Shown here in pieces: positions 1 to 50,728 of a DNA stretch of 50,728 bases. Source of the DNA: an uncultured Succiniclasticum sp. (lineage in GTDB: Bacteria; Bacillota; Negativicutes; Acidaminococcales; Acidaminococcaceae); assembly GCA_905235335.1 (NCBI GenBank), contig CAJOKZ010000004.1, forward strand, positions 1-50,728. The letters run 5' to 3'. Position 1 is the stretch's first letter. Each line of letters starts with the position of its first letter. Below the pieces are notes generated by a model, which saw only the letters and a program-made list of their open reading frames with translations, was not told the DNA's origin and did not search any database. The translations under genes were made by a program, and so were the position numbers.

Positions 1-126
1 GCCCGTGGTCGTGGTCATGCCCGTGGTCGTGGTCATGCCCGTGATCGTGGTCATGCCCGTGATCGTGGTCATGCCCGTGATCGTGGTCATGCCCGTGATC
101 GTGGTCATGCCCGTGGTCGTGATTAT
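1..126. repeat. 18-bp tandem repeat, 7 units (gcccgtgatcgtggtcat), in-frame coding for HDHDHG
   Basis: Direct reading of 7 consecutive 18-bp units, differing mainly at one g/a position plus changes in the last unit. Confidence 0.95.
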
Positions 127-184
127 AGGATTCTGAAACCCCATACGCAGTTTTTTCTTTCAAATCTTTTGGTTGTTGGGTCAT
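1..184 (-). CDS. N-terminal part of a His-rich metal-binding protein (truncated by window edge)
   Basis: ATG at 184-182 reads MTQQPKDLKEKTAYGVSESYNHDHG(HDHDHG)n without a stop to the window edge; not in the supplied ORF track because it is truncated. Confidence 0.75.
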   Translation of the reverse strand, partial: MTQQPKDLKEKTAYGVSESYNHDHGHDHDHGHDHDHGHDHDHGHDHDHGHDHDHGHDHDHG

Positions 185-372
185 GTTAACTCGCCTTTCC
201 TTGTGCCTACTCTCCAGCCAATGCTCGGATATCCCTTAGGGAAACGGATAGTAAAAATTCGACAATAATATTATAACATATGAGCATGTGTTCATTTGTA
301 TTTATAAAGGATTTCACATTTATTTCACAACTAAAGAACGAAAACTGTTTCAAACGTTACAAAATCTTCTGA

Positions 373-1971
373 TTATTTCATAGTTGCCGAAGTCCAGTCT
401 CCGGTCACCCAGTAATAATCACAGGGCTGGACCTCCGCATTTACGATGGCAGTTCCAGAGATAATGTTAGTCCGCGGATGACCAAAAATGATGGCAGCAC
501 AGTCTTCCAGGATGATTTTCTGCATATCGATTACCAATTGCCGGCGTTTATTCGTATCAAATTCCACAGCCAGTCTATCAGACAGCTCATCATATTTCGG
601 ATTGCTGTAGCCGGAACTATTTGTCGAATTGCATCCGTCTCTATTGGTCTTCCAGTACATATTCAAAAATACTGCCGGATCCCCGGCCTGTTCAGCCGCC
701 ACGTCGGAGAGCAACAAATCGTAATCCCCCGTAGCGCGAATTTTATTCAGCTCATTGTCATCAACATTCTTCAGATTGATCCGGATGCCGATCCTTCCGG
801 CATCGGACCGTGTCGCCTCGGCAAACAACGGAAGTTCTGCGAGGTTGCTGCAAAAAATGAGGTTTATCTCCAAACTCTTTCCGCCTTTATCGACAATGCC
901 ATCGCCGTTGGTATCCTTCCATCCTGCTTCTGCCAGCAGCTTTTTAGCGCGTTCCACGTTATAGCGGTTTTTGTCTAGTTTTATCAGTTCATCATAGCCA
1001 TAGCCTGCAGAAGGAGGCATCAAAGGGCCTCCGGGAATAAATGTGTCTCTTAACAACACCTTGCAGTAAGACTGCCGGTTCAAAGAAGACACCAGCGCTT
1101 CACGAATCCGTTTGTCTGCAAGCGGCTTCCCTTCCCGGACTGAAATCAGGGCCAGCGTGTCCAAAAACGAATCAGTTTCACTGATACGATATTTTGTAGT
1201 GTCCTTAAACAATGCCATATCGCCGGACGCCACGCCGACTGCAACATCAATTTCACCTTTCCGCAAAGCCAGGGCACGGGTATTCGCATCATCAATCGGG
1301 GATATTTCCAGCTTTTTAACGGAAACCTTTCCGTTCCAGTATCTTTCATTGGCCGCCAAAGCCGCTTTCCCCTTGACAAAGGAGGTAACAACATACGGGC
1401 CGGTTCCTACAGGGCCCTTCACAGCATAATCCCGATCTTTCACAGATGTGTCCACAATCAGGAACATCGGATCGCCAAGTATCCCGGGAAGAGTCGGTAC
1501 CGGCTTCATGGTGCGGATGATAACATTCTGTCCTTCACCGGCGATAGAATCATACTGAAACATGGTTTTTGCCCGCGGCGATTTTTCAAAAGTCCGGAGC
1601 AGGGATTTTGCAACAGCATCGCCGGTTACTTTGTTGCCATTGGAAAATACCGCCTTATCACTGATCTTGAAAATCCACGTCAGCCTGTCATCGTTCATTT
1701 TCCAGCTTTCTGCCAGCCAGGGAACTGGATTCATCTTTTGATCAAACCGAACCAGGGTCTCGCCAATACCATAACGCATAACGGCCCAGCTGTTGCAGCG
1801 ATCAGCCGGGTCAAGAGAATCTGCAAAGCCGGGAACACCAACACGCAAGATGTCTTTCGCCGCAGCCACCCTGTCTCCATCCGCCTTTTTGTCCCCGCCG
1901 CATCCCGCGGCAGTAAAAAGAAGCATCGCGGCCATAGCCGATACCGCAAGTTTTTTCCACGTAGAATTCAT
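373..1971 (-). CDS. ABC transporter substrate-binding lipoprotein, SBP family 5 (NikA/OppA-like)
   Basis: Signal peptide and lipobox (LLFTAAGCGG); family-5 SBP sequence throughout; start at MNSTWKK; adjacent permeases. Confidence 0.9.
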   Translation of the reverse strand: MNSTWKKLAVSAMAAMLLFTAAGCGGDKKADGDRVAAAKDILRVGVPGFADSLDPADRCNSWAVMRYGIGETLVRFDQKMNPVPWLAESWKMNDDRLTWIFKISDKAVFSNGNKVTGDAVAKSLLRTFEKSPRAKTMFQYDSIAGEGQNVIIRTMKPVPTLPGILGDPMFLIVDTSVKDRDYAVKGPVGTGPYVVTSFVKGKAALAANERYWNGKVSVKKLEISPIDDANTRALALRKGEIDVAVGVASGDMALFKDTTKYRISETDSFLDTLALISVREGKPLADKRIREALVSSLNRQSYCKVLLRDTFIPGGPLMPPSAGYGYDELIKLDKNRYNVERAKKLLAEAGWKDTNGDGIVDKGGKSLEINLIFCSNLAELPLFAEATRSDAGRIGIRINLKNVDDNELNKIRATGDYDLLLSDVAAEQAGDPAVFLNMYWKTNRDGCNSTNSSGYSNPKYDELSDRLAVEFDTNKRRQLVIDMQKIILEDCAAIIFGHPRTNIISGTAIVNAEVQPCDYYWVTGDWTSATMK

Positions 1972-2185
1972 GTTTTTGCCTCGTCCTTTCTTGCTTTTAA
2001 GAAAACGGCGATTCAATGAGTTTATACAATCAGGTTAAAGAATCTCATTAATTCGTCTGCCTCGATAGTCAGATATCATAATCGACTCGCACGCCGCTGA
2101 TCAACGCTTCGCTTCTTATCGCACGCAAACTTTCGTTTTCCCTCGTATGTTTGGTTTTTGTAAATCAGCGGATCCTCCATTTTTC

Positions 2186-3022
2186 TTATTCTTTATTTGC
2201 TTTCCGCGGATCCATCACATCGCGTAGGGAATCGCTCCACAGATTAATCACCACAACGGTGATAAAAATCGCCAGACCGGGGAACACCATCAGCCAGGGA
2301 GCTGTTTGCATCTGTTGGCGGCCTTCGTTCAGCATAACACCCCATTCAGGAGCAGGAGGCTGGCTGCCGAAACCCAAGAAGGACAGCCCCGCCAGTTCCA
2401 TCATAATGGCTCCCACATCTGTTGCGGCTGTAATGACCATCACCGGCAGGATGTTGGGAACAATATGTGTCAGCAGTATATGAAGGTGATTACCGCCGCT
2501 GACAACAGCCGCCAGAACAAAGTCGCATTCCTTGATTTTCAGTGCCAGTCCGCGGGCCAGACGCGCATATTTCGCCCAGGTTACACACAGCAGTGCTATC
2601 ATGGCATTGAGCAGGCTTCCGCCCAAGATGCCGGCAATCGCAATAGCTAAGATCATACCGGGAAACGAGATCATCATATCGGAAAGACGCATGATGACCG
2701 CATCCGCCCAGCCGCCAAAATATCCGGCCAACACGCCTAACGTGGTTCCCACAACAAAAATCATGGCTATCAGTATGATAACCGAACCAAGAGAATAAGC
2801 GGCACCGTACAAGATACGGCTGAAACAGTCACGCCCCAGTTTGTCCGTTCCGAACAGATGCGCCGCGGAAGGCGGCATATTCGCGTTGCGCATCACAGCC
2901 TCCAGCGGATCGTAAGGCGCAATGAAAGGAGCTGTCAACGCAATTGCAATCAACAGGAACATTAGAATCGTGAACAGCCGGAACGCTTTATTTTCTTTAA
3001 ATCCAATCATCAGCGTTCCCAT
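2186..3022 (-). CDS. ABC transporter permease, OppC/NikC-like
   Basis: PFIAPYDPLEAV N-terminus, LFGTDKLGRDCFSR motif, GLSFLGFGSQPPAPEWG motif. Confidence 0.92.
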   Translation of the reverse strand: MGTLMIGFKENKAFRLFTILMFLLIAIALTAPFIAPYDPLEAVMRNANMPPSAAHLFGTDKLGRDCFSRILYGAAYSLGSVIILIAMIFVVGTTLGVLAGYFGGWADAVIMRLSDMMISFPGMILAIAIAGILGGSLLNAMIALLCVTWAKYARLARGLALKIKECDFVLAAVVSGGNHLHILLTHIVPNILPVMVITAATDVGAIMMELAGLSFLGFGSQPPAPEWGVMLNEGRQQMQTAPWLMVFPGLAIFITVVVINLWSDSLRDVMDPRKANKE

Positions 3023-3024
3023 GA

Positions 3025-3969
3025 TTACCTTCCCACCTTTCGCAGCCTTGGGTCAAAGTACGCGTACGATATATCTACCAGCAGATTGATAATCATATAC
3101 ATAGAAGCAATCCAAAGAACGATGGCCTGAATCAGTTGGAAGTCACGATAGGTAATGGCCTGTACAGCAGTATAACCCAGTCCCGGCCAGGAAAATACGG
3201 TTTCAACTACAGCGGCGCCGCCAAGCAGACTTCCGAGGGAAAGCCCAAACAGGGTGACCAAAGGCAACAGCGCATTGGGCAGGACCTCCCTCCACAGGAT
3301 ATATGTTTCGCTCATCCCCAAAGAGCGGGCGCCGGTCACATAATCCTGATTCAGCTCTTCTAAAATAGCCACGCGCACCTGCCGGATATATTTGGATGCC
3401 ATGGCAATCCCCAGTGTCACGGTGGGCAGCGCCATGTTCTCCAACGAAACTTCTCCGCCCAGGATAGGGAACCACCCCAGTTGCAGGCCAAATATCCACA
3501 GCAGCATCAGCCCCATCCAAAAATTGGGAACCGACATGCCAATAAAAGAAAAGCCGCGGACAAGATAATCAAACCATGTATTCTGTTTTACAGCGGCGTA
3601 AATACCAAGAGGCAACGCAAAAATCAGCATAAAAGCTGAAGATGACGCAGCAAGGACGACCGTGGCAGGCAGCGATGCAAGCACCACGTCCAGCACCGGC
3701 CGCTTCATCATAAACGAATTTCCAAAATTTCCCTGCACCGCACGTCCCAGCCAGGAAATGTATTGAAAGAAAAAAGGCTGGTCCAATCCCAGTTCTGCTT
3801 TCAGCGCGTCTACTTCCGCCTGGCTTACCATAATTTCCTGATTACCGGCGATCATCTGACGTGCCACATCGCCCGGTGCCAGCATGACCAGGCAGAAAGA
3901 AATGAAACTGATACCAAGCAGTGCCAGTATCATCTGGCCCAGACGCCTTACTAAATTTTTTCTGCCCAA
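3025..3969 (-). CDS. ABC transporter permease, OppB/NikB-like
   Basis: Typical OppB N-terminus and EAA region (ARSLGMSETYILWREVLPNALLPLVT). Confidence 0.92.
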   Translation of the reverse strand: MGRKNLVRRLGQMILALLGISFISFCLVMLAPGDVARQMIAGNQEIMVSQAEVDALKAELGLDQPFFFQYISWLGRAVQGNFGNSFMMKRPVLDVVLASLPATVVLAASSSAFMLIFALPLGIYAAVKQNTWFDYLVRGFSFIGMSVPNFWMGLMLLWIFGLQLGWFPILGGEVSLENMALPTVTLGIAMASKYIRQVRVAILEELNQDYVTGARSLGMSETYILWREVLPNALLPLVTLFGLSLGSLLGGAAVVETVFSWPGLGYTAVQAITYRDFQLIQAIVLWIASMYMIINLLVDISYAYFDPRLRKVGR

Positions 3970-4023
3970 TCCGCATCATCCTTACTGTTACATTTTTTAA
4001 ATTTTTGCAGTAATAACAAACGA

Positions 4024-4053
4024 GCTTCTATGATATTATTTTATCATAGAAGC
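4024..4053. terminator. Hairpin (terminator or processing/attenuation element) between ATPase and second permease block
   Basis: gcttctatgat...atcatagaagc perfect 11-bp arms; no strong U-tract on either strand. Confidence 0.5.
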
Positions 4054-4119
4054 CCTATTTTCGCTCATTATAAAATGAAATTTTATGATCCAACCCTTGT
4101 CTCAGCCAACGAGACCTGA

Positions 4120-5082
4120 TTATCTTGCAAACAGATGGCAGGCCACCTTATGATCCGGTGCGATTTCTACCAATTTCGGTTTTTCCTGCAGACAACGTTC
4201 CGAACAGTTGGGACAACGGTTGCTGAAGGGACAGCCCGGCGGCAGGTCCAGCGGACTGGGCGGTTCGCCCTTGATACTCTTAATTTTCCGTGTAAAGTCC
4301 ATCCGGGTATCAAAGACGGAGTCCAACAAGGCCTTGGAATACGGATGACAGCACACATCGGAAAGACCTTCGCCCGGCATGACCTCTACGACATTGCCCA
4401 GATACATGACAGCCACCTGATGCGCAAAGGATTCAATCAGCCCCAGGTCATGGCAGATAAATCCGATGGCAATATTTTTCTCCCGCTGCAGGCGGGTAAT
4501 GAGTTCGATGACCGTTTTCTGTACGGAAACATCCAGCGCACTGGTGGCTTCGTCCATAACGATGAATTCGGGTTCCAAAGCGATCGCACGGGCAATGGCC
4601 ACACGCTGGCGCTGTCCGCCGGACATATTGTGGGGAAAGCGATCCGCAAAATCGCCGGGCAGCTCTACCAGTTCCAGCAATTCCCTCGCCTTTGCGTCCA
4701 CTTCAGACCCGCTGATGCGGTTAAAGTTCAGCAAAGGCTCACAGACGATTTCCTTGATTTTCATCTTGGGATTAAAGGATGTGGACGGATCCTGGAATAC
4801 CATCTGGATATGCTGGCGGTTCTCATGCAACTCCTTTCCCTTCATCTTGGTGATATCCTTCCCGTGAAAAAATATCTCGCCCTCCGTAGGGCTGTCAAGC
4901 CAGACCAAAAAGCGCATGAAGGTACTTTTGCCACAGCCGGATTCACCAACCAGACCCAATGTCTTCCCTTTGTAAAACTTTAAATTGATATCGTCACAGG
5001 CGGTAAGCAAGCGCCCGTCGTTAGTAGGAAAACGACGCGTCACATGACGTGCGTCAATCAACAGATCTTTTTCATCAAACAT
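4120..5082 (-). CDS. ABC transporter ATPase, OppF/DppF/NikE-like
   Basis: Walker A GESGCGKST, signature NMSGGQRQRVAIARA, OppF-type C-terminal Cys motif (CPFSNRCPNCSERC). Confidence 0.92.
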   Translation of the reverse strand: MFDEKDLLIDARHVTRRFPTNDGRLLTACDDINLKFYKGKTLGLVGESGCGKSTFMRFLVWLDSPTEGEIFFHGKDITKMKGKELHENRQHIQMVFQDPSTSFNPKMKIKEIVCEPLLNFNRISGSEVDAKARELLELVELPGDFADRFPHNMSGGQRQRVAIARAIALEPEFIVMDEATSALDVSVQKTVIELITRLQREKNIAIGFICHDLGLIESFAHQVAVMYLGNVVEVMPGEGLSDVCCHPYSKALLDSVFDTRMDFTRKIKSIKGEPPSPLDLPPGCPFSNRCPNCSERCLQEKPKLVEIAPDHKVACHLFAR

Positions 5083-5863
5083 AGCGCTTACCTCCTAACG
5101 TCGGTACCGCATCCAACAAAAGCTTGGTATACGGATTCTCAGACTGACGGAGTATGTATCCGCGTTCACCCTGATCAACGACCTCGCCATGCTTCATCAC
5201 TACGATCTTATCTCCCATATAGGCAGCAACGCCAAGATTATGGGTTACGATAATAATGCTGGTGCCGTACTCATCGCGCAGTTCCATAAACTGGCGGACG
5301 ATCTGCGCCTGCGTTGTCACGTCAAGCGCCGAGGTAGGTTCATCGGCAAGCAGCAGTTTAGGCTGATATGTCATACCCATGGCAATGCCGACACGCTGGC
5401 GCTGTCCGCCGGAGAGCTGAAACGGATAGGAACGCATGATGCGGTCGCCGTCCGGCAGGCGCATCCGTTCAATTACTTCCACGCCTTTTGCCCAGGCATC
5501 TTTCTTGGACAGATCCTCATGGGTTAAGATGTATTCCACATAGCTGTCACCGATCAAGCGTGTCTGGTTCATCATGGCCCCGCTGTCCTGGAAAATCATG
5601 GAGATGTCGTGCCCGCGCAGTTTACGCCACTCCTTCGGAGTCAGCTTCAGCAAATCAATCCCATCATATGTAATATGACCGGCCGAGACTCTTCCCGTTC
5701 CGGGAAGCAGCCCCATTACCGCACGAATCACGGTGGTTTTACCACTGCCGGATTCACCGACAATACTGCAGATTTGTCCTTTTTCCAGATTCAGGCTGCA
5801 GTTTTTGACCGTTAGGTTATTACCATAGGAAATATCTACATTTTCAATTTCTAATAATGACAT
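5075..5863 (-). CDS. ABC transporter ATPase, OppD/DppD/NikD-like
   Basis: Walker A GESGSGKTT, signature QLSGGQRQRVGIAMG, Walker B LLLADEPTSALD. Confidence 0.92.
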   Translation of the reverse strand: MSLLEIENVDISYGNNLTVKNCSLNLEKGQICSIVGESGSGKTTVIRAVMGLLPGTGRVSAGHITYDGIDLLKLTPKEWRKLRGHDISMIFQDSGAMMNQTRLIGDSYVEYILTHEDLSKKDAWAKGVEVIERMRLPDGDRIMRSYPFQLSGGQRQRVGIAMGMTYQPKLLLADEPTSALDVTTQAQIVRQFMELRDEYGTSIIIVTHNLGVAAYMGDKIVVMKHGEVVDQGERGYILRQSENPYTKLLLDAVPTLGGKRYV

Positions 5864-5874
5864 GATATTCCCCC

Positions 5875-6705
5875 TTATTCTTCCCGCGGATCCAAAATAT
5901 CCCGGAGATTATCGCCCAACATATTGAAAATCACGACCGTAATAAAAATTGCCAGACCGGGATATACCATCAGCCAAGGCGCAGATTGCATAAAGTCTCG
6001 GCCTTCGTTCAGCATAGAGCCCCATTCCGGTGTGGGCGGCTGAGCGCCAAAGCCAAGGAAGGACAACGCCGCCAGTTCCATCATCATACCGCCGATATCG
6101 GTAGCTGCCGTGATGACAAGCGTCGTAATCGTATTCGGTAGCATATATTTCCACAACATATGCCACGTGCCGGAACCGGTAACAATTGCCGCGTACACAT
6201 AATCCGTGTGGCGAACCTTCAATACCAGCGACCGGGCCATGCGCGCATACTTAGGCCACGTTACCAGCGCGATAGCAATAATAGCATTACGCATGCTGGC
6301 GCCCAGCATACCGGCAACGGCGATAGCCAGCACCAGTCCCGGGAAAGCGATCATCATGTCAGCGATACGCATAATCACCGCGTCTACCCAGCCCCCGAAA
6401 TAGCCGGCAAGCACACCCAGCGCCGTTCCGATGACGAAGACAGCCAGAACCAGAACAAAAGTGGAAGCTAATGAAATACGGGCACCATACAGGACCCGGG
6501 CATAAATATCACGGCCCATTTTATCCGTGCCGAAAAGATGTTTCGCATCCGGCGCCATGATGGCATCCGCCAGATTACCGGCCGTGGGATCAATACCGCC
6601 AGCCAGTACCGGGGCAAAAGCGGCGATAAGAACGATGACTACAGCCAATATGGAAAAAAGCACAAAGCCTTTATTACTCAGAAACTTGTTCTTTTTCGTA
6701 TCCAT
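5875..6705 (-). CDS. ABC transporter permease, OppC/NikC-like
   Basis: LFGTDKMGRDIYARVLYGAR and ALSFLGFGAQPPTPEWG motifs. Confidence 0.92.
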   Translation of the reverse strand: MDTKKNKFLSNKGFVLFSILAVVIVLIAAFAPVLAGGIDPTAGNLADAIMAPDAKHLFGTDKMGRDIYARVLYGARISLASTFVLVLAVFVIGTALGVLAGYFGGWVDAVIMRIADMMIAFPGLVLAIAVAGMLGASMRNAIIAIALVTWPKYARMARSLVLKVRHTDYVYAAIVTGSGTWHMLWKYMLPNTITTLVITAATDIGGMMMELAALSFLGFGAQPPTPEWGSMLNEGRDFMQSAPWLMVYPGLAIFITVVIFNMLGDNLRDILDPREE

Positions 6706-6709
6706 ATGA

Positions 6710-7648
6710 TTACCTCCTCAGCCGCAGGCGGGGATCCACATAATTGTAAGAGATATCGACCAGCAGATTGATCATCATATAGATAACAGAAACCCACAGT
6801 ACATAGCCCTGAAGCAGGAAATAATCTGCGGACATAATCGCGGAAACCGCAAGATTGCCTAAGCCCGGATACGAGAAAATAATTTCAACTACACTGGTCC
6901 CACCCAGCAGGGAGCCAACTGACAGGCCCAGCATGGTAATCAGCGGCAACAGGGAGTTGGGAAGTACGTTGCCCCACAGAATCTTGTTTTCCGATACGCC
7001 GCGGGCGCGGGCACCGATTACATAATCCGAGTGTAGTTCTTCCAAGACTGCCGTACGAACCTGACGGGTGTACTTGGCCGTCATGGCAACCGCCAGCGTT
7101 ACTGCCGGAAGGATCAGAGATTTAAAATCGCCTCCAGAGGAAACCACCGGCAAAAACCGCAACTTAACACAGAAAACCAAAATCAGCATCAGGCCGAACC
7201 AGAAGTTCGGGATGGACACACCGAAGAAAGTGACAGCACGTACCAAATAATCAATCGGTTTGTTGTGGTGTACAGCAGAAATAACGCCCAACGGTACCGC
7301 AAACAAAAGCATGAGGATGGTAGAAGCCAATGTCAGTTTCAAAGTCGGCCACAGGCGGTCCAGCAGGAGTTCCGTAACCGGCTTTTGCAGCATGAAAGAT
7401 TGCCCGAAGTCGCCCCGCAGGCAGTTTGCTATCCAATTAGTATACTGTGTTAAAAACGGTTTGTCCAGCCCCAGCGTCTTGCGCATCTCTTCTATCATTT
7501 CCGTAGTGGGCATAATACCGCTATGGGTAAAGATATTTCGCGCAGGATCGCCCGGCGACAGGTAGGTTAATAAAAACGTCAGAAAGCTGATACCTATCAG
7601 GACGATCACCATTTGCAGCAATCTGGAAATTATGGTATTCTTATTCAT
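6710..7648 (-). CDS. ABC transporter permease, OppB/NikB-like
   Basis: Typical OppB family sequence; clear similarity to 3025-3969. Confidence 0.92.
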   Translation of the reverse strand: MNKNTIISRLLQMVIVLIGISFLTFLLTYLSPGDPARNIFTHSGIMPTTEMIEEMRKTLGLDKPFLTQYTNWIANCLRGDFGQSFMLQKPVTELLLDRLWPTLKLTLASTILMLLFAVPLGVISAVHHNKPIDYLVRAVTFFGVSIPNFWFGLMLILVFCVKLRFLPVVSSGGDFKSLILPAVTLAVAMTAKYTRQVRTAVLEELHSDYVIGARARGVSENKILWGNVLPNSLLPLITMLGLSVGSLLGGTSVVEIIFSYPGLGNLAVSAIMSADYFLLQGYVLWVSVIYMMINLLVDISYNYVDPRLRLRR

Positions 7649-7701
7649 CGACTTCTCTCCTCGTCATAAGCGACTAATCGCAAATATAAAGAGATACACA
7701 G

Positions 7702-7736
7702 AAGGGATACGGGGTACAAGGCCCTCCGTATCCCTT
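7702..7736. terminator. Stable hairpin between binding-protein gene and permease gene
   Basis: aagggatacgg...ccgtatccctt; + strand followed by ttttt; on the coding (-) strand no long U-tract, so possibly an mRNA-stabilising hairpin. Confidence 0.55.
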
Positions 7737-7775
7737 TTTGCTTGCTTTTATAGCCGCCTATAAGCGGATTTTTGA

Positions 7776-9386
7776 TTACTTCGCGCCAGCCGGTTTGATT
7801 TCGTCGGTAATCCAGTAGTAATCCAGCGGATACATGTGGGCGGAACCAACCTTATCATTGTAGATTATGCAGCTGTTGTAGTACCCGTCTACCAGGACTG
7901 CCGCTTCATTGATCAGGATCTGCTGGCATTCCTGCATCAGCTCAGCATAACGTTTGGTATCCATGGTGCTGCGCAGTTCTTCATAAGCTTTATCATAGGC
8001 ATCGCTCTTGAAGCCGCAGAAGTTATCTTTGTTCTTGCTGTACCAGTTCGCCATGAATACAGTGGGAGCACCGGCGATCATTACATTCCAGTTATTATTG
8101 TTGAAATCATATTCGCCGGCAACCAGTTTTGTCCACTGATCGTCAGAACTGCCGTATTCACTCTTTACCCCAATGCCCACAGCCTTCAGGTACTGGGTGT
8201 GCGCATCGGAGAAGTCGTTCAGCAGACGGTTCGCATAGGAAATGTAACGCAGTTCGATGTTCTTACCGTTGATTTCGCGGATGCCGTCGCCGTTGGTATC
8301 TTTAATCCCAGCTTCATCCAGGATCTTCTTTGCCCCTTCCGGATCATATTCATACGGATTCTTCAGCTTATCAAAGCCATAACCCAGGGAGCTCGGTACA
8401 ACGGACGGACCCGGAGTGTAAAGACCACCGATGGTGTTGGACTTGCAGATAGTCTTGTAATCAATGGCTTTCAGCACAGCCTGACGAAGTGCCTTATTAG
8501 CCAGCGGTTTGCCATCTTGCATGTTCATCCAGCTGAAGCCGACACGGGTACCGGGCGCAACCTGAACCGTGAACTTCTTATCTTCCCGCAAGGCTTTCAG
8601 ATCGGCAACGTTCATAATATTTTCAGCCAGGTCAATCTGCCCAGCGCGCAGTGCATTTGCTTTAGCAGAAGCATCACCCATGAACAATATCTTAACTTCT
8701 TCATAAGGCGGTTTCCCGTTCCAGTAATGGGGATTGGCAACCATTTCGTAGCCTACATGGTCCTTAAAGGTCTTAACCATGTATGGGCCGGTACCGATAA
8801 TACCGGAGTCAAAATTCTTGGTGCCTTTTACATCGATGATGCACATGGCCGGGTCAGCCAGGCTTGCCGGCATATCCGGATATGCTTTTTCGGATTTAAT
8901 GGTAACGGTGCCGGCAGCATCGTCAGCCGTAACTACAGCGCCTGCATCCAGGAACTTGGTGGGGTTGGAAGAACCTTTCTTGCCCGCTTCACGGATCCAG
9001 TCCAGGGATTCCTTAACCTTGGTAGCGGTCATTTCTGTGCCATTACTAAATTTAATACCTTTTTTCAGCTTGAATGTCCAGGTCTTGTTACCATCGCTCG
9101 GAGTAGCCGACTCTGCCAGTTGCGGAACCGCTTTCACATTGTCATCGAAGCGGAACAGTGTCTGTCCAATACCGAAACGGCTTACGTTCCATGCGCAGTT
9201 AACCTGAGAAGCCGGATTGATCAGACCATCAGAATACATCTGGCATCCAAAGGTCAACGTCTTGGCAACAGCCTTGCCGCCGTCTTTTGCCGGCGCCTTG
9301 TCGCCACCGCCGCAGCCTGCAAGCAGACCGCAAGTTACAAGACCAGCTACCAGCAATGCAGCAGATTTTTTAGATAACTTTTTCAT
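7776..9386 (-). CDS. ABC transporter substrate-binding lipoprotein, SBP family 5 (NikA/OppA-like)
   Basis: Lipobox LVTCGLLAGCGGG, family-5 SBP; start MKKLSKK with RBS ggaagg. Confidence 0.92.
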   Translation of the reverse strand: MKKLSKKSAALLVAGLVTCGLLAGCGGGDKAPAKDGGKAVAKTLTFGCQMYSDGLINPASQVNCAWNVSRFGIGQTLFRFDDNVKAVPQLAESATPSDGNKTWTFKLKKGIKFSNGTEMTATKVKESLDWIREAGKKGSSNPTKFLDAGAVVTADDAAGTVTIKSEKAYPDMPASLADPAMCIIDVKGTKNFDSGIIGTGPYMVKTFKDHVGYEMVANPHYWNGKPPYEEVKILFMGDASAKANALRAGQIDLAENIMNVADLKALREDKKFTVQVAPGTRVGFSWMNMQDGKPLANKALRQAVLKAIDYKTICKSNTIGGLYTPGPSVVPSSLGYGFDKLKNPYEYDPEGAKKILDEAGIKDTNGDGIREINGKNIELRYISYANRLLNDFSDAHTQYLKAVGIGVKSEYGSSDDQWTKLVAGEYDFNNNNWNVMIAGAPTVFMANWYSKNKDNFCGFKSDAYDKAYEELRSTMDTKRYAELMQECQQILINEAAVLVDGYYNSCIIYNDKVGSAHMYPLDYYWITDEIKPAGAK

Positions 9387-9658
9387 AGAGTTCCTTCCTT
9401 TCCAAGTCTGATAAAAAATAAACAAGCGAATTTCACCTGCAACCTGTCCCCTCTTGCTCCCCCGTCAGTATAAAAACGTCTTATTTATTCTGCTGACCGC
9501 AAGTATTGCCACTCTTGTAAAGACGTTATAAATGCGAGTTTTTTTCTTTGACTATGCTATCATAACAGATATTAGATGTCAATATATTTTTAAAATTTAT
9601 TAGGACTTTTTATTATTAATTTTCTTCTCATCCTTGGAATCCTGTGATCTGCGTCCTC

Positions 9659-10983
9659 TCAAAACCGCATCTGCCATGTTCCCCTGCGGTAATACCGGTA
9701 AAGCATGAATCCCGCTGTACCCCAGGTTATGGGATAAACGGCCGACAGCAGGCGGATATCATGAGCCAGTTGCATAAATCCGAACAGGATGACTGTTCGC
9801 AGGATGCACTGATTGAAGAGCACGATATACATGGGGACGGTGGACAGCCCGGCACCTCGCAGTGTATCCGCAAAGGTTTCAAGAAATACGTAAAAGAAAT
9901 AAAACGGGAAAGTGATCCGGATGATGCTGATCCCCATATCGATCACCTTCGATTCGGAGTAGAAGAAACCGAAAGCTTCCCGTCCAAACCAGAGCAGGAT
10001 TCCCGCCAGCACCAAAGAATAGACCACGCCAAAAATCAGTGTTATTCGCAACCCGCTCTTCACCCGGTCATAGAACCCCGCGCCCACATTCTGTCCGGTA
10101 AATGTCATCATGGCCTGGCCCAGGGCGCACAGTGGCATGTAGAACAAAAGCTCAATGCGGTAATAAGCAGTAAAAGCCGCGATGGCCGCCACATCAAATC
10201 CATTGATGAAATACTGAACAAATACATTTGACAGCGTCACCACTACGCCCTGCAGACCTGCAGGCAGGCCGATTCGGACGATTTCCTTTGTCATGGGTCC
10301 GTCCACCGTCAGGTTACCGATACGCATGACACCGCTTTGCAACAAATAGAATACTGAAATGAAAGCTGCCAGCACCTGGGACAGAACCGATGACCAGGCA
10401 ACGGCCAAAATACCATTCTCTATATGTATGATAAACAAGTAATTCGTGATTACATGTATGATACCGCACACCAGCTGGATCATCATAGGTGTCCGGGAAT
10501 TACCCAAGGCCCGCATGACTCCCGATGCCATATTAAATACCAGCATAAATGTCAGACCAAGAAAGAACACTTCTACATACTCCAGAGCGCTCTGGAAAAT
10601 ACTGGATGGCGTATTGACCACTCTTAAGAAAGCAGATCCGGAAAGTTCGCCGATAACGGTAAGCAGTACACCTCCGACGACACCCAGCATCATGGAAGTA
10701 TGGATAGATTTATTGAGCTGCTCCTCCTCCTTGCGGCCAAAGGCCTGGGCAATGACCACACCGGCACCGATACTGATGCCTGTAAACAGGTTGACAAGGG
10801 CCGAGTTCAGCAACACGCTGCCCCCACGGCTGCTGAAGCTGCTGCGCCCAAATAATTACTGACAAACAGGATGTCAACGGTAGTATAAAGCTGCTGGATG
10901 AGGCTGGCACCCAGCAGGGGCAGCGCAAACAGCAGCAGTTTTTTGGCGATGGGGCCGCTGGTAAGATCAAGGATTTTAGCCAA
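9659..10983 (-). pseudogene. MATE family efflux transporter with apparent 1-nt frameshift
   Basis: ORF 9659-10816 starts inside the MATE N-terminus; upstream in another frame a TTG start at 10983 (RBS aggtga) reads LAKILDLTSGPIAKKLLLFALPLLGASLIQQLYTTVDILFVSNYLGAAASAAVG; frames meet at a C5/G5 run at 10821-10825. Confidence 0.75.
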
Positions 10984-11089
10984 AAGAGATCACCTGCGTT
11001 AAATGATTTGTTCCGCGCCATATGCCAGACGCCATTGAATACTCTACGTTAAACGCAAATAATGATAAATTTATTTTCTCTCTTGCAGT

Positions 11090-12145
11090 CTATGCTTTTT
11101 TTATCGCCCCAATATCTTTATGCACCTTTTCTGGCAAAGCATGGGTATGTATATGTGTATGGGGAGTCTGTGGCACATAATCCTCCGGCAATTCTGCGTA
11201 AGCGCAGAGGGTACGTCCCGTGGTAATGGAAAAGGCCGGAGTCATATACAGCATTACGCCGCTGAATTTAGCGTAAAATTCATCCTGCTTTTCCCCAAAA
11301 AAATCAGTAGTATAACCAAGCAGCTCTCCCTTTGCCACCATTTCGCCGCTGTGTTTCGCATGATACCAGCAAGCAGGCTGGGCCGCCTCAAGGTATTCGA
11401 TCTTGGTTAGTTCCTGAGGTGTGAATGTGTGTACATGGCCGTGATCGTAACCGGGAGCCATACCGACGTACTTCAGCACGTGCATCACATCATCTTTGTA
11501 CTCGTCGATGTCTTCCCGGCAGCAGAACCCTGTGCCGCCCCGTTCGACGAGAATGCTGGGTACACCATGCAGGGCTGCACAGTTATAAGCCCCCGTCGTG
11601 GCAGTAGAGCGGACCATGTATTCCACGTTCAGCTGACTTGCCATCTCCCGGGACTTGTGATTAACCTCTTCCGATGCGTTTCCGGGGAAGTAGGCATAGG
11701 GATGCAGGTCCTCCTGGATGTCGCCGCTGTGCAAGTCAAGGTAATAGTCGGCCTTGAGGATGAATTCATGCAGCAGGAAATCCGCTAACTTGTAGGTACG
11801 GCTCAGGGAAGCATTGCCGGGGAATACCCGGTTCAGGTTCAGACCGTCCTCAGGGCAGATTTCCGCCATGCGGGCCCAGAAAGCCGAAACATTTACCGGA
11901 TGCATGATAATGAGACAGCCATGGATATCTTCGGGAGCCAGTTCCCGGCCCAGCTCAATGGAAGCAGCAATCCCCGGATACTCACTGCCATGGATGCCGG
12001 ATGTGACAAGGACGGTGGGCCCGTCAAATTTCCCGTTGATAAACGTAACAGGAATGATGTTCAGCGTATGCGGAACATCAACATAAGTGCGAAATTTAGT
12101 TCCAGGCCCAATGTGATGGTTTGCGAAACATACTTTGTGTAACAT
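11090..12145 (-). CDS. Succinylglutamate desuccinylase/aspartoacylase (M14-like) family deacylase
   Basis: GIHGSEYPG zinc motif, GLNLNRVFPG, DLHSGD motif; start MLHKV with RBS upstream. Confidence 0.85.
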   Translation of the reverse strand: MLHKVCFANHHIGPGTKFRTYVDVPHTLNIIPVTFINGKFDGPTVLVTSGIHGSEYPGIAASIELGRELAPEDIHGCLIIMHPVNVSAFWARMAEICPEDGLNLNRVFPGNASLSRTYKLADFLLHEFILKADYYLDLHSGDIQEDLHPYAYFPGNASEEVNHKSREMASQLNVEYMVRSTATTGAYNCAALHGVPSILVERGGTGFCCREDIDEYKDDVMHVLKYVGMAPGYDHGHVHTFTPQELTKIEYLEAAQPACWYHAKHSGEMVAKGELLGYTTDFFGEKQDEFYAKFSGVMLYMTPAFSITTGRTLCAYAELPEDYVPQTPHTHIHTHALPEKVHKDIGAIKKA

Positions 12146-12275
12146 AGTCCCTCCTGAATAAAAACACAAATAATATTAAATGCTAATATACAATAGTTAT
12201 ATTATCAAAATTTTTTCTCAATTTCAATAATCAACAAACAATTCCGTATAAATTCAATCCGCCTGACCGATTGAA

Positions 12276-13289
12276 TCACTTCATAATCTCAGCAAATTTC
12301 TCTTTAACCATTTTTTCTTCTACCGCCAACTTATTCCAGTTCACCGACAGTGAATGTATCCTCAAATCGGCGAGTTTTTGTGCGCCGTCAGGTTCCCTCA
12401 CGCCGTATTTCACCGGATGCATATAGGCCAGGCTCATAGCCGACTGCCCTTCCCTGCTCAGCCACCAGTCCAGCAGCTTTTTGGCGCCCTCAGGGTTTGC
12501 GGTATCTTTCAGAATAGCAATATAACCGGGCACCAACACGCTGCCTTCCTCAGGATAAACCACAGAGACATTAAAACCCTGGGCCATTTTCTGCTTCAGC
12601 ACATTTTCTTCCATCGTTATAGTGATGGGGTACTCTCCCTTCGCGAATTTTTCACGCATCTCATTGGTTTTACTGACTACCACGCCATTCGCTTTCAACT
12701 GCTGCCAGTACTCCCACCCATATTTATCCGTCAGGGCGGCCACGGTTGCCAGTGCTGTGGCCGCAACTTTCGGATCCGGCATCGCTACCATGCCTTTATA
12801 CCTTGGATCTAACAAATCCTTCCAACTTTTAGGAGGTTCCTTTATCTTGTCATTATGTACGGCAATCACCATAGCGCTGATCCGGATGGGGGTAAAAGCG
12901 CCGTCCGCGTCCACGGTCTCGGCAAGTTCCGCTGCTTCCGGGGACTTATAATTCAATAGTTTGCCATCTTTCTTCAACTGCAAATAAAAGTCCGGATCCG
13001 AAATCATGACCAGATCTGCCTTTGCTTTTCCGCCTTTCAGTTCATCCAGGATCCGTTCCTTGACTTTTTCGCTTCCTTCTGTATGCCAGTTGACCTTAAT
13101 ATCCTTCAACTGCTGTTCTACAACCGGCTTGGCCATATCCTTAACCATCCCGTTGTAAACAGAGGTGTATACCGTCAGCCCGGCAGCCGGCTTTTTCACA
13201 TCCTTTTGCTGCTTTTGTTCCGCACCGCCACAGCCAGCCGCCAGCAACACCGTCACCATAAATCCCGCAAGCATTTTTTTCATTTTCAT
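12276..13289 (-). CDS. Extracellular solute-binding lipoprotein, family 1 (Fe3+/phosphonate/spermidine type)
   Basis: Lipobox LLAAGCGG, LTVYTSVYNG, PKVAATALATVAAL, NPEGAKKLLDWWLSREGQ. Confidence 0.85.
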   Translation of the reverse strand: MKMKKMLAGFMVTVLLAAGCGGAEQKQQKDVKKPAAGLTVYTSVYNGMVKDMAKPVVEQQLKDIKVNWHTEGSEKVKERILDELKGGKAKADLVMISDPDFYLQLKKDGKLLNYKSPEAAELAETVDADGAFTPIRISAMVIAVHNDKIKEPPKSWKDLLDPRYKGMVAMPDPKVAATALATVAALTDKYGWEYWQQLKANGVVVSKTNEMREKFAKGEYPITITMEENVLKQKMAQGFNVSVVYPEEGSVLVPGYIAILKDTANPEGAKKLLDWWLSREGQSAMSLAYMHPVKYGVREPDGAQKLADLRIHSLSVNWNKLAVEEKMVKEKFAEIMK

Positions 13290-13533
13290 CGCTCCTTTTC
13301 AGACGCCGTCAAAACTGTCAACAGATATTACCCTTTACTTCTCATCAAAGCATCCCTGTTTCGGACACTTTCTGCCCGCAATGCAATGTAATCAACTTTT
13401 TTACTGCGTTATGGATATAAACTTGGACTTCTGTCAAATATCATATTAATATTTGATTAATTGTTCATATGTTATGTTAATTAATGCTATCACAAGTTTT
13501 CTTACTTGTAAAGGATTTTCTGCAAATAAAAAA

Positions 13534-13554
13534 GACTGCATTTTCCGTGCAGTC
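13534..13554 (-). terminator. Rho-independent terminator of trp operon
   Basis: - strand GACTGCA-CGGAAAA-TGCAGTC followed by TTTTTTATTT. Confidence 0.85.
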
Positions 13555-13565
13555 CTTTCTATTTT

Positions 13566-14132
13566 TTATACCCTCAAAAAATTTTCTATTATCTGTGGCC
13601 CGTCTGGCGTCAGGATGGATTCCGGATGGAACTGTACCCCATAAACAGGGAACTTCCTATGTTCCACCGCCATGACCTCTCCCTCTTCCGTGACACCCGT
13701 TACCCGTAGACAGGCCGGCATAGTCTCGGGCACCGCTGCCAGAGAATGGTATCTGGCAACCGGTATCTTTTCCTGCATCCCGGCAAAAAGCCTGCTCTTT
13801 ACATCCAACTCGACCCGTGATTGTTTTCCGTGCATCAGCCTTTTTGCATGTGCCACGGTGGCTCCAAAGACTTGGCAGATTGCCTGATGACCCAGACAAA
13901 CCCCAAGGATCGGAATATCCGTTCCCAGCTTTTCAACGACTTCCAGACAGACCCCCGCGTCCCGTGGATAACCGGGGCCCGGGGAGAGGATGATCCGATC
14001 CGGTTTCAACGATGCGATTTCCTCCACCGTCATCGCGTCATTCCGAATTACCCGGATATCTGTGTCAAAGCTCCCCACCAACTGGTACAGGTTGTAGGAA
14101 AAACTGTCATAATTATCAATCAGAAGAATCAT
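13566..14132 (-). CDS. trpG: Anthranilate synthase component II (glutamine amidotransferase)
   Basis: ILLIDNYDSFSYNL, PGPGYP, GVCLGHQ, VQFHPES motifs; adjacent trpE. Confidence 0.93.
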   Translation of the reverse strand: MILLIDNYDSFSYNLYQLVGSFDTDIRVIRNDAMTVEEIASLKPDRIILSPGPGYPRDAGVCLEVVEKLGTDIPILGVCLGHQAICQVFGATVAHAKRLMHGKQSRVELDVKSRLFAGMQEKIPVARYHSLAAVPETMPACLRVTGVTEEGEVMAVEHRKFPVYGVQFHPESILTPDGPQIIENFLRV

Positions 14133-15604
14133 CAGTCCAATCCCTCCTGCGCCGTTTCCAGCGCCTTCACCACAGCCTTCGCCTTATTGATGCATTCCCG
14201 GTACTCATTTTCCGGAATGCTGTCCGCAACGATGCCGGCACCGCTGCGCACAAAGATACGGCCGTTTTTCCTGAAGGCAAGGCGTATCGCGATACAGGTG
14301 TCCAGATTACCGGTAAAATCAATATATCCCACCGCACCACCGTAGATGCCGCGTTTATTGTTCTCCAGTTCATTGATGATCTGGCAGGCGCGGATCTTTG
14401 GGGCACCGCTCAGGGTTCCTGCAGGCAAAATGGAATCCATGGCATGGATCGCGTCCATATCGCCGCGCAGCCTGCCCCTGACCGTCGATCCGATATGCAT
14501 TACATGGGAATACTTTTCAATACCCATATATTTTTCAACTACCACGCTGCCGAACTCGCTGACCTTACCGATATCATTCCGTCCCAAATCAACCAGCATA
14601 TTGTGTTCGGCCCGCTCCTTTTCATCCGCCAGCAGTTCTTTCTCCAGCCGTTCATCCTCTTCCTGCGTGGCGCCCCTCCATCGGGTACCCGCCAACGGGA
14701 AGGTGTGCAGCACCCCGTCCTCCAGTTTCACCAAGGTTTCCGGGGAAGCGCCGGCCAGTTCAATATCATCGCTGGAAAAATAAAACATGTACGGCGACGG
14801 ATTGATGGTGCGCAAAACGCGGTACGTATCCAGCAGGCTTCCCTCAAATTCCGCCATCAGCCGGTTGGAGAGCACAACCTGGAAGATATCCCCATCCACA
14901 ATATACTCTTTCGCTTTTTCCACCATCCGGCAGAACTCCTCCTCGGAAAAAAGAGCTTCCGGTGCGGACACCAGCCTGCCGGCCTCGTCCCTGCAAGGCT
15001 CCCCGTAAAGCAGCAGTTCCTTCATGGAAGCCAGTTCCCGCCTCGCCCGATTATATTCTGTTTCCAGTGAATCATTTCGGATATTGGCAATCAGCACGAC
15101 TTTCTGCCGCAGATTATCAAATGCAATGACCTTATCGAAGAGCATCAGATCAATATCCTTAAACCCTTCCTCGTCTTCGGCATCCAGCCGCAGCGTCGGT
15201 TCCGCGTATTTGATGTAATCGTAAGACCAGTACCCTACCAGACCGCCAGTAAAGCTGGGCAGATAATCGACCTTCGGACTCCGGTTGTCTGCCAGCACCT
15301 GCCGCAGGACCTCACCCGGATGTTTTACTTCCACCTGTACCGAGGTACCGCTGGAAATGGTCATCCTGCCGTCGGTACAGGTCAGTTCCATCTTCGGCTC
15401 ATACCCCAGAAACGTGTACCGCCCCCAGCGTTTGCTTTCTTCCACCGATTCCAGCAGATACACATGATGGCTGACATTTTTCAGCCGGCGCAGCGCCTCG
15501 ATGGGTGTAATCCGGTCCGACAGCAATTCGCAGCTCACCGGCTGTATCTTGTAACCTTGCGCCGCAATGGCGCGGGCTTCTTCCAAAGAAGGCCTGATTT
15601 TCAT
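14132..15604 (-). CDS. trpE: Anthranilate synthase component I
   Basis: Chorismate-binding motifs (FPLAGTRWRG, ELLADEKERAEHNMLVDLGRND, AGTLSGAPKIRA). Confidence 0.95.
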   Translation of the reverse strand: MKIRPSLEEARAIAAQGYKIQPVSCELLSDRITPIEALRRLKNVSHHVYLLESVEESKRWGRYTFLGYEPKMELTCTDGRMTISSGTSVQVEVKHPGEVLRQVLADNRSPKVDYLPSFTGGLVGYWSYDYIKYAEPTLRLDAEDEEGFKDIDLMLFDKVIAFDNLRQKVVLIANIRNDSLETEYNRARRELASMKELLLYGEPCRDEAGRLVSAPEALFSEEEFCRMVEKAKEYIVDGDIFQVVLSNRLMAEFEGSLLDTYRVLRTINPSPYMFYFSSDDIELAGASPETLVKLEDGVLHTFPLAGTRWRGATQEEDERLEKELLADEKERAEHNMLVDLGRNDIGKVSEFGSVVVEKYMGIEKYSHVMHIGSTVRGRLRGDMDAIHAMDSILPAGTLSGAPKIRACQIINELENNKRGIYGGAVGYIDFTGNLDTCIAIRLAFRKNGRIFVRSGAGIVADSIPENEYRECINKAKAVVKALETAQEGLD

Positions 15605-15745
15605 GATTGTCCCTCAACTTCCGTTAAAAAATTTATCAGGTTGTTCGCAGGAATCTTTCCCGCACCCGGCGTCAGTAAAGGACCCGATAACGCATCCCCG
15701 GTTCCGTTCATTGCCATCCCTGACACATATAACGCGCCTGTCCTG

Positions 15746-16531
15746 TCAGTCCTCACAATGCGCTACCGCTTCCACCATTTTCTTAACATATTCCCTGACC
15801 GGTTCTACACTGTCTTTCCCATACTCCGCCACTATTTTTACGATGGCGCTTCCCACGATCGCCCCATCGCTGAGACGGGCCATCTCTGCCGCCTGTTCAG
15901 GCTTGGAAATACCAAAGCCAACCGCAGCCGGCGTATCCGTCACTTCCCGGATCTTCCGGTAGATCGTCCCTATGTCTGTTGTGATTTCGCTCCGCACACC
16001 GGTCACGCCCAAACTGGATACGATATATACATAGCCTTTTGCGTCCCTGGCGATTTCCCGGATGCGGTCATCAGATGTAGGTGCAATCATGGTGATCCGG
16101 TCTACGCCGTATTTTTCGCAGGCCGCTTCCAGTTCTCCCCGTTCCTCATAGGGAACATCAGGTACAATCGTCCCGTCCACGCCTACTTCAGCGCAGCGGG
16201 CATAAAATTTATCCGTCCCGTAATGGAAGATTGGATTGGCATAGGTGAGGAACACCAACGGTATATCCGTCTCTTCCCGCACTTCTTTGATCATGTCGAA
16301 CACTTTGTCCGTGGTGCAGCCTGCGGACAGGGCCCGCAGATCAGCTTCCTGGATTACGGGGCCTTCCGCCATGGGATCGCTGAAGGGGATCCCCAGTTCT
16401 ATCAGCGTCGCACCGGCCTCTTCCATGGCCAGGATCAGCTTTTTCGTGGTTTCCAGATCCGGATCGCCAGCCGTAATAAACGGGGCGAATATTTTTTTAT
16501 GCCGCTTCAGTACACCTGCCAACTTACTCAT
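15746..16531 (-). CDS. trpA: Tryptophan synthase alpha chain
   Basis: [32 protein letters not shown]; start MSKLAG. Confidence 0.95.
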
Positions 16532-17708
16532 GCAAATCCCTCCCCAAATATCTGGCAATGGCTGCCACGTCTTTGTCTCCCCTGCCGGACAGATTGACTA
16601 CAATGATTTTATCTTTGTCCATCGTAGGCGCCAGTTTCATGGCATAAGCCAGGGCATGGGCGCTTTCCACCGCCGGGATGATTCCTTCTGTCTTAGACAG
16701 GTACAGGAACGCGTCCACCGATTCTCGGTCAGTAGCAGGAACGTATTCCGCCCTGCCGATGTCGTGCAGGTAGGCATGTTCCGGCCCGATGCCGGGGTAA
16801 TCCAGCCCTGCAGAAATAGAATATACCGGCGCGATCTGACCGTATTCATCCTGCAGGAACAGGGATTTCATACCGTGGAAGATGCCTTCGGAACCGCGGG
16901 CAATGGTGGCCGCTGTCCGTTCCGTGTCCACACCTTCGCCGGCCGCTTCCACACCGATCAACCGAACCTCTTTATCCGGGATAAAATCGTAAAAGAGCCC
17001 CATGGCGTTGGATCCTCCGCCCACGCAGGCAATCACGGCGTCCGGCAGACGCCCTTCCCGTTCCAGCATCTGGGTTTTTACTTCTTCCCCAATCACCTTC
17101 TGGAAATCTCGTACCATTTCGGGATAGGGATGGGGCCCCATCACAGAACCCAGCACATAAAAGGTGTCCTGCACCCGGGCCGTCCACACGCGCATCGCTT
17201 CATTGACCGCATCCTTCAGCGTTCCGGTTCCGGTCGTCACAGGGATTACCTTCGATCCCAGCAGTTCCATCCGGAACACGTTCAAAGCCTGCCGTTCACA
17301 GTCTTCCTTGCCCATATATACGGTACATTCCATACCCATCAGGGCCGCTACGGTAGCCGTTGCCACACCGTGCTGCCCTGCACCGGTCTCCGCAATGACA
17401 TGTTTCTTCCCCATGCGTTTTGCCAGCAGGCACTGGCCCAGTACATTGTTAATTTTATGGGCGCCGGTATGGTTCAGGTCTTCCCGCTTCAGATAAATTT
17501 TGGCGCCCCCCAGGTCCTTCGTCATCTTCTCCGCATAATACAGCATGCTGGGACGATTGGCGTAGTCCCGGTACAGCTGTCGCAGTTCCTCCCAGAATGC
17601 TTTATCATGTTTATAAAACCCGTAGGCTTTTTCCAGTTCCAGTACCGCATTCATCAGCGTTTCCGGAATGTATTGCCCGCCATGGATGCCAAATCTTCCT
17701 TTTGTCAT
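16524..17708 (-). CDS. trpB: Tryptophan synthase beta chain
   Basis: [40 protein letters not shown]. Confidence 0.97.
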
Positions 17709-17746
17709 GATGAACTTCCTTCTTTCTGATTTAATATGATACAAAT

Positions 17747-18478
17747 TCACATTCTATCCCTTACCGCACGGATAAATGCTTCCATCTTCACCGCATCCTT
17801 AACACCGTCCGTCTCAATGCCGCCGGACACATCCACACCGTAAAAGAAAGGGCGCAGCCGTTCATCCGCCACGGTTTCCGCCACGATGTCCGCGACATTA
17901 TCCGCGTCCAGTCCTCCTGCCAGAAAGAACGGCCTGTCAATGGGCAGGTTTTTTAATAAAGAAAGTGAGAATGTTTTTCCGGTTCCGCCGTATATGTTGG
18001 GAACAAAAGTGTCAAACAAATAATAATCTGCCTGCCGCCCTTCCGAAAAAAAGTCCCTCCCGTTTTTTTGCTGTCCGGAAACTGACCGTCCTGCCTGTTC
18101 CCCTGCGCAGGATTTTCCGTTCGCATCCCGAAACCCGTCAGCATCATGCGGTGCCTGCAGCCGGATGACTTTAATGATTTTCGCATCCGTCAGGGTTTTC
18201 AGCCTGGCGATATAAGCGGCGTCTTCATCCCCGTGCAGCTGCAGCACATCTGCAATGCCGTTGTTGGCGAGGGCTGCCGCCTGCTCTTCCGGCATGTTGA
18301 CCAGTACCGCAACGGTCTGAATATCGTTTTTCAGCCGGTTCTTTAACCGCGCAGCCTGTTCGGGGGTGACCTGCCTCCTGCTCTGTGCAAATACAAATCC
18401 CGCAAAATCCGGCTGCAGGCGGTTCACCTCTTCCACATCTTCTTCCCTGCGTATGCCGCAGAATTTGACATGAATCAT
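17747..18478 (-). CDS. trpF: Phosphoribosylanthranilate isomerase with a ~40-aa insertion
   Basis: [44 protein letters not shown]; operon position. Confidence 0.92.
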
Positions 18479-18572
18479 GGTCAGCTCCTTCGTTGCTCAC
18501 AACCCTGGCGTACGCCCCAAATCAGGGGAAAATACCCGCGCGTATATCCGGCGATTCGCCACATTGCTGCCG

Positions 18573-19355
18573 TTAGGCCCGGCGGAGTTTTTCCAGCTCC
18601 TGTTCCGGATCGCCGCTTCGCATGAGCGTCTCCCCGATCAGAACGCCGTTAAACCCTTTCGTCTTTAAATTGCGGATATCCTCTTCCGTCCGGATACCGC
18701 TTTCCGCAATGCAGACCCGGTCATCCGGAATTTGCGCCCGCAACCGCAGGCAGGTGCCAATATCTACAGAAAAATCCTTTAAGTTGCGGTTGTTGATGCC
18801 GATAAGTTTTGCCCCCGATTGCAACGCTGTTTCGATTTCCGCCGCATCGTGGGTTTCCACCAGCGCATCCAGCCCTACGCTTTCCGCCGCCAGACGAAAT
18901 TCCTTTAGCTGTGCCGGGGAAAGGATAGCACAAATTAGCAGCACCGCCTCCGCCCCCAGCCGTTTCGCCTCATAAATCTGGTAAGTGCTGACTGTAAAAT
19001 CCTTACGCAGCACCGGAACAGAAACCTGTTTTGCTATCTCCTGCAGATACACATCCGACCCCAGAAAATAATCCGGCTCTGTCAGGCAGGAAATCGCCGC
19101 CGCCCCGCCTTTTTCATACGCTTTCGCAATCTCCAGATATGGAAATTCAGCAGAAATCAGTCCTTTGGACGGGGATGCTTTTTTACATTCGCAGATAAAA
19201 TTCAATCCCGGCCGCCGCAACGCTTCTGTAAAACGCGGTTTGTTCCCGTTTTTATAAATCTGTTCCGCTTCATCCCTCACAGCGGCAAAGCTTTTCTGAC
19301 GCGCAAGCCCGGCGACCCGTTCGCCTGCGGCTGCCGCCAATGTATCTAAGATCAC
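18573..19355 (-). CDS. trpC: Indole-3-glycerol phosphate synthase
   Basis: FICECKKASPSKGLI, VLRKDFTVSTYQIYEA, IGINNRNLKDF, IAESGI, GVLIGETLMR. Confidence 0.96.
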   Translation of the reverse strand: MILDTLAAAAGERVAGLARQKSFAAVRDEAEQIYKNGNKPRFTEALRRPGLNFICECKKASPSKGLISAEFPYLEIAKAYEKGGAAAISCLTEPDYFLGSDVYLQEIAKQVSVPVLRKDFTVSTYQIYEAKRLGAEAVLLICAILSPAQLKEFRLAAESVGLDALVETHDAAEIETALQSGAKLIGINNRNLKDFSVDIGTCLRLRAQIPDDRVCIAESGIRTEEDIRNLKTKGFNGVLIGETLMRSGDPEQELEKLRRA

Positions 19356-19452
19356 GGTATGCCCTCAACTTTTTTCAACTAAGATTGCAATCATCAGTTT
19401 CAGTAACAACTGTCACGCAATGATTTCCGACTTTTATTCTTTCCGGCTTCTT

Positions 19453-20478
19453 CTATTCCTGCGGACGGTTGCTGACCTCCACAAATTTTTCCAGGACCTC
19501 CAGCGCCTTACCGGAATCGATCAGCTCTGCCGCCAGCGCGATGCCGTCCTTCATGCTTTTCACCTTGCGCCCGATATACAGCGACGCGCCTGCGTTCATC
19601 AGCACCGCGTTGCGTTTATGTCCTCTTTCACCCAGTAAGATGGCGCGGGTGATCCGGGCGTTATCTTCCGGCGTCCCGCCCTTCAGTTCTTCCTTACTGC
19701 AGCGCGCAAACCCGAATTCTTCCGGGGTGATGACATAGGATTTATACCAGCCGTCCTTGATCTCGCAGACGGTCGTCGGCGAACTGAGGGAAATTTCGTC
19801 CAGTTTATCCTGGCCGTACACTACCATGCCCCGCTTCACACCCAGGCTCGACAATACCTGTGCCAGCGGCTCCGCCAGATATCCGTCATAAACGCCCAGC
19901 AGCTGCATAGACGGTGAAGCCGGATTCGTCAGCGGCCCCAAGATGTTGAACACCGTACGGAACCCCAGCTCCTTCCGGATCGCACCCACGTATTTCATGG
20001 ACGTATGATATTTTTGGGCAAAGAAGAAGCAGATTCCCACTTCTTCCAGCAGTTCCCTGCATCTTGTCGGGCTCTGGTTGATATTGACCCCCAGCGCCTC
20101 CAGGCAGTCCGCCGTCCCGCACAGGGAAGACGCCGCCCGGTTCCCATGCTTGGCGACCTTCATTCCGCCCGCTGCCGCAACCAGCGCCGATGTGGTGGAA
20201 ATATTAAAGCTGTGTGCGTTATCCCCACCGGTGCCGACGATTTCAAACACATCCATCCCCGTTTCCACCTGGATGGCGTGGGCCCGCATAGCAGCGGCAC
20301 AGCCGGCAATTTCATCCGTAGTTTCTGCCCGGGCGCTTTTGGTTGAAAGCGCCGCCAGGAACGCGGCATTCTGTGTAGCAGTCGTCTCACCGCCCATGAT
20401 TTCATTCATCACGGCATACGCTTCCTCATACGTCAGGTCTCCCTTGTTAACGATTTTGACGATAGCTTCCTTGATCAT
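19453..20478 (-). CDS. trpD: Anthranilate phosphoribosyltransferase
   Basis: [44 protein letters not shown]. Confidence 0.96.
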
Positions 20479-20533
20479 GATTGTTTCCCCCTTGTAATGA
20501 TTTTATTTTTATTGTAATGGATCTCAAATAAAA

Positions 20534-20867
20534 AACCTGTCCTCGCATTTCACAAGGACAGGTCATATTCGTATCAACCTGCGGTACCACCCTGATTCAC
20601 GGCTTACGCCGTGCACTCTGCGGATGCCATCACATCCCCCTTCCTTAACGCGGACGAAACGTTACGTAATACTCTCGCGGAAATTTGTGAAACAGGCGGC
20701 AGCTTCCGCTGCACAACCTGCCAAAACGCCCCCGCGGTTTCAACGCACCCTCAACGGTCCATTTACCAACCAGCATCTCTACCCGGATTTCAGCTGCCCG
20801 GACTCTCTGTAAGCGCTTACTTTGGCTTGATCTCCGTCTCAACGGTTTTGTGGCCAATATTAATTTT
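20534..20867 (-). ncRNA. T-box leader (tRNA-Trp responsive) upstream of trp operon
   Basis: - strand AGGGTGGTACCGCAGG T-box (20578-20593), AGAGAGTCCGGGCAGCTGA stem I region, candidate UGG specifier at 20759-20761 in GUAAAUGGACC, terminator downstream. Confidence 0.93.
20535..20563 (-). terminator. T-box regulatory terminator
   Basis: - strand ACCTGTCCTTGTGAAATGCGAGGACAGGTTTTTTATTT. Confidence 0.9.
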
Positions 20868-20873
20868 AAACGT

Positions 20874-20902
20874 AGTTTAGCACTGCAAAGAAACTTCGTC
20901 AA
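20874..20902 (-). promoter_or_regulatory. Promoter of trp T-box leader
   Basis: - strand TTGACG (20902-20897), 17-bp spacer, TAAACT (20879-20874). Confidence 0.75.
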
Positions 20903-21051
20903 CTACTTTTTTTATTTCAGACACGAATTTTTTTAACCTTTGCTTATGTGTAAACTATGTAACGGTTTTTGCGAAAACAGGATACTCTTTGAACACACTT
21001 CGCTTCCCATTACCGGTACTTCCCGACCAGGATTGCCGCCTGCGCCGGTTT

Positions 21052-21312
21052 TTACCCTGCCAGTTCCGACAGGTCCAGCGGGGTTCCCGCTGTGATTCTC
21101 TCAAACTCTTTTGTAGAAGGAATCGCCGAAACAATCTTTAATGCGCCTGTGTTTTTGTCAATCCAGAAGGACGCATTGTCCGTCAGAAGTTTTCCCATGG
21201 TATGCTTCCGGAGAAAAACAAAATGGGTTTCATTTTCATATCCGGAAACAATCCTGGCAAAAGGTCCCATCCATTCCGTTGCAATTCCATACGCATCCTT
21301 TGAAGTGATCAT
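21052..21312 (-). CDS. Small hypothetical protein (86 aa)
   Basis: ORF with ggaggag RBS upstream of ATG; no recognised family. Confidence 0.6.
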   Translation of the reverse strand: MITSKDAYGIATEWMGPFARIVSGYENETHFVFLRKHTMGKLLTDNASFWIDKNTGALKIVSAIPSTKEFERITAGTPLDLSELAG

Positions 21313-21614
21313 TCTCTCATCTCCTCCCTAACCGCTTACCGGATCCGCCCCGTACCCGCATCGCCAAACCATCAAAATATCACCTTAATGCAAACCGGGT
21401 TCACGAACAATCGTTGTTATGTTTATTATATCATTTTGTTTGAAAATCATAAATGGAAAAATCAAGCGATTTTGGGGACACGGCGCAATGGCAGCTTATC
21501 CGAACAGACGGATTCCAACGCACGTATGATATGGCATCGCGGTGCAGCCATACAAACCCAGGAATCTTATTAACAGAAAGCAGGCTGAAAAACCGCACCA
21601 CTACTAAAGTTGCG

Positions 21615-21642
21615 AAAAAAATCCGGTCATAAAAATGACCGG
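21615..21642 (-). terminator. Rho-independent terminator downstream of the hydrolase gene
   Basis: - strand CCGGTCATTTTTATGACCGG followed by ATTTTTTT. Confidence 0.75.
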
Positions 21643-21749
21643 AAAGGGGTATAGAGCAATGTTTTATGAGGGAATTCGTTATGATGACCATCTCGACTGC
21701 GATAAATTGCATAACAAATCTATCCCGTTACAACGGAACATGTCCGCCT

Positions 21750-22910
21750 TTACTTCAGGTTCTTATCGAAAAAGCCTGCCAGGCGGTCAAAGGGGATCTT
21801 GTCCATCTGGTCATAGAGATCCACATGGGTTGCTCCGGGAACGACGATTTCCTCTTTGGGCGTCTTAAGTTTTTCGTAGACATTGTCCGAGAAATATTTT
21901 GAATGAGCCTTGTCCCCGGTAATGAGCAGGACAGGCGTGCTGCCCAGCTCGTTGATATTGTCCATAAGATTGAAGTCAAAAAATCCATACGGAGCCGTGG
22001 CATCCCATGCCAGCGTATTGGAGTTGATGGCCCGCGGATGGTATGCGCGTCCTACATAATATCCGTAAAAGTCCCGGATGACCGCATTCGCTTCAGCAGG
22101 CAGCGTATCGGGAAACATGGTGTCAAAAGTCAGGACATTGCCAGCCGCATCTACCTCCAACTCATGGGCACCGCGGATGGATTTGCCTGTTTTTGCCTCT
22201 TCATCGCGCATTTTCGCCAGGTGCCGCTTCACCAGTTCGCGCTGCGCCGGCGTGTAGTAGGCGCCGTTATAGTGATCGCTGATGCTCTCGCTCATATCGT
22301 ACATGGCCGAAGTCGCCACCGCCTTGATACGGGTGTCGCTGCCCGCTGCCGTGACTGCCATTCCGGAAAGCCCGCAGATGCCGATGGCGCCTACCTGCTC
22401 CGGATTGACAAAGGAAAGGTTTGTTACAAAATCCACAGCGGCATGGTAATCCTCGGTGAAAATTTCAGGAGAGGCCATATTGCGTCGCACTCCGCTGCTT
22501 TCCCCTGTCATGGATGGGTCAAAGGCCACGGCCACATATCCGTGTTTCGCCATTTCCTGCGCATAAAGGCCGGAGGCCTGCTCTTTGACCGCCCCGAAGG
22601 GTCCGGTCACTACGACGGCCCTGTATTTTTTTGCGGCGTCAAAGTTTTCCGGAAGATACAGATGACCTGCCACCTCGAACCCGAAACGGTTCTGGAAGCG
22701 AACGTTTTTCGCCTGAACGGACCTGTCAATCTTGAACACCCGCGTGTCATCAGTCAGGTCGCTGATGGAAGAATATTTCATCTGGGACGCCGCCTGCAGC
22801 GTCTGCGCCGGTACAGCGGCAAAAGCAGGAGCCGCCGCGCCGAAAGTCATCGTTCCGATCATCATGGCCGCCAATACCAGCATGGCCTTTTTCCCGGTTC
22901 TCATTTTCAT
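21750..22910 (-). CDS. Secreted alpha/beta hydrolase, dienelactone hydrolase/peptidase-like
   Basis: Signal peptide (KKAMLVLAAMMIGTMTFGAAAPAFA), GICGLSG nucleophile-elbow-like motif, LLITGDKAHS, GATHVDLYD. Confidence 0.82.
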   Translation of the reverse strand: MKMRTGKKAMLVLAAMMIGTMTFGAAAPAFAAVPAQTLQAASQMKYSSISDLTDDTRVFKIDRSVQAKNVRFQNRFGFEVAGHLYLPENFDAAKKYRAVVVTGPFGAVKEQASGLYAQEMAKHGYVAVAFDPSMTGESSGVRRNMASPEIFTEDYHAAVDFVTNLSFVNPEQVGAIGICGLSGMAVTAAGSDTRIKAVATSAMYDMSESISDHYNGAYYTPAQRELVKRHLAKMRDEEAKTGKSIRGAHELEVDAAGNVLTFDTMFPDTLPAEANAVIRDFYGYYVGRAYHPRAINSNTLAWDATAPYGFFDFNLMDNINELGSTPVLLITGDKAHSKYFSDNVYEKLKTPKEEIVVPGATHVDLYDQMDKIPFDRLAGFFDKNLK

Positions 22911-23066
22911 AGAAAATACCTCTCTTTCTTTACCCAACGTTCGATTTCAATTTGCTGTTTTGATGATACCATGCGAAATGTAAAATAACAAATACTTATA
23001 TTGCATATCTATCAATAATTGAAATGCATGATAGGTTGTGTTAAAATGAGCCCGGGGGTGATTACC

Positions 23067-23975
23067 ATGGAATTTCGTGTTTTGAAATACTTTCTGGCCA
23101 CGGCGCGCACCGAAAATATTACCGCCGCCGCCAAAGAGATGAATATCTCACAGCCGGCACTTTCCCGCCAGCTTATGGATCTCGAGAACGAGCTGGGGGT
23201 AACACTCCTGATACGGAGCAAGCGGAGCACAACGCTGACCGAGGCAGGCTATCTTCTGAAGCGGCGCGCAGAGGAGATAACGGAACTGATGGAAAAAACG
23301 GTAAGCGAAGTATCAAACGCCCGTAGCGGAGTGAGCGGCAGCATTCGCATCGGCTGTGGCGAGACTGCCGGAATGCGGGCTGTCGCCCGGGCAGTACATG
23401 AGATCCGGCAGGACTATCCTTATATCCGCTGCCACCTGTACAGCACAGATGACAGCGGCGTAAAAGAACGGCTTGACAAGGGCATGCTGGATTTCGGCCT
23501 TCTCGTGCAGCCGGAGCCCCCGAAAAATTATCCGTATCTGGAAATTGACCATGAAGATACATGGGGTGTATTAATGCGAAAGGACAGCCCGCTTTCCGGT
23601 CTCGACCGGATAAGCGCCGAAGACCTGTACGGACTGCCCCTGATCGTTTCACGTCAGGCATTTGCCAACAAGGAACTGGAGGATTGGTTCAGCCGGGACA
23701 TACGGGAGTTTGATATTGTGGCGACATATACCCTGATCTACAATGCGGCACTGATGGCTGAAGAGGGCGTGGGTTACGTACTGTGTCTCGACCGGCTGCT
23801 CACTCTTCCGCCGGACGGGGCTCTTACGTTCCGCCCTTTGTCCCCACAAAACACCAGCCGGATTTTTTTCATCTGGAAACGACATCAGATCTTTTCCCGT
23901 GCCGCCTCCCTGCTTATAGAAAAATTACGGCATGACAGGAATGCCGTAAAACCGGATACCAAAGAATGGATTTGA
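23067..23975 (+). CDS. LysR-family transcriptional regulator
   Basis: MEFRVLKYFLATARTENITAAAKEMNISQPALSRQLMDLENELG HTH; divergent from the hydrolase. Confidence 0.92.
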   Translation: MEFRVLKYFLATARTENITAAAKEMNISQPALSRQLMDLENELGVTLLIRSKRSTTLTEAGYLLKRRAEEITELMEKTVSEVSNARSGVSGSIRIGCGETAGMRAVARAVHEIRQDYPYIRCHLYSTDDSGVKERLDKGMLDFGLLVQPEPPKNYPYLEIDHEDTWGVLMRKDSPLSGLDRISAEDLYGLPLIVSRQAFANKELEDWFSRDIREFDIVATYTLIYNAALMAEEGVGYVLCLDRLLTLPPDGALTFRPLSPQNTSRIFFIWKRHQIFSRAASLLIEKLRHDRNAVKPDTKEWI

Positions 23976-24114
23976 CAGCGCTACCCAATCTGCGATACCT
24001 ATGGTATAATCACTTTGTCACTCCAAGAACAGGCTTCTTTTAACCTGAATGAGATAATTAATTGGCCGGGCACGGGTTGCCCGTGACGATGAGAACCGAC
24101 AGAAAACGAGCAAA

Positions 24115-24789
24115 ATGCAAAACACTTTATGCAAGGGGTATTTTAAAAGATTTATAGTCTGCATCATCGGCCTTGCGTTCTACGGCCTGGGCAATGCTTT
24201 CGGCGTCATGGCAGGAGCGGCCGGCACCAATGCCTGGAATACGCTGTGCATTGGCTTCACCGATAAGTTCGGCATCACATTTGGCACAGCCAGTTTTATC
24301 ATCAGCCTTGCCGTCATCATAATCGACATCATCGGCAAGGGAAAGATCGGGTTCGGTACGATACTGAACATCGTTGTCATTTCAATTTTCTCAGACCTGT
24401 GGATCAGGCTGCTGGGTGTCCTGCCCGCTCCATCCGGCGTCGTGACCGGCGTCCTCTGTACCATCGCAGGCCAAATCGTCATTTCTATCTCCACCATTAT
24501 CTATATGATCCCGGAACTCGGGTGCGGTCCCCGGGATACCCTCATGGTCATCACCGGCAGAAAATTTCCTGACAAGCCTATTGGCGCCGTCAAATTCGGC
24601 ATAGAGATCTTTGTACTCATAGTCGGCATCCTGATGGGCGCACCTTTCGGCATCGGCACTGTCCTCGTCATGGCACTGCAGGCCAGTATTTTCCAGTTCT
24701 GCTGCAGGATTTTTCGCTTTGAACCCCGCGACCTCGTTCACGAAGATGTGCTTGACACGATCCGGCATATTGGCGCAGGAAGACCGTAA
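24115..24789 (+). CDS. YczE/YyaS/YitT-like integral membrane protein
   Basis: Hydrophobic; GAAGTNAWNTLCIGF, LGCGPRDTLMV motifs. Confidence 0.75.
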   Translation: MQNTLCKGYFKRFIVCIIGLAFYGLGNAFGVMAGAAGTNAWNTLCIGFTDKFGITFGTASFIISLAVIIIDIIGKGKIGFGTILNIVVISIFSDLWIRLLGVLPAPSGVVTGVLCTIAGQIVISISTIIYMIPELGCGPRDTLMVITGRKFPDKPIGAVKFGIEIFVLIVGILMGAPFGIGTVLVMALQASIFQFCCRIFRFEPRDLVHEDVLDTIRHIGAGRP

Positions 24790-24847
24790 CGCCTCAGGAT
24801 TCCGTCCTGGGGAAATGGCAATGAAAAAATCATAAGATGCTTAAAGG

Positions 24848-24892
24848 AAAAAGCTGCAGGGAGTATCCAAAATACTCCTTGCAGCTTTTTTT
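24848..24892. terminator. Bidirectional rho-independent terminator between convergent genes
   Basis: aaaaagctgcagggagtat...atactccttgcagcttttttt. Confidence 0.88.
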
Positions 24893-24916
24893 ACAGGCCG
24901 GGCCTGCGTGTATCAT

Positions 24917-27900
24917 TCATTTGTTCTGATCTGCAAAGGCCAACGCCCTGGCCTCCTCTTCCCCGCACCCTTCCGCGATATGCCGCGCAATATTCTGCAT
25001 CATCGCCTTGTATTCACGGGGAACAACCTTCGTCAGGCGCGGCAGCGTTTCATCCCAGTGTTCCAGCAGACGTTTCGCAAGGGGGCTGCCAGTGAATTCC
25101 AGATGGCGTTCCAGTACCGCCTTCACTTCATTTTGCTCCGCTTCATCTTCCAGTTTTTCCAGTTCGATCAAATCCCGGTTACACAATTCCGGCTTCAGAT
25201 CTAAAACGTAGGCCGTCCCGCCGGACATGCCGGCAGCGAAGTTGCGTCCGGTCTTTCCCAACACAAAAACACGCCCGCCTGTCATATATTCGCAGCCATG
25301 GTTGCCGATTCCTTCCACCACGGCCGTCGCGCCGCTGTTACGGACACAGAAACGCTCCCCGGCCTGCCCGTTGATGTAGGCTTCGCCGCCGGTAGCGCCA
25401 AAGCAGGCCACGTTGCCGGTAATCACGTTTTCTTCCGCCGTAAAGGAAGCTTCCCGGGGCGGGAACAGGATCAGCCGTCCGCCGGACAGGCCTTTGCCGA
25501 GATAATCATTGGCGTCCCCTTCCAGCGACAGTGTCAGCCCCTTGGGAATAAAGGCGCCAAAGCTCTGGCCTGCCGAACCCACAAAAGATAACTTGATCGT
25601 ATCGTCCGGCAGCCCTTCCTCGCCGTATCGCCGGGTGATCTCACTGCCCAGCAGTGTGCCCGTCACCCGGTTGGTATTCCGGATCCGCAGCCGCGCCCGG
25701 ACCGCCTTACGGTTTTCCAGCGCCGGTTTGCACATGCGCACCAGTTTCGTTATGTCCAGCGTCTCTCCGATGCCGTGCTTCTGGCTTGTCAGACAGCGGT
25801 GTCCCACTGCAGCGTCAGTATACGGACGGTACAGCAGACGATCCAGGTCTACCCCCGCCGCCTTCCAATTGGCTGCGCTCTCCCGCTGCTTCAGACGGTC
25901 TGAGCGGCCTACCATCTCGTTCACGGTGCGGAAGCCCATGCTGGCCATGATCTCCCGCAGATCCTGGGCAACGAACCGGAGATAGTTGATGACGTATTCC
26001 GGTTTACCGCTGAACCGCTTCCGCAGCGTTTCGTTCTGGGTACAGATGCCGAAGGGGCAAGTGTTCAAATTGCATACCCGCAGCATGTGACATCCCAGCG
26101 CAATCAGCGGTCCGGTTGCAAAGGCGAACAGTTCGGCGCCGAACAGCGCTGCAATAGCCACATCCCGTCCGGTCAGAATCTTCCCGTCCACTTCAATCCG
26201 TACCCGGTCCCGCAGTTTATTGAGCAGCAATGTCTGCTGCACCTCCGCCAGCCCCAGTTCCCAAGGAATCCCGGCATGCCGCATGCTGGAACGTGGAGAT
26301 GCGCCGGTGCCGCCGTCAAAACCGCTGATGGTGATGCCGTCAGCCTTGGCCTTTACCACACCCGCCGCAATCGTCCCGATGCCGGAACCCGCAGTCAGTT
26401 TTACGCTGATATCCGCATCTTTATTGGCATTTTTCAGGTCAAAGATCAGTTCCGATAAATCTTCAATGGAATAAATATCGTGATGGGGCGGCGGTGAGAT
26501 CAACGCCACACCCGGTGTAGAATGCCGGGTCCTGCCGATATCCGGATAGACCTTGCTGCCGGGCAAATGCCCGCCTTCTCCGGGCTTGGCGCCCTGGGCG
26601 CACTTGATCTGCAGTTCCCGTCCGTTCACCAGATAGTTGCTGGTAACACCGAACCGGGCAGTGGAAACCTGCTTCACTCCATCGCTGGGATCATCCCCGT
26701 TCTCCCGTTTTACAAAACGGACCGGGTCTTCACCGCCTTCGCCGCAGTTGCTCATGGACCCGATGCGGTTCATGGCGATAGCGATGCATTCGTGGGCCTC
26801 CTTGCTCAAGGCCCCGTAGCTCATGGCACCGGTGCGGAAATGAAGCAATATCTTTTCCACAGGCTCCACTTCTTCAATAGGAATACTGCAGCCCGGCGGA
26901 CACTGGAATTCCAGCAGGTCGCGCAACCGATAGACCGCTTCCGTGTTCACAGTCTTTGCAAATTCCTTATAGGCCTGGTAATCCTCTTCCCTGCAGGCTT
27001 TCTGCAACTGACTGATAGCCTGCGGGTTCAGGATATGCGGCTGTTCCCCGCCATTATGGTACATATAGTAATCGCCGCTGGGAAGCCCGCTGTCGTCCTT
27101 GTACGCATTTTCGTGACGAAGGCGCGTCTCTTTGGCAATTTCTTCCATCCCCAGCCCTTCGATCCGGGAAACCGTATTGATGAAATATTTCTGTACCAGT
27201 TCCTGTTTCAGCCCAACCGCTTCGAAAATCTGGGCACCGTGATAGCTTTTCACAGTAGAGATTCCCATTTTCGCCATAACGGCCAGGATGCCGTTGACCG
27301 CGGCCTTCATATAATTATCCTGGGCCTGCTCCCCGTCCAGACCGGGCAGCATCTTACCTCCCTCTGCCAGCGCCTTTACCGTGTCCAGTGCCAGATAGGG
27401 ATTGATGGCTGTAATGCCGTAACCGATCAAAGTACAATAGTGATGTGTCTCCCGGGGTTCCCCGGATTCCAGCACAAGACCCACGTCAGAGCGCACGGTC
27501 TTTTTGATCAGGTAATTATGCAGCGCAGCCGATGCAAGCAGGGCAGGTACCGCAGCCATGCGGGAGTTAACGCCCCGATCCGACAGCACCAGAATATTAG
27601 CCCCGTTCCGGATGGCCCGGTATGCGTCAATGCATACAGATTCAATAGCGGTCTCCAGGGCTTCCGTACCGCCGTTAACCGGGTACAGCATGGACAGGGT
27701 GACGGCCCGCAGCGTATCCGTATGGAGATTCTTAATTACCGCCATCTCCCGGTTGGTCAGAAGCGGACGCTTCACTTCCAGCGCCGCCGTGCCTTTTTCG
27801 TCCGGGTCCATAATGTTGGCCACGTTGCCGATCATAACGCGGGAAGATGTGACGATACTTTCACGCACCCCATCGATGGGAGGATTTGTCACCTGGGCAA

Positions 27901-29551
27901 AGTTCTGCTGGAAATAGTCGTATAACATCTGTGGCTTTTCTGACAGCACCGGCAACGGTGCGTCAATTCCCATAGCCCCTACCGGATCCTTGCCCGTACG
28001 CGCCATCGGCACGATCATCTGCGTGATATCTTCTTTTGTATATCCGAAGACCTTTTGCTGTTCTTTCAAATCGAAGGGGATAAAGTTTTCATTGAGGTTG
28101 CTGCCCCGTTCCTCCAGCAGGCGGTCCATTTCGATAATATGTTCCCTGCACCATTCCCCGTAAGGATGGGAGGATGCCAGCATATGCTTGATCTCTTCAT
28201 CTTCAATGATTCGCTGTGCCTCCGTATCCACCAGGAAAAGACGTCCCGGTTCCAGCCGTCCCTTGCGAACGATCTCTTCCTGGGCTACCGGCACGGCCCC
28301 CGCCTCTGAACTCAGCACCACCCGGTTATCTTTCGTTACATAATAACGGGCCGGGCGCAGACCGTTGCGGTCCAGCATCCCGCCGATCACAGTACCATCG
28401 CAGAAACAAATAGCAGCCGGGCCGTCCCATGGCTCCATCATGAAGGTCTGATAGCGGTAAAAATCTCTTTTTTCCTGACACATGGAGGGATCTTTCTCCC
28501 AGGGTTCCGGGATCATGGTGACCATGGCATGGGCCAGGGAATGCCCCGTCATTATCAGGTATTCCAGACAGTTGTCAAACATGGCTGAATCGCTGCCAGA
28601 GTCATCCACCACGGGAAACACCTTCTCCATATCCGGGAAATAGGGCGATTTGGCCTTGCTTTCCCGTGCGTTCATCCAGTTGATGTTGCCCCGTATTGTA
28701 TTGATCTCCCCATTATGCACGATATAGCGATTGGGATGGGCCCGCGCCCAGCTGGGGAAGGTGTTGGTGCTGAACCGGGAATGAACCAGCGCCATAGATG
28801 TCGTAAAATCCAGATCCGAAAGATCCAGATAAAAATGCCGCAGCTGCAGGGATGTCAGCATTCCCTTATACACGATGGTACGGGAAGAAAGGCTGGCAAT
28901 GTAAAAGTCCGTCCCCATCTTCCGGCTCAGGGGAATAATCTCCTTTTCCGCTACCTTGCGGATGATATACAGCTTGCGTTCAAAATCCATACGGGTCTTC
29001 AGGTCCGGAGATCTTCCGATAAACACCTGGATGAACCGGGGCCGGATGGATTTGGCCGCTTCCCCGATAATGCTCTCATCAATAGGGACCTCGCGCCAGC
29101 CCAGTACGGTCTGCCCTTCGGCCCGGACAATACCCTCAAAAGCCTCAATCTGTTTTTTGCGAAGGGATTCATAGCGATGGGCAAATATCATACCGACACC
29201 GTACTCCCCTGCGTCCGGCAATGAAAAGCCAAGCACCTCGCACTCCCTGACAAAAAATTCATGGGGAATCTGCACCAGGATACCGGCGCCATCGCCGCTC
29301 TTCTGGTCGGCGCCTTCTGCCCCGCGGTGATTCAGGTTCTCCAGAATTTTTAAGGCATCATCCATGATGCCGTAGGATTTTTCCCCTTTAATATTGACCA
29401 CAAAACCGATGCCGCAGGCATCGTGCTCAAAGGCAGGGTCATACAAACCTTGCGGTTCGGGCAGATCCCGCAAATGCCGGCCCTGCAATCCCTGCAAGTC
29501 ACTTACACGGTGATTCTGCGGTACAGACAGATCATTGACACAGTGTTCCAT
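24917..29551 (-). CDS. gltB: Glutamate synthase large subunit
   Basis: HDACGIGFV amidotransferase N-terminus, AKPGEGGHLPGSKV, GFDGGTGASPRSSMRHAGIPWELGLAEV, C-terminal beta-helix (GXXG repeats); ~1545 aa. Confidence 0.95.
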   Translation of the reverse strand: MEHCVNDLSVPQNHRVSDLQGLQGRHLRDLPEPQGLYDPAFEHDACGIGFVVNIKGEKSYGIMDDALKILENLNHRGAEGADQKSGDGAGILVQIPHEFFVRECEVLGFSLPDAGEYGVGMIFAHRYESLRKKQIEAFEGIVRAEGQTVLGWREVPIDESIIGEAAKSIRPRFIQVFIGRSPDLKTRMDFERKLYIIRKVAEKEIIPLSRKMGTDFYIASLSSRTIVYKGMLTSLQLRHFYLDLSDLDFTTSMALVHSRFSTNTFPSWARAHPNRYIVHNGEINTIRGNINWMNARESKAKSPYFPDMEKVFPVVDDSGSDSAMFDNCLEYLIMTGHSLAHAMVTMIPEPWEKDPSMCQEKRDFYRYQTFMMEPWDGPAAICFCDGTVIGGMLDRNGLRPARYYVTKDNRVVLSSEAGAVPVAQEEIVRKGRLEPGRLFLVDTEAQRIIEDEEIKHMLASSHPYGEWCREHIIEMDRLLEERGSNLNENFIPFDLKEQQKVFGYTKEDITQMIVPMARTGKDPVGAMGIDAPLPVLSEKPQMLYDYFQQNFAQVTNPPIDGVRESIVTSSRVMIGNVANIMDPDEKGTAALEVKRPLLTNREMAVIKNLHTDTLRAVTLSMLYPVNGGTEALETAIESVCIDAYRAIRNGANILVLSDRGVNSRMAAVPALLASAALHNYLIKKTVRSDVGLVLESGEPRETHHYCTLIGYGITAINPYLALDTVKALAEGGKMLPGLDGEQAQDNYMKAAVNGILAVMAKMGISTVKSYHGAQIFEAVGLKQELVQKYFINTVSRIEGLGMEEIAKETRLRHENAYKDDSGLPSGDYYMYHNGGEQPHILNPQAISQLQKACREEDYQAYKEFAKTVNTEAVYRLRDLLEFQCPPGCSIPIEEVEPVEKILLHFRTGAMSYGALSKEAHECIAIAMNRIGSMSNCGEGGEDPVRFVKRENGDDPSDGVKQVSTARFGVTSNYLVNGRELQIKCAQGAKPGEGGHLPGSKVYPDIGRTRHSTPGVALISPPPHHDIYSIEDLSELIFDLKNANKDADISVKLTAGSGIGTIAAGVVKAKADGITISGFDGGTGASPRSSMRHAGIPWELGLAEVQQTLLLNKLRDRVRIEVDGKILTGRDVAIAALFGAELFAFATGPLIALGCHMLRVCNLNTCPFGICTQNETLRKRFSGKPEYVINYLRFVAQDLREIMASMGFRTVNEMVGRSDRLKQRESAANWKAAGVDLDRLLYRPYTDAAVGHRCLTSQKHGIGETLDITKLVRMCKPALENRKAVRARLRIRNTNRVTGTLLGSEITRRYGEEGLPDDTIKLSFVGSAGQSFGAFIPKGLTLSLEGDANDYLGKGLSGGRLILFPPREASFTAEENVITGNVACFGATGGEAYINGQAGERFCVRNSGATAVVEGIGNHGCEYMTGGRVFVLGKTGRNFAAGMSGGTAYVLDLKPELCNRDLIELEKLEDEAEQNEVKAVLERHLEFTGSPLAKRLLEHWDETLPRLTKVVPREYKAMMQNIARHIAEGCGEEEARALAFADQNK

Positions 29552-29945
29552 AAACAAAGCCCCCTCGTTGCCGCATATAAAGATATTATGCGAATGATTA
29601 TTGATGTATCAAAGGGAATGGCACCTTTCCCGCTATACCGTCCCCCAATTCCTGACGCCGGAAATCGTTTCATGGAAGGAAATTATCCTTCCCCTGATGT
29701 ATTATATGCGATATCAGACCCAGCAAAAATAATACATGCACTCAGTATAACAGTGCAACAGGATAACGTCAATAAAAAATAATGGTTCAGAAACATAAAT
29801 TCCATTGTAAAAAGATATTTGTGTTAAATTTTTATCACTTTAATGATTTCTTATTAAAAATATATTGTATTTTGCATACAAAATACCCGGAAGACATAAA
29901 ATCCTCCGGGCAAACACAGTTTTTATTGTTAGTGTGCACTTCTCC

Positions 29946-31337
29946 TTATTTTCTGACTTCCGTTTCATCGATCTTCGTCCCGTCCGGCAGATAACAGGAA
30001 AACTTGAGGATATCGCCCTCTGCTTCCATGACCATATAGTTGTCCGTCTCCGGCTGGGGCGCCATGGCCTCGTCCAGCGTATGACGCTTCCACAGGCCCG
30101 GATACCGCACATCCCCAGCCACCCCGGTCAGGATATACAGCGGTCCTTTCGGATTTCGCTGATAATCGTAAATATGCCCCCGATTCCGGTAGGTGTGCAG
30201 ATGGGCCGTCAGCACCACATCCACTCCGTACCGGTCAAACAGCGGCATGAAAGTTTTTCCTTCTTCGGAAAAGCCTTCTTCCCGCGGCGTCTTCCGGGTT
30301 AGGAACCCGTACCGCAGCACATCCTTATGCATCAGTACGACCTTCCATTTCTTTTTCGTTTTTTCCATGTCTGACTTAAACCAGGCAATCTGATCCTTCA
30401 GGAGATCAGGCTGAAACGCTTCCATCTCCCGCATCTGGGTATTCAACACCGCGAAGTGCACGTCACCGTAATCAAAAGAATAAAACTGATTTCGGTACGC
30501 TTCCGGCACACCTTCCGGAAGTTGGAAATAATGCAGGTAGGCCAGCGGCATGCGCACCTTCCAGTCCATTGTGTAGGTTTCATGGTTCCCCAACAGCGGT
30601 ACCGCGGGAATTTGGGAAATCATGGGCTGGATACGGGTAAACCATTCGTTCCACTGGTAAGCGTGTTCCCCGTTATCTACCAGGTCACCCATAACAATAA
30701 AGAACTGCGCGTCCGGATTCCGCTGCCAGGCAGGCATGGCGGTATCCTCCCACGCCCTGTAATTAGCGCTCTGACTGTCTGGGAAAATCAGCGCTTTAAA
30801 TGTATTCCCCTGTGCTGTTGCCAGACGGTACCACCTGCTGCGCCGATTCCCACAACCCAGACGGTATTCATACAGTGCACCCGGCTGCAGATTTTGCAGC
30901 GTCACCGTATGAACCCAGGTCGTTTTACCGTTATCGGCAAACTTATCGTTGATGCGTTCCCTTTCTGTATTAATTTTACTTTGCACAGCGGCAACATTTT
31001 CATTTTTCTGTTTCTTTTTGTTATTATCTTTTGCGTTAGGACGCTCCCCAGCCTTGCCAAGCACGCGGTATTCAACGAACGCATCCTTTTCTTCTGTTTC
31101 AGACTGCCACATGACCGTCCGGGATGTGGCGCTGTCACCTGTAATCACCTGTCGGAGATTAAAGGCATCCGTTTTTGCAAAGGAAGTATAATTTTCTTTT
31201 GGGTCCCCGGCGCCGGAATTTTTCCCTCCATTGCTGCAGCCAAGAAACAGTGCGCCGAACATGACGGCAAAGATCAGGAGCGACAAGGCGATGAGTATCG
31301 CCGCCAGAATTCTATAAAACCGTTTGCTTTGTTTCAT
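29946..31337 (-). CDS. Membrane-anchored metallophosphoesterase (purple acid phosphatase-like)
   Basis: N-terminal TM segment, Fn3-like PAP N-domain, MGDLVDNG, LLGNHETY, LTAHLHTYRNRG. Confidence 0.87.
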   Translation of the reverse strand: MKQSKRFYRILAAILIALSLLIFAVMFGALFLGCSNGGKNSGAGDPKENYTSFAKTDAFNLRQVITGDSATSRTVMWQSETEEKDAFVEYRVLGKAGERPNAKDNNKKKQKNENVAAVQSKINTERERINDKFADNGKTTWVHTVTLQNLQPGALYEYRLGCGNRRSRWYRLATAQGNTFKALIFPDSQSANYRAWEDTAMPAWQRNPDAQFFIVMGDLVDNGEHAYQWNEWFTRIQPMISQIPAVPLLGNHETYTMDWKVRMPLAYLHYFQLPEGVPEAYRNQFYSFDYGDVHFAVLNTQMREMEAFQPDLLKDQIAWFKSDMEKTKKKWKVVLMHKDVLRYGFLTRKTPREEGFSEEGKTFMPLFDRYGVDVVLTAHLHTYRNRGHIYDYQRNPKGPLYILTGVAGDVRYPGLWKRHTLDEAMAPQPETDNYMVMEAEGDILKFSCYLPDGTKIDETEVRK

Positions 31338-31375
31338 CGTTAGTCACCATTAAATTGAAGTTTGTACGCGTCAAG

Positions 31376-31815
31376 GCGCCCGTCTGATGCCGCCTTCGTT
31401 TTTTCATTCTTCGTTTATGCGGCAACAAAGACTGTGCAAACCCGTCACCGATTGCGATTCCACGGACTCATGCGCCTGCGGCTTCGGAACTCGGGGCTTT
31501 GCCCCTCAGACAGCCTCGCCGCGATGGCGCCTTTCGTCTCATGGAATGACGCAATCGCTTCCGATGGTTTGCCCATGCCTTCGCCTTGCCGCATGAGGAA
31601 ATGCATGATAAATTCGAACATCATGGCCCGGGGTGATGCCGCCTGCACGCAGCGGCCGGCTCCCGCAGGGCGCGAGGAGGAACGGTAAAGGCCGTCATAA
31701 CAGCCAGGCTGCAGAACGAAACCGCAGGCGTTACCGCATCGTGCCGAAGGCACATGCGGACAATCAGGCACCGAAGCGTTCGGCCGCAATGTAAAGGCGG
31801 TATCAGACGGGCACA
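31376..31815. repeat. ~440-bp element bounded by ~21-bp imperfect terminal inverted repeats
   Basis: Left gcgcccgtctgatgccgcctt; right (reverse complement) gtgcccgtctgataccgcctt; sits between dinB stop and phosphoesterase start. Confidence 0.55.
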
Positions 31816-31821
31816 TAAATT

Positions 31822-32994
31822 CTAATTTTTTGTCTTCCCTGCGACACCCCTTTTGATGATGCCCTCACCAAACCTGCTTTTCAATGCGTCGACCGCCCGG
31901 TTCCGGTTCTGCATCCGCACATCTTCCTCAAAGCCCAGCACCGGTTCATCCTCCGGCCGGAACAGGCTGCTGACCGACACACCCAACAGGCGCACTCCGG
32001 GCTTTACGTTGATTTTTCGCAACATCTGTTCCGCCAGCGTGAAAATATCTTCATCCCAGGAAATGGGTCGGTCGCCGGTCGTGCTGCGGGTGACCGTGCG
32101 AAAATCCGAAAATTTCACCTTCAGCGTAACCGTATGGCCTGCCAGATGTTCCCTGCGCAAACGCCAGCCCACCTGACCGCTCAGGTCCAGCACTTCATGC
32201 CGGCAGGATTGAAAATCCGTCAGATCCGTGTCAAACGTGTTTTCCTTCCCGACGGATTTCGCTTCCTCCCCGCTGACAACAGGTCGGTCGTCCAGCCCCC
32301 GTGCCAGCAGCTTCACCTGCTCCGCATTGATGCCGAATACCCTGCGCAGGATGGCAATGTCTGCGGAAGCCAGCTGCCCGATCCGTTCGATGCCAAACTG
32401 TTTCAATTTTTCCTCCGCACTGCGGCCTATCCCAAATATTTTTCCCACCGGCATCGGCGCTAATAATTCCTCCGCCTCTTCCGGCGTAATTCTTACAAAA
32501 CCGTGGGGCTTGCGCATATCGGAAGCCAGCTTGGCCAAAAATTTATTGGGCGCCAGTCCGACAGACGCACTGAGTTTCAGTTCCGTCTGGATACGGTCCT
32601 GCACCTGATGGGCGATGGCCTCCGCCCCACCCATCCGTTCCATGCCTGTCAGATCCAGGAAGGCTTCATCAATAGAAAGCTGCTCTACCAGCGGCGACGT
32701 CTCACGGAAGATCGCCATAATCTTTTCCGACATCTCCGCATACCGATGCATGCGGACCGGAAGGTACACGGCATGAGGACAAAGACGCCTCGCCTCAAAT
32801 AAAGGCATGGCAGAGTGTACCCCAAACCGGCGGGCCTCATAGGAACAGGTAGATACCACGCCCCGCGCGGAATGTCCCCCTACAATGACAGGCAGACCTT
32901 TCAGTTCCGGATTGTCCAGAATTTCCACGGAAGCATAAAAGGCATCCATATCCACATGCATGATCCAGCGCTGATGAAATGAAGCAGCCATCAC
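31822..32994 (-). CDS. dinB: DNA polymerase IV (Y-family)
   Basis: IMHVDMDAFYASVE, YEARRFGVHSAMP, QLSIDEAFLDLTG, LAPNKFLAKLASD. Confidence 0.95.
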   Translation of the reverse strand: MMAASFHQRWIMHVDMDAFYASVEILDNPELKGLPVIVGGHSARGVVSTCSYEARRFGVHSAMPLFEARRLCPHAVYLPVRMHRYAEMSEKIMAIFRETSPLVEQLSIDEAFLDLTGMERMGGAEAIAHQVQDRIQTELKLSASVGLAPNKFLAKLASDMRKPHGFVRITPEEAEELLAPMPVGKIFGIGRSAEEKLKQFGIERIGQLASADIAILRRVFGINAEQVKLLARGLDDRPVVSGEEAKSVGKENTFDTDLTDFQSCRHEVLDLSGQVGWRLRREHLAGHTVTLKVKFSDFRTVTRSTTGDRPISWDEDIFTLAEQMLRKINVKPGVRLLGVSVSSLFRPEDEPVLGFEEDVRMQNRNRAVDALKSRFGEGIIKRGVAGKTKN

Positions 32995-33000
32995 CGTATC

Positions 33001-33855
33001 TTACCCTTCCACCACATTTCGCAGCACGCCGATCCCATCAATCTCGCATTCCACCACGTCGCCCGGCTTTAAAAAGACAGGCGGTGTCATCCCCATACCC
33101 ACGCCTGCAGGAGTACCGGTGGCAATGACCGTTCCCGCCTTCAGCGTCATGCCTTCCGACAGCATGGTGATAATATCCGCGATCCCGGTAATCAGATTGG
33201 CTGTGCTGGAATCCTGCCGTATATCTCCATTTACGCGGCAGGCGATCTTCCGTTTTGGCGGGAACGAAAATTCATCCGCCGACACAATGCAGGGCCCCAT
33301 GGGGGTGAAACCGTCCAGGCTTTTACCGAAATACCACTGCTTATGGCGCGTCTGCAGATTGCGGGCGCTTACGTCGTTGACGATGGTATAGCCGAAAATA
33401 TAATCTGTCACATTCTCCCGTTTTACATTTTTGGCGTCTTTCCCGATGATGACCCCCAGCTCGCATTCATAATCCAAAGAATCCACCAGCCCCGTATAGG
33501 CCGGAATCGGCGCATCCGGCCCCTGGGAATAGCATACCCGTTTGGAAAAAAAGATGGGGTACGGGCGCTCCCCGCCGAAACTTTCCTCCGAAAAACGGGA
33601 CGCTTCTTCCGCGTGAGCCGTATAGTTGATACCCAGACACAATACATCCTGCAGCGGCCGGGGAATGGGAGAAAGGATCTGTACCGGACCGGCCGCCCCT
33701 GCATTAGGCGCGCCTTTCGGAATTTCCCGGATCCCGCCCGACGCAATCAGCGCGTTCATGTCTTTTACTTCTTCCAGAATATACAAATTCTTTCCGTCCG
33801 TGCTGGCCGCCACTTTTTCTTCACCCTGAAATAAAACTGTGTAGTAACGCATCAC
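33001..33855 (-). CDS. Fumarylacetoacetate hydrolase (FAH) family protein
   Basis: LGINYTAHAEE, DYECELGVIIGKDAKNV, GYTIVNDVSARNLQ, GTVIATGTPAGVG. Confidence 0.92.
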   Translation of the reverse strand: MMRYYTVLFQGEEKVAASTDGKNLYILEEVKDMNALIASGGIREIPKGAPNAGAAGPVQILSPIPRPLQDVLCLGINYTAHAEEASRFSEESFGGERPYPIFFSKRVCYSQGPDAPIPAYTGLVDSLDYECELGVIIGKDAKNVKRENVTDYIFGYTIVNDVSARNLQTRHKQWYFGKSLDGFTPMGPCIVSADEFSFPPKRKIACRVNGDIRQDSSTANLITGIADIITMLSEGMTLKAGTVIATGTPAGVGMGMTPPVFLKPGDVVECEIDGIGVLRNVVEG

Positions 33856-33937
33856 ATTCCCTCCCGAACAAAAGTGAATCCCTAAGGAAATATCAATAAA
33901 TTCATCCGCACGACTACCGGCGCATCTTGTTTTCCGT

Positions 33938-34492
33938 TTATTTTTTCTCCGTCACGGCTTCGATTTTTATCGTGCCGGAAACTGACCCGATCTGCGCGGC
34001 ACCCTTTACCGCCTTTCCCATGACATACAGGCCCGGATAGCGCGGCGCATCGCCGTAATACAGGCAAACGTTGTTCCAAGGGGAAAAGTACGCAATGGTC
34101 CCTTTAGGGCATGCGCCTTCCCTTCCGTCCCCGCAATCCAGTTTTTTCGGCGGCTGGAATGTCTTTTCATTGCTGCCGTAGTTTTCCGATACCGCCGTCA
34201 GCGGCAGCTGTTTGTAAAACGAGCGGGATACCGTACTGTCGTTCAGTGCGAACAGGATTTCTTTATCCCCGTGAAACGTCACTTTGATCAATCGGCCCTC
34301 TTTTTCCATAACCTTGTTGTCTCCGGCCCTTACCTGATTTCCCGCGACTGCCGGCGCAGCCGTCTTTTCCTGTGCCGGTCCGGGATTCTTACGCCCGTCT
34401 TCTTTTATCTTGCCGGCAGCTGCACAGCCGGTCAAAACGGAAAATAAAAGAATCGTTAAAAGAAGCAGTTTCCAAACCCTTTTCTTGTCCAT
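33938..34492 (-). CDS. Cyclophilin-like fold lipoprotein
   Basis: Lipobox VLTGCAA; YFSPWNNVCLYYGDAPRYPGLYVMGKAV cyclophilin-like motif. Confidence 0.75.
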   Translation of the reverse strand: MDKKRVWKLLLLTILLFSVLTGCAAAGKIKEDGRKNPGPAQEKTAAPAVAGNQVRAGDNKVMEKEGRLIKVTFHGDKEILFALNDSTVSRSFYKQLPLTAVSENYGSNEKTFQPPKKLDCGDGREGACPKGTIAYFSPWNNVCLYYGDAPRYPGLYVMGKAVKGAAQIGSVSGTIKIEAVTEKK

Positions 34493-34527
34493 ATCAGTTT
34501 CCCAACGTTAACTAATTCCGTTCGCTG

Positions 34528-34887
34528 TCATTGCGGCTTTACGGCAGCTTCCCATTCCGGCTGCCGGAACCCGGTAAGGACGAAATCCTTTCCTACAAGA
34601 AGCGGACGCTTGACCAGCATCCCGTCGCTGGCAAGAAGGCGGAACTGTTCGTCCTCATCCATATCCGGCAGCTTTTTCGAAAGCTGCAATTCACGATACT
34701 GTATGCCGCTGGTGTTGAAGAACCGTTTTAACGGAAGCCCGCTCACCGCATGAAATTTCCGAAGCTTCGCTTCATCAGGATGGTCGGTCTTGATATCGAC
34801 CACTTCATGTTCGATATGGTTCTCTTCCAGCCACTGTAACGCTTTCCTGCAGGTTGAACATTTGCTGTAGCAATATACTGTGATCAT
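34528..34887 (-). CDS. ArsC/Spx/MgsR-family thioredoxin-fold protein
   Basis: YCYSKCSTCRKALQWLEENHIEHEVVDIK; KRFFNTSG; LVKRPLL. Confidence 0.88.
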   Translation of the reverse strand: MITVYCYSKCSTCRKALQWLEENHIEHEVVDIKTDHPDEAKLRKFHAVSGLPLKRFFNTSGIQYRELQLSKKLPDMDEDEQFRLLASDGMLVKRPLLVGKDFVLTGFRQPEWEAAVKPQ

Positions 34888-35179
34888 AATTCTCTCCCCT
34901 TTTCCATAATTGTTTTCTTAAGAAAACGCTGGTTAGCCTGTGTTTTTTTTATTATATCACAGAGCCGTCGGGAAAAGAAAACCTTCTCCCGTACATTATG
35001 TGACACTTATTACAATTTTCAAATCGGAAGGCCTCCACATAATGTTCTCCACAAAAAATTCCTTGAATTTTTAAGAATTTTAGATATAATACGTCATAAT
35101 AGAAGTTTTAAATGCCACAACATCTCTTCAACACATATCCATGGCAAAACTTCTAAATTTTTTGCAGAGGGGAATTCTC

Positions 35180-35953
35180 ATGAAAAAACTTTTATTCCTG
35201 TTACTGACCTTGACGATGCTTCTCATTTCCTGCACCGCGATGGCGGCCGGAAAACTGGAAACCATCACGACACGCGGCACCCTGCTGGTTGGCACCACCG
35301 GCGACTATAAGCCTATGTCCTATCTGGACAAGGAAACCGGTAAATACGAAGGTTTTGATTACCAGCTGGCAGAAAATTTGGCAGCAGCGCTGGGCGTAAA
35401 AGCAGTTTATGTACCCACTACCTGGAAAACCCTGACCCAGGACACCCTGGACGGAAAGTTTGACGTAGCCCTTTGCGGCATCACCCGTACCTTTTCCCGT
35501 GAAAAAGTCATGGACATGTCGGACGGATATCTGCAGTTTGGAAAAACTATATTGGTACGCAAGGCAGACGCGGGAAAGTTTAAGACTTTAGAAGATATCA
35601 ACAAACCCGGAGTAAAAGTAATGTACAACCCCGGCGGTACCAATGAAAAATTTGCGCTGGCCAACCTGTCCGGAGCGACGCTGGTGATGCATCCGCAGAA
35701 TGCGGAGATTCCCGGACTGATCGCGGAAGGAAAAGCAGACGTGATGGTTACGGAAACCACGGAAGCAGCCCATTACGCAGCCATAAACGACAAACTTGCG
35801 GCCCCCCTGCTGAAAGACCCCTTCACCAAAAACACCTTCGGTGTGCTGATGCAGAAGGGAGACCAGGATTTCCTGAACTTTGTAAACTTCTGGCTGGCCG
35901 AACTGAAAGGAAACGGCACCCTGGCACAGTTCGAGAAGGACTATATCAAATAA
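35180..35953 (+). CDS. Periplasmic amino-acid-type binding protein, cyclohexadienyl dehydratase (PheC)-like
   Basis: Signal peptide; RGTLLVGTTGDYKPMSYLD, FDVALCGITRTFSREKVMDMSDGYLQFGKT. Confidence 0.8.
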   Translation: MKKLLFLLLTLTMLLISCTAMAAGKLETITTRGTLLVGTTGDYKPMSYLDKETGKYEGFDYQLAENLAAALGVKAVYVPTTWKTLTQDTLDGKFDVALCGITRTFSREKVMDMSDGYLQFGKTILVRKADAGKFKTLEDINKPGVKVMYNPGGTNEKFALANLSGATLVMHPQNAEIPGLIAEGKADVMVTETTEAAHYAAINDKLAAPLLKDPFTKNTFGVLMQKGDQDFLNFVNFWLAELKGNGTLAQFEKDYIK

Positions 35954-35991
35954 CCGTTTCACAATAAATAAAATTTCCTGAACACATACTA

Positions 35992-36025
35992 AACAAGCCG
36001 GCGGGCCCAAACCCGCCGGCTTGTT
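35992..36025. terminator. Strong hairpin terminator between convergent genes
   Basis: aacaagccggcgggcccaaacccgccggcttgtttt. Confidence 0.88.
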
Positions 36026-36069
36026 TTCGTACCATTTTCAACTCGTTCGTTTGGAATACCGGAAATCCG

Positions 36070-37833
36070 TTATATCGTCAGGGTCACGGTATTGAATCCG
36101 TGATATCTGCGGTACAGGTACTGGCGCGCATGGTTCTTGACCACATGCAGGCTCAGCGCCCTCACATCGATTCCTTCATCCTGTTCCAGCAAAATGTCTG
36201 TGGTTTTCTGCGGAAGACAGAACGGATTCATTTCCTGGGCATTGTCCCGCAGATGGACCTTAAAGGTTCCATCCTCCTGGGCAATAAGCGTAAGCTGGGT
36301 CAGTACGGGTTCTCCCTCCTGGCGGCTTCCCGCCCGTTCGTTCATCAGGCCGCAAATTTCCTCCATGGCCAGCCGAAGTGTATTACGGGTATGGACGCCG
36401 GCTCCCCAGGATATCGCAAATTTATCGATTTCATCCATCTGTGCCGCCACATCTTCCACCCTGCCAAAGAAAGAAGCGTTATAAATCCGCGCCGTATCGA
36501 TGGTGTGCCGCTCTCCCCGGCTGCGCTTATATATATAAAGGACAAACAGCGTAACAATCTCTGCCAGCGGGTAAACAAGCCAGAACGCATGGTACCCATA
36601 TTGCGAAAGGACAAAGAGCAAGGGCAGGCTGGCTCCCAGGCGGCGCATGAACACCACGAGGAATGCAGATTTCTCATCCTCCTCCGACTGCAGATAATTT
36701 TGCAGCAGCAGCGCGACCCCCATAAAAATCGATCCCAGACAGAATATTCTGGCCGCATAATAGGCATTGTCGGGATTCGAAATATCTTCCAGCCCAAAAA
36801 GCAGATCCAGTATCTGCGGCCATGCGACCACAAGCGCCGTGGACAGGATCCCCACGATCAGGGAATATATCAGGGCATAACGGAAAACCCTGTGAAGTTC
36901 GTCAAAATTGCACTCCGCAAAGAACGTGGAAAACAACGGCTGTGAAGTTTTGCCGATAAATTCAAACAGAAAGACAAACAGGACCGACAGATTTTCGATG
37001 ATACTGAATACAGCCACCCCGTCCGTTCCTGAAATGTTCCTGAGCAGATGGATGGCAACCAATGAAAAGATAGCATCGAATATGTACTCGGAGGAGGTGG
37101 CGAAGCCCAGCCGCATTGGCTTTATCGCCTCTTTAAAGGAAGCCGTCTCTTTTTGCAGCGCCAGATTCCCGGTCGGATACAGCATGATATATCCGACGGA
37201 AGCCAGCAGCGCCAATGCGTTAGATATAAAGAAACCGAAGCTGCACCCCGCAATGCCCCAGCCAAAAAAGATCAGCAGGAGGGCGCTGACAATGAGATTC
37301 ACCACACCGCATGCGGTCTGGATCACCGTGGCAAACGTATCTGCGTCGTCATTGCGCAGGTACGCGGTAACAACTTCCATCAAAATTTCAAAAGGAATGC
37401 CCAGCAGGATATAAAACAAATATTCCTTGGACATCTGATACACCACGCCGTCCCCTGGCTCTGTACCGAGAATTTGAAGCACGGTGTCCTCAAAGAAAAT
37501 CCCCCCGGCCGCTACCGCAAAGCCGATCACAGCGCTAATCCGCATAAAAAAGTTGAAAATCCGAAGGGCCTCCCCTTTCTTCCCTTCATGCATGAAGTTG
37601 CTGTAGACGATAGCTCCCCCAATGGAAAGGCCGAACACAAAAAATGTGGCCAACAGGAACAGGGGTGAGATAAAGCCGATGGCAGCCAACCCATCCATGC
37701 CGATGTTATGTCCGACTAAAATCGTGTCGCCGATTTCAGCAAGGGCCAGACCGATGGCAGCCAAAGGGGCCGGTAATACCGCCCGTATAAACATTTTTCT
37801 TGTAAAATATGCATAATCAACCGACTTACCCAA
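36070..37833 (-). CDS. MATE-family transporter fused to C-terminal RsbW/SpoIIAB-like HATPase domain
   Basis: MATE N-terminal ~450 aa (ALAEIGDTILVGHNIGMDGLAAIGF); C-terminal RLAMEEICGLMNE N-box, HLRDNAQEMNPF, HVVKNHARQYLYRRYHGFNTVTLTI; TTG start with aaggagg RBS at 37833. Confidence 0.85.
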   Translation of the reverse strand: MGKSVDYAYFTRKMFIRAVLPAPLAAIGLALAEIGDTILVGHNIGMDGLAAIGFISPLFLLATFFVFGLSIGGAIVYSNFMHEGKKGEALRIFNFFMRISAVIGFAVAAGGIFFEDTVLQILGTEPGDGVVYQMSKEYLFYILLGIPFEILMEVVTAYLRNDDADTFATVIQTACGVVNLIVSALLLIFFGWGIAGCSFGFFISNALALLASVGYIMLYPTGNLALQKETASFKEAIKPMRLGFATSSEYIFDAIFSLVAIHLLRNISGTDGVAVFSIIENLSVLFVFLFEFIGKTSQPLFSTFFAECNFDELHRVFRYALIYSLIVGILSTALVVAWPQILDLLFGLEDISNPDNAYYAARIFCLGSIFMGVALLLQNYLQSEEDEKSAFLVVFMRRLGASLPLLFVLSQYGYHAFWLVYPLAEIVTLFVLYIYKRSRGERHTIDTARIYNASFFGRVEDVAAQMDEIDKFAISWGAGVHTRNTLRLAMEEICGLMNERAGSRQEGEPVLTQLTLIAQEDGTFKVHLRDNAQEMNPFCLPQKTTDILLEQDEGIDVRALSLHVVKNHARQYLYRRYHGFNTVTLTI

Positions 37834-37973
37834 AAAAAATCCTCCTTGCCATGAATCATGCCGTAATACTGTCAGCACTGCAGCCCTTCAGGCCTTCCAT
37901 CACCGGGCAGCCCCGCCGCAGCATGCCGGCAGCCCCGGTACGAAGGCCGCGAACCTGCACTGGCGATCGTAAG

Positions 37974-40900
37974 TTACCGGCCTTCAATCTTTTTAACAAT
38001 AGCACCGATGGTTTCCCCGGCAGCCAGCCCGTGGATAGCAAGGGCATAGTTTTTGAGGAAGCGCTCGATAAATGCCTCGCTGTATTCCAGCGTATTGTAG
38101 GTAAGATTTACATAGAAGTCATCCCTGCGGCGATGCAGGAAGAAGTCGAAATTTTCATCCTCAAAATCTTCGATTTCTTCATAAAGGGCTTTCCCGCCGC
38201 AAAAGTCAAATTCACCGTCAATATCTTCCCCCTGATAGGAGAACGCGGAGATAAGGGGAACCGCATCCCCTTCATACAGCGCATGGCGGCGGCACAGCAG
38301 GATGTTGTTCTGCGTTTCCTTCACAAACTGCGCGGCCGTCATATCTTCTGCCCAGCGGGTACAGAGCGGATAATGCCTGTAAATGGCGCCCATGGTCCGC
38401 TCGAAACGGATATCATCCCGTCCATTGTAGATAGTGAGGACAACAGACGCCTGTTCCCCGTTGGCAAGTCCCTGCAACAGGCCGAACGCCGCTGCAAGGA
38501 TTGTGCCGTCCGTAATACCCTGGGCTTTGGTAAACGCATCCACAGCCGCAAGATCGATATGCAGGGGCACCGTCATATCTTTGGTAATATTTTCATCCTT
38601 CGGATCAAGATCACCCGGCAGTTCCCCGGCCTTTTCCGTAAACGAACGCATAAAATCCTGGTTCCACTGCTGTTCACGCTGATAATCCGGCGTACCGATC
38701 CTGTCCTCGATATCATCATAATAATCGAAGATGCTGTATTCTTCCGTCGCCGGCGGATTACCCAGATAGGCGTCGTTCACATCGTCCAGGAATACCGTAA
38801 TGGAATCGCCGTCAATGATGGGGTGTAAAAAGTCGAAATAAAATTCCTTGCTTACGCTGCCGTCCGTTTCTGTAACGGCGAAAAGGCGCATCACGAACAT
38901 ACGGGTTTCCGGACGGTTCATCGCCTGGCGCAGACGGGGCTTCAGCGCTTCGTAATCCGCACGGGAAATTTTTTCCACAACAGGCTTCAGATTTTTCAGA
39001 TCCCCCTGCTGCCAGCGAAGTTTTCCGTCCGCAGCGGCTACAAGCCTCGCATCCGTAGCAGGATGAGCCAGCAGCGTCTTTTCAATGGCATCCGCCAGCC
39101 GTTCCATATCGGTATCCGGCGCCAGATAAACCGTGGCATCACAGTGGAGGCCGTAGCCCTCTTCCAGCGAATTCCCCCATTCATAATGGAGTTCCTGAAG
39201 GGGACCGAAAAAGTGGGTATCCCGTTTTACGGTCTTCAGTTTATTGCCGTCTTCCCGCCGGAGCAGAAGCTGCGCGATACCGGCAGGAGTCTTTCCTTCA
39301 TAGACAAGATTGAAATTAAGCTTCAACTCCCTGCATTCCGCAAGCAGCCGGACCGTACTCAGGCTGTCGCCGCCTGCGGCAAAAAAGTCTTCATCCGCGC
39401 TGACGCGGTCCATGCCTAACGCAATGGCAAATCCTTTGGCAAGTTTCTCTTCCGTCTCGTTTTTCGGCGCCACATAAGGCGAGTCGCTCACGTAAACTTC
39501 CGGCTTGGGCAGCGCTTTTCTGTTGAGCTTGCCGTTTTGGTTACGGGGAATAGCGTCCATCTGCACAATAGCCGCCGGTACCATGTAAGGCGGTTTCCTT
39601 TCCCGGATAAACGCAGCCAGCGCCTTTCGGTCAATGGGACCGTCAGACACTACATAGGCAGCGATAAATTTTCCGCCGGCGGGATTGTCACAGGCTACTA
39701 CAACCGCATTTTTTACAGAAGGAAAATCGTGGATCACGCCTTCCACTTCCGCCAGTTCCACGCGGAAGCCGCGGATCTTCACCAGGCCGTCACGGCGGCC
39801 TACAAATTCAATGTTCCCATCCGGACGGTACCGGACAATGTCCCCCGTCCGATAGGCCGTTGCATAGTCCGGCTCCCCGGAGAAAGGATTCGGCACAAAG
39901 GCTTCCCTGGTCTTTTCCGGACGGTTCAGATAGCCTCCCGCCACCTGGATCCCTGCCACCCAGAGTTCGCCCAGCGCGCCGGGCGGAACACGGCGGCCCG
40001 CGCTGTCAACAATATAGATAGCCGTATTGTCCATGGGCCGGCCAATGGGAATATCCGGTTCGTATTCTGTCATATCATACGAGGTAATGGAAACGGTGGC
40101 CTCCGTCGGCCCATACTCATTGACCACAATATAAGGGTAGACCGGCTTGAACGGCACCAGCGTTTCCCCTCCCACCACGATATATTTCAGTTCAGGACAG
40201 TCCATTGACAGGGCAAACTGCCTTCCTACCTGACTGGGAAGGTCGCTGATACTGACATGGTGCTTCCGGATGATTTCCGCCAGCGCCGGCAGGTCCAGCT
40301 TCTTTTCTTCCGGTATTACCACGACCGCGCCCCCCACCGAAAGTGTCGGATACATATCCGCCAGGGATCCGTCAAAACCGTAGCTGTTGTAACAGGTGAC
40401 GCGTGTCTTCTCTGTAGGAGCAAAGTAGCGCCTGTACCATGCCGCATAAGCTATGATATTCTTCTGCAGCAGGCGGACACCTTTGGGTACACCGGTGGTA
40501 CCGGATGTATAAATCAACATGAACAGGTCATCCGGCTCCGGAAACCGGATCTGTGCAAGAACCGGTTCATCCGGACACGGCAGGGAAGAAATTTCCGACA
40601 ACCGCAGGACCGTTCCGTCAAATTCCGTAAAATTATCCAGCCGCGGCAACAGCTCATCCGCAATCACAATGAGCCTGGCCCCGGCATCCTTGGTCATAAA
40701 CGACAGCCGTTCGTCAGGATAGTTCGGGTCCAGCGGCTCATAGGCACATCCGGCCCGCATCACGCCCAGGGAAGCAATCACCATATATTCCGAGCGGGGA
40801 ATGAACACCGCCACCGTATCTCCCCGGCCCAGCCCCTGACGGTTTATATACCAGGCCAGCCGGTTGGCAAGATCCGCTGTCCGGGCATAGGTATACGAAG

Positions 40901-41612
40901 CATCTTCGTAAATCACCGCAATATTGTCCGGATACTCTGCCGCACGGGCATAAAACTGTTCCGCTATCGTCACCGACTTGTCGTATTCATGGGCCGTTTG
41001 GTTAAAACTGTCCAGCGCCTCCATGGTTTCCTTCGCCGTGATGCGGACACCTGCCAGCGTTTCCGCCTCCGGAAGGCTCAGCAGGATCTCCCGCCAGGAA
41101 AGACTCATCACACGGATAAATTCTTCCGTATACAAAGCGCGGTCATAAGAAATCATCAGATTTCCGGAAGCACCCTGGAATACGATGGCCAGACCCGCTC
41201 TCCGGTCCGGCGGAATGTCCCCGCCTGCCGAAAAAGCGATCGCCCGTCCCATTTCAGCGCCCAGGACTTCCCGGGCTTCTTCATCTTCCCAGGTAAAGGA
41301 AGCGCCGGATTCCAACATAGTCCCGACACGTTCCACAAACGCCTCTGTCCGCATATCCGGCTTGCATTCCAGCCTCAGGGGGCGGTAACCTCCCTTATCC
41401 CATACAAGAAACCCGGCCTCCCCCAGTCCTCCGTACATTCCCAGCAGCACCAACAGGCTGGCCGCCAATTCCGGGATCCCCGGAATTTTTTCAGACGGAA
41501 CCGCACAGGTTGCCCATCCTTCCCCTGCAGCTGCCTGCTTTTCCGGAACCGGCAGACAATCCGGCATCTCAGCATCAAAAAAAGTTGCGCACCATTCCGT
41601 CTTGTTCATCAT
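37974..41612 (-). CDS. Nonribosomal peptide synthetase: truncated C-like N-terminus, A, PCP, C
   Basis: A-domain cores LIYTSGTTGVPKGV, NEYGPTEATV, YRTGDIVRYRPDGNIEFVGRRDGLVKIRGFRVELAEVEG, NGKLNRKALP; PCP DFFAAGGDSLSTVRLL; C-domain HPIIDG; start MMNKTEW with aaagg RBS. Confidence 0.93.
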   Translation of the reverse strand: MMNKTEWCATFFDAEMPDCLPVPEKQAAAGEGWATCAVPSEKIPGIPELAASLLVLLGMYGGLGEAGFLVWDKGGYRPLRLECKPDMRTEAFVERVGTMLESGASFTWEDEEAREVLGAEMGRAIAFSAGGDIPPDRRAGLAIVFQGASGNLMISYDRALYTEEFIRVMSLSWREILLSLPEAETLAGVRITAKETMEALDSFNQTAHEYDKSVTIAEQFYARAAEYPDNIAVIYEDASYTYARTADLANRLAWYINRQGLGRGDTVAVFIPRSEYMVIASLGVMRAGCAYEPLDPNYPDERLSFMTKDAGARLIVIADELLPRLDNFTEFDGTVLRLSEISSLPCPDEPVLAQIRFPEPDDLFMLIYTSGTTGVPKGVRLLQKNIIAYAAWYRRYFAPTEKTRVTCYNSYGFDGSLADMYPTLSVGGAVVVIPEEKKLDLPALAEIIRKHHVSISDLPSQVGRQFALSMDCPELKYIVVGGETLVPFKPVYPYIVVNEYGPTEATVSITSYDMTEYEPDIPIGRPMDNTAIYIVDSAGRRVPPGALGELWVAGIQVAGGYLNRPEKTREAFVPNPFSGEPDYATAYRTGDIVRYRPDGNIEFVGRRDGLVKIRGFRVELAEVEGVIHDFPSVKNAVVVACDNPAGGKFIAAYVVSDGPIDRKALAAFIRERKPPYMVPAAIVQMDAIPRNQNGKLNRKALPKPEVYVSDSPYVAPKNETEEKLAKGFAIALGMDRVSADEDFFAAGGDSLSTVRLLAECRELKLNFNLVYEGKTPAGIAQLLLRREDGNKLKTVKRDTHFFGPLQELHYEWGNSLEEGYGLHCDATVYLAPDTDMERLADAIEKTLLAHPATDARLVAAADGKLRWQQGDLKNLKPVVEKISRADYEALKPRLRQAMNRPETRMFVMRLFAVTETDGSVSKEFYFDFLHPIIDGDSITVFLDDVNDAYLGNPPATEEYSIFDYYDDIEDRIGTPDYQREQQWNQDFMRSFTEKAGELPGDLDPKDENITKDMTVPLHIDLAAVDAFTKAQGITDGTILAAAFGLLQGLANGEQASVVLTIYNGRDDIRFERTMGAIYRHYPLCTRWAEDMTAAQFVKETQNNILLCRRHALYEGDAVPLISAFSYQGEDIDGEFDFCGGKALYEEIEDFEDENFDFFLHRRRDDFYVNLTYNTLEYSEAFIERFLKNYALAIHGLAAGETIGAIVKKIEGR

Positions 41613-41688
41613 CAAAAACCCTTTCTTTCTTAAATTAAATGCACTGACATGCCTCTGCACAGGCATTGCGCTTTCCGGAAAATCCCGG

Positions 41689-43275
41689 TTATTTCAGCAG
41701 TTCCGTAACAACACAGTTTTCGTCCATCAGGGCGGCGACCATCTTTTCCATCACAGAAGCAAACCGGCGCATCGCCGCTTCCGTGTACATCCCGTTATCA
41801 TAATCCAGCACCAGGGAATAGGCCCCGTCATCATGGGAGTTCACTTCGATATCCAGCGTGTTCTCCGCCGCTGAAATTTCATTGGCAGGCATCTCAACGA
41901 TTTCACATTCCGTGTTACCCAATTTAATTGTGCCCCGGCGCCCCATGCTGCCCTTCTGAAGGATAAAGCTTGCACAATCATCTTCCAGTCCTTCAGCATA
42001 TACGACATCAAGACTCTTGCGATATTGCATTCCCTGCTCGACACGATCCTCCAAACCTTTAAGATATGCCGCAGCCGTAATATCTTCCGAAAATTCCCAG
42101 CGGATGGGGAACTGGTCCAGCATCAGGCCCATAAGGCGCATTTCCGACAACCCAACGCGGCCGTTATGCACCCATCCTATGATCGCATCCCGGCTTCCTG
42201 CGGTTTTCGCCAAAGCCAGCATGGCTGCTCCCATGAAAAATGTATTCTCGGTAAACTCCTTCCCTCTGAAAAAACTTTTCTCAATAACAGAAAACGGGAC
42301 TTCGATTTCATGTTCCGGGGTCTCGCTTTCTCCTTCGACATCCGTCGGGGGCAGATGTTTCGCCTCATCAAACCCTTCCAGCATCTTTCGCCAGTAGTTA
42401 TGCCCTTCCTCCAGTTCCGCCTGCGGGATACGGGACTCTTCCAGAATATATCCGGCATAAGAGGCATGGTGTGCCTCTTTTGCCTTCGCCTTAGAATGGG
42501 AATAGCGCTTGTCCAGCTCCCGGTTGAAAAGCAGCGCGATCGCAGCGCCATCCATGATCGCATGGTAAAAATCTATATACAGGTATTTTTCCGAAGATGT
42601 CACCATGAGATAAATCCGGTACAGCGGATGGTCTATCAATTCATAAGGCTGTTTTACAAACTGCTTCCGTTTTTCGAAAGCTTCATCCGAAAGCGTTTCC
42701 ACGTAGACCCGTTCCGTCGCTCCGTCAAAACGCTGGCAGATATCTCCCGTTTCCGGATGGATCACCAGACGGCAGCGGAAAATATCATATGAGTTAATAA
42801 TATCGTTGACAGCATCGGCCAGCCGCTCCATATCAATAGACGGATCCAGCCGGATCAGGGCGCCGGTGTTCATCATAGTGGAACGGGCCCGCATGAAGTG
42901 TGTATCCACCATCCACCGCTGAATCGGGCGAAGAGGATAGAACGTGACGGATTTTTCTTCCGCATCCTTCCGGACAATGGTGATGACGTTATCAAAACTG
43001 GTGGTTTCCAATACGTCCAATACCTCCGGCGACGGATACATCAGTTTTATTTCCCCATCCTGACGGATCATGATTTTTTTCGCAAGGAAAAGGGACCGCA
43101 ATCCCATGGAAGCAATGTAGTTCACCCGGGAAAAATCCAGGAGGGCCAGCTTCATTCCCTGCACTTCTTCCGCAAAAACTTTATTCAGCTCCACAGCTTC
43201 CACCGCGCCGAGTTTTCCCTCAAGTTCCAAGGTAAGAGTACTTCCTTCTTTTTTTGTACGAATTTCCAATGCCAT
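41689..43275 (-). CDS. STAS (anti-anti-sigma-like) domain fused to NRPS condensation-like domain
   Basis: N-terminus LTLELEGKLGAVEAVELNK...ALLDFSRVNYIASMGLRSLFLAKK (STAS); C-terminus LRPIQRWMVDTH...FYHAIMDGAAIALLFNREL (C domain HxxxDG). Confidence 0.88.
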   Translation of the reverse strand: MALEIRTKKEGSTLTLELEGKLGAVEAVELNKVFAEEVQGMKLALLDFSRVNYIASMGLRSLFLAKKIMIRQDGEIKLMYPSPEVLDVLETTSFDNVITIVRKDAEEKSVTFYPLRPIQRWMVDTHFMRARSTMMNTGALIRLDPSIDMERLADAVNDIINSYDIFRCRLVIHPETGDICQRFDGATERVYVETLSDEAFEKRKQFVKQPYELIDHPLYRIYLMVTSSEKYLYIDFYHAIMDGAAIALLFNRELDKRYSHSKAKAKEAHHASYAGYILEESRIPQAELEEGHNYWRKMLEGFDEAKHLPPTDVEGESETPEHEIEVPFSVIEKSFFRGKEFTENTFFMGAAMLALAKTAGSRDAIIGWVHNGRVGLSEMRLMGLMLDQFPIRWEFSEDITAAAYLKGLEDRVEQGMQYRKSLDVVYAEGLEDDCASFILQKGSMGRRGTIKLGNTECEIVEMPANEISAAENTLDIEVNSHDDGAYSLVLDYDNGMYTEAAMRRFASVMEKMVAALMDENCVVTELLK

Positions 43276-43377
43276 TTGCAATTTCCTTTCTCTGCTGTTT
43301 ATCCTTTGGCTACAGGAAGATTTTTTTAAAACAAATTTTTTTCAAGTCTTCATTATTTCATGCATTTTGATTTTTTC

Positions 43378-43386
43378 ATTATACCA
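43378..43386 (-). promoter_or_regulatory. Extended -10 promoter for STAS-NRPS operon
   Basis: - strand TGGTATAAT at 43386-43378, upstream of 43275 start; -35 weak. Confidence 0.6.
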
Positions 43387-43418
43387 TATTAACCCGAAGC
43401 ATAACAGTATTTTATGGT

Positions 43419-43438
43419 AAAGATTATGTGAAATCTTT
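43419..43438. promoter_or_regulatory. Palindrome AAAGATT-N6-AATCTTT upstream of STAS-NRPS promoter (candidate operator)
   Basis: Perfect 7-bp arms directly upstream of the extended -10 promoter. Confidence 0.45.
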
Positions 43439-43624
43439 GCTTGCAGCAGTTTCTTTGAATGTATATATTCGATGCGAAAACTTTGCCCTGCAGGACGATA
43501 TGCAGAACACCGGCGCAGTTTCAGGGAATAGAAACAGCGAACGGGTCAGACCGGACAGCCGTTCCCGTTTCCTGTACCAACCGGGTATTTTTCCGCAAAA
43601 TTCCTGCATTCCTGCTTGTTAGCC

Positions 43625-43653
43625 TTGACAAACAGAGAACGATAGTGTATCAT
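43625..43653 (+). promoter_or_regulatory. feo operon promoter
   Basis: TTGACA (43625-43630), 17-bp spacer, TATCAT (43648-43653). Confidence 0.78.
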
Positions 43654-43657
43654 TTGG

Positions 43658-43671
43658 TTAGTCTTGGCTAA
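43658..43671. promoter_or_regulatory. DtxR/MntR-family-like operator TTAGTCTTGGCTAA
   Basis: Palindromic TTAG-N6-CTAA overlapping start of feo transcript; related boxes at 43619-43632 and 43714-43727. Confidence 0.55.
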
Positions 43672-43713
43672 CACCTTTTGCGGAGCGGCCGGGACATTAT
43701 TTTCAGCCATGAG

Positions 43714-43727
43714 TTAGCTTTAGCTAA
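43714..43727. promoter_or_regulatory. DtxR/MntR-family-like operator TTAGCTTTAGCTAA
   Basis: Palindromic TTAG-N6-CTAA upstream of first feoA. Confidence 0.55.
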
Positions 43728-43752
43728 TCAATGTGATGCAAGGAGGCAGATC

Positions 43753-43965
43753 ATGTTACCACTTCCCACTGCACAGGAAGGTGAAATTATCGAAATCAGA
43801 AAAATTACCGGAAACGACAGCACCCGGCTCCATCTCGCGGAACTGGGGTTTACCGTCGGCAGCAGGATCACCGTGGTCAGCCGTCTGGGCGGCAATATGA
43901 TTTTACAGGTGAGGGATGCCCGTATCGCGCTGGATGAATCCATGGCCCGGCGCATCATGTACTGA
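43753..43965 (+). CDS. feoA: FeoA-domain protein
   Basis: 70 aa; EIIEIRKITGNDSTRLHLAELGFTVGSRITVVSRLGGNMILQVRDARIALDESMARRI; RBS aggagg. Confidence 0.88.
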   Translation: MLPLPTAQEGEIIEIRKITGNDSTRLHLAELGFTVGSRITVVSRLGGNMILQVRDARIALDESMARRIMY

Positions 43966-44081
43966 CAGATTTTAAGGAAAACTGATTCATACGGTTGCGC
44001 TCATAAAAATAGCGCGACGCTTTGTCATTTTACTATTTTGTTTATCAAAAATATCTATCATACAACGGGAGGAGATTCCAA

Positions 44082-44300
44082 ATGACATTAAATGAAGTTC
44101 CGGTTGGCGGCGTCTGCACCGTTACCAAACTCAAAGGCGAAGGAAAACTGCGCCGGCGCATCATGGACATGGGCATCACCAAAGGAGTGGAGATAAAGGT
44201 CGTAAAGATTGCGCCGCTGGGCGACCCCATGGAACTGAACGTGCGCGGCTACGAACTTTCGATCCGCAAAAATGAAGCGGAGAACATCGAAGTGCAATAA
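44082..44300 (+). CDS. feoA: FeoA-domain protein (second copy)
   Basis: 72 aa; VGGVCTVTKLKGEGKLRRRIMDMGITKGVEIKVVKIAPLGDPMELNVRGYELSIRKNEAENIEV; RBS gggagga. Confidence 0.92.
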   Translation: MTLNEVPVGGVCTVTKLKGEGKLRRRIMDMGITKGVEIKVVKIAPLGDPMELNVRGYELSIRKNEAENIEVQ

Positions 44301-44386
44301 TACCGGCTGCACAATCCCTTTCCTCACAAATACCGACACAGTTTTTCGTATCATCAGGAAACCCATATAACCACTGGAGGCTCTTA

Positions 44387-44449
44387 ATGGACATCAAAAT
44401 CGCCTTGGCAGGCAACGAATCGCGCCGAAAAAGAAGGAGTGAATCTTAA
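44387..44449 (+). CDS. 20-aa micro-ORF duplicating the FeoB N-terminus, overlapping feoB start (TAATG)
   Basis: ATG-to-TAA reads MDIKIALAGNESRRKRRSES*; own RBS tggagg; 34-nt direct repeat of feoB start. Confidence 0.55.
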   Translation: MDIKIALAGNESRRKRRSES

Positions 44450-46596
44450 TGGACATCAAAATCGCCTTGGCAGGCAACCCCAACTGCGGCAAGACCACAT
44501 TGTTCAATGAACTCACCGGAAGTTCCCAGTACGTAGGAAACTGGCCCGGCGTTACCGTCGAAAAGAAAGAAGGGCGCCTGAAAGGCCGCAGCAATGTAAT
44601 CATCCAGGATCTGCCGGGGATTTATTCCCTTTCCCCTTACACGCTGGAAGAAACCGTCACCCGTAAATACCTGATCAATGAAAAGCCCGACGCGATCCTG
44701 AACATCATCGACGGCACCAATCTGGAACGCAACCTGTATCTCACCACGCAGCTGATCGAAGTAGGTCTGCCCGTGGTCATCGCCATCAACATGATGGATC
44801 TGGTCAGCAAGAACGGGGACACGATCAACCTGCAGAAGCTGTCCGCGGAAATCGGCGCACCAGTCTGCCCCATCAGCGCGCTGGAAGGAAAAGGCTGCCT
44901 GGACGCCGCCAACGCGGCAGTGAAAATGGCGGAAACCCGTCAGGTCTTCAAGGCAGCGGAACTTCCCCATGTGTTCAAAGGCAGCGTGGAACACGCCCTG
45001 GCCCATATCGAGGAAAGCATAAGTAACAGGGTGGACAAAAACAACCTGCGATGGTACGCCATCAAGCTGTTTGAAAGGGATGAGCAGGTGCTGGAGGATT
45101 TACAGCTTCCGGCCGGCCTGAAGGAGCATCTGGAAGAACATATCAAAGACTGCGAAACGGAAATGGATGACGATGCGGAAAGCATCATCACCAACCAGCG
45201 GTATGAATACATCGGAAGCATCATCGACGCCTGTATCACAAAAAACCGGCCGAAGCATGCGCTGACCTTATCCGACAAGATCGACCAGGTAGTGACCAAC
45301 CGCTATCTGGGTCTGCCCATCTTCTTCGCCATCATGACCCTGATGTATTACATTTCCATCACCACCGTCGGGGGCTGGATGACCGACTGGACCAACGATG
45401 TGTTCTTCGGGGAGATCGTCACCGCCGCGGCCACCGACATGCTGGAATCCATCGCGGCGCCGGAATGGCTCAACGGCCTGGTGGTTGACGGCATCATCGG
45501 CGGCGTAGGCACCGTACTGGGCTTCGTTCCCCAGATCCTGCTGATTTTCTTCTTTATGTCCTTACTGGAAGACTCCGGCTACATGGCCCGCGTCGCTTTC
45601 ATCATGGACCGCATCTTCCGCCAGTTCGGCCTGTCCGGCAAGTCCTTCATCCCCGTGCTCATCGGCATGGGCTGCGGCGTACCTGCCATCATGGCGGCCC
45701 GGACAATCGAAGAAGAACGGGACCGGCGCATGACCATCCTGTTGGCCACCTTCATCCCCTGCGGCGCCAAAGCGGAAATCATCGGCATGATTACCGCGGT
45801 GTTCTTTCCGGATTCCGTTTTCATGGCTCCCGGTATGTACTTTTTAGGACTGGCCATCATCGTACTGGCCGGTATCGCCCTGAAAAAGACTTCCTGGTTT
45901 GCCGGCGAGCCGGCACCCTTTGTGATGGAATTGCCCGCTTACCACATGCCGTCTATTAAAGGCGTGCTGATCCACATGTGGGAACGTGCCCGCGGCTTTA
46001 TCGTCAAGGCCGGCATGATCATTTTCCCCATCTGCGTTCTGCTGTGGTTCATGCAGAACTATAATTTCAGCTTCGAAATGGTGGAAGAAGTGGAAGAATC
46101 CATTCTGGGTTCGTTTGGCAACAGCATCTCCTGGATCTTCGCCCCCATCGGCCTTGGTGACTGGAGGGCAACGGTAGCGTCCATCGCCGCCTTCCTGGCT
46201 AAAGAAGACGCCGTCGGCGTACTGGCCATGCTGGCGGGCGCTGCGGAAGACGCAGAGGAAGCGCAGGTCATGGAATCCCTGTCCAAGCTGATGCCGCCCA
46301 TGGCTGCGTTCTCCTACATGATCCTGAACCTGTTCGACCCGCCGTGCCTTGTTGCCATGGCAACCTGCTACCGGGAGATGGGCAGCCGGAAATGGGGCCT
46401 GTTCGCCATCCTGTTCCAGGCCGTCCTGGGGTATTCCCTGGCCTTCGTATTCTACAACCTGGGCAGCTGGTATATCGGCGACGTGCCCTTCGGTCCCATG
46501 CAGGGCGTCGCGCTGTCCCTTGTGGCCGCGGCATTGTATTTTATCCTGCGTCCGGCCAGGCCATATGTGAAGCCTGCGGAAAAGGCGCATGCGTAA
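44449..46596 (+). CDS. feoB: Ferrous iron transport protein B
   Basis: GNPNCGKTTLFNELTGSSQYVGNWPGVTVEKKEG G-domain; Gate motifs GMGCGVPAIMAART, PCGAKAEI; 715 aa. Confidence 0.97.
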   Translation: MDIKIALAGNPNCGKTTLFNELTGSSQYVGNWPGVTVEKKEGRLKGRSNVIIQDLPGIYSLSPYTLEETVTRKYLINEKPDAILNIIDGTNLERNLYLTTQLIEVGLPVVIAINMMDLVSKNGDTINLQKLSAEIGAPVCPISALEGKGCLDAANAAVKMAETRQVFKAAELPHVFKGSVEHALAHIEESISNRVDKNNLRWYAIKLFERDEQVLEDLQLPAGLKEHLEEHIKDCETEMDDDAESIITNQRYEYIGSIIDACITKNRPKHALTLSDKIDQVVTNRYLGLPIFFAIMTLMYYISITTVGGWMTDWTNDVFFGEIVTAAATDMLESIAAPEWLNGLVVDGIIGGVGTVLGFVPQILLIFFFMSLLEDSGYMARVAFIMDRIFRQFGLSGKSFIPVLIGMGCGVPAIMAARTIEEERDRRMTILLATFIPCGAKAEIIGMITAVFFPDSVFMAPGMYFLGLAIIVLAGIALKKTSWFAGEPAPFVMELPAYHMPSIKGVLIHMWERARGFIVKAGMIIFPICVLLWFMQNYNFSFEMVEEVEESILGSFGNSISWIFAPIGLGDWRATVASIAAFLAKEDAVGVLAMLAGAAEDAEEAQVMESLSKLMPPMAAFSYMILNLFDPPCLVAMATCYREMGSRKWGLFAILFQAVLGYSLAFVFYNLGSWYIGDVPFGPMQGVALSLVAAALYFILRPARPYVKPAEKAHA

Positions 46597-46626
46597 ATTG
46601 GAATTTGTTGTCAGGAGAAAAGAAAA

Positions 46627-46803
46627 ATGAATCCCGCATCGACCCTTCTGTTTGCCGCAATTGCCGCGGCCTTTGCCTATACGTTTTATCATCTTGCCAA
46701 AAAAATATACGGCTCGTTAAAGGGCGGCGCAAGCGAAACCGGTTGCAGCTGCTGCAGCAAGAATTGCTCCCGCTGTAACGGCTGCGCTAAAGCAAATAGA
46801 TAA
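46627..46803 (+). CDS. FeoB-associated Cys-rich membrane protein (58 aa)
   Basis: Read directly: MNPASTLLFAAIAAAFAYTFYHLAKKIYGSLKGGASETGCSCCSKNCSRCNGCAKANR*; one TM plus Cys-rich tail directly after feoB; not in the ORF track. Confidence 0.85.
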   Translation: MNPASTLLFAAIAAAFAYTFYHLAKKIYGSLKGGASETGCSCCSKNCSRCNGCAKANR

Positions 46804-47020
46804 GGCTGCCAAAATTTTAAATTTTCCAATTTTGTCAAGGAAACACCGCTTCGATGAATTTTTGCGATTGCCGGGCGCTTTTTGCAAATGAAAGGGAAAT
46901 GGCGCAAAGGCGCAGCGAGACCGCGTCTGAAAACAGCGGCGCGTCCATTCGGAAAAATCGCCGTCAGGTGTGCAGGCGGATGAAACTGTGTTTCCCTGAA
47001 ATTTTTTTCGTGATATACTA

Positions 47021-47046
47021 AGAGCGGTACAGGTTTGTACCGCTCT
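47021..47046. terminator. Hairpin agagcggtac-aggttt-gtaccgctct
   Basis: 10-bp arms (nearly perfect) followed by tttaactttt. Confidence 0.7.
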
Positions 47047-47156
47047 TTAACTTTTCATTATTCACAGTAACACATCCAACGAAACCGGAGCACGCTGAAA
47101 AAACATTCTGCCGTTTTTTTCAGAACTGTCCCACATCCATCGGCAAGGAAAATTTT

Positions 47157-47906
47157 ATGAAAAAATACCTGAACGCATTCATCCTGCCCATCTTAATATT
47201 GCTGGCATGGTACGGCATCACCCGGCTGCAGCTGTTCAGCCCCTACCTGCTCCCTTCGCCGGGAACCGTGTGGGACGCGCTGACAGAACTGGCCGTCTCC
47301 GGCGAACTGGTAAAGCACCTGTCCATCAGCCTTCGACGGGTCTTCCTCGGGTTCCTGCTGTCCGCCTCAGCCGCGATTCCGCTGGGCATCTTCTGCGGAC
47401 GCAGCCGGTATTTCCATACCTATTGCTGGTTCCTGCTGGAATTCCTCCGGCATGTGCCGCCGCTGGCCGCTATCCCCCTGATCATACTTTGGGCCGGTAT
47501 TGACGAAGCCTCCAAGCTCACCATCATTTTCCTCGCTTCGTTCTTCCCCCTGTTCCTCAACACCTGCAGCGGCATCCGCAACTGTGACCCGAAACTGCTG
47601 GAAGTGGGCCGGAGTCTGGGCTTTTCCCATATGCAGCTCATCCGCCACATCCAGCTGCCCGCCGCGCTGGAATCCATCGTCACCGGGCTGCAGCTTTCGT
47701 TAGGCTACAGCTGGCGCGCGCTCATCGGAGCCGAACTGATCGCCGCTTCCGCCGGTATCGGCTATTTAATTCTGGACGCGGAGGAAATGTCCCGGCCGGA
47801 CATCGTGCTGGCCGGCATGCTGTGCATCGGTATCATCGGCAGCGTGCTGGACTGGGCTTTTTTGAAAATATTACGGAAGCTGATCCCCTGGTACCGGAAA
47901 AACTGA
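47157..47906 (+). CDS. ABC transporter permease, SsuC/TauC-like
   Basis: EAA region EVGRSLGFSHMQLIRHIQLPAALESIVTGLQLSLGYSWRALIGAELIAASAGIGYLI. Confidence 0.88.
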   Translation: MKKYLNAFILPILILLAWYGITRLQLFSPYLLPSPGTVWDALTELAVSGELVKHLSISLRRVFLGFLLSASAAIPLGIFCGRSRYFHTYCWFLLEFLRHVPPLAAIPLIILWAGIDEASKLTIIFLASFFPLFLNTCSGIRNCDPKLLEVGRSLGFSHMQLIRHIQLPAALESIVTGLQLSLGYSWRALIGAELIAASAGIGYLILDAEEMSRPDIVLAGMLCIGIIGSVLDWAFLKILRKLIPWYRKN

Positions 47907-48077
47907 AAACCCTGCCCCGGTCAGCTGTACCGCCTGAATCTAAAAGGCCCCCGGGGTGGTAACCTGTGTCGGCGTCCGCGCTGATTACCCGTTCCGGCTG
48001 TACCGATTAAATCCGGGGATCCCCCGACATTCCCTGCGTGGTAAATGTCAAAAACCTGTTTCCTGTACGGAAAATGC

Positions 48078-48200
48078 AAATCATTTCACGTCATTTCTCA
48101 TTCCCGAAATATTATTTTAAATCATTTCACGTCATTTCTCATTCCCGAAACATCATTTCAAATCATTTCACGTCTTTACACATTCTGCGAACCATTATTT
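48078..48200. repeat. 41-bp tandem repeat, 2 good copies plus a diverged third
   Basis: aaatcatttcacgtcatttctcattcccgaaa units starting at 48078, 48119, 48160. Confidence 0.85.
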
Positions 48201-48207
48201 TTTATGA

Positions 48208-49113
48208 TTGATTATGACTGATACGATGGAAAAAAACCGGATCACACTTCACAACTTAACAAAAAGTTACGGCGAAAAAATTGCGGTAAACATTCCTTCC
48301 CTGTCTATCCAGCCGCAAACCTTCACCTGCATCGTAGGCAAAAGCGGCTGCGGGAAGACCACCCTGCTGCGCCTGCTGGCAGGGCTGGAAAGGCCGGACA
48401 CGGAACAGGACGGCAGTGGGATAAAAAATGCCGGCCACCCCGGCCGGACAGAAAAATTTGTCGCCGCAGGCATCACCGGCCTTCCGAAAGAAACCGCGCC
48501 GGTGTTCCAGGAGCCGCGCCTCATGCCCTGGCTGACAGTGAAGGAAAATATTATGTTTTCTTTGAAAGGACAGGAAGGAAAAACTGACAGGCAGCATGTG
48601 TCTGCATCTGACGCAACAAAAACAACCGCAGCGAAAGAGGCGCCGCACGGCAATAACAAAATACCCTTCGCACCCGGCTCAGCCGCACACGTCCAGCCGT
48701 CCCTTTCGCCGGAAGAACGCTGCCGCCGGCTGTTACACGAATTAGAACTGACTGATGCCGCCGGCCTTTACCCCGCCCAGCTTTCCGGCGGTATGGCGCA
48801 GCGGGTTTCCTTAGGCCGCACCCTGTTCTACGATCCCGAACTCATATTGATGGACGAACCCTTCAGCGCCCTTGACTACTTCACCCGCCGCAACCTGCAG
48901 GACATGGTGCTGCGCCTGTTCCGCAACCAGACGAAGACCATCCTGTTCGTCACCCACGACGTGGAAGAAGCGCTGCTCTTAGGCGACCGCATTTTAGTCA
49001 TGGAAAACGGCGCCATCAAAGCCGACCTTCCCGTTCCCTTCCCCTTCCCCCGAAAAGCGGCGGACAGTGAAATACAAAAAATGCGGCAGGCCATTTTAGA
49101 TTTACTGGCATAG
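48208..49113 (+). CDS. ABC transporter ATPase, SsuB/TauB-like, with internal insertion
   Basis: Walker A GKSGCGKTT, VFQEPRLMPWLTV, LSGGMAQRVSLGR, LILMDEPFSALD, VTHDVEEA. Confidence 0.88.
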   Translation: MIMTDTMEKNRITLHNLTKSYGEKIAVNIPSLSIQPQTFTCIVGKSGCGKTTLLRLLAGLERPDTEQDGSGIKNAGHPGRTEKFVAAGITGLPKETAPVFQEPRLMPWLTVKENIMFSLKGQEGKTDRQHVSASDATKTTAAKEAPHGNNKIPFAPGSAAHVQPSLSPEERCRRLLHELELTDAAGLYPAQLSGGMAQRVSLGRTLFYDPELILMDEPFSALDYFTRRNLQDMVLRLFRNQTKTILFVTHDVEEALLLGDRILVMENGAIKADLPVPFPFPRKAADSEIQKMRQAILDLLA

Positions 49114-49170
49114 GCCGCCGCCCCGCCAACCGCCCCCGTTTTAGGGAAACGCGGATTCAATTTTTTCTTT

Positions 49171-50454
49171 TTATTTTTTCTCCGCATCCTTCTTCTTCGC
49201 GCGCAGCATCTCAAATGCCGCCGGCCCTACAACGATCAGGTCGTCATGCTGCAGGGATTCAATGTGGTTGAGCCGCTCTTCCTTGCTCCCGACGGCCCAC
49301 CGGCCCAGCACGGGATGCCAGCGGGACTCATTATACGCTGCGTCATGAAATTTGCGGTTGCGTACGGCGATTTCTTTTACATTGCCGACGGCAGACAGGT
49401 CGTCAAGAAATACAAAAAAACGGATCGGTTTTCCGCCTCTGACGCGGAATTCTAATTTCGTCCCGTTTTCTGCTATCGTTAAATCCGTCCCGGGGCTGAC
49501 CGTTATCTCCTCTGTTTTCACAGCGGCATTTCCCGGTTTCTCGCAGGTCCTTGTGCAGGATGGATAACGAAGCGTTAACGGGACGTTTCCGTTATGGGTA
49601 TAATCCTCCCATTTCCGGTAAACACTTGTTGTGACTTCCCCTCTTTTATCTAATTCGATGCTTTCTTCCGCCAGACAGGTCTGCCCGTTGGTCGGCCACC
49701 CCGGTTTCGCGCCGTACGCAGACCGGGCCGCGTCTTCCACTTCCGCTTTCAGCGCGTCGGGAAGCCGCTGCAGTTTGACCGATATACTGCGGGACCCCGC
49801 TTTAACCGTATCCGGCGTGACGGAATCCGCCCGCAAGGGCCTTCCTGTAAACGCAGCCCGGAACGTAAGTTCCAAATCCGGATTTTCCAGCGCGCCTGCC
49901 ACCAGTGCGTCCATGTCCGGAATTTTGGCGGGCAGCATGCCCCGCAGGACAAGCGGCCCGTCTGCAATCGGCCGCCGCTTGGAATTCAGTGGCCGGAGCG
50001 GCGTCAGGAACCCCAGAGAAATATCTGCCTTAACGGCTGTCCATCGCAGATCGAAGCGCCGGTTTATGTGGCCGGTCAGTTTCTCTTTAAATTCATCCAG
50101 CCGTTCGGAAGTAAAAATGTCCCCGGTTTTCGTGTTCACGGCAAACGCAAAATTTTTCCCGCCAGACTCATAGGTGCCCTCCGCCAGTTCCGTAAGCTGG
50201 AACTGGTGATTTTCTCCAAGATATGGGATTTCCTTCATCTCCGTGATTTTCGCTTTCGGATCCGTGCGGGCAAGATATTCTTTAAAAATCTTTTCCCCGT
50301 CCAGTATGAGCTGCTTCCGTTCCGAAGATTTATATTCATCCACATAGCAGCCGCAAAACAAGATACAGAACAGCAGGAACAGACATATAGCAGGATACCG
50401 TTTCAGCGAAAAAAATCCAACATGTTTTTCTCCGTAATTATTATTTGTCATCAC
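49171..50454 (-). CDS. Hypothetical lipoprotein
   Basis: Hydrophobic N-terminus with lipobox LFCGCY; 400+ aa with no recognised family. Confidence 0.65.
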   Translation of the reverse strand: MMTNNNYGEKHVGFFSLKRYPAICLFLLFCILFCGCYVDEYKSSERKQLILDGEKIFKEYLARTDPKAKITEMKEIPYLGENHQFQLTELAEGTYESGGKNFAFAVNTKTGDIFTSERLDEFKEKLTGHINRRFDLRWTAVKADISLGFLTPLRPLNSKRRPIADGPLVLRGMLPAKIPDMDALVAGALENPDLELTFRAAFTGRPLRADSVTPDTVKAGSRSISVKLQRLPDALKAEVEDAARSAYGAKPGWPTNGQTCLAEESIELDKRGEVTTSVYRKWEDYTHNGNVPLTLRYPSCTRTCEKPGNAAVKTEEITVSPGTDLTIAENGTKLEFRVRGGKPIRFFVFLDDLSAVGNVKEIAVRNRKFHDAAYNESRWHPVLGRWAVGSKEERLNHIESLQHDDLIVVGPAAFEMLRAKKKDAEKK

Positions 50455-50728
50455 TGCGCCACCTCCGGCAATTTTTCTGCCGAAATATCCCCCTTTGTCC
50501 TTATGAAAAATACACCTATTTGATCACTGCCTTTTAAAAGCAGGAAATTTCCTTATTTCCCCTAATCTCCCTCTCGCCTTTGACTTTTTGCTGTTTTAGG
50601 GCAGCAAAACCATCCTTTTCCCCTTTTAATCGTATTGCAATTCGCTGTAAATTGCTATTTTCAAGAAAATATTATGAACATCGGTTATTATCACAATTTA
50701 TAATTCTATTTCTTAATTTTACACAGTT

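Follow-up and report, generated by a model that had tools for sequence, protein, structure and literature searches.

A STAS domain on a condensation enzyme and a degenerate RsbW-like domain on a MATE transporter: a candidate docking pair in Succiniclasticum

A STAS domain with a serine at the site that is phosphorylated in SpoIIAA forms the N-terminus of a condensation protein encoded in a 50,728-nucleotide contig from an uncultured rumen Succiniclasticum sp. (hereafter the window, meaning this whole stretch of DNA). STAS/HATPase pairs are known mainly as sigma-factor switches, and the locus raises the question of what such a domain does on a biosynthetic enzyme. A first-pass annotation had suggested that the domain may still be a kinase substrate, and that its phosphorylation could control the condensation partner or its docking. 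We address this question through profile alignments, structural models and the gene neighborhoods of related loci.

The STAS–condensation protein and its conserved serine

The fusion protein, which we call STAS-C, comprises 528 amino acids and is encoded on the minus strand at 41689–43275. Its assignment is supported by Pfam matches to STAS and Condensation, by an AlphaFold2 model (mean pLDDT 81) and by its relatives. The reading frame starts with an ATG at 43275, with AAAGGA 8 bases upstream, and ends at 41689. Residues 1–103 (42967–43275, minus strand) form the STAS domain (PF01740, E = 4.8e-10), for which Pfam, the PDB profile alignment and the AlphaFold model all indicate an anti-sigma-antagonist-class fold; the PDB matches of the family profile are TM1442, SpoIIAA and RsbV. 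The domain scores below the curated NCBIfam cut-offs for anti-sigma antagonists, reaching 49.6 bits against TIGR00377 ant_ant_sig (E = 3e-13; cut-off 53.45) and 21.7 bits against spore_II_AA (cut-off 114.75).

The remainder of the protein, residues ~111–518 (41725–42942, minus strand), is a free-standing condensation domain (PF00668, E = 4.5e-42), and the fold matches of the model are NRPS condensation-domain structures. Its motif DFYHAIMDG keeps the second His, the Asp and the Gly of HHxxxDG, with Tyr in place of the first His, and the three retained residues are invariant across the STAS-C family. The STAS domain had been described as NRPS-fused; it is indeed fused to a condensation protein, but this protein stands apart from the NRPS, which is the next gene (37974–41666, minus strand). 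According to Pfam and to a reading of the first lobe from the sequence, the NRPS consists of a C-terminal condensation lobe followed by A, PCP and C domains, with the pocket code DGADVGEVSK when mapped on a manually entered GrsA sequence. It opens with only this C-terminal lobe (40980–41666, minus strand), and the missing condensation step may come from the separate STAS-C protein.

The translated STAS domain contains LLDFSRVNYIASMGLRSLF, within which lies Ser56, encoded by TCC at 43108–43110 on the minus strand. When the family profile is aligned to PDB sequences, Ser56 falls in the column of SpoIIAA Ser58, where 1th8 and 1thn read F-M-D-S-S-G and the control entries 1tid and 1til carry Ala. 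This comparison answers the alignment check proposed earlier: it places serine at the phosphosite, bearing out this part of the annotation. In the AlphaFold model, helix 2 begins at residue 56. The serine is present in all 33 STAS-C proteins, whose STAS domains are on average 43% identical in pairwise comparison, and in 25 of 25 once near-copies were removed (<90% identity); judged from these alignments, its conservation is far beyond chance. It is also found at the same site in all 12 free STAS proteins that these loci encode. The codon is TCN in STAS-C and mostly AGY in the free proteins.

The flanking changes that had been pointed out, Ala and Met next to the serine, are both present, but only one of them is unusual. 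At SpoIIAA position 57 the STAS-C family has Ser in 21 proteins, Ala in 12 and Asp in none, so that Ala is a family norm, and we rejected the Asp57-to-Ala change as a sign of phosphosite loss. Position 59 is Met in the window alone and Ala in the other 32 STAS-C proteins; the Met59 codon lies at 43105–43107 and is codon 57 of STAS-C. Among the genus members with enough flank, the window, which bears Met59, is also the only one without an adjacent PP2C phosphatase gene.

Gene neighborhood across relatives

A genome-wide scan yielded 77 loci, whose sources, where stated in the record title, are the rumen and other gut sites of ruminants. They belong to Succiniclasticum, Selenomonas, Schwartzia, Anaerovibrio, Quinella and unnamed Selenomonadales, and those nearest to the window are from Succiniclasticum. 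Besides that of the window, 33 STAS-C loci, one of them partial, come from other records. Loci fetched by two tools were counted once, and several of the relatives are MAGs. Downstream of STAS-C, all 31 loci with enough flank (nearly all of them from Negativicutes) encode a MATE transporter whose HATPase tail has the SpoIIAB/RsbW fold, a count that leaves aside three STAS-C loci that reach a contig edge. Within the genus, the HATPase occurs in seven of eight genomes with STAS-C (the contig of the eighth is cut) and in none of six genomes without it. Because an NRPS accompanies only about half of the STAS-C loci, the core pair is STAS-C and the MATE-HATPase. At least 14 loci have no NRPS in the neighborhood read, all of which keep STAS-C and the MATE-HATPase, and two-gene loci made up of this pair exist; the NRPS was therefore rejected as an obligate partner of the STAS domain.

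Two further observations concern the distribution of these genes. A contig labeled Fretibacterium (Synergistota; L078) holds the whole cluster, with a STAS-C 66% identical to that of the window, which reflects either horizontal transfer or a binning error. Tandem condensation proteins without a STAS domain occur in Selenomonadaceae MAGs (L106:2197–6247, L119 and L133), often with no NRPS near.

A dCache-HAMP-SpoIIE gene (PP2C) lies upstream of STAS-C in 19 of the 30 loci with upstream flank, within 3.6 kb and mostly adjacent, and its active-site motifs (GDVSGKG/YTDGV/QSDD) are intact. Some Selenomonas loci carry an extra free STAS protein between PP2C and STAS-C, and L083 additionally carries an intact RsbW in that position. 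An RsbV-RsbW-PP2C operon directly follows the MATE-HATPase in four sister genomes (L072–L075); in the genome of the window this operon is unlinked to STAS-C and lies on contig C18. The gene order in L046 is feoA, PP2C (L046:14953–18051), STAS-C, NRPS and MATE-HATPase. In the window, feoA is directly beside STAS-C, and the gap at 43276–43677 is without the phosphatase gene that close relatives carry there. The region 43276–44300 contains two short feoA-like genes (at 43678 and 44022) in front of feoB.

Since the window nests inside a PP2C-bearing clade of the tree (support 99/96), the absence of the gene is most simply explained by loss. A tblastn search upstream of STAS-C for a PP2C remnant found none, the best match being 17 amino acids at E = 0.08. 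We also considered relocation within the genome and rejected it, as both intact PP2Cs (on contigs C8 and C18) appear to be different paralogs; at 96% completeness, the genome leaves room for a copy in the missing part. The C18 protein shares 52–53% identity with the RsbV-RsbW-linked PP2C and no more than 47% with any STAS-C-linked one, while the C8 protein is about equally far from both. A promoter scan upstream of STAS-C gave nothing clearly above shuffled sequences, and no sigma-factor gene was recognized in or near the operon.

The HATPase tail of the MATE transporter

The transporter gene (36070–37878, minus strand) matches MatE (E = 8e-26) and, at its C-terminal end, HATPase_c_2 (E = 1e-5), the latter with 26.0 bits in the window against a cut-off of 27.4 and above the cut-off in the genome search. 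The tail itself (36073–36516, minus strand), modeled with 11 sequences, adopts a degenerate SpoIIAB/RsbW fold and is the proposed docking partner of the STAS domain. Its best Foldseek matches in the PDB are SpoIIAB (1tid, E = 3e-7), UsfX-RsfB (8ih8) and RsbW (6m37), and most of these best-matching entries also hold a STAS antagonist. Profile and fold searches were needed for this assignment: phmmer with the single window HATPase found no match in the PDB. A phmmer search with the genome's own RsbW gave no match at E 0.01.

In SpoIIAB, Glu46 is the catalytic base, Asn50 chelates Mg, Arg105 stabilizes the transition state, and Gly107 and Gly109 touch the nucleotide (PMC10345196). Across HATPase-domain proteins, the N-box Asn has been characterized as absolutely conserved (PMC9137472). 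The window HATPase has the GHKL fold and keeps Glu46 and the G1 Asp81 (SpoIIAB numbering), but it lacks the Mg-chelating Asn that accompanies the Glu, as well as the G2 glycines; the changes are Asn50 to Leu, Gly83 to Ala, Arg105 to Val, Gly107 to Ala and Gly109 to Ser. The loss of Arg105 weighs less, as this residue is also missing from free RsbW-like proteins. The SpoIIAA, SpoIIAB and GrsA sequences used as references were entered by hand; the serine column was checked independently against PDB sequences and the HATPase Asn column against RsbW 6m36.

The same erosion extends across the family. The full set of Glu46, Asn50, Asp81, Gly107 and Gly109 is found in none of the 31 MATE-HATPases that accompany STAS-C, whereas all nine free RsbW-like proteins encoded at these or related loci have it. 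Individually, the Glu is kept in 28 of the 31 and the G1 Asp in 30, whereas the Mg-binding Asn is lost in 28; three Anaerovibrio copies keep Asn50 and four Selenomonas copies keep both G2 glycines. Motif loss of this kind suggests, without proving, a loss of ATP binding or kinase activity. Because the N-box Asn and the G2 residues are gone, the window HATPase is expected to have little or no kinase activity.

The erosion can be arranged as a series. Loci with PP2C keep parts of G1 and G2, and G2 is lost in the group of Selenomonas and Anaerovibrio loci that is mostly devoid of PP2C. A STAS-less sister clade has no MATE nearby or has lost the end of the HATPase, which is cut before the G2 box in 12 of 15 relatives and complete in three; as these relatives form a single clade in a tree rooted only at its midpoint, the truncation may represent few events. 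Truncation where the STAS domain is absent fits a HATPase that is kept for binding STAS.

Proposed docking at the exporter, rival readings and known systems

We hypothesize that the STAS domain and the HATPase tail are a binding pair of the SpoIIAA/SpoIIAB type that once served as a transcription switch and now serves as a dock. In this arrangement, STAS would recruit the free-standing condensation enzyme to the exporter, along with the small NRPS (through STAS-C) where one is present, so that the product would be made where it leaves the cell. Physical binding, tethering and product export are what we infer from these comparisons, and we regard a contact that tethers the enzyme to the exporter as the likeliest of the readings, at even odds. 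Assuming a SpoIIAA/SpoIIAB-like mode of binding, Ser56 would sit at the contact, and because of this location it could be kept for binding, for phosphorylation or for both. In the relatives with PP2C, docking is probably still gated by phosphorylation, with a kinase from elsewhere and the membrane-sensor phosphatase reversing its action; the RsbW with intact motifs from the RsbV-RsbW-PP2C operon (on contig C18 here) and the RsbW inside L083 are the candidates. In the window, where the phosphatase is missing and the HATPase is very degenerate, docking is probably constitutive and phosphorylation of Ser56 is doubtful. Taken as a whole, a STAS/RsbW-like pair split between condensation enzyme and exporter would form a clamp linking the assembly of a peptide to its export at the membrane. 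A phosphatase would gate this clamp in most relatives, and in the window the clamp would be constitutive; we give this tentative reading slightly less than even credence.

The kinase-substrate idea retains its invariant serine, the SpoIIAB/RsbW-fold partner downstream in 31 of 31 loci and the PP2C gene in 19 of 30, but it is set back by the degenerate cognate kinase and by the loss of PP2C in the window. Control of docking survives better than phosphorylation by the cognate HATPase, the part of the proposal that the Leu50, Ala107 and Ser109 of the window and the absence of a full motif set in the family speak against. We accordingly consider it improbable that the HATPase encoded in the operon itself actively phosphorylates Ser56 and so controls the condensation enzyme or its docking: the constant serine, the neighboring phosphatase of the relatives and the widely kept catalytic Glu and G1 Asp speak for it, but the N-box Asn described as absolutely conserved is generally lost, the G2 box is eroded, in SpoIIAB the residues missing from the window (including Arg105, here Val) serve in Mg chelation, ATP contact or transition-state stabilization (PMC10345196), and no PP2C gene adjoins STAS-C in the window. 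With the cognate motifs lost, phosphorylation of Ser56 would need another kinase, such as the C18 RsbW. Such a kinase could act as a switch in trans, the RsbW of the RsbV-RsbW-PP2C operon phosphorylating Ser56 and freeing STAS-C from a dead MATE-HATPase. The motifs of this RsbW are intact, its operon follows the MATE-HATPase directly in L072–L075, and L083 places an intact RsbW between PP2C and STAS-C; we nevertheless think the switch unlikely, as RsbW already has its own RsbV substrate, and the window has an unlinked operon, a unique Met59 and no PP2C beside STAS-C. The output of a switch could be the MATE body or the condensation enzyme. The retention of PP2C beside STAS-C implies that phosphorylation still matters in relatives, which counts against a plain dock.

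Two other readings look away from the exporter. The position of STAS-C beside an NRPS, with the STAS domain fused to a condensation domain, might suggest docking to an NRPS carrier or another enzyme, but the loci without a nearby NRPS, each with STAS-C and the MATE-HATPase, make this very improbable. We give hardly any credence to STAS-C as a feedback regulator, in which a used or idle condensation domain would sense product and the STAS domain, being of the anti-sigma-antagonist type, would act as an anti-anti-sigma factor on transcription; the partner HATPase is membrane-tethered in a transporter, the operon has no recognized sigma-factor gene, and the active-site His, Asp and Gly of the condensation domain are conserved.

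In the docking reading, the two halves of a partner switch have become attached to an enzyme and to a transporter, respectively, an arrangement by which peptide-making enzymes might be positioned at an exporter; in relatives, the membrane phosphatase may gate this placement. The stages of decay within the family (PP2C with partial kinase motifs; neither PP2C nor G2; no STAS and a shortened HATPase) make the order of loss testable. A full-text literature search combining STAS domain, condensation domain and nonribosomal peptide turned up no publication. The individual parts are known; in the literature searched, we found no case of a condensation enzyme bearing a STAS domain together with a MATE exporter bearing a pseudo-kinase.

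The system resembles SpoIIAA/SpoIIAB/SpoIIE and RsbV/RsbW/RsbU in its phosphosite serine, its SpoIIAB/RsbW-fold partner and, in relatives, its sensor-domain PP2C. It differs from them in that the STAS domain is part of a biosynthetic enzyme and the HATPase is on a MATE transporter; moreover, the window HATPase lacks Asn50 and the G2 glycines, and neither a sigma factor nor an adjacent phosphatase accompanies it. SypA/SypE and BtrV/BtrW (reviewed in PMC8256260) are likewise STAS-HATPase pairs with a conserved serine whose output is not a known sigma factor, but they consist of single-domain STAS proteins and active kinases, whereas here the STAS domain is fused to a condensation domain. Free-standing condensation proteins such as SgcC5 (4znm) share the single domain apart from a megasynthase, the xHxxxDG motif and the fold, and lack the added N-terminal STAS domain and the adjacent MATE-HATPase.

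The closest gene sets elsewhere in Bacillota (L183–L185 and L068) have STAS and PP2C genes near that of a MATE transporter with a fused RsbW-like domain; there the STAS domain is a separate protein and not, as in STAS-C, fused to a condensation domain. RsbW-tailed MATE transporters, mostly beside STAS and PP2C, occur throughout L183–L187 and L068, in distant Bacillota and Selenomonas relatives, and that of L185 keeps all tested kinase motifs except the G1 glycine. A second enzyme-borne STAS domain beside a MATE-HATPase is found in L057, fused to an APH-type phosphotransferase domain and clustered with two NRPS genes and the transporter (L057:1–1088 with L057:2457–10201, both minus strand). Given these MATE-HATPase/STAS/PP2C sets and the STAS-APH fusion, the window may exemplify a more general tendency for STAS domains to be appended to enzymes.
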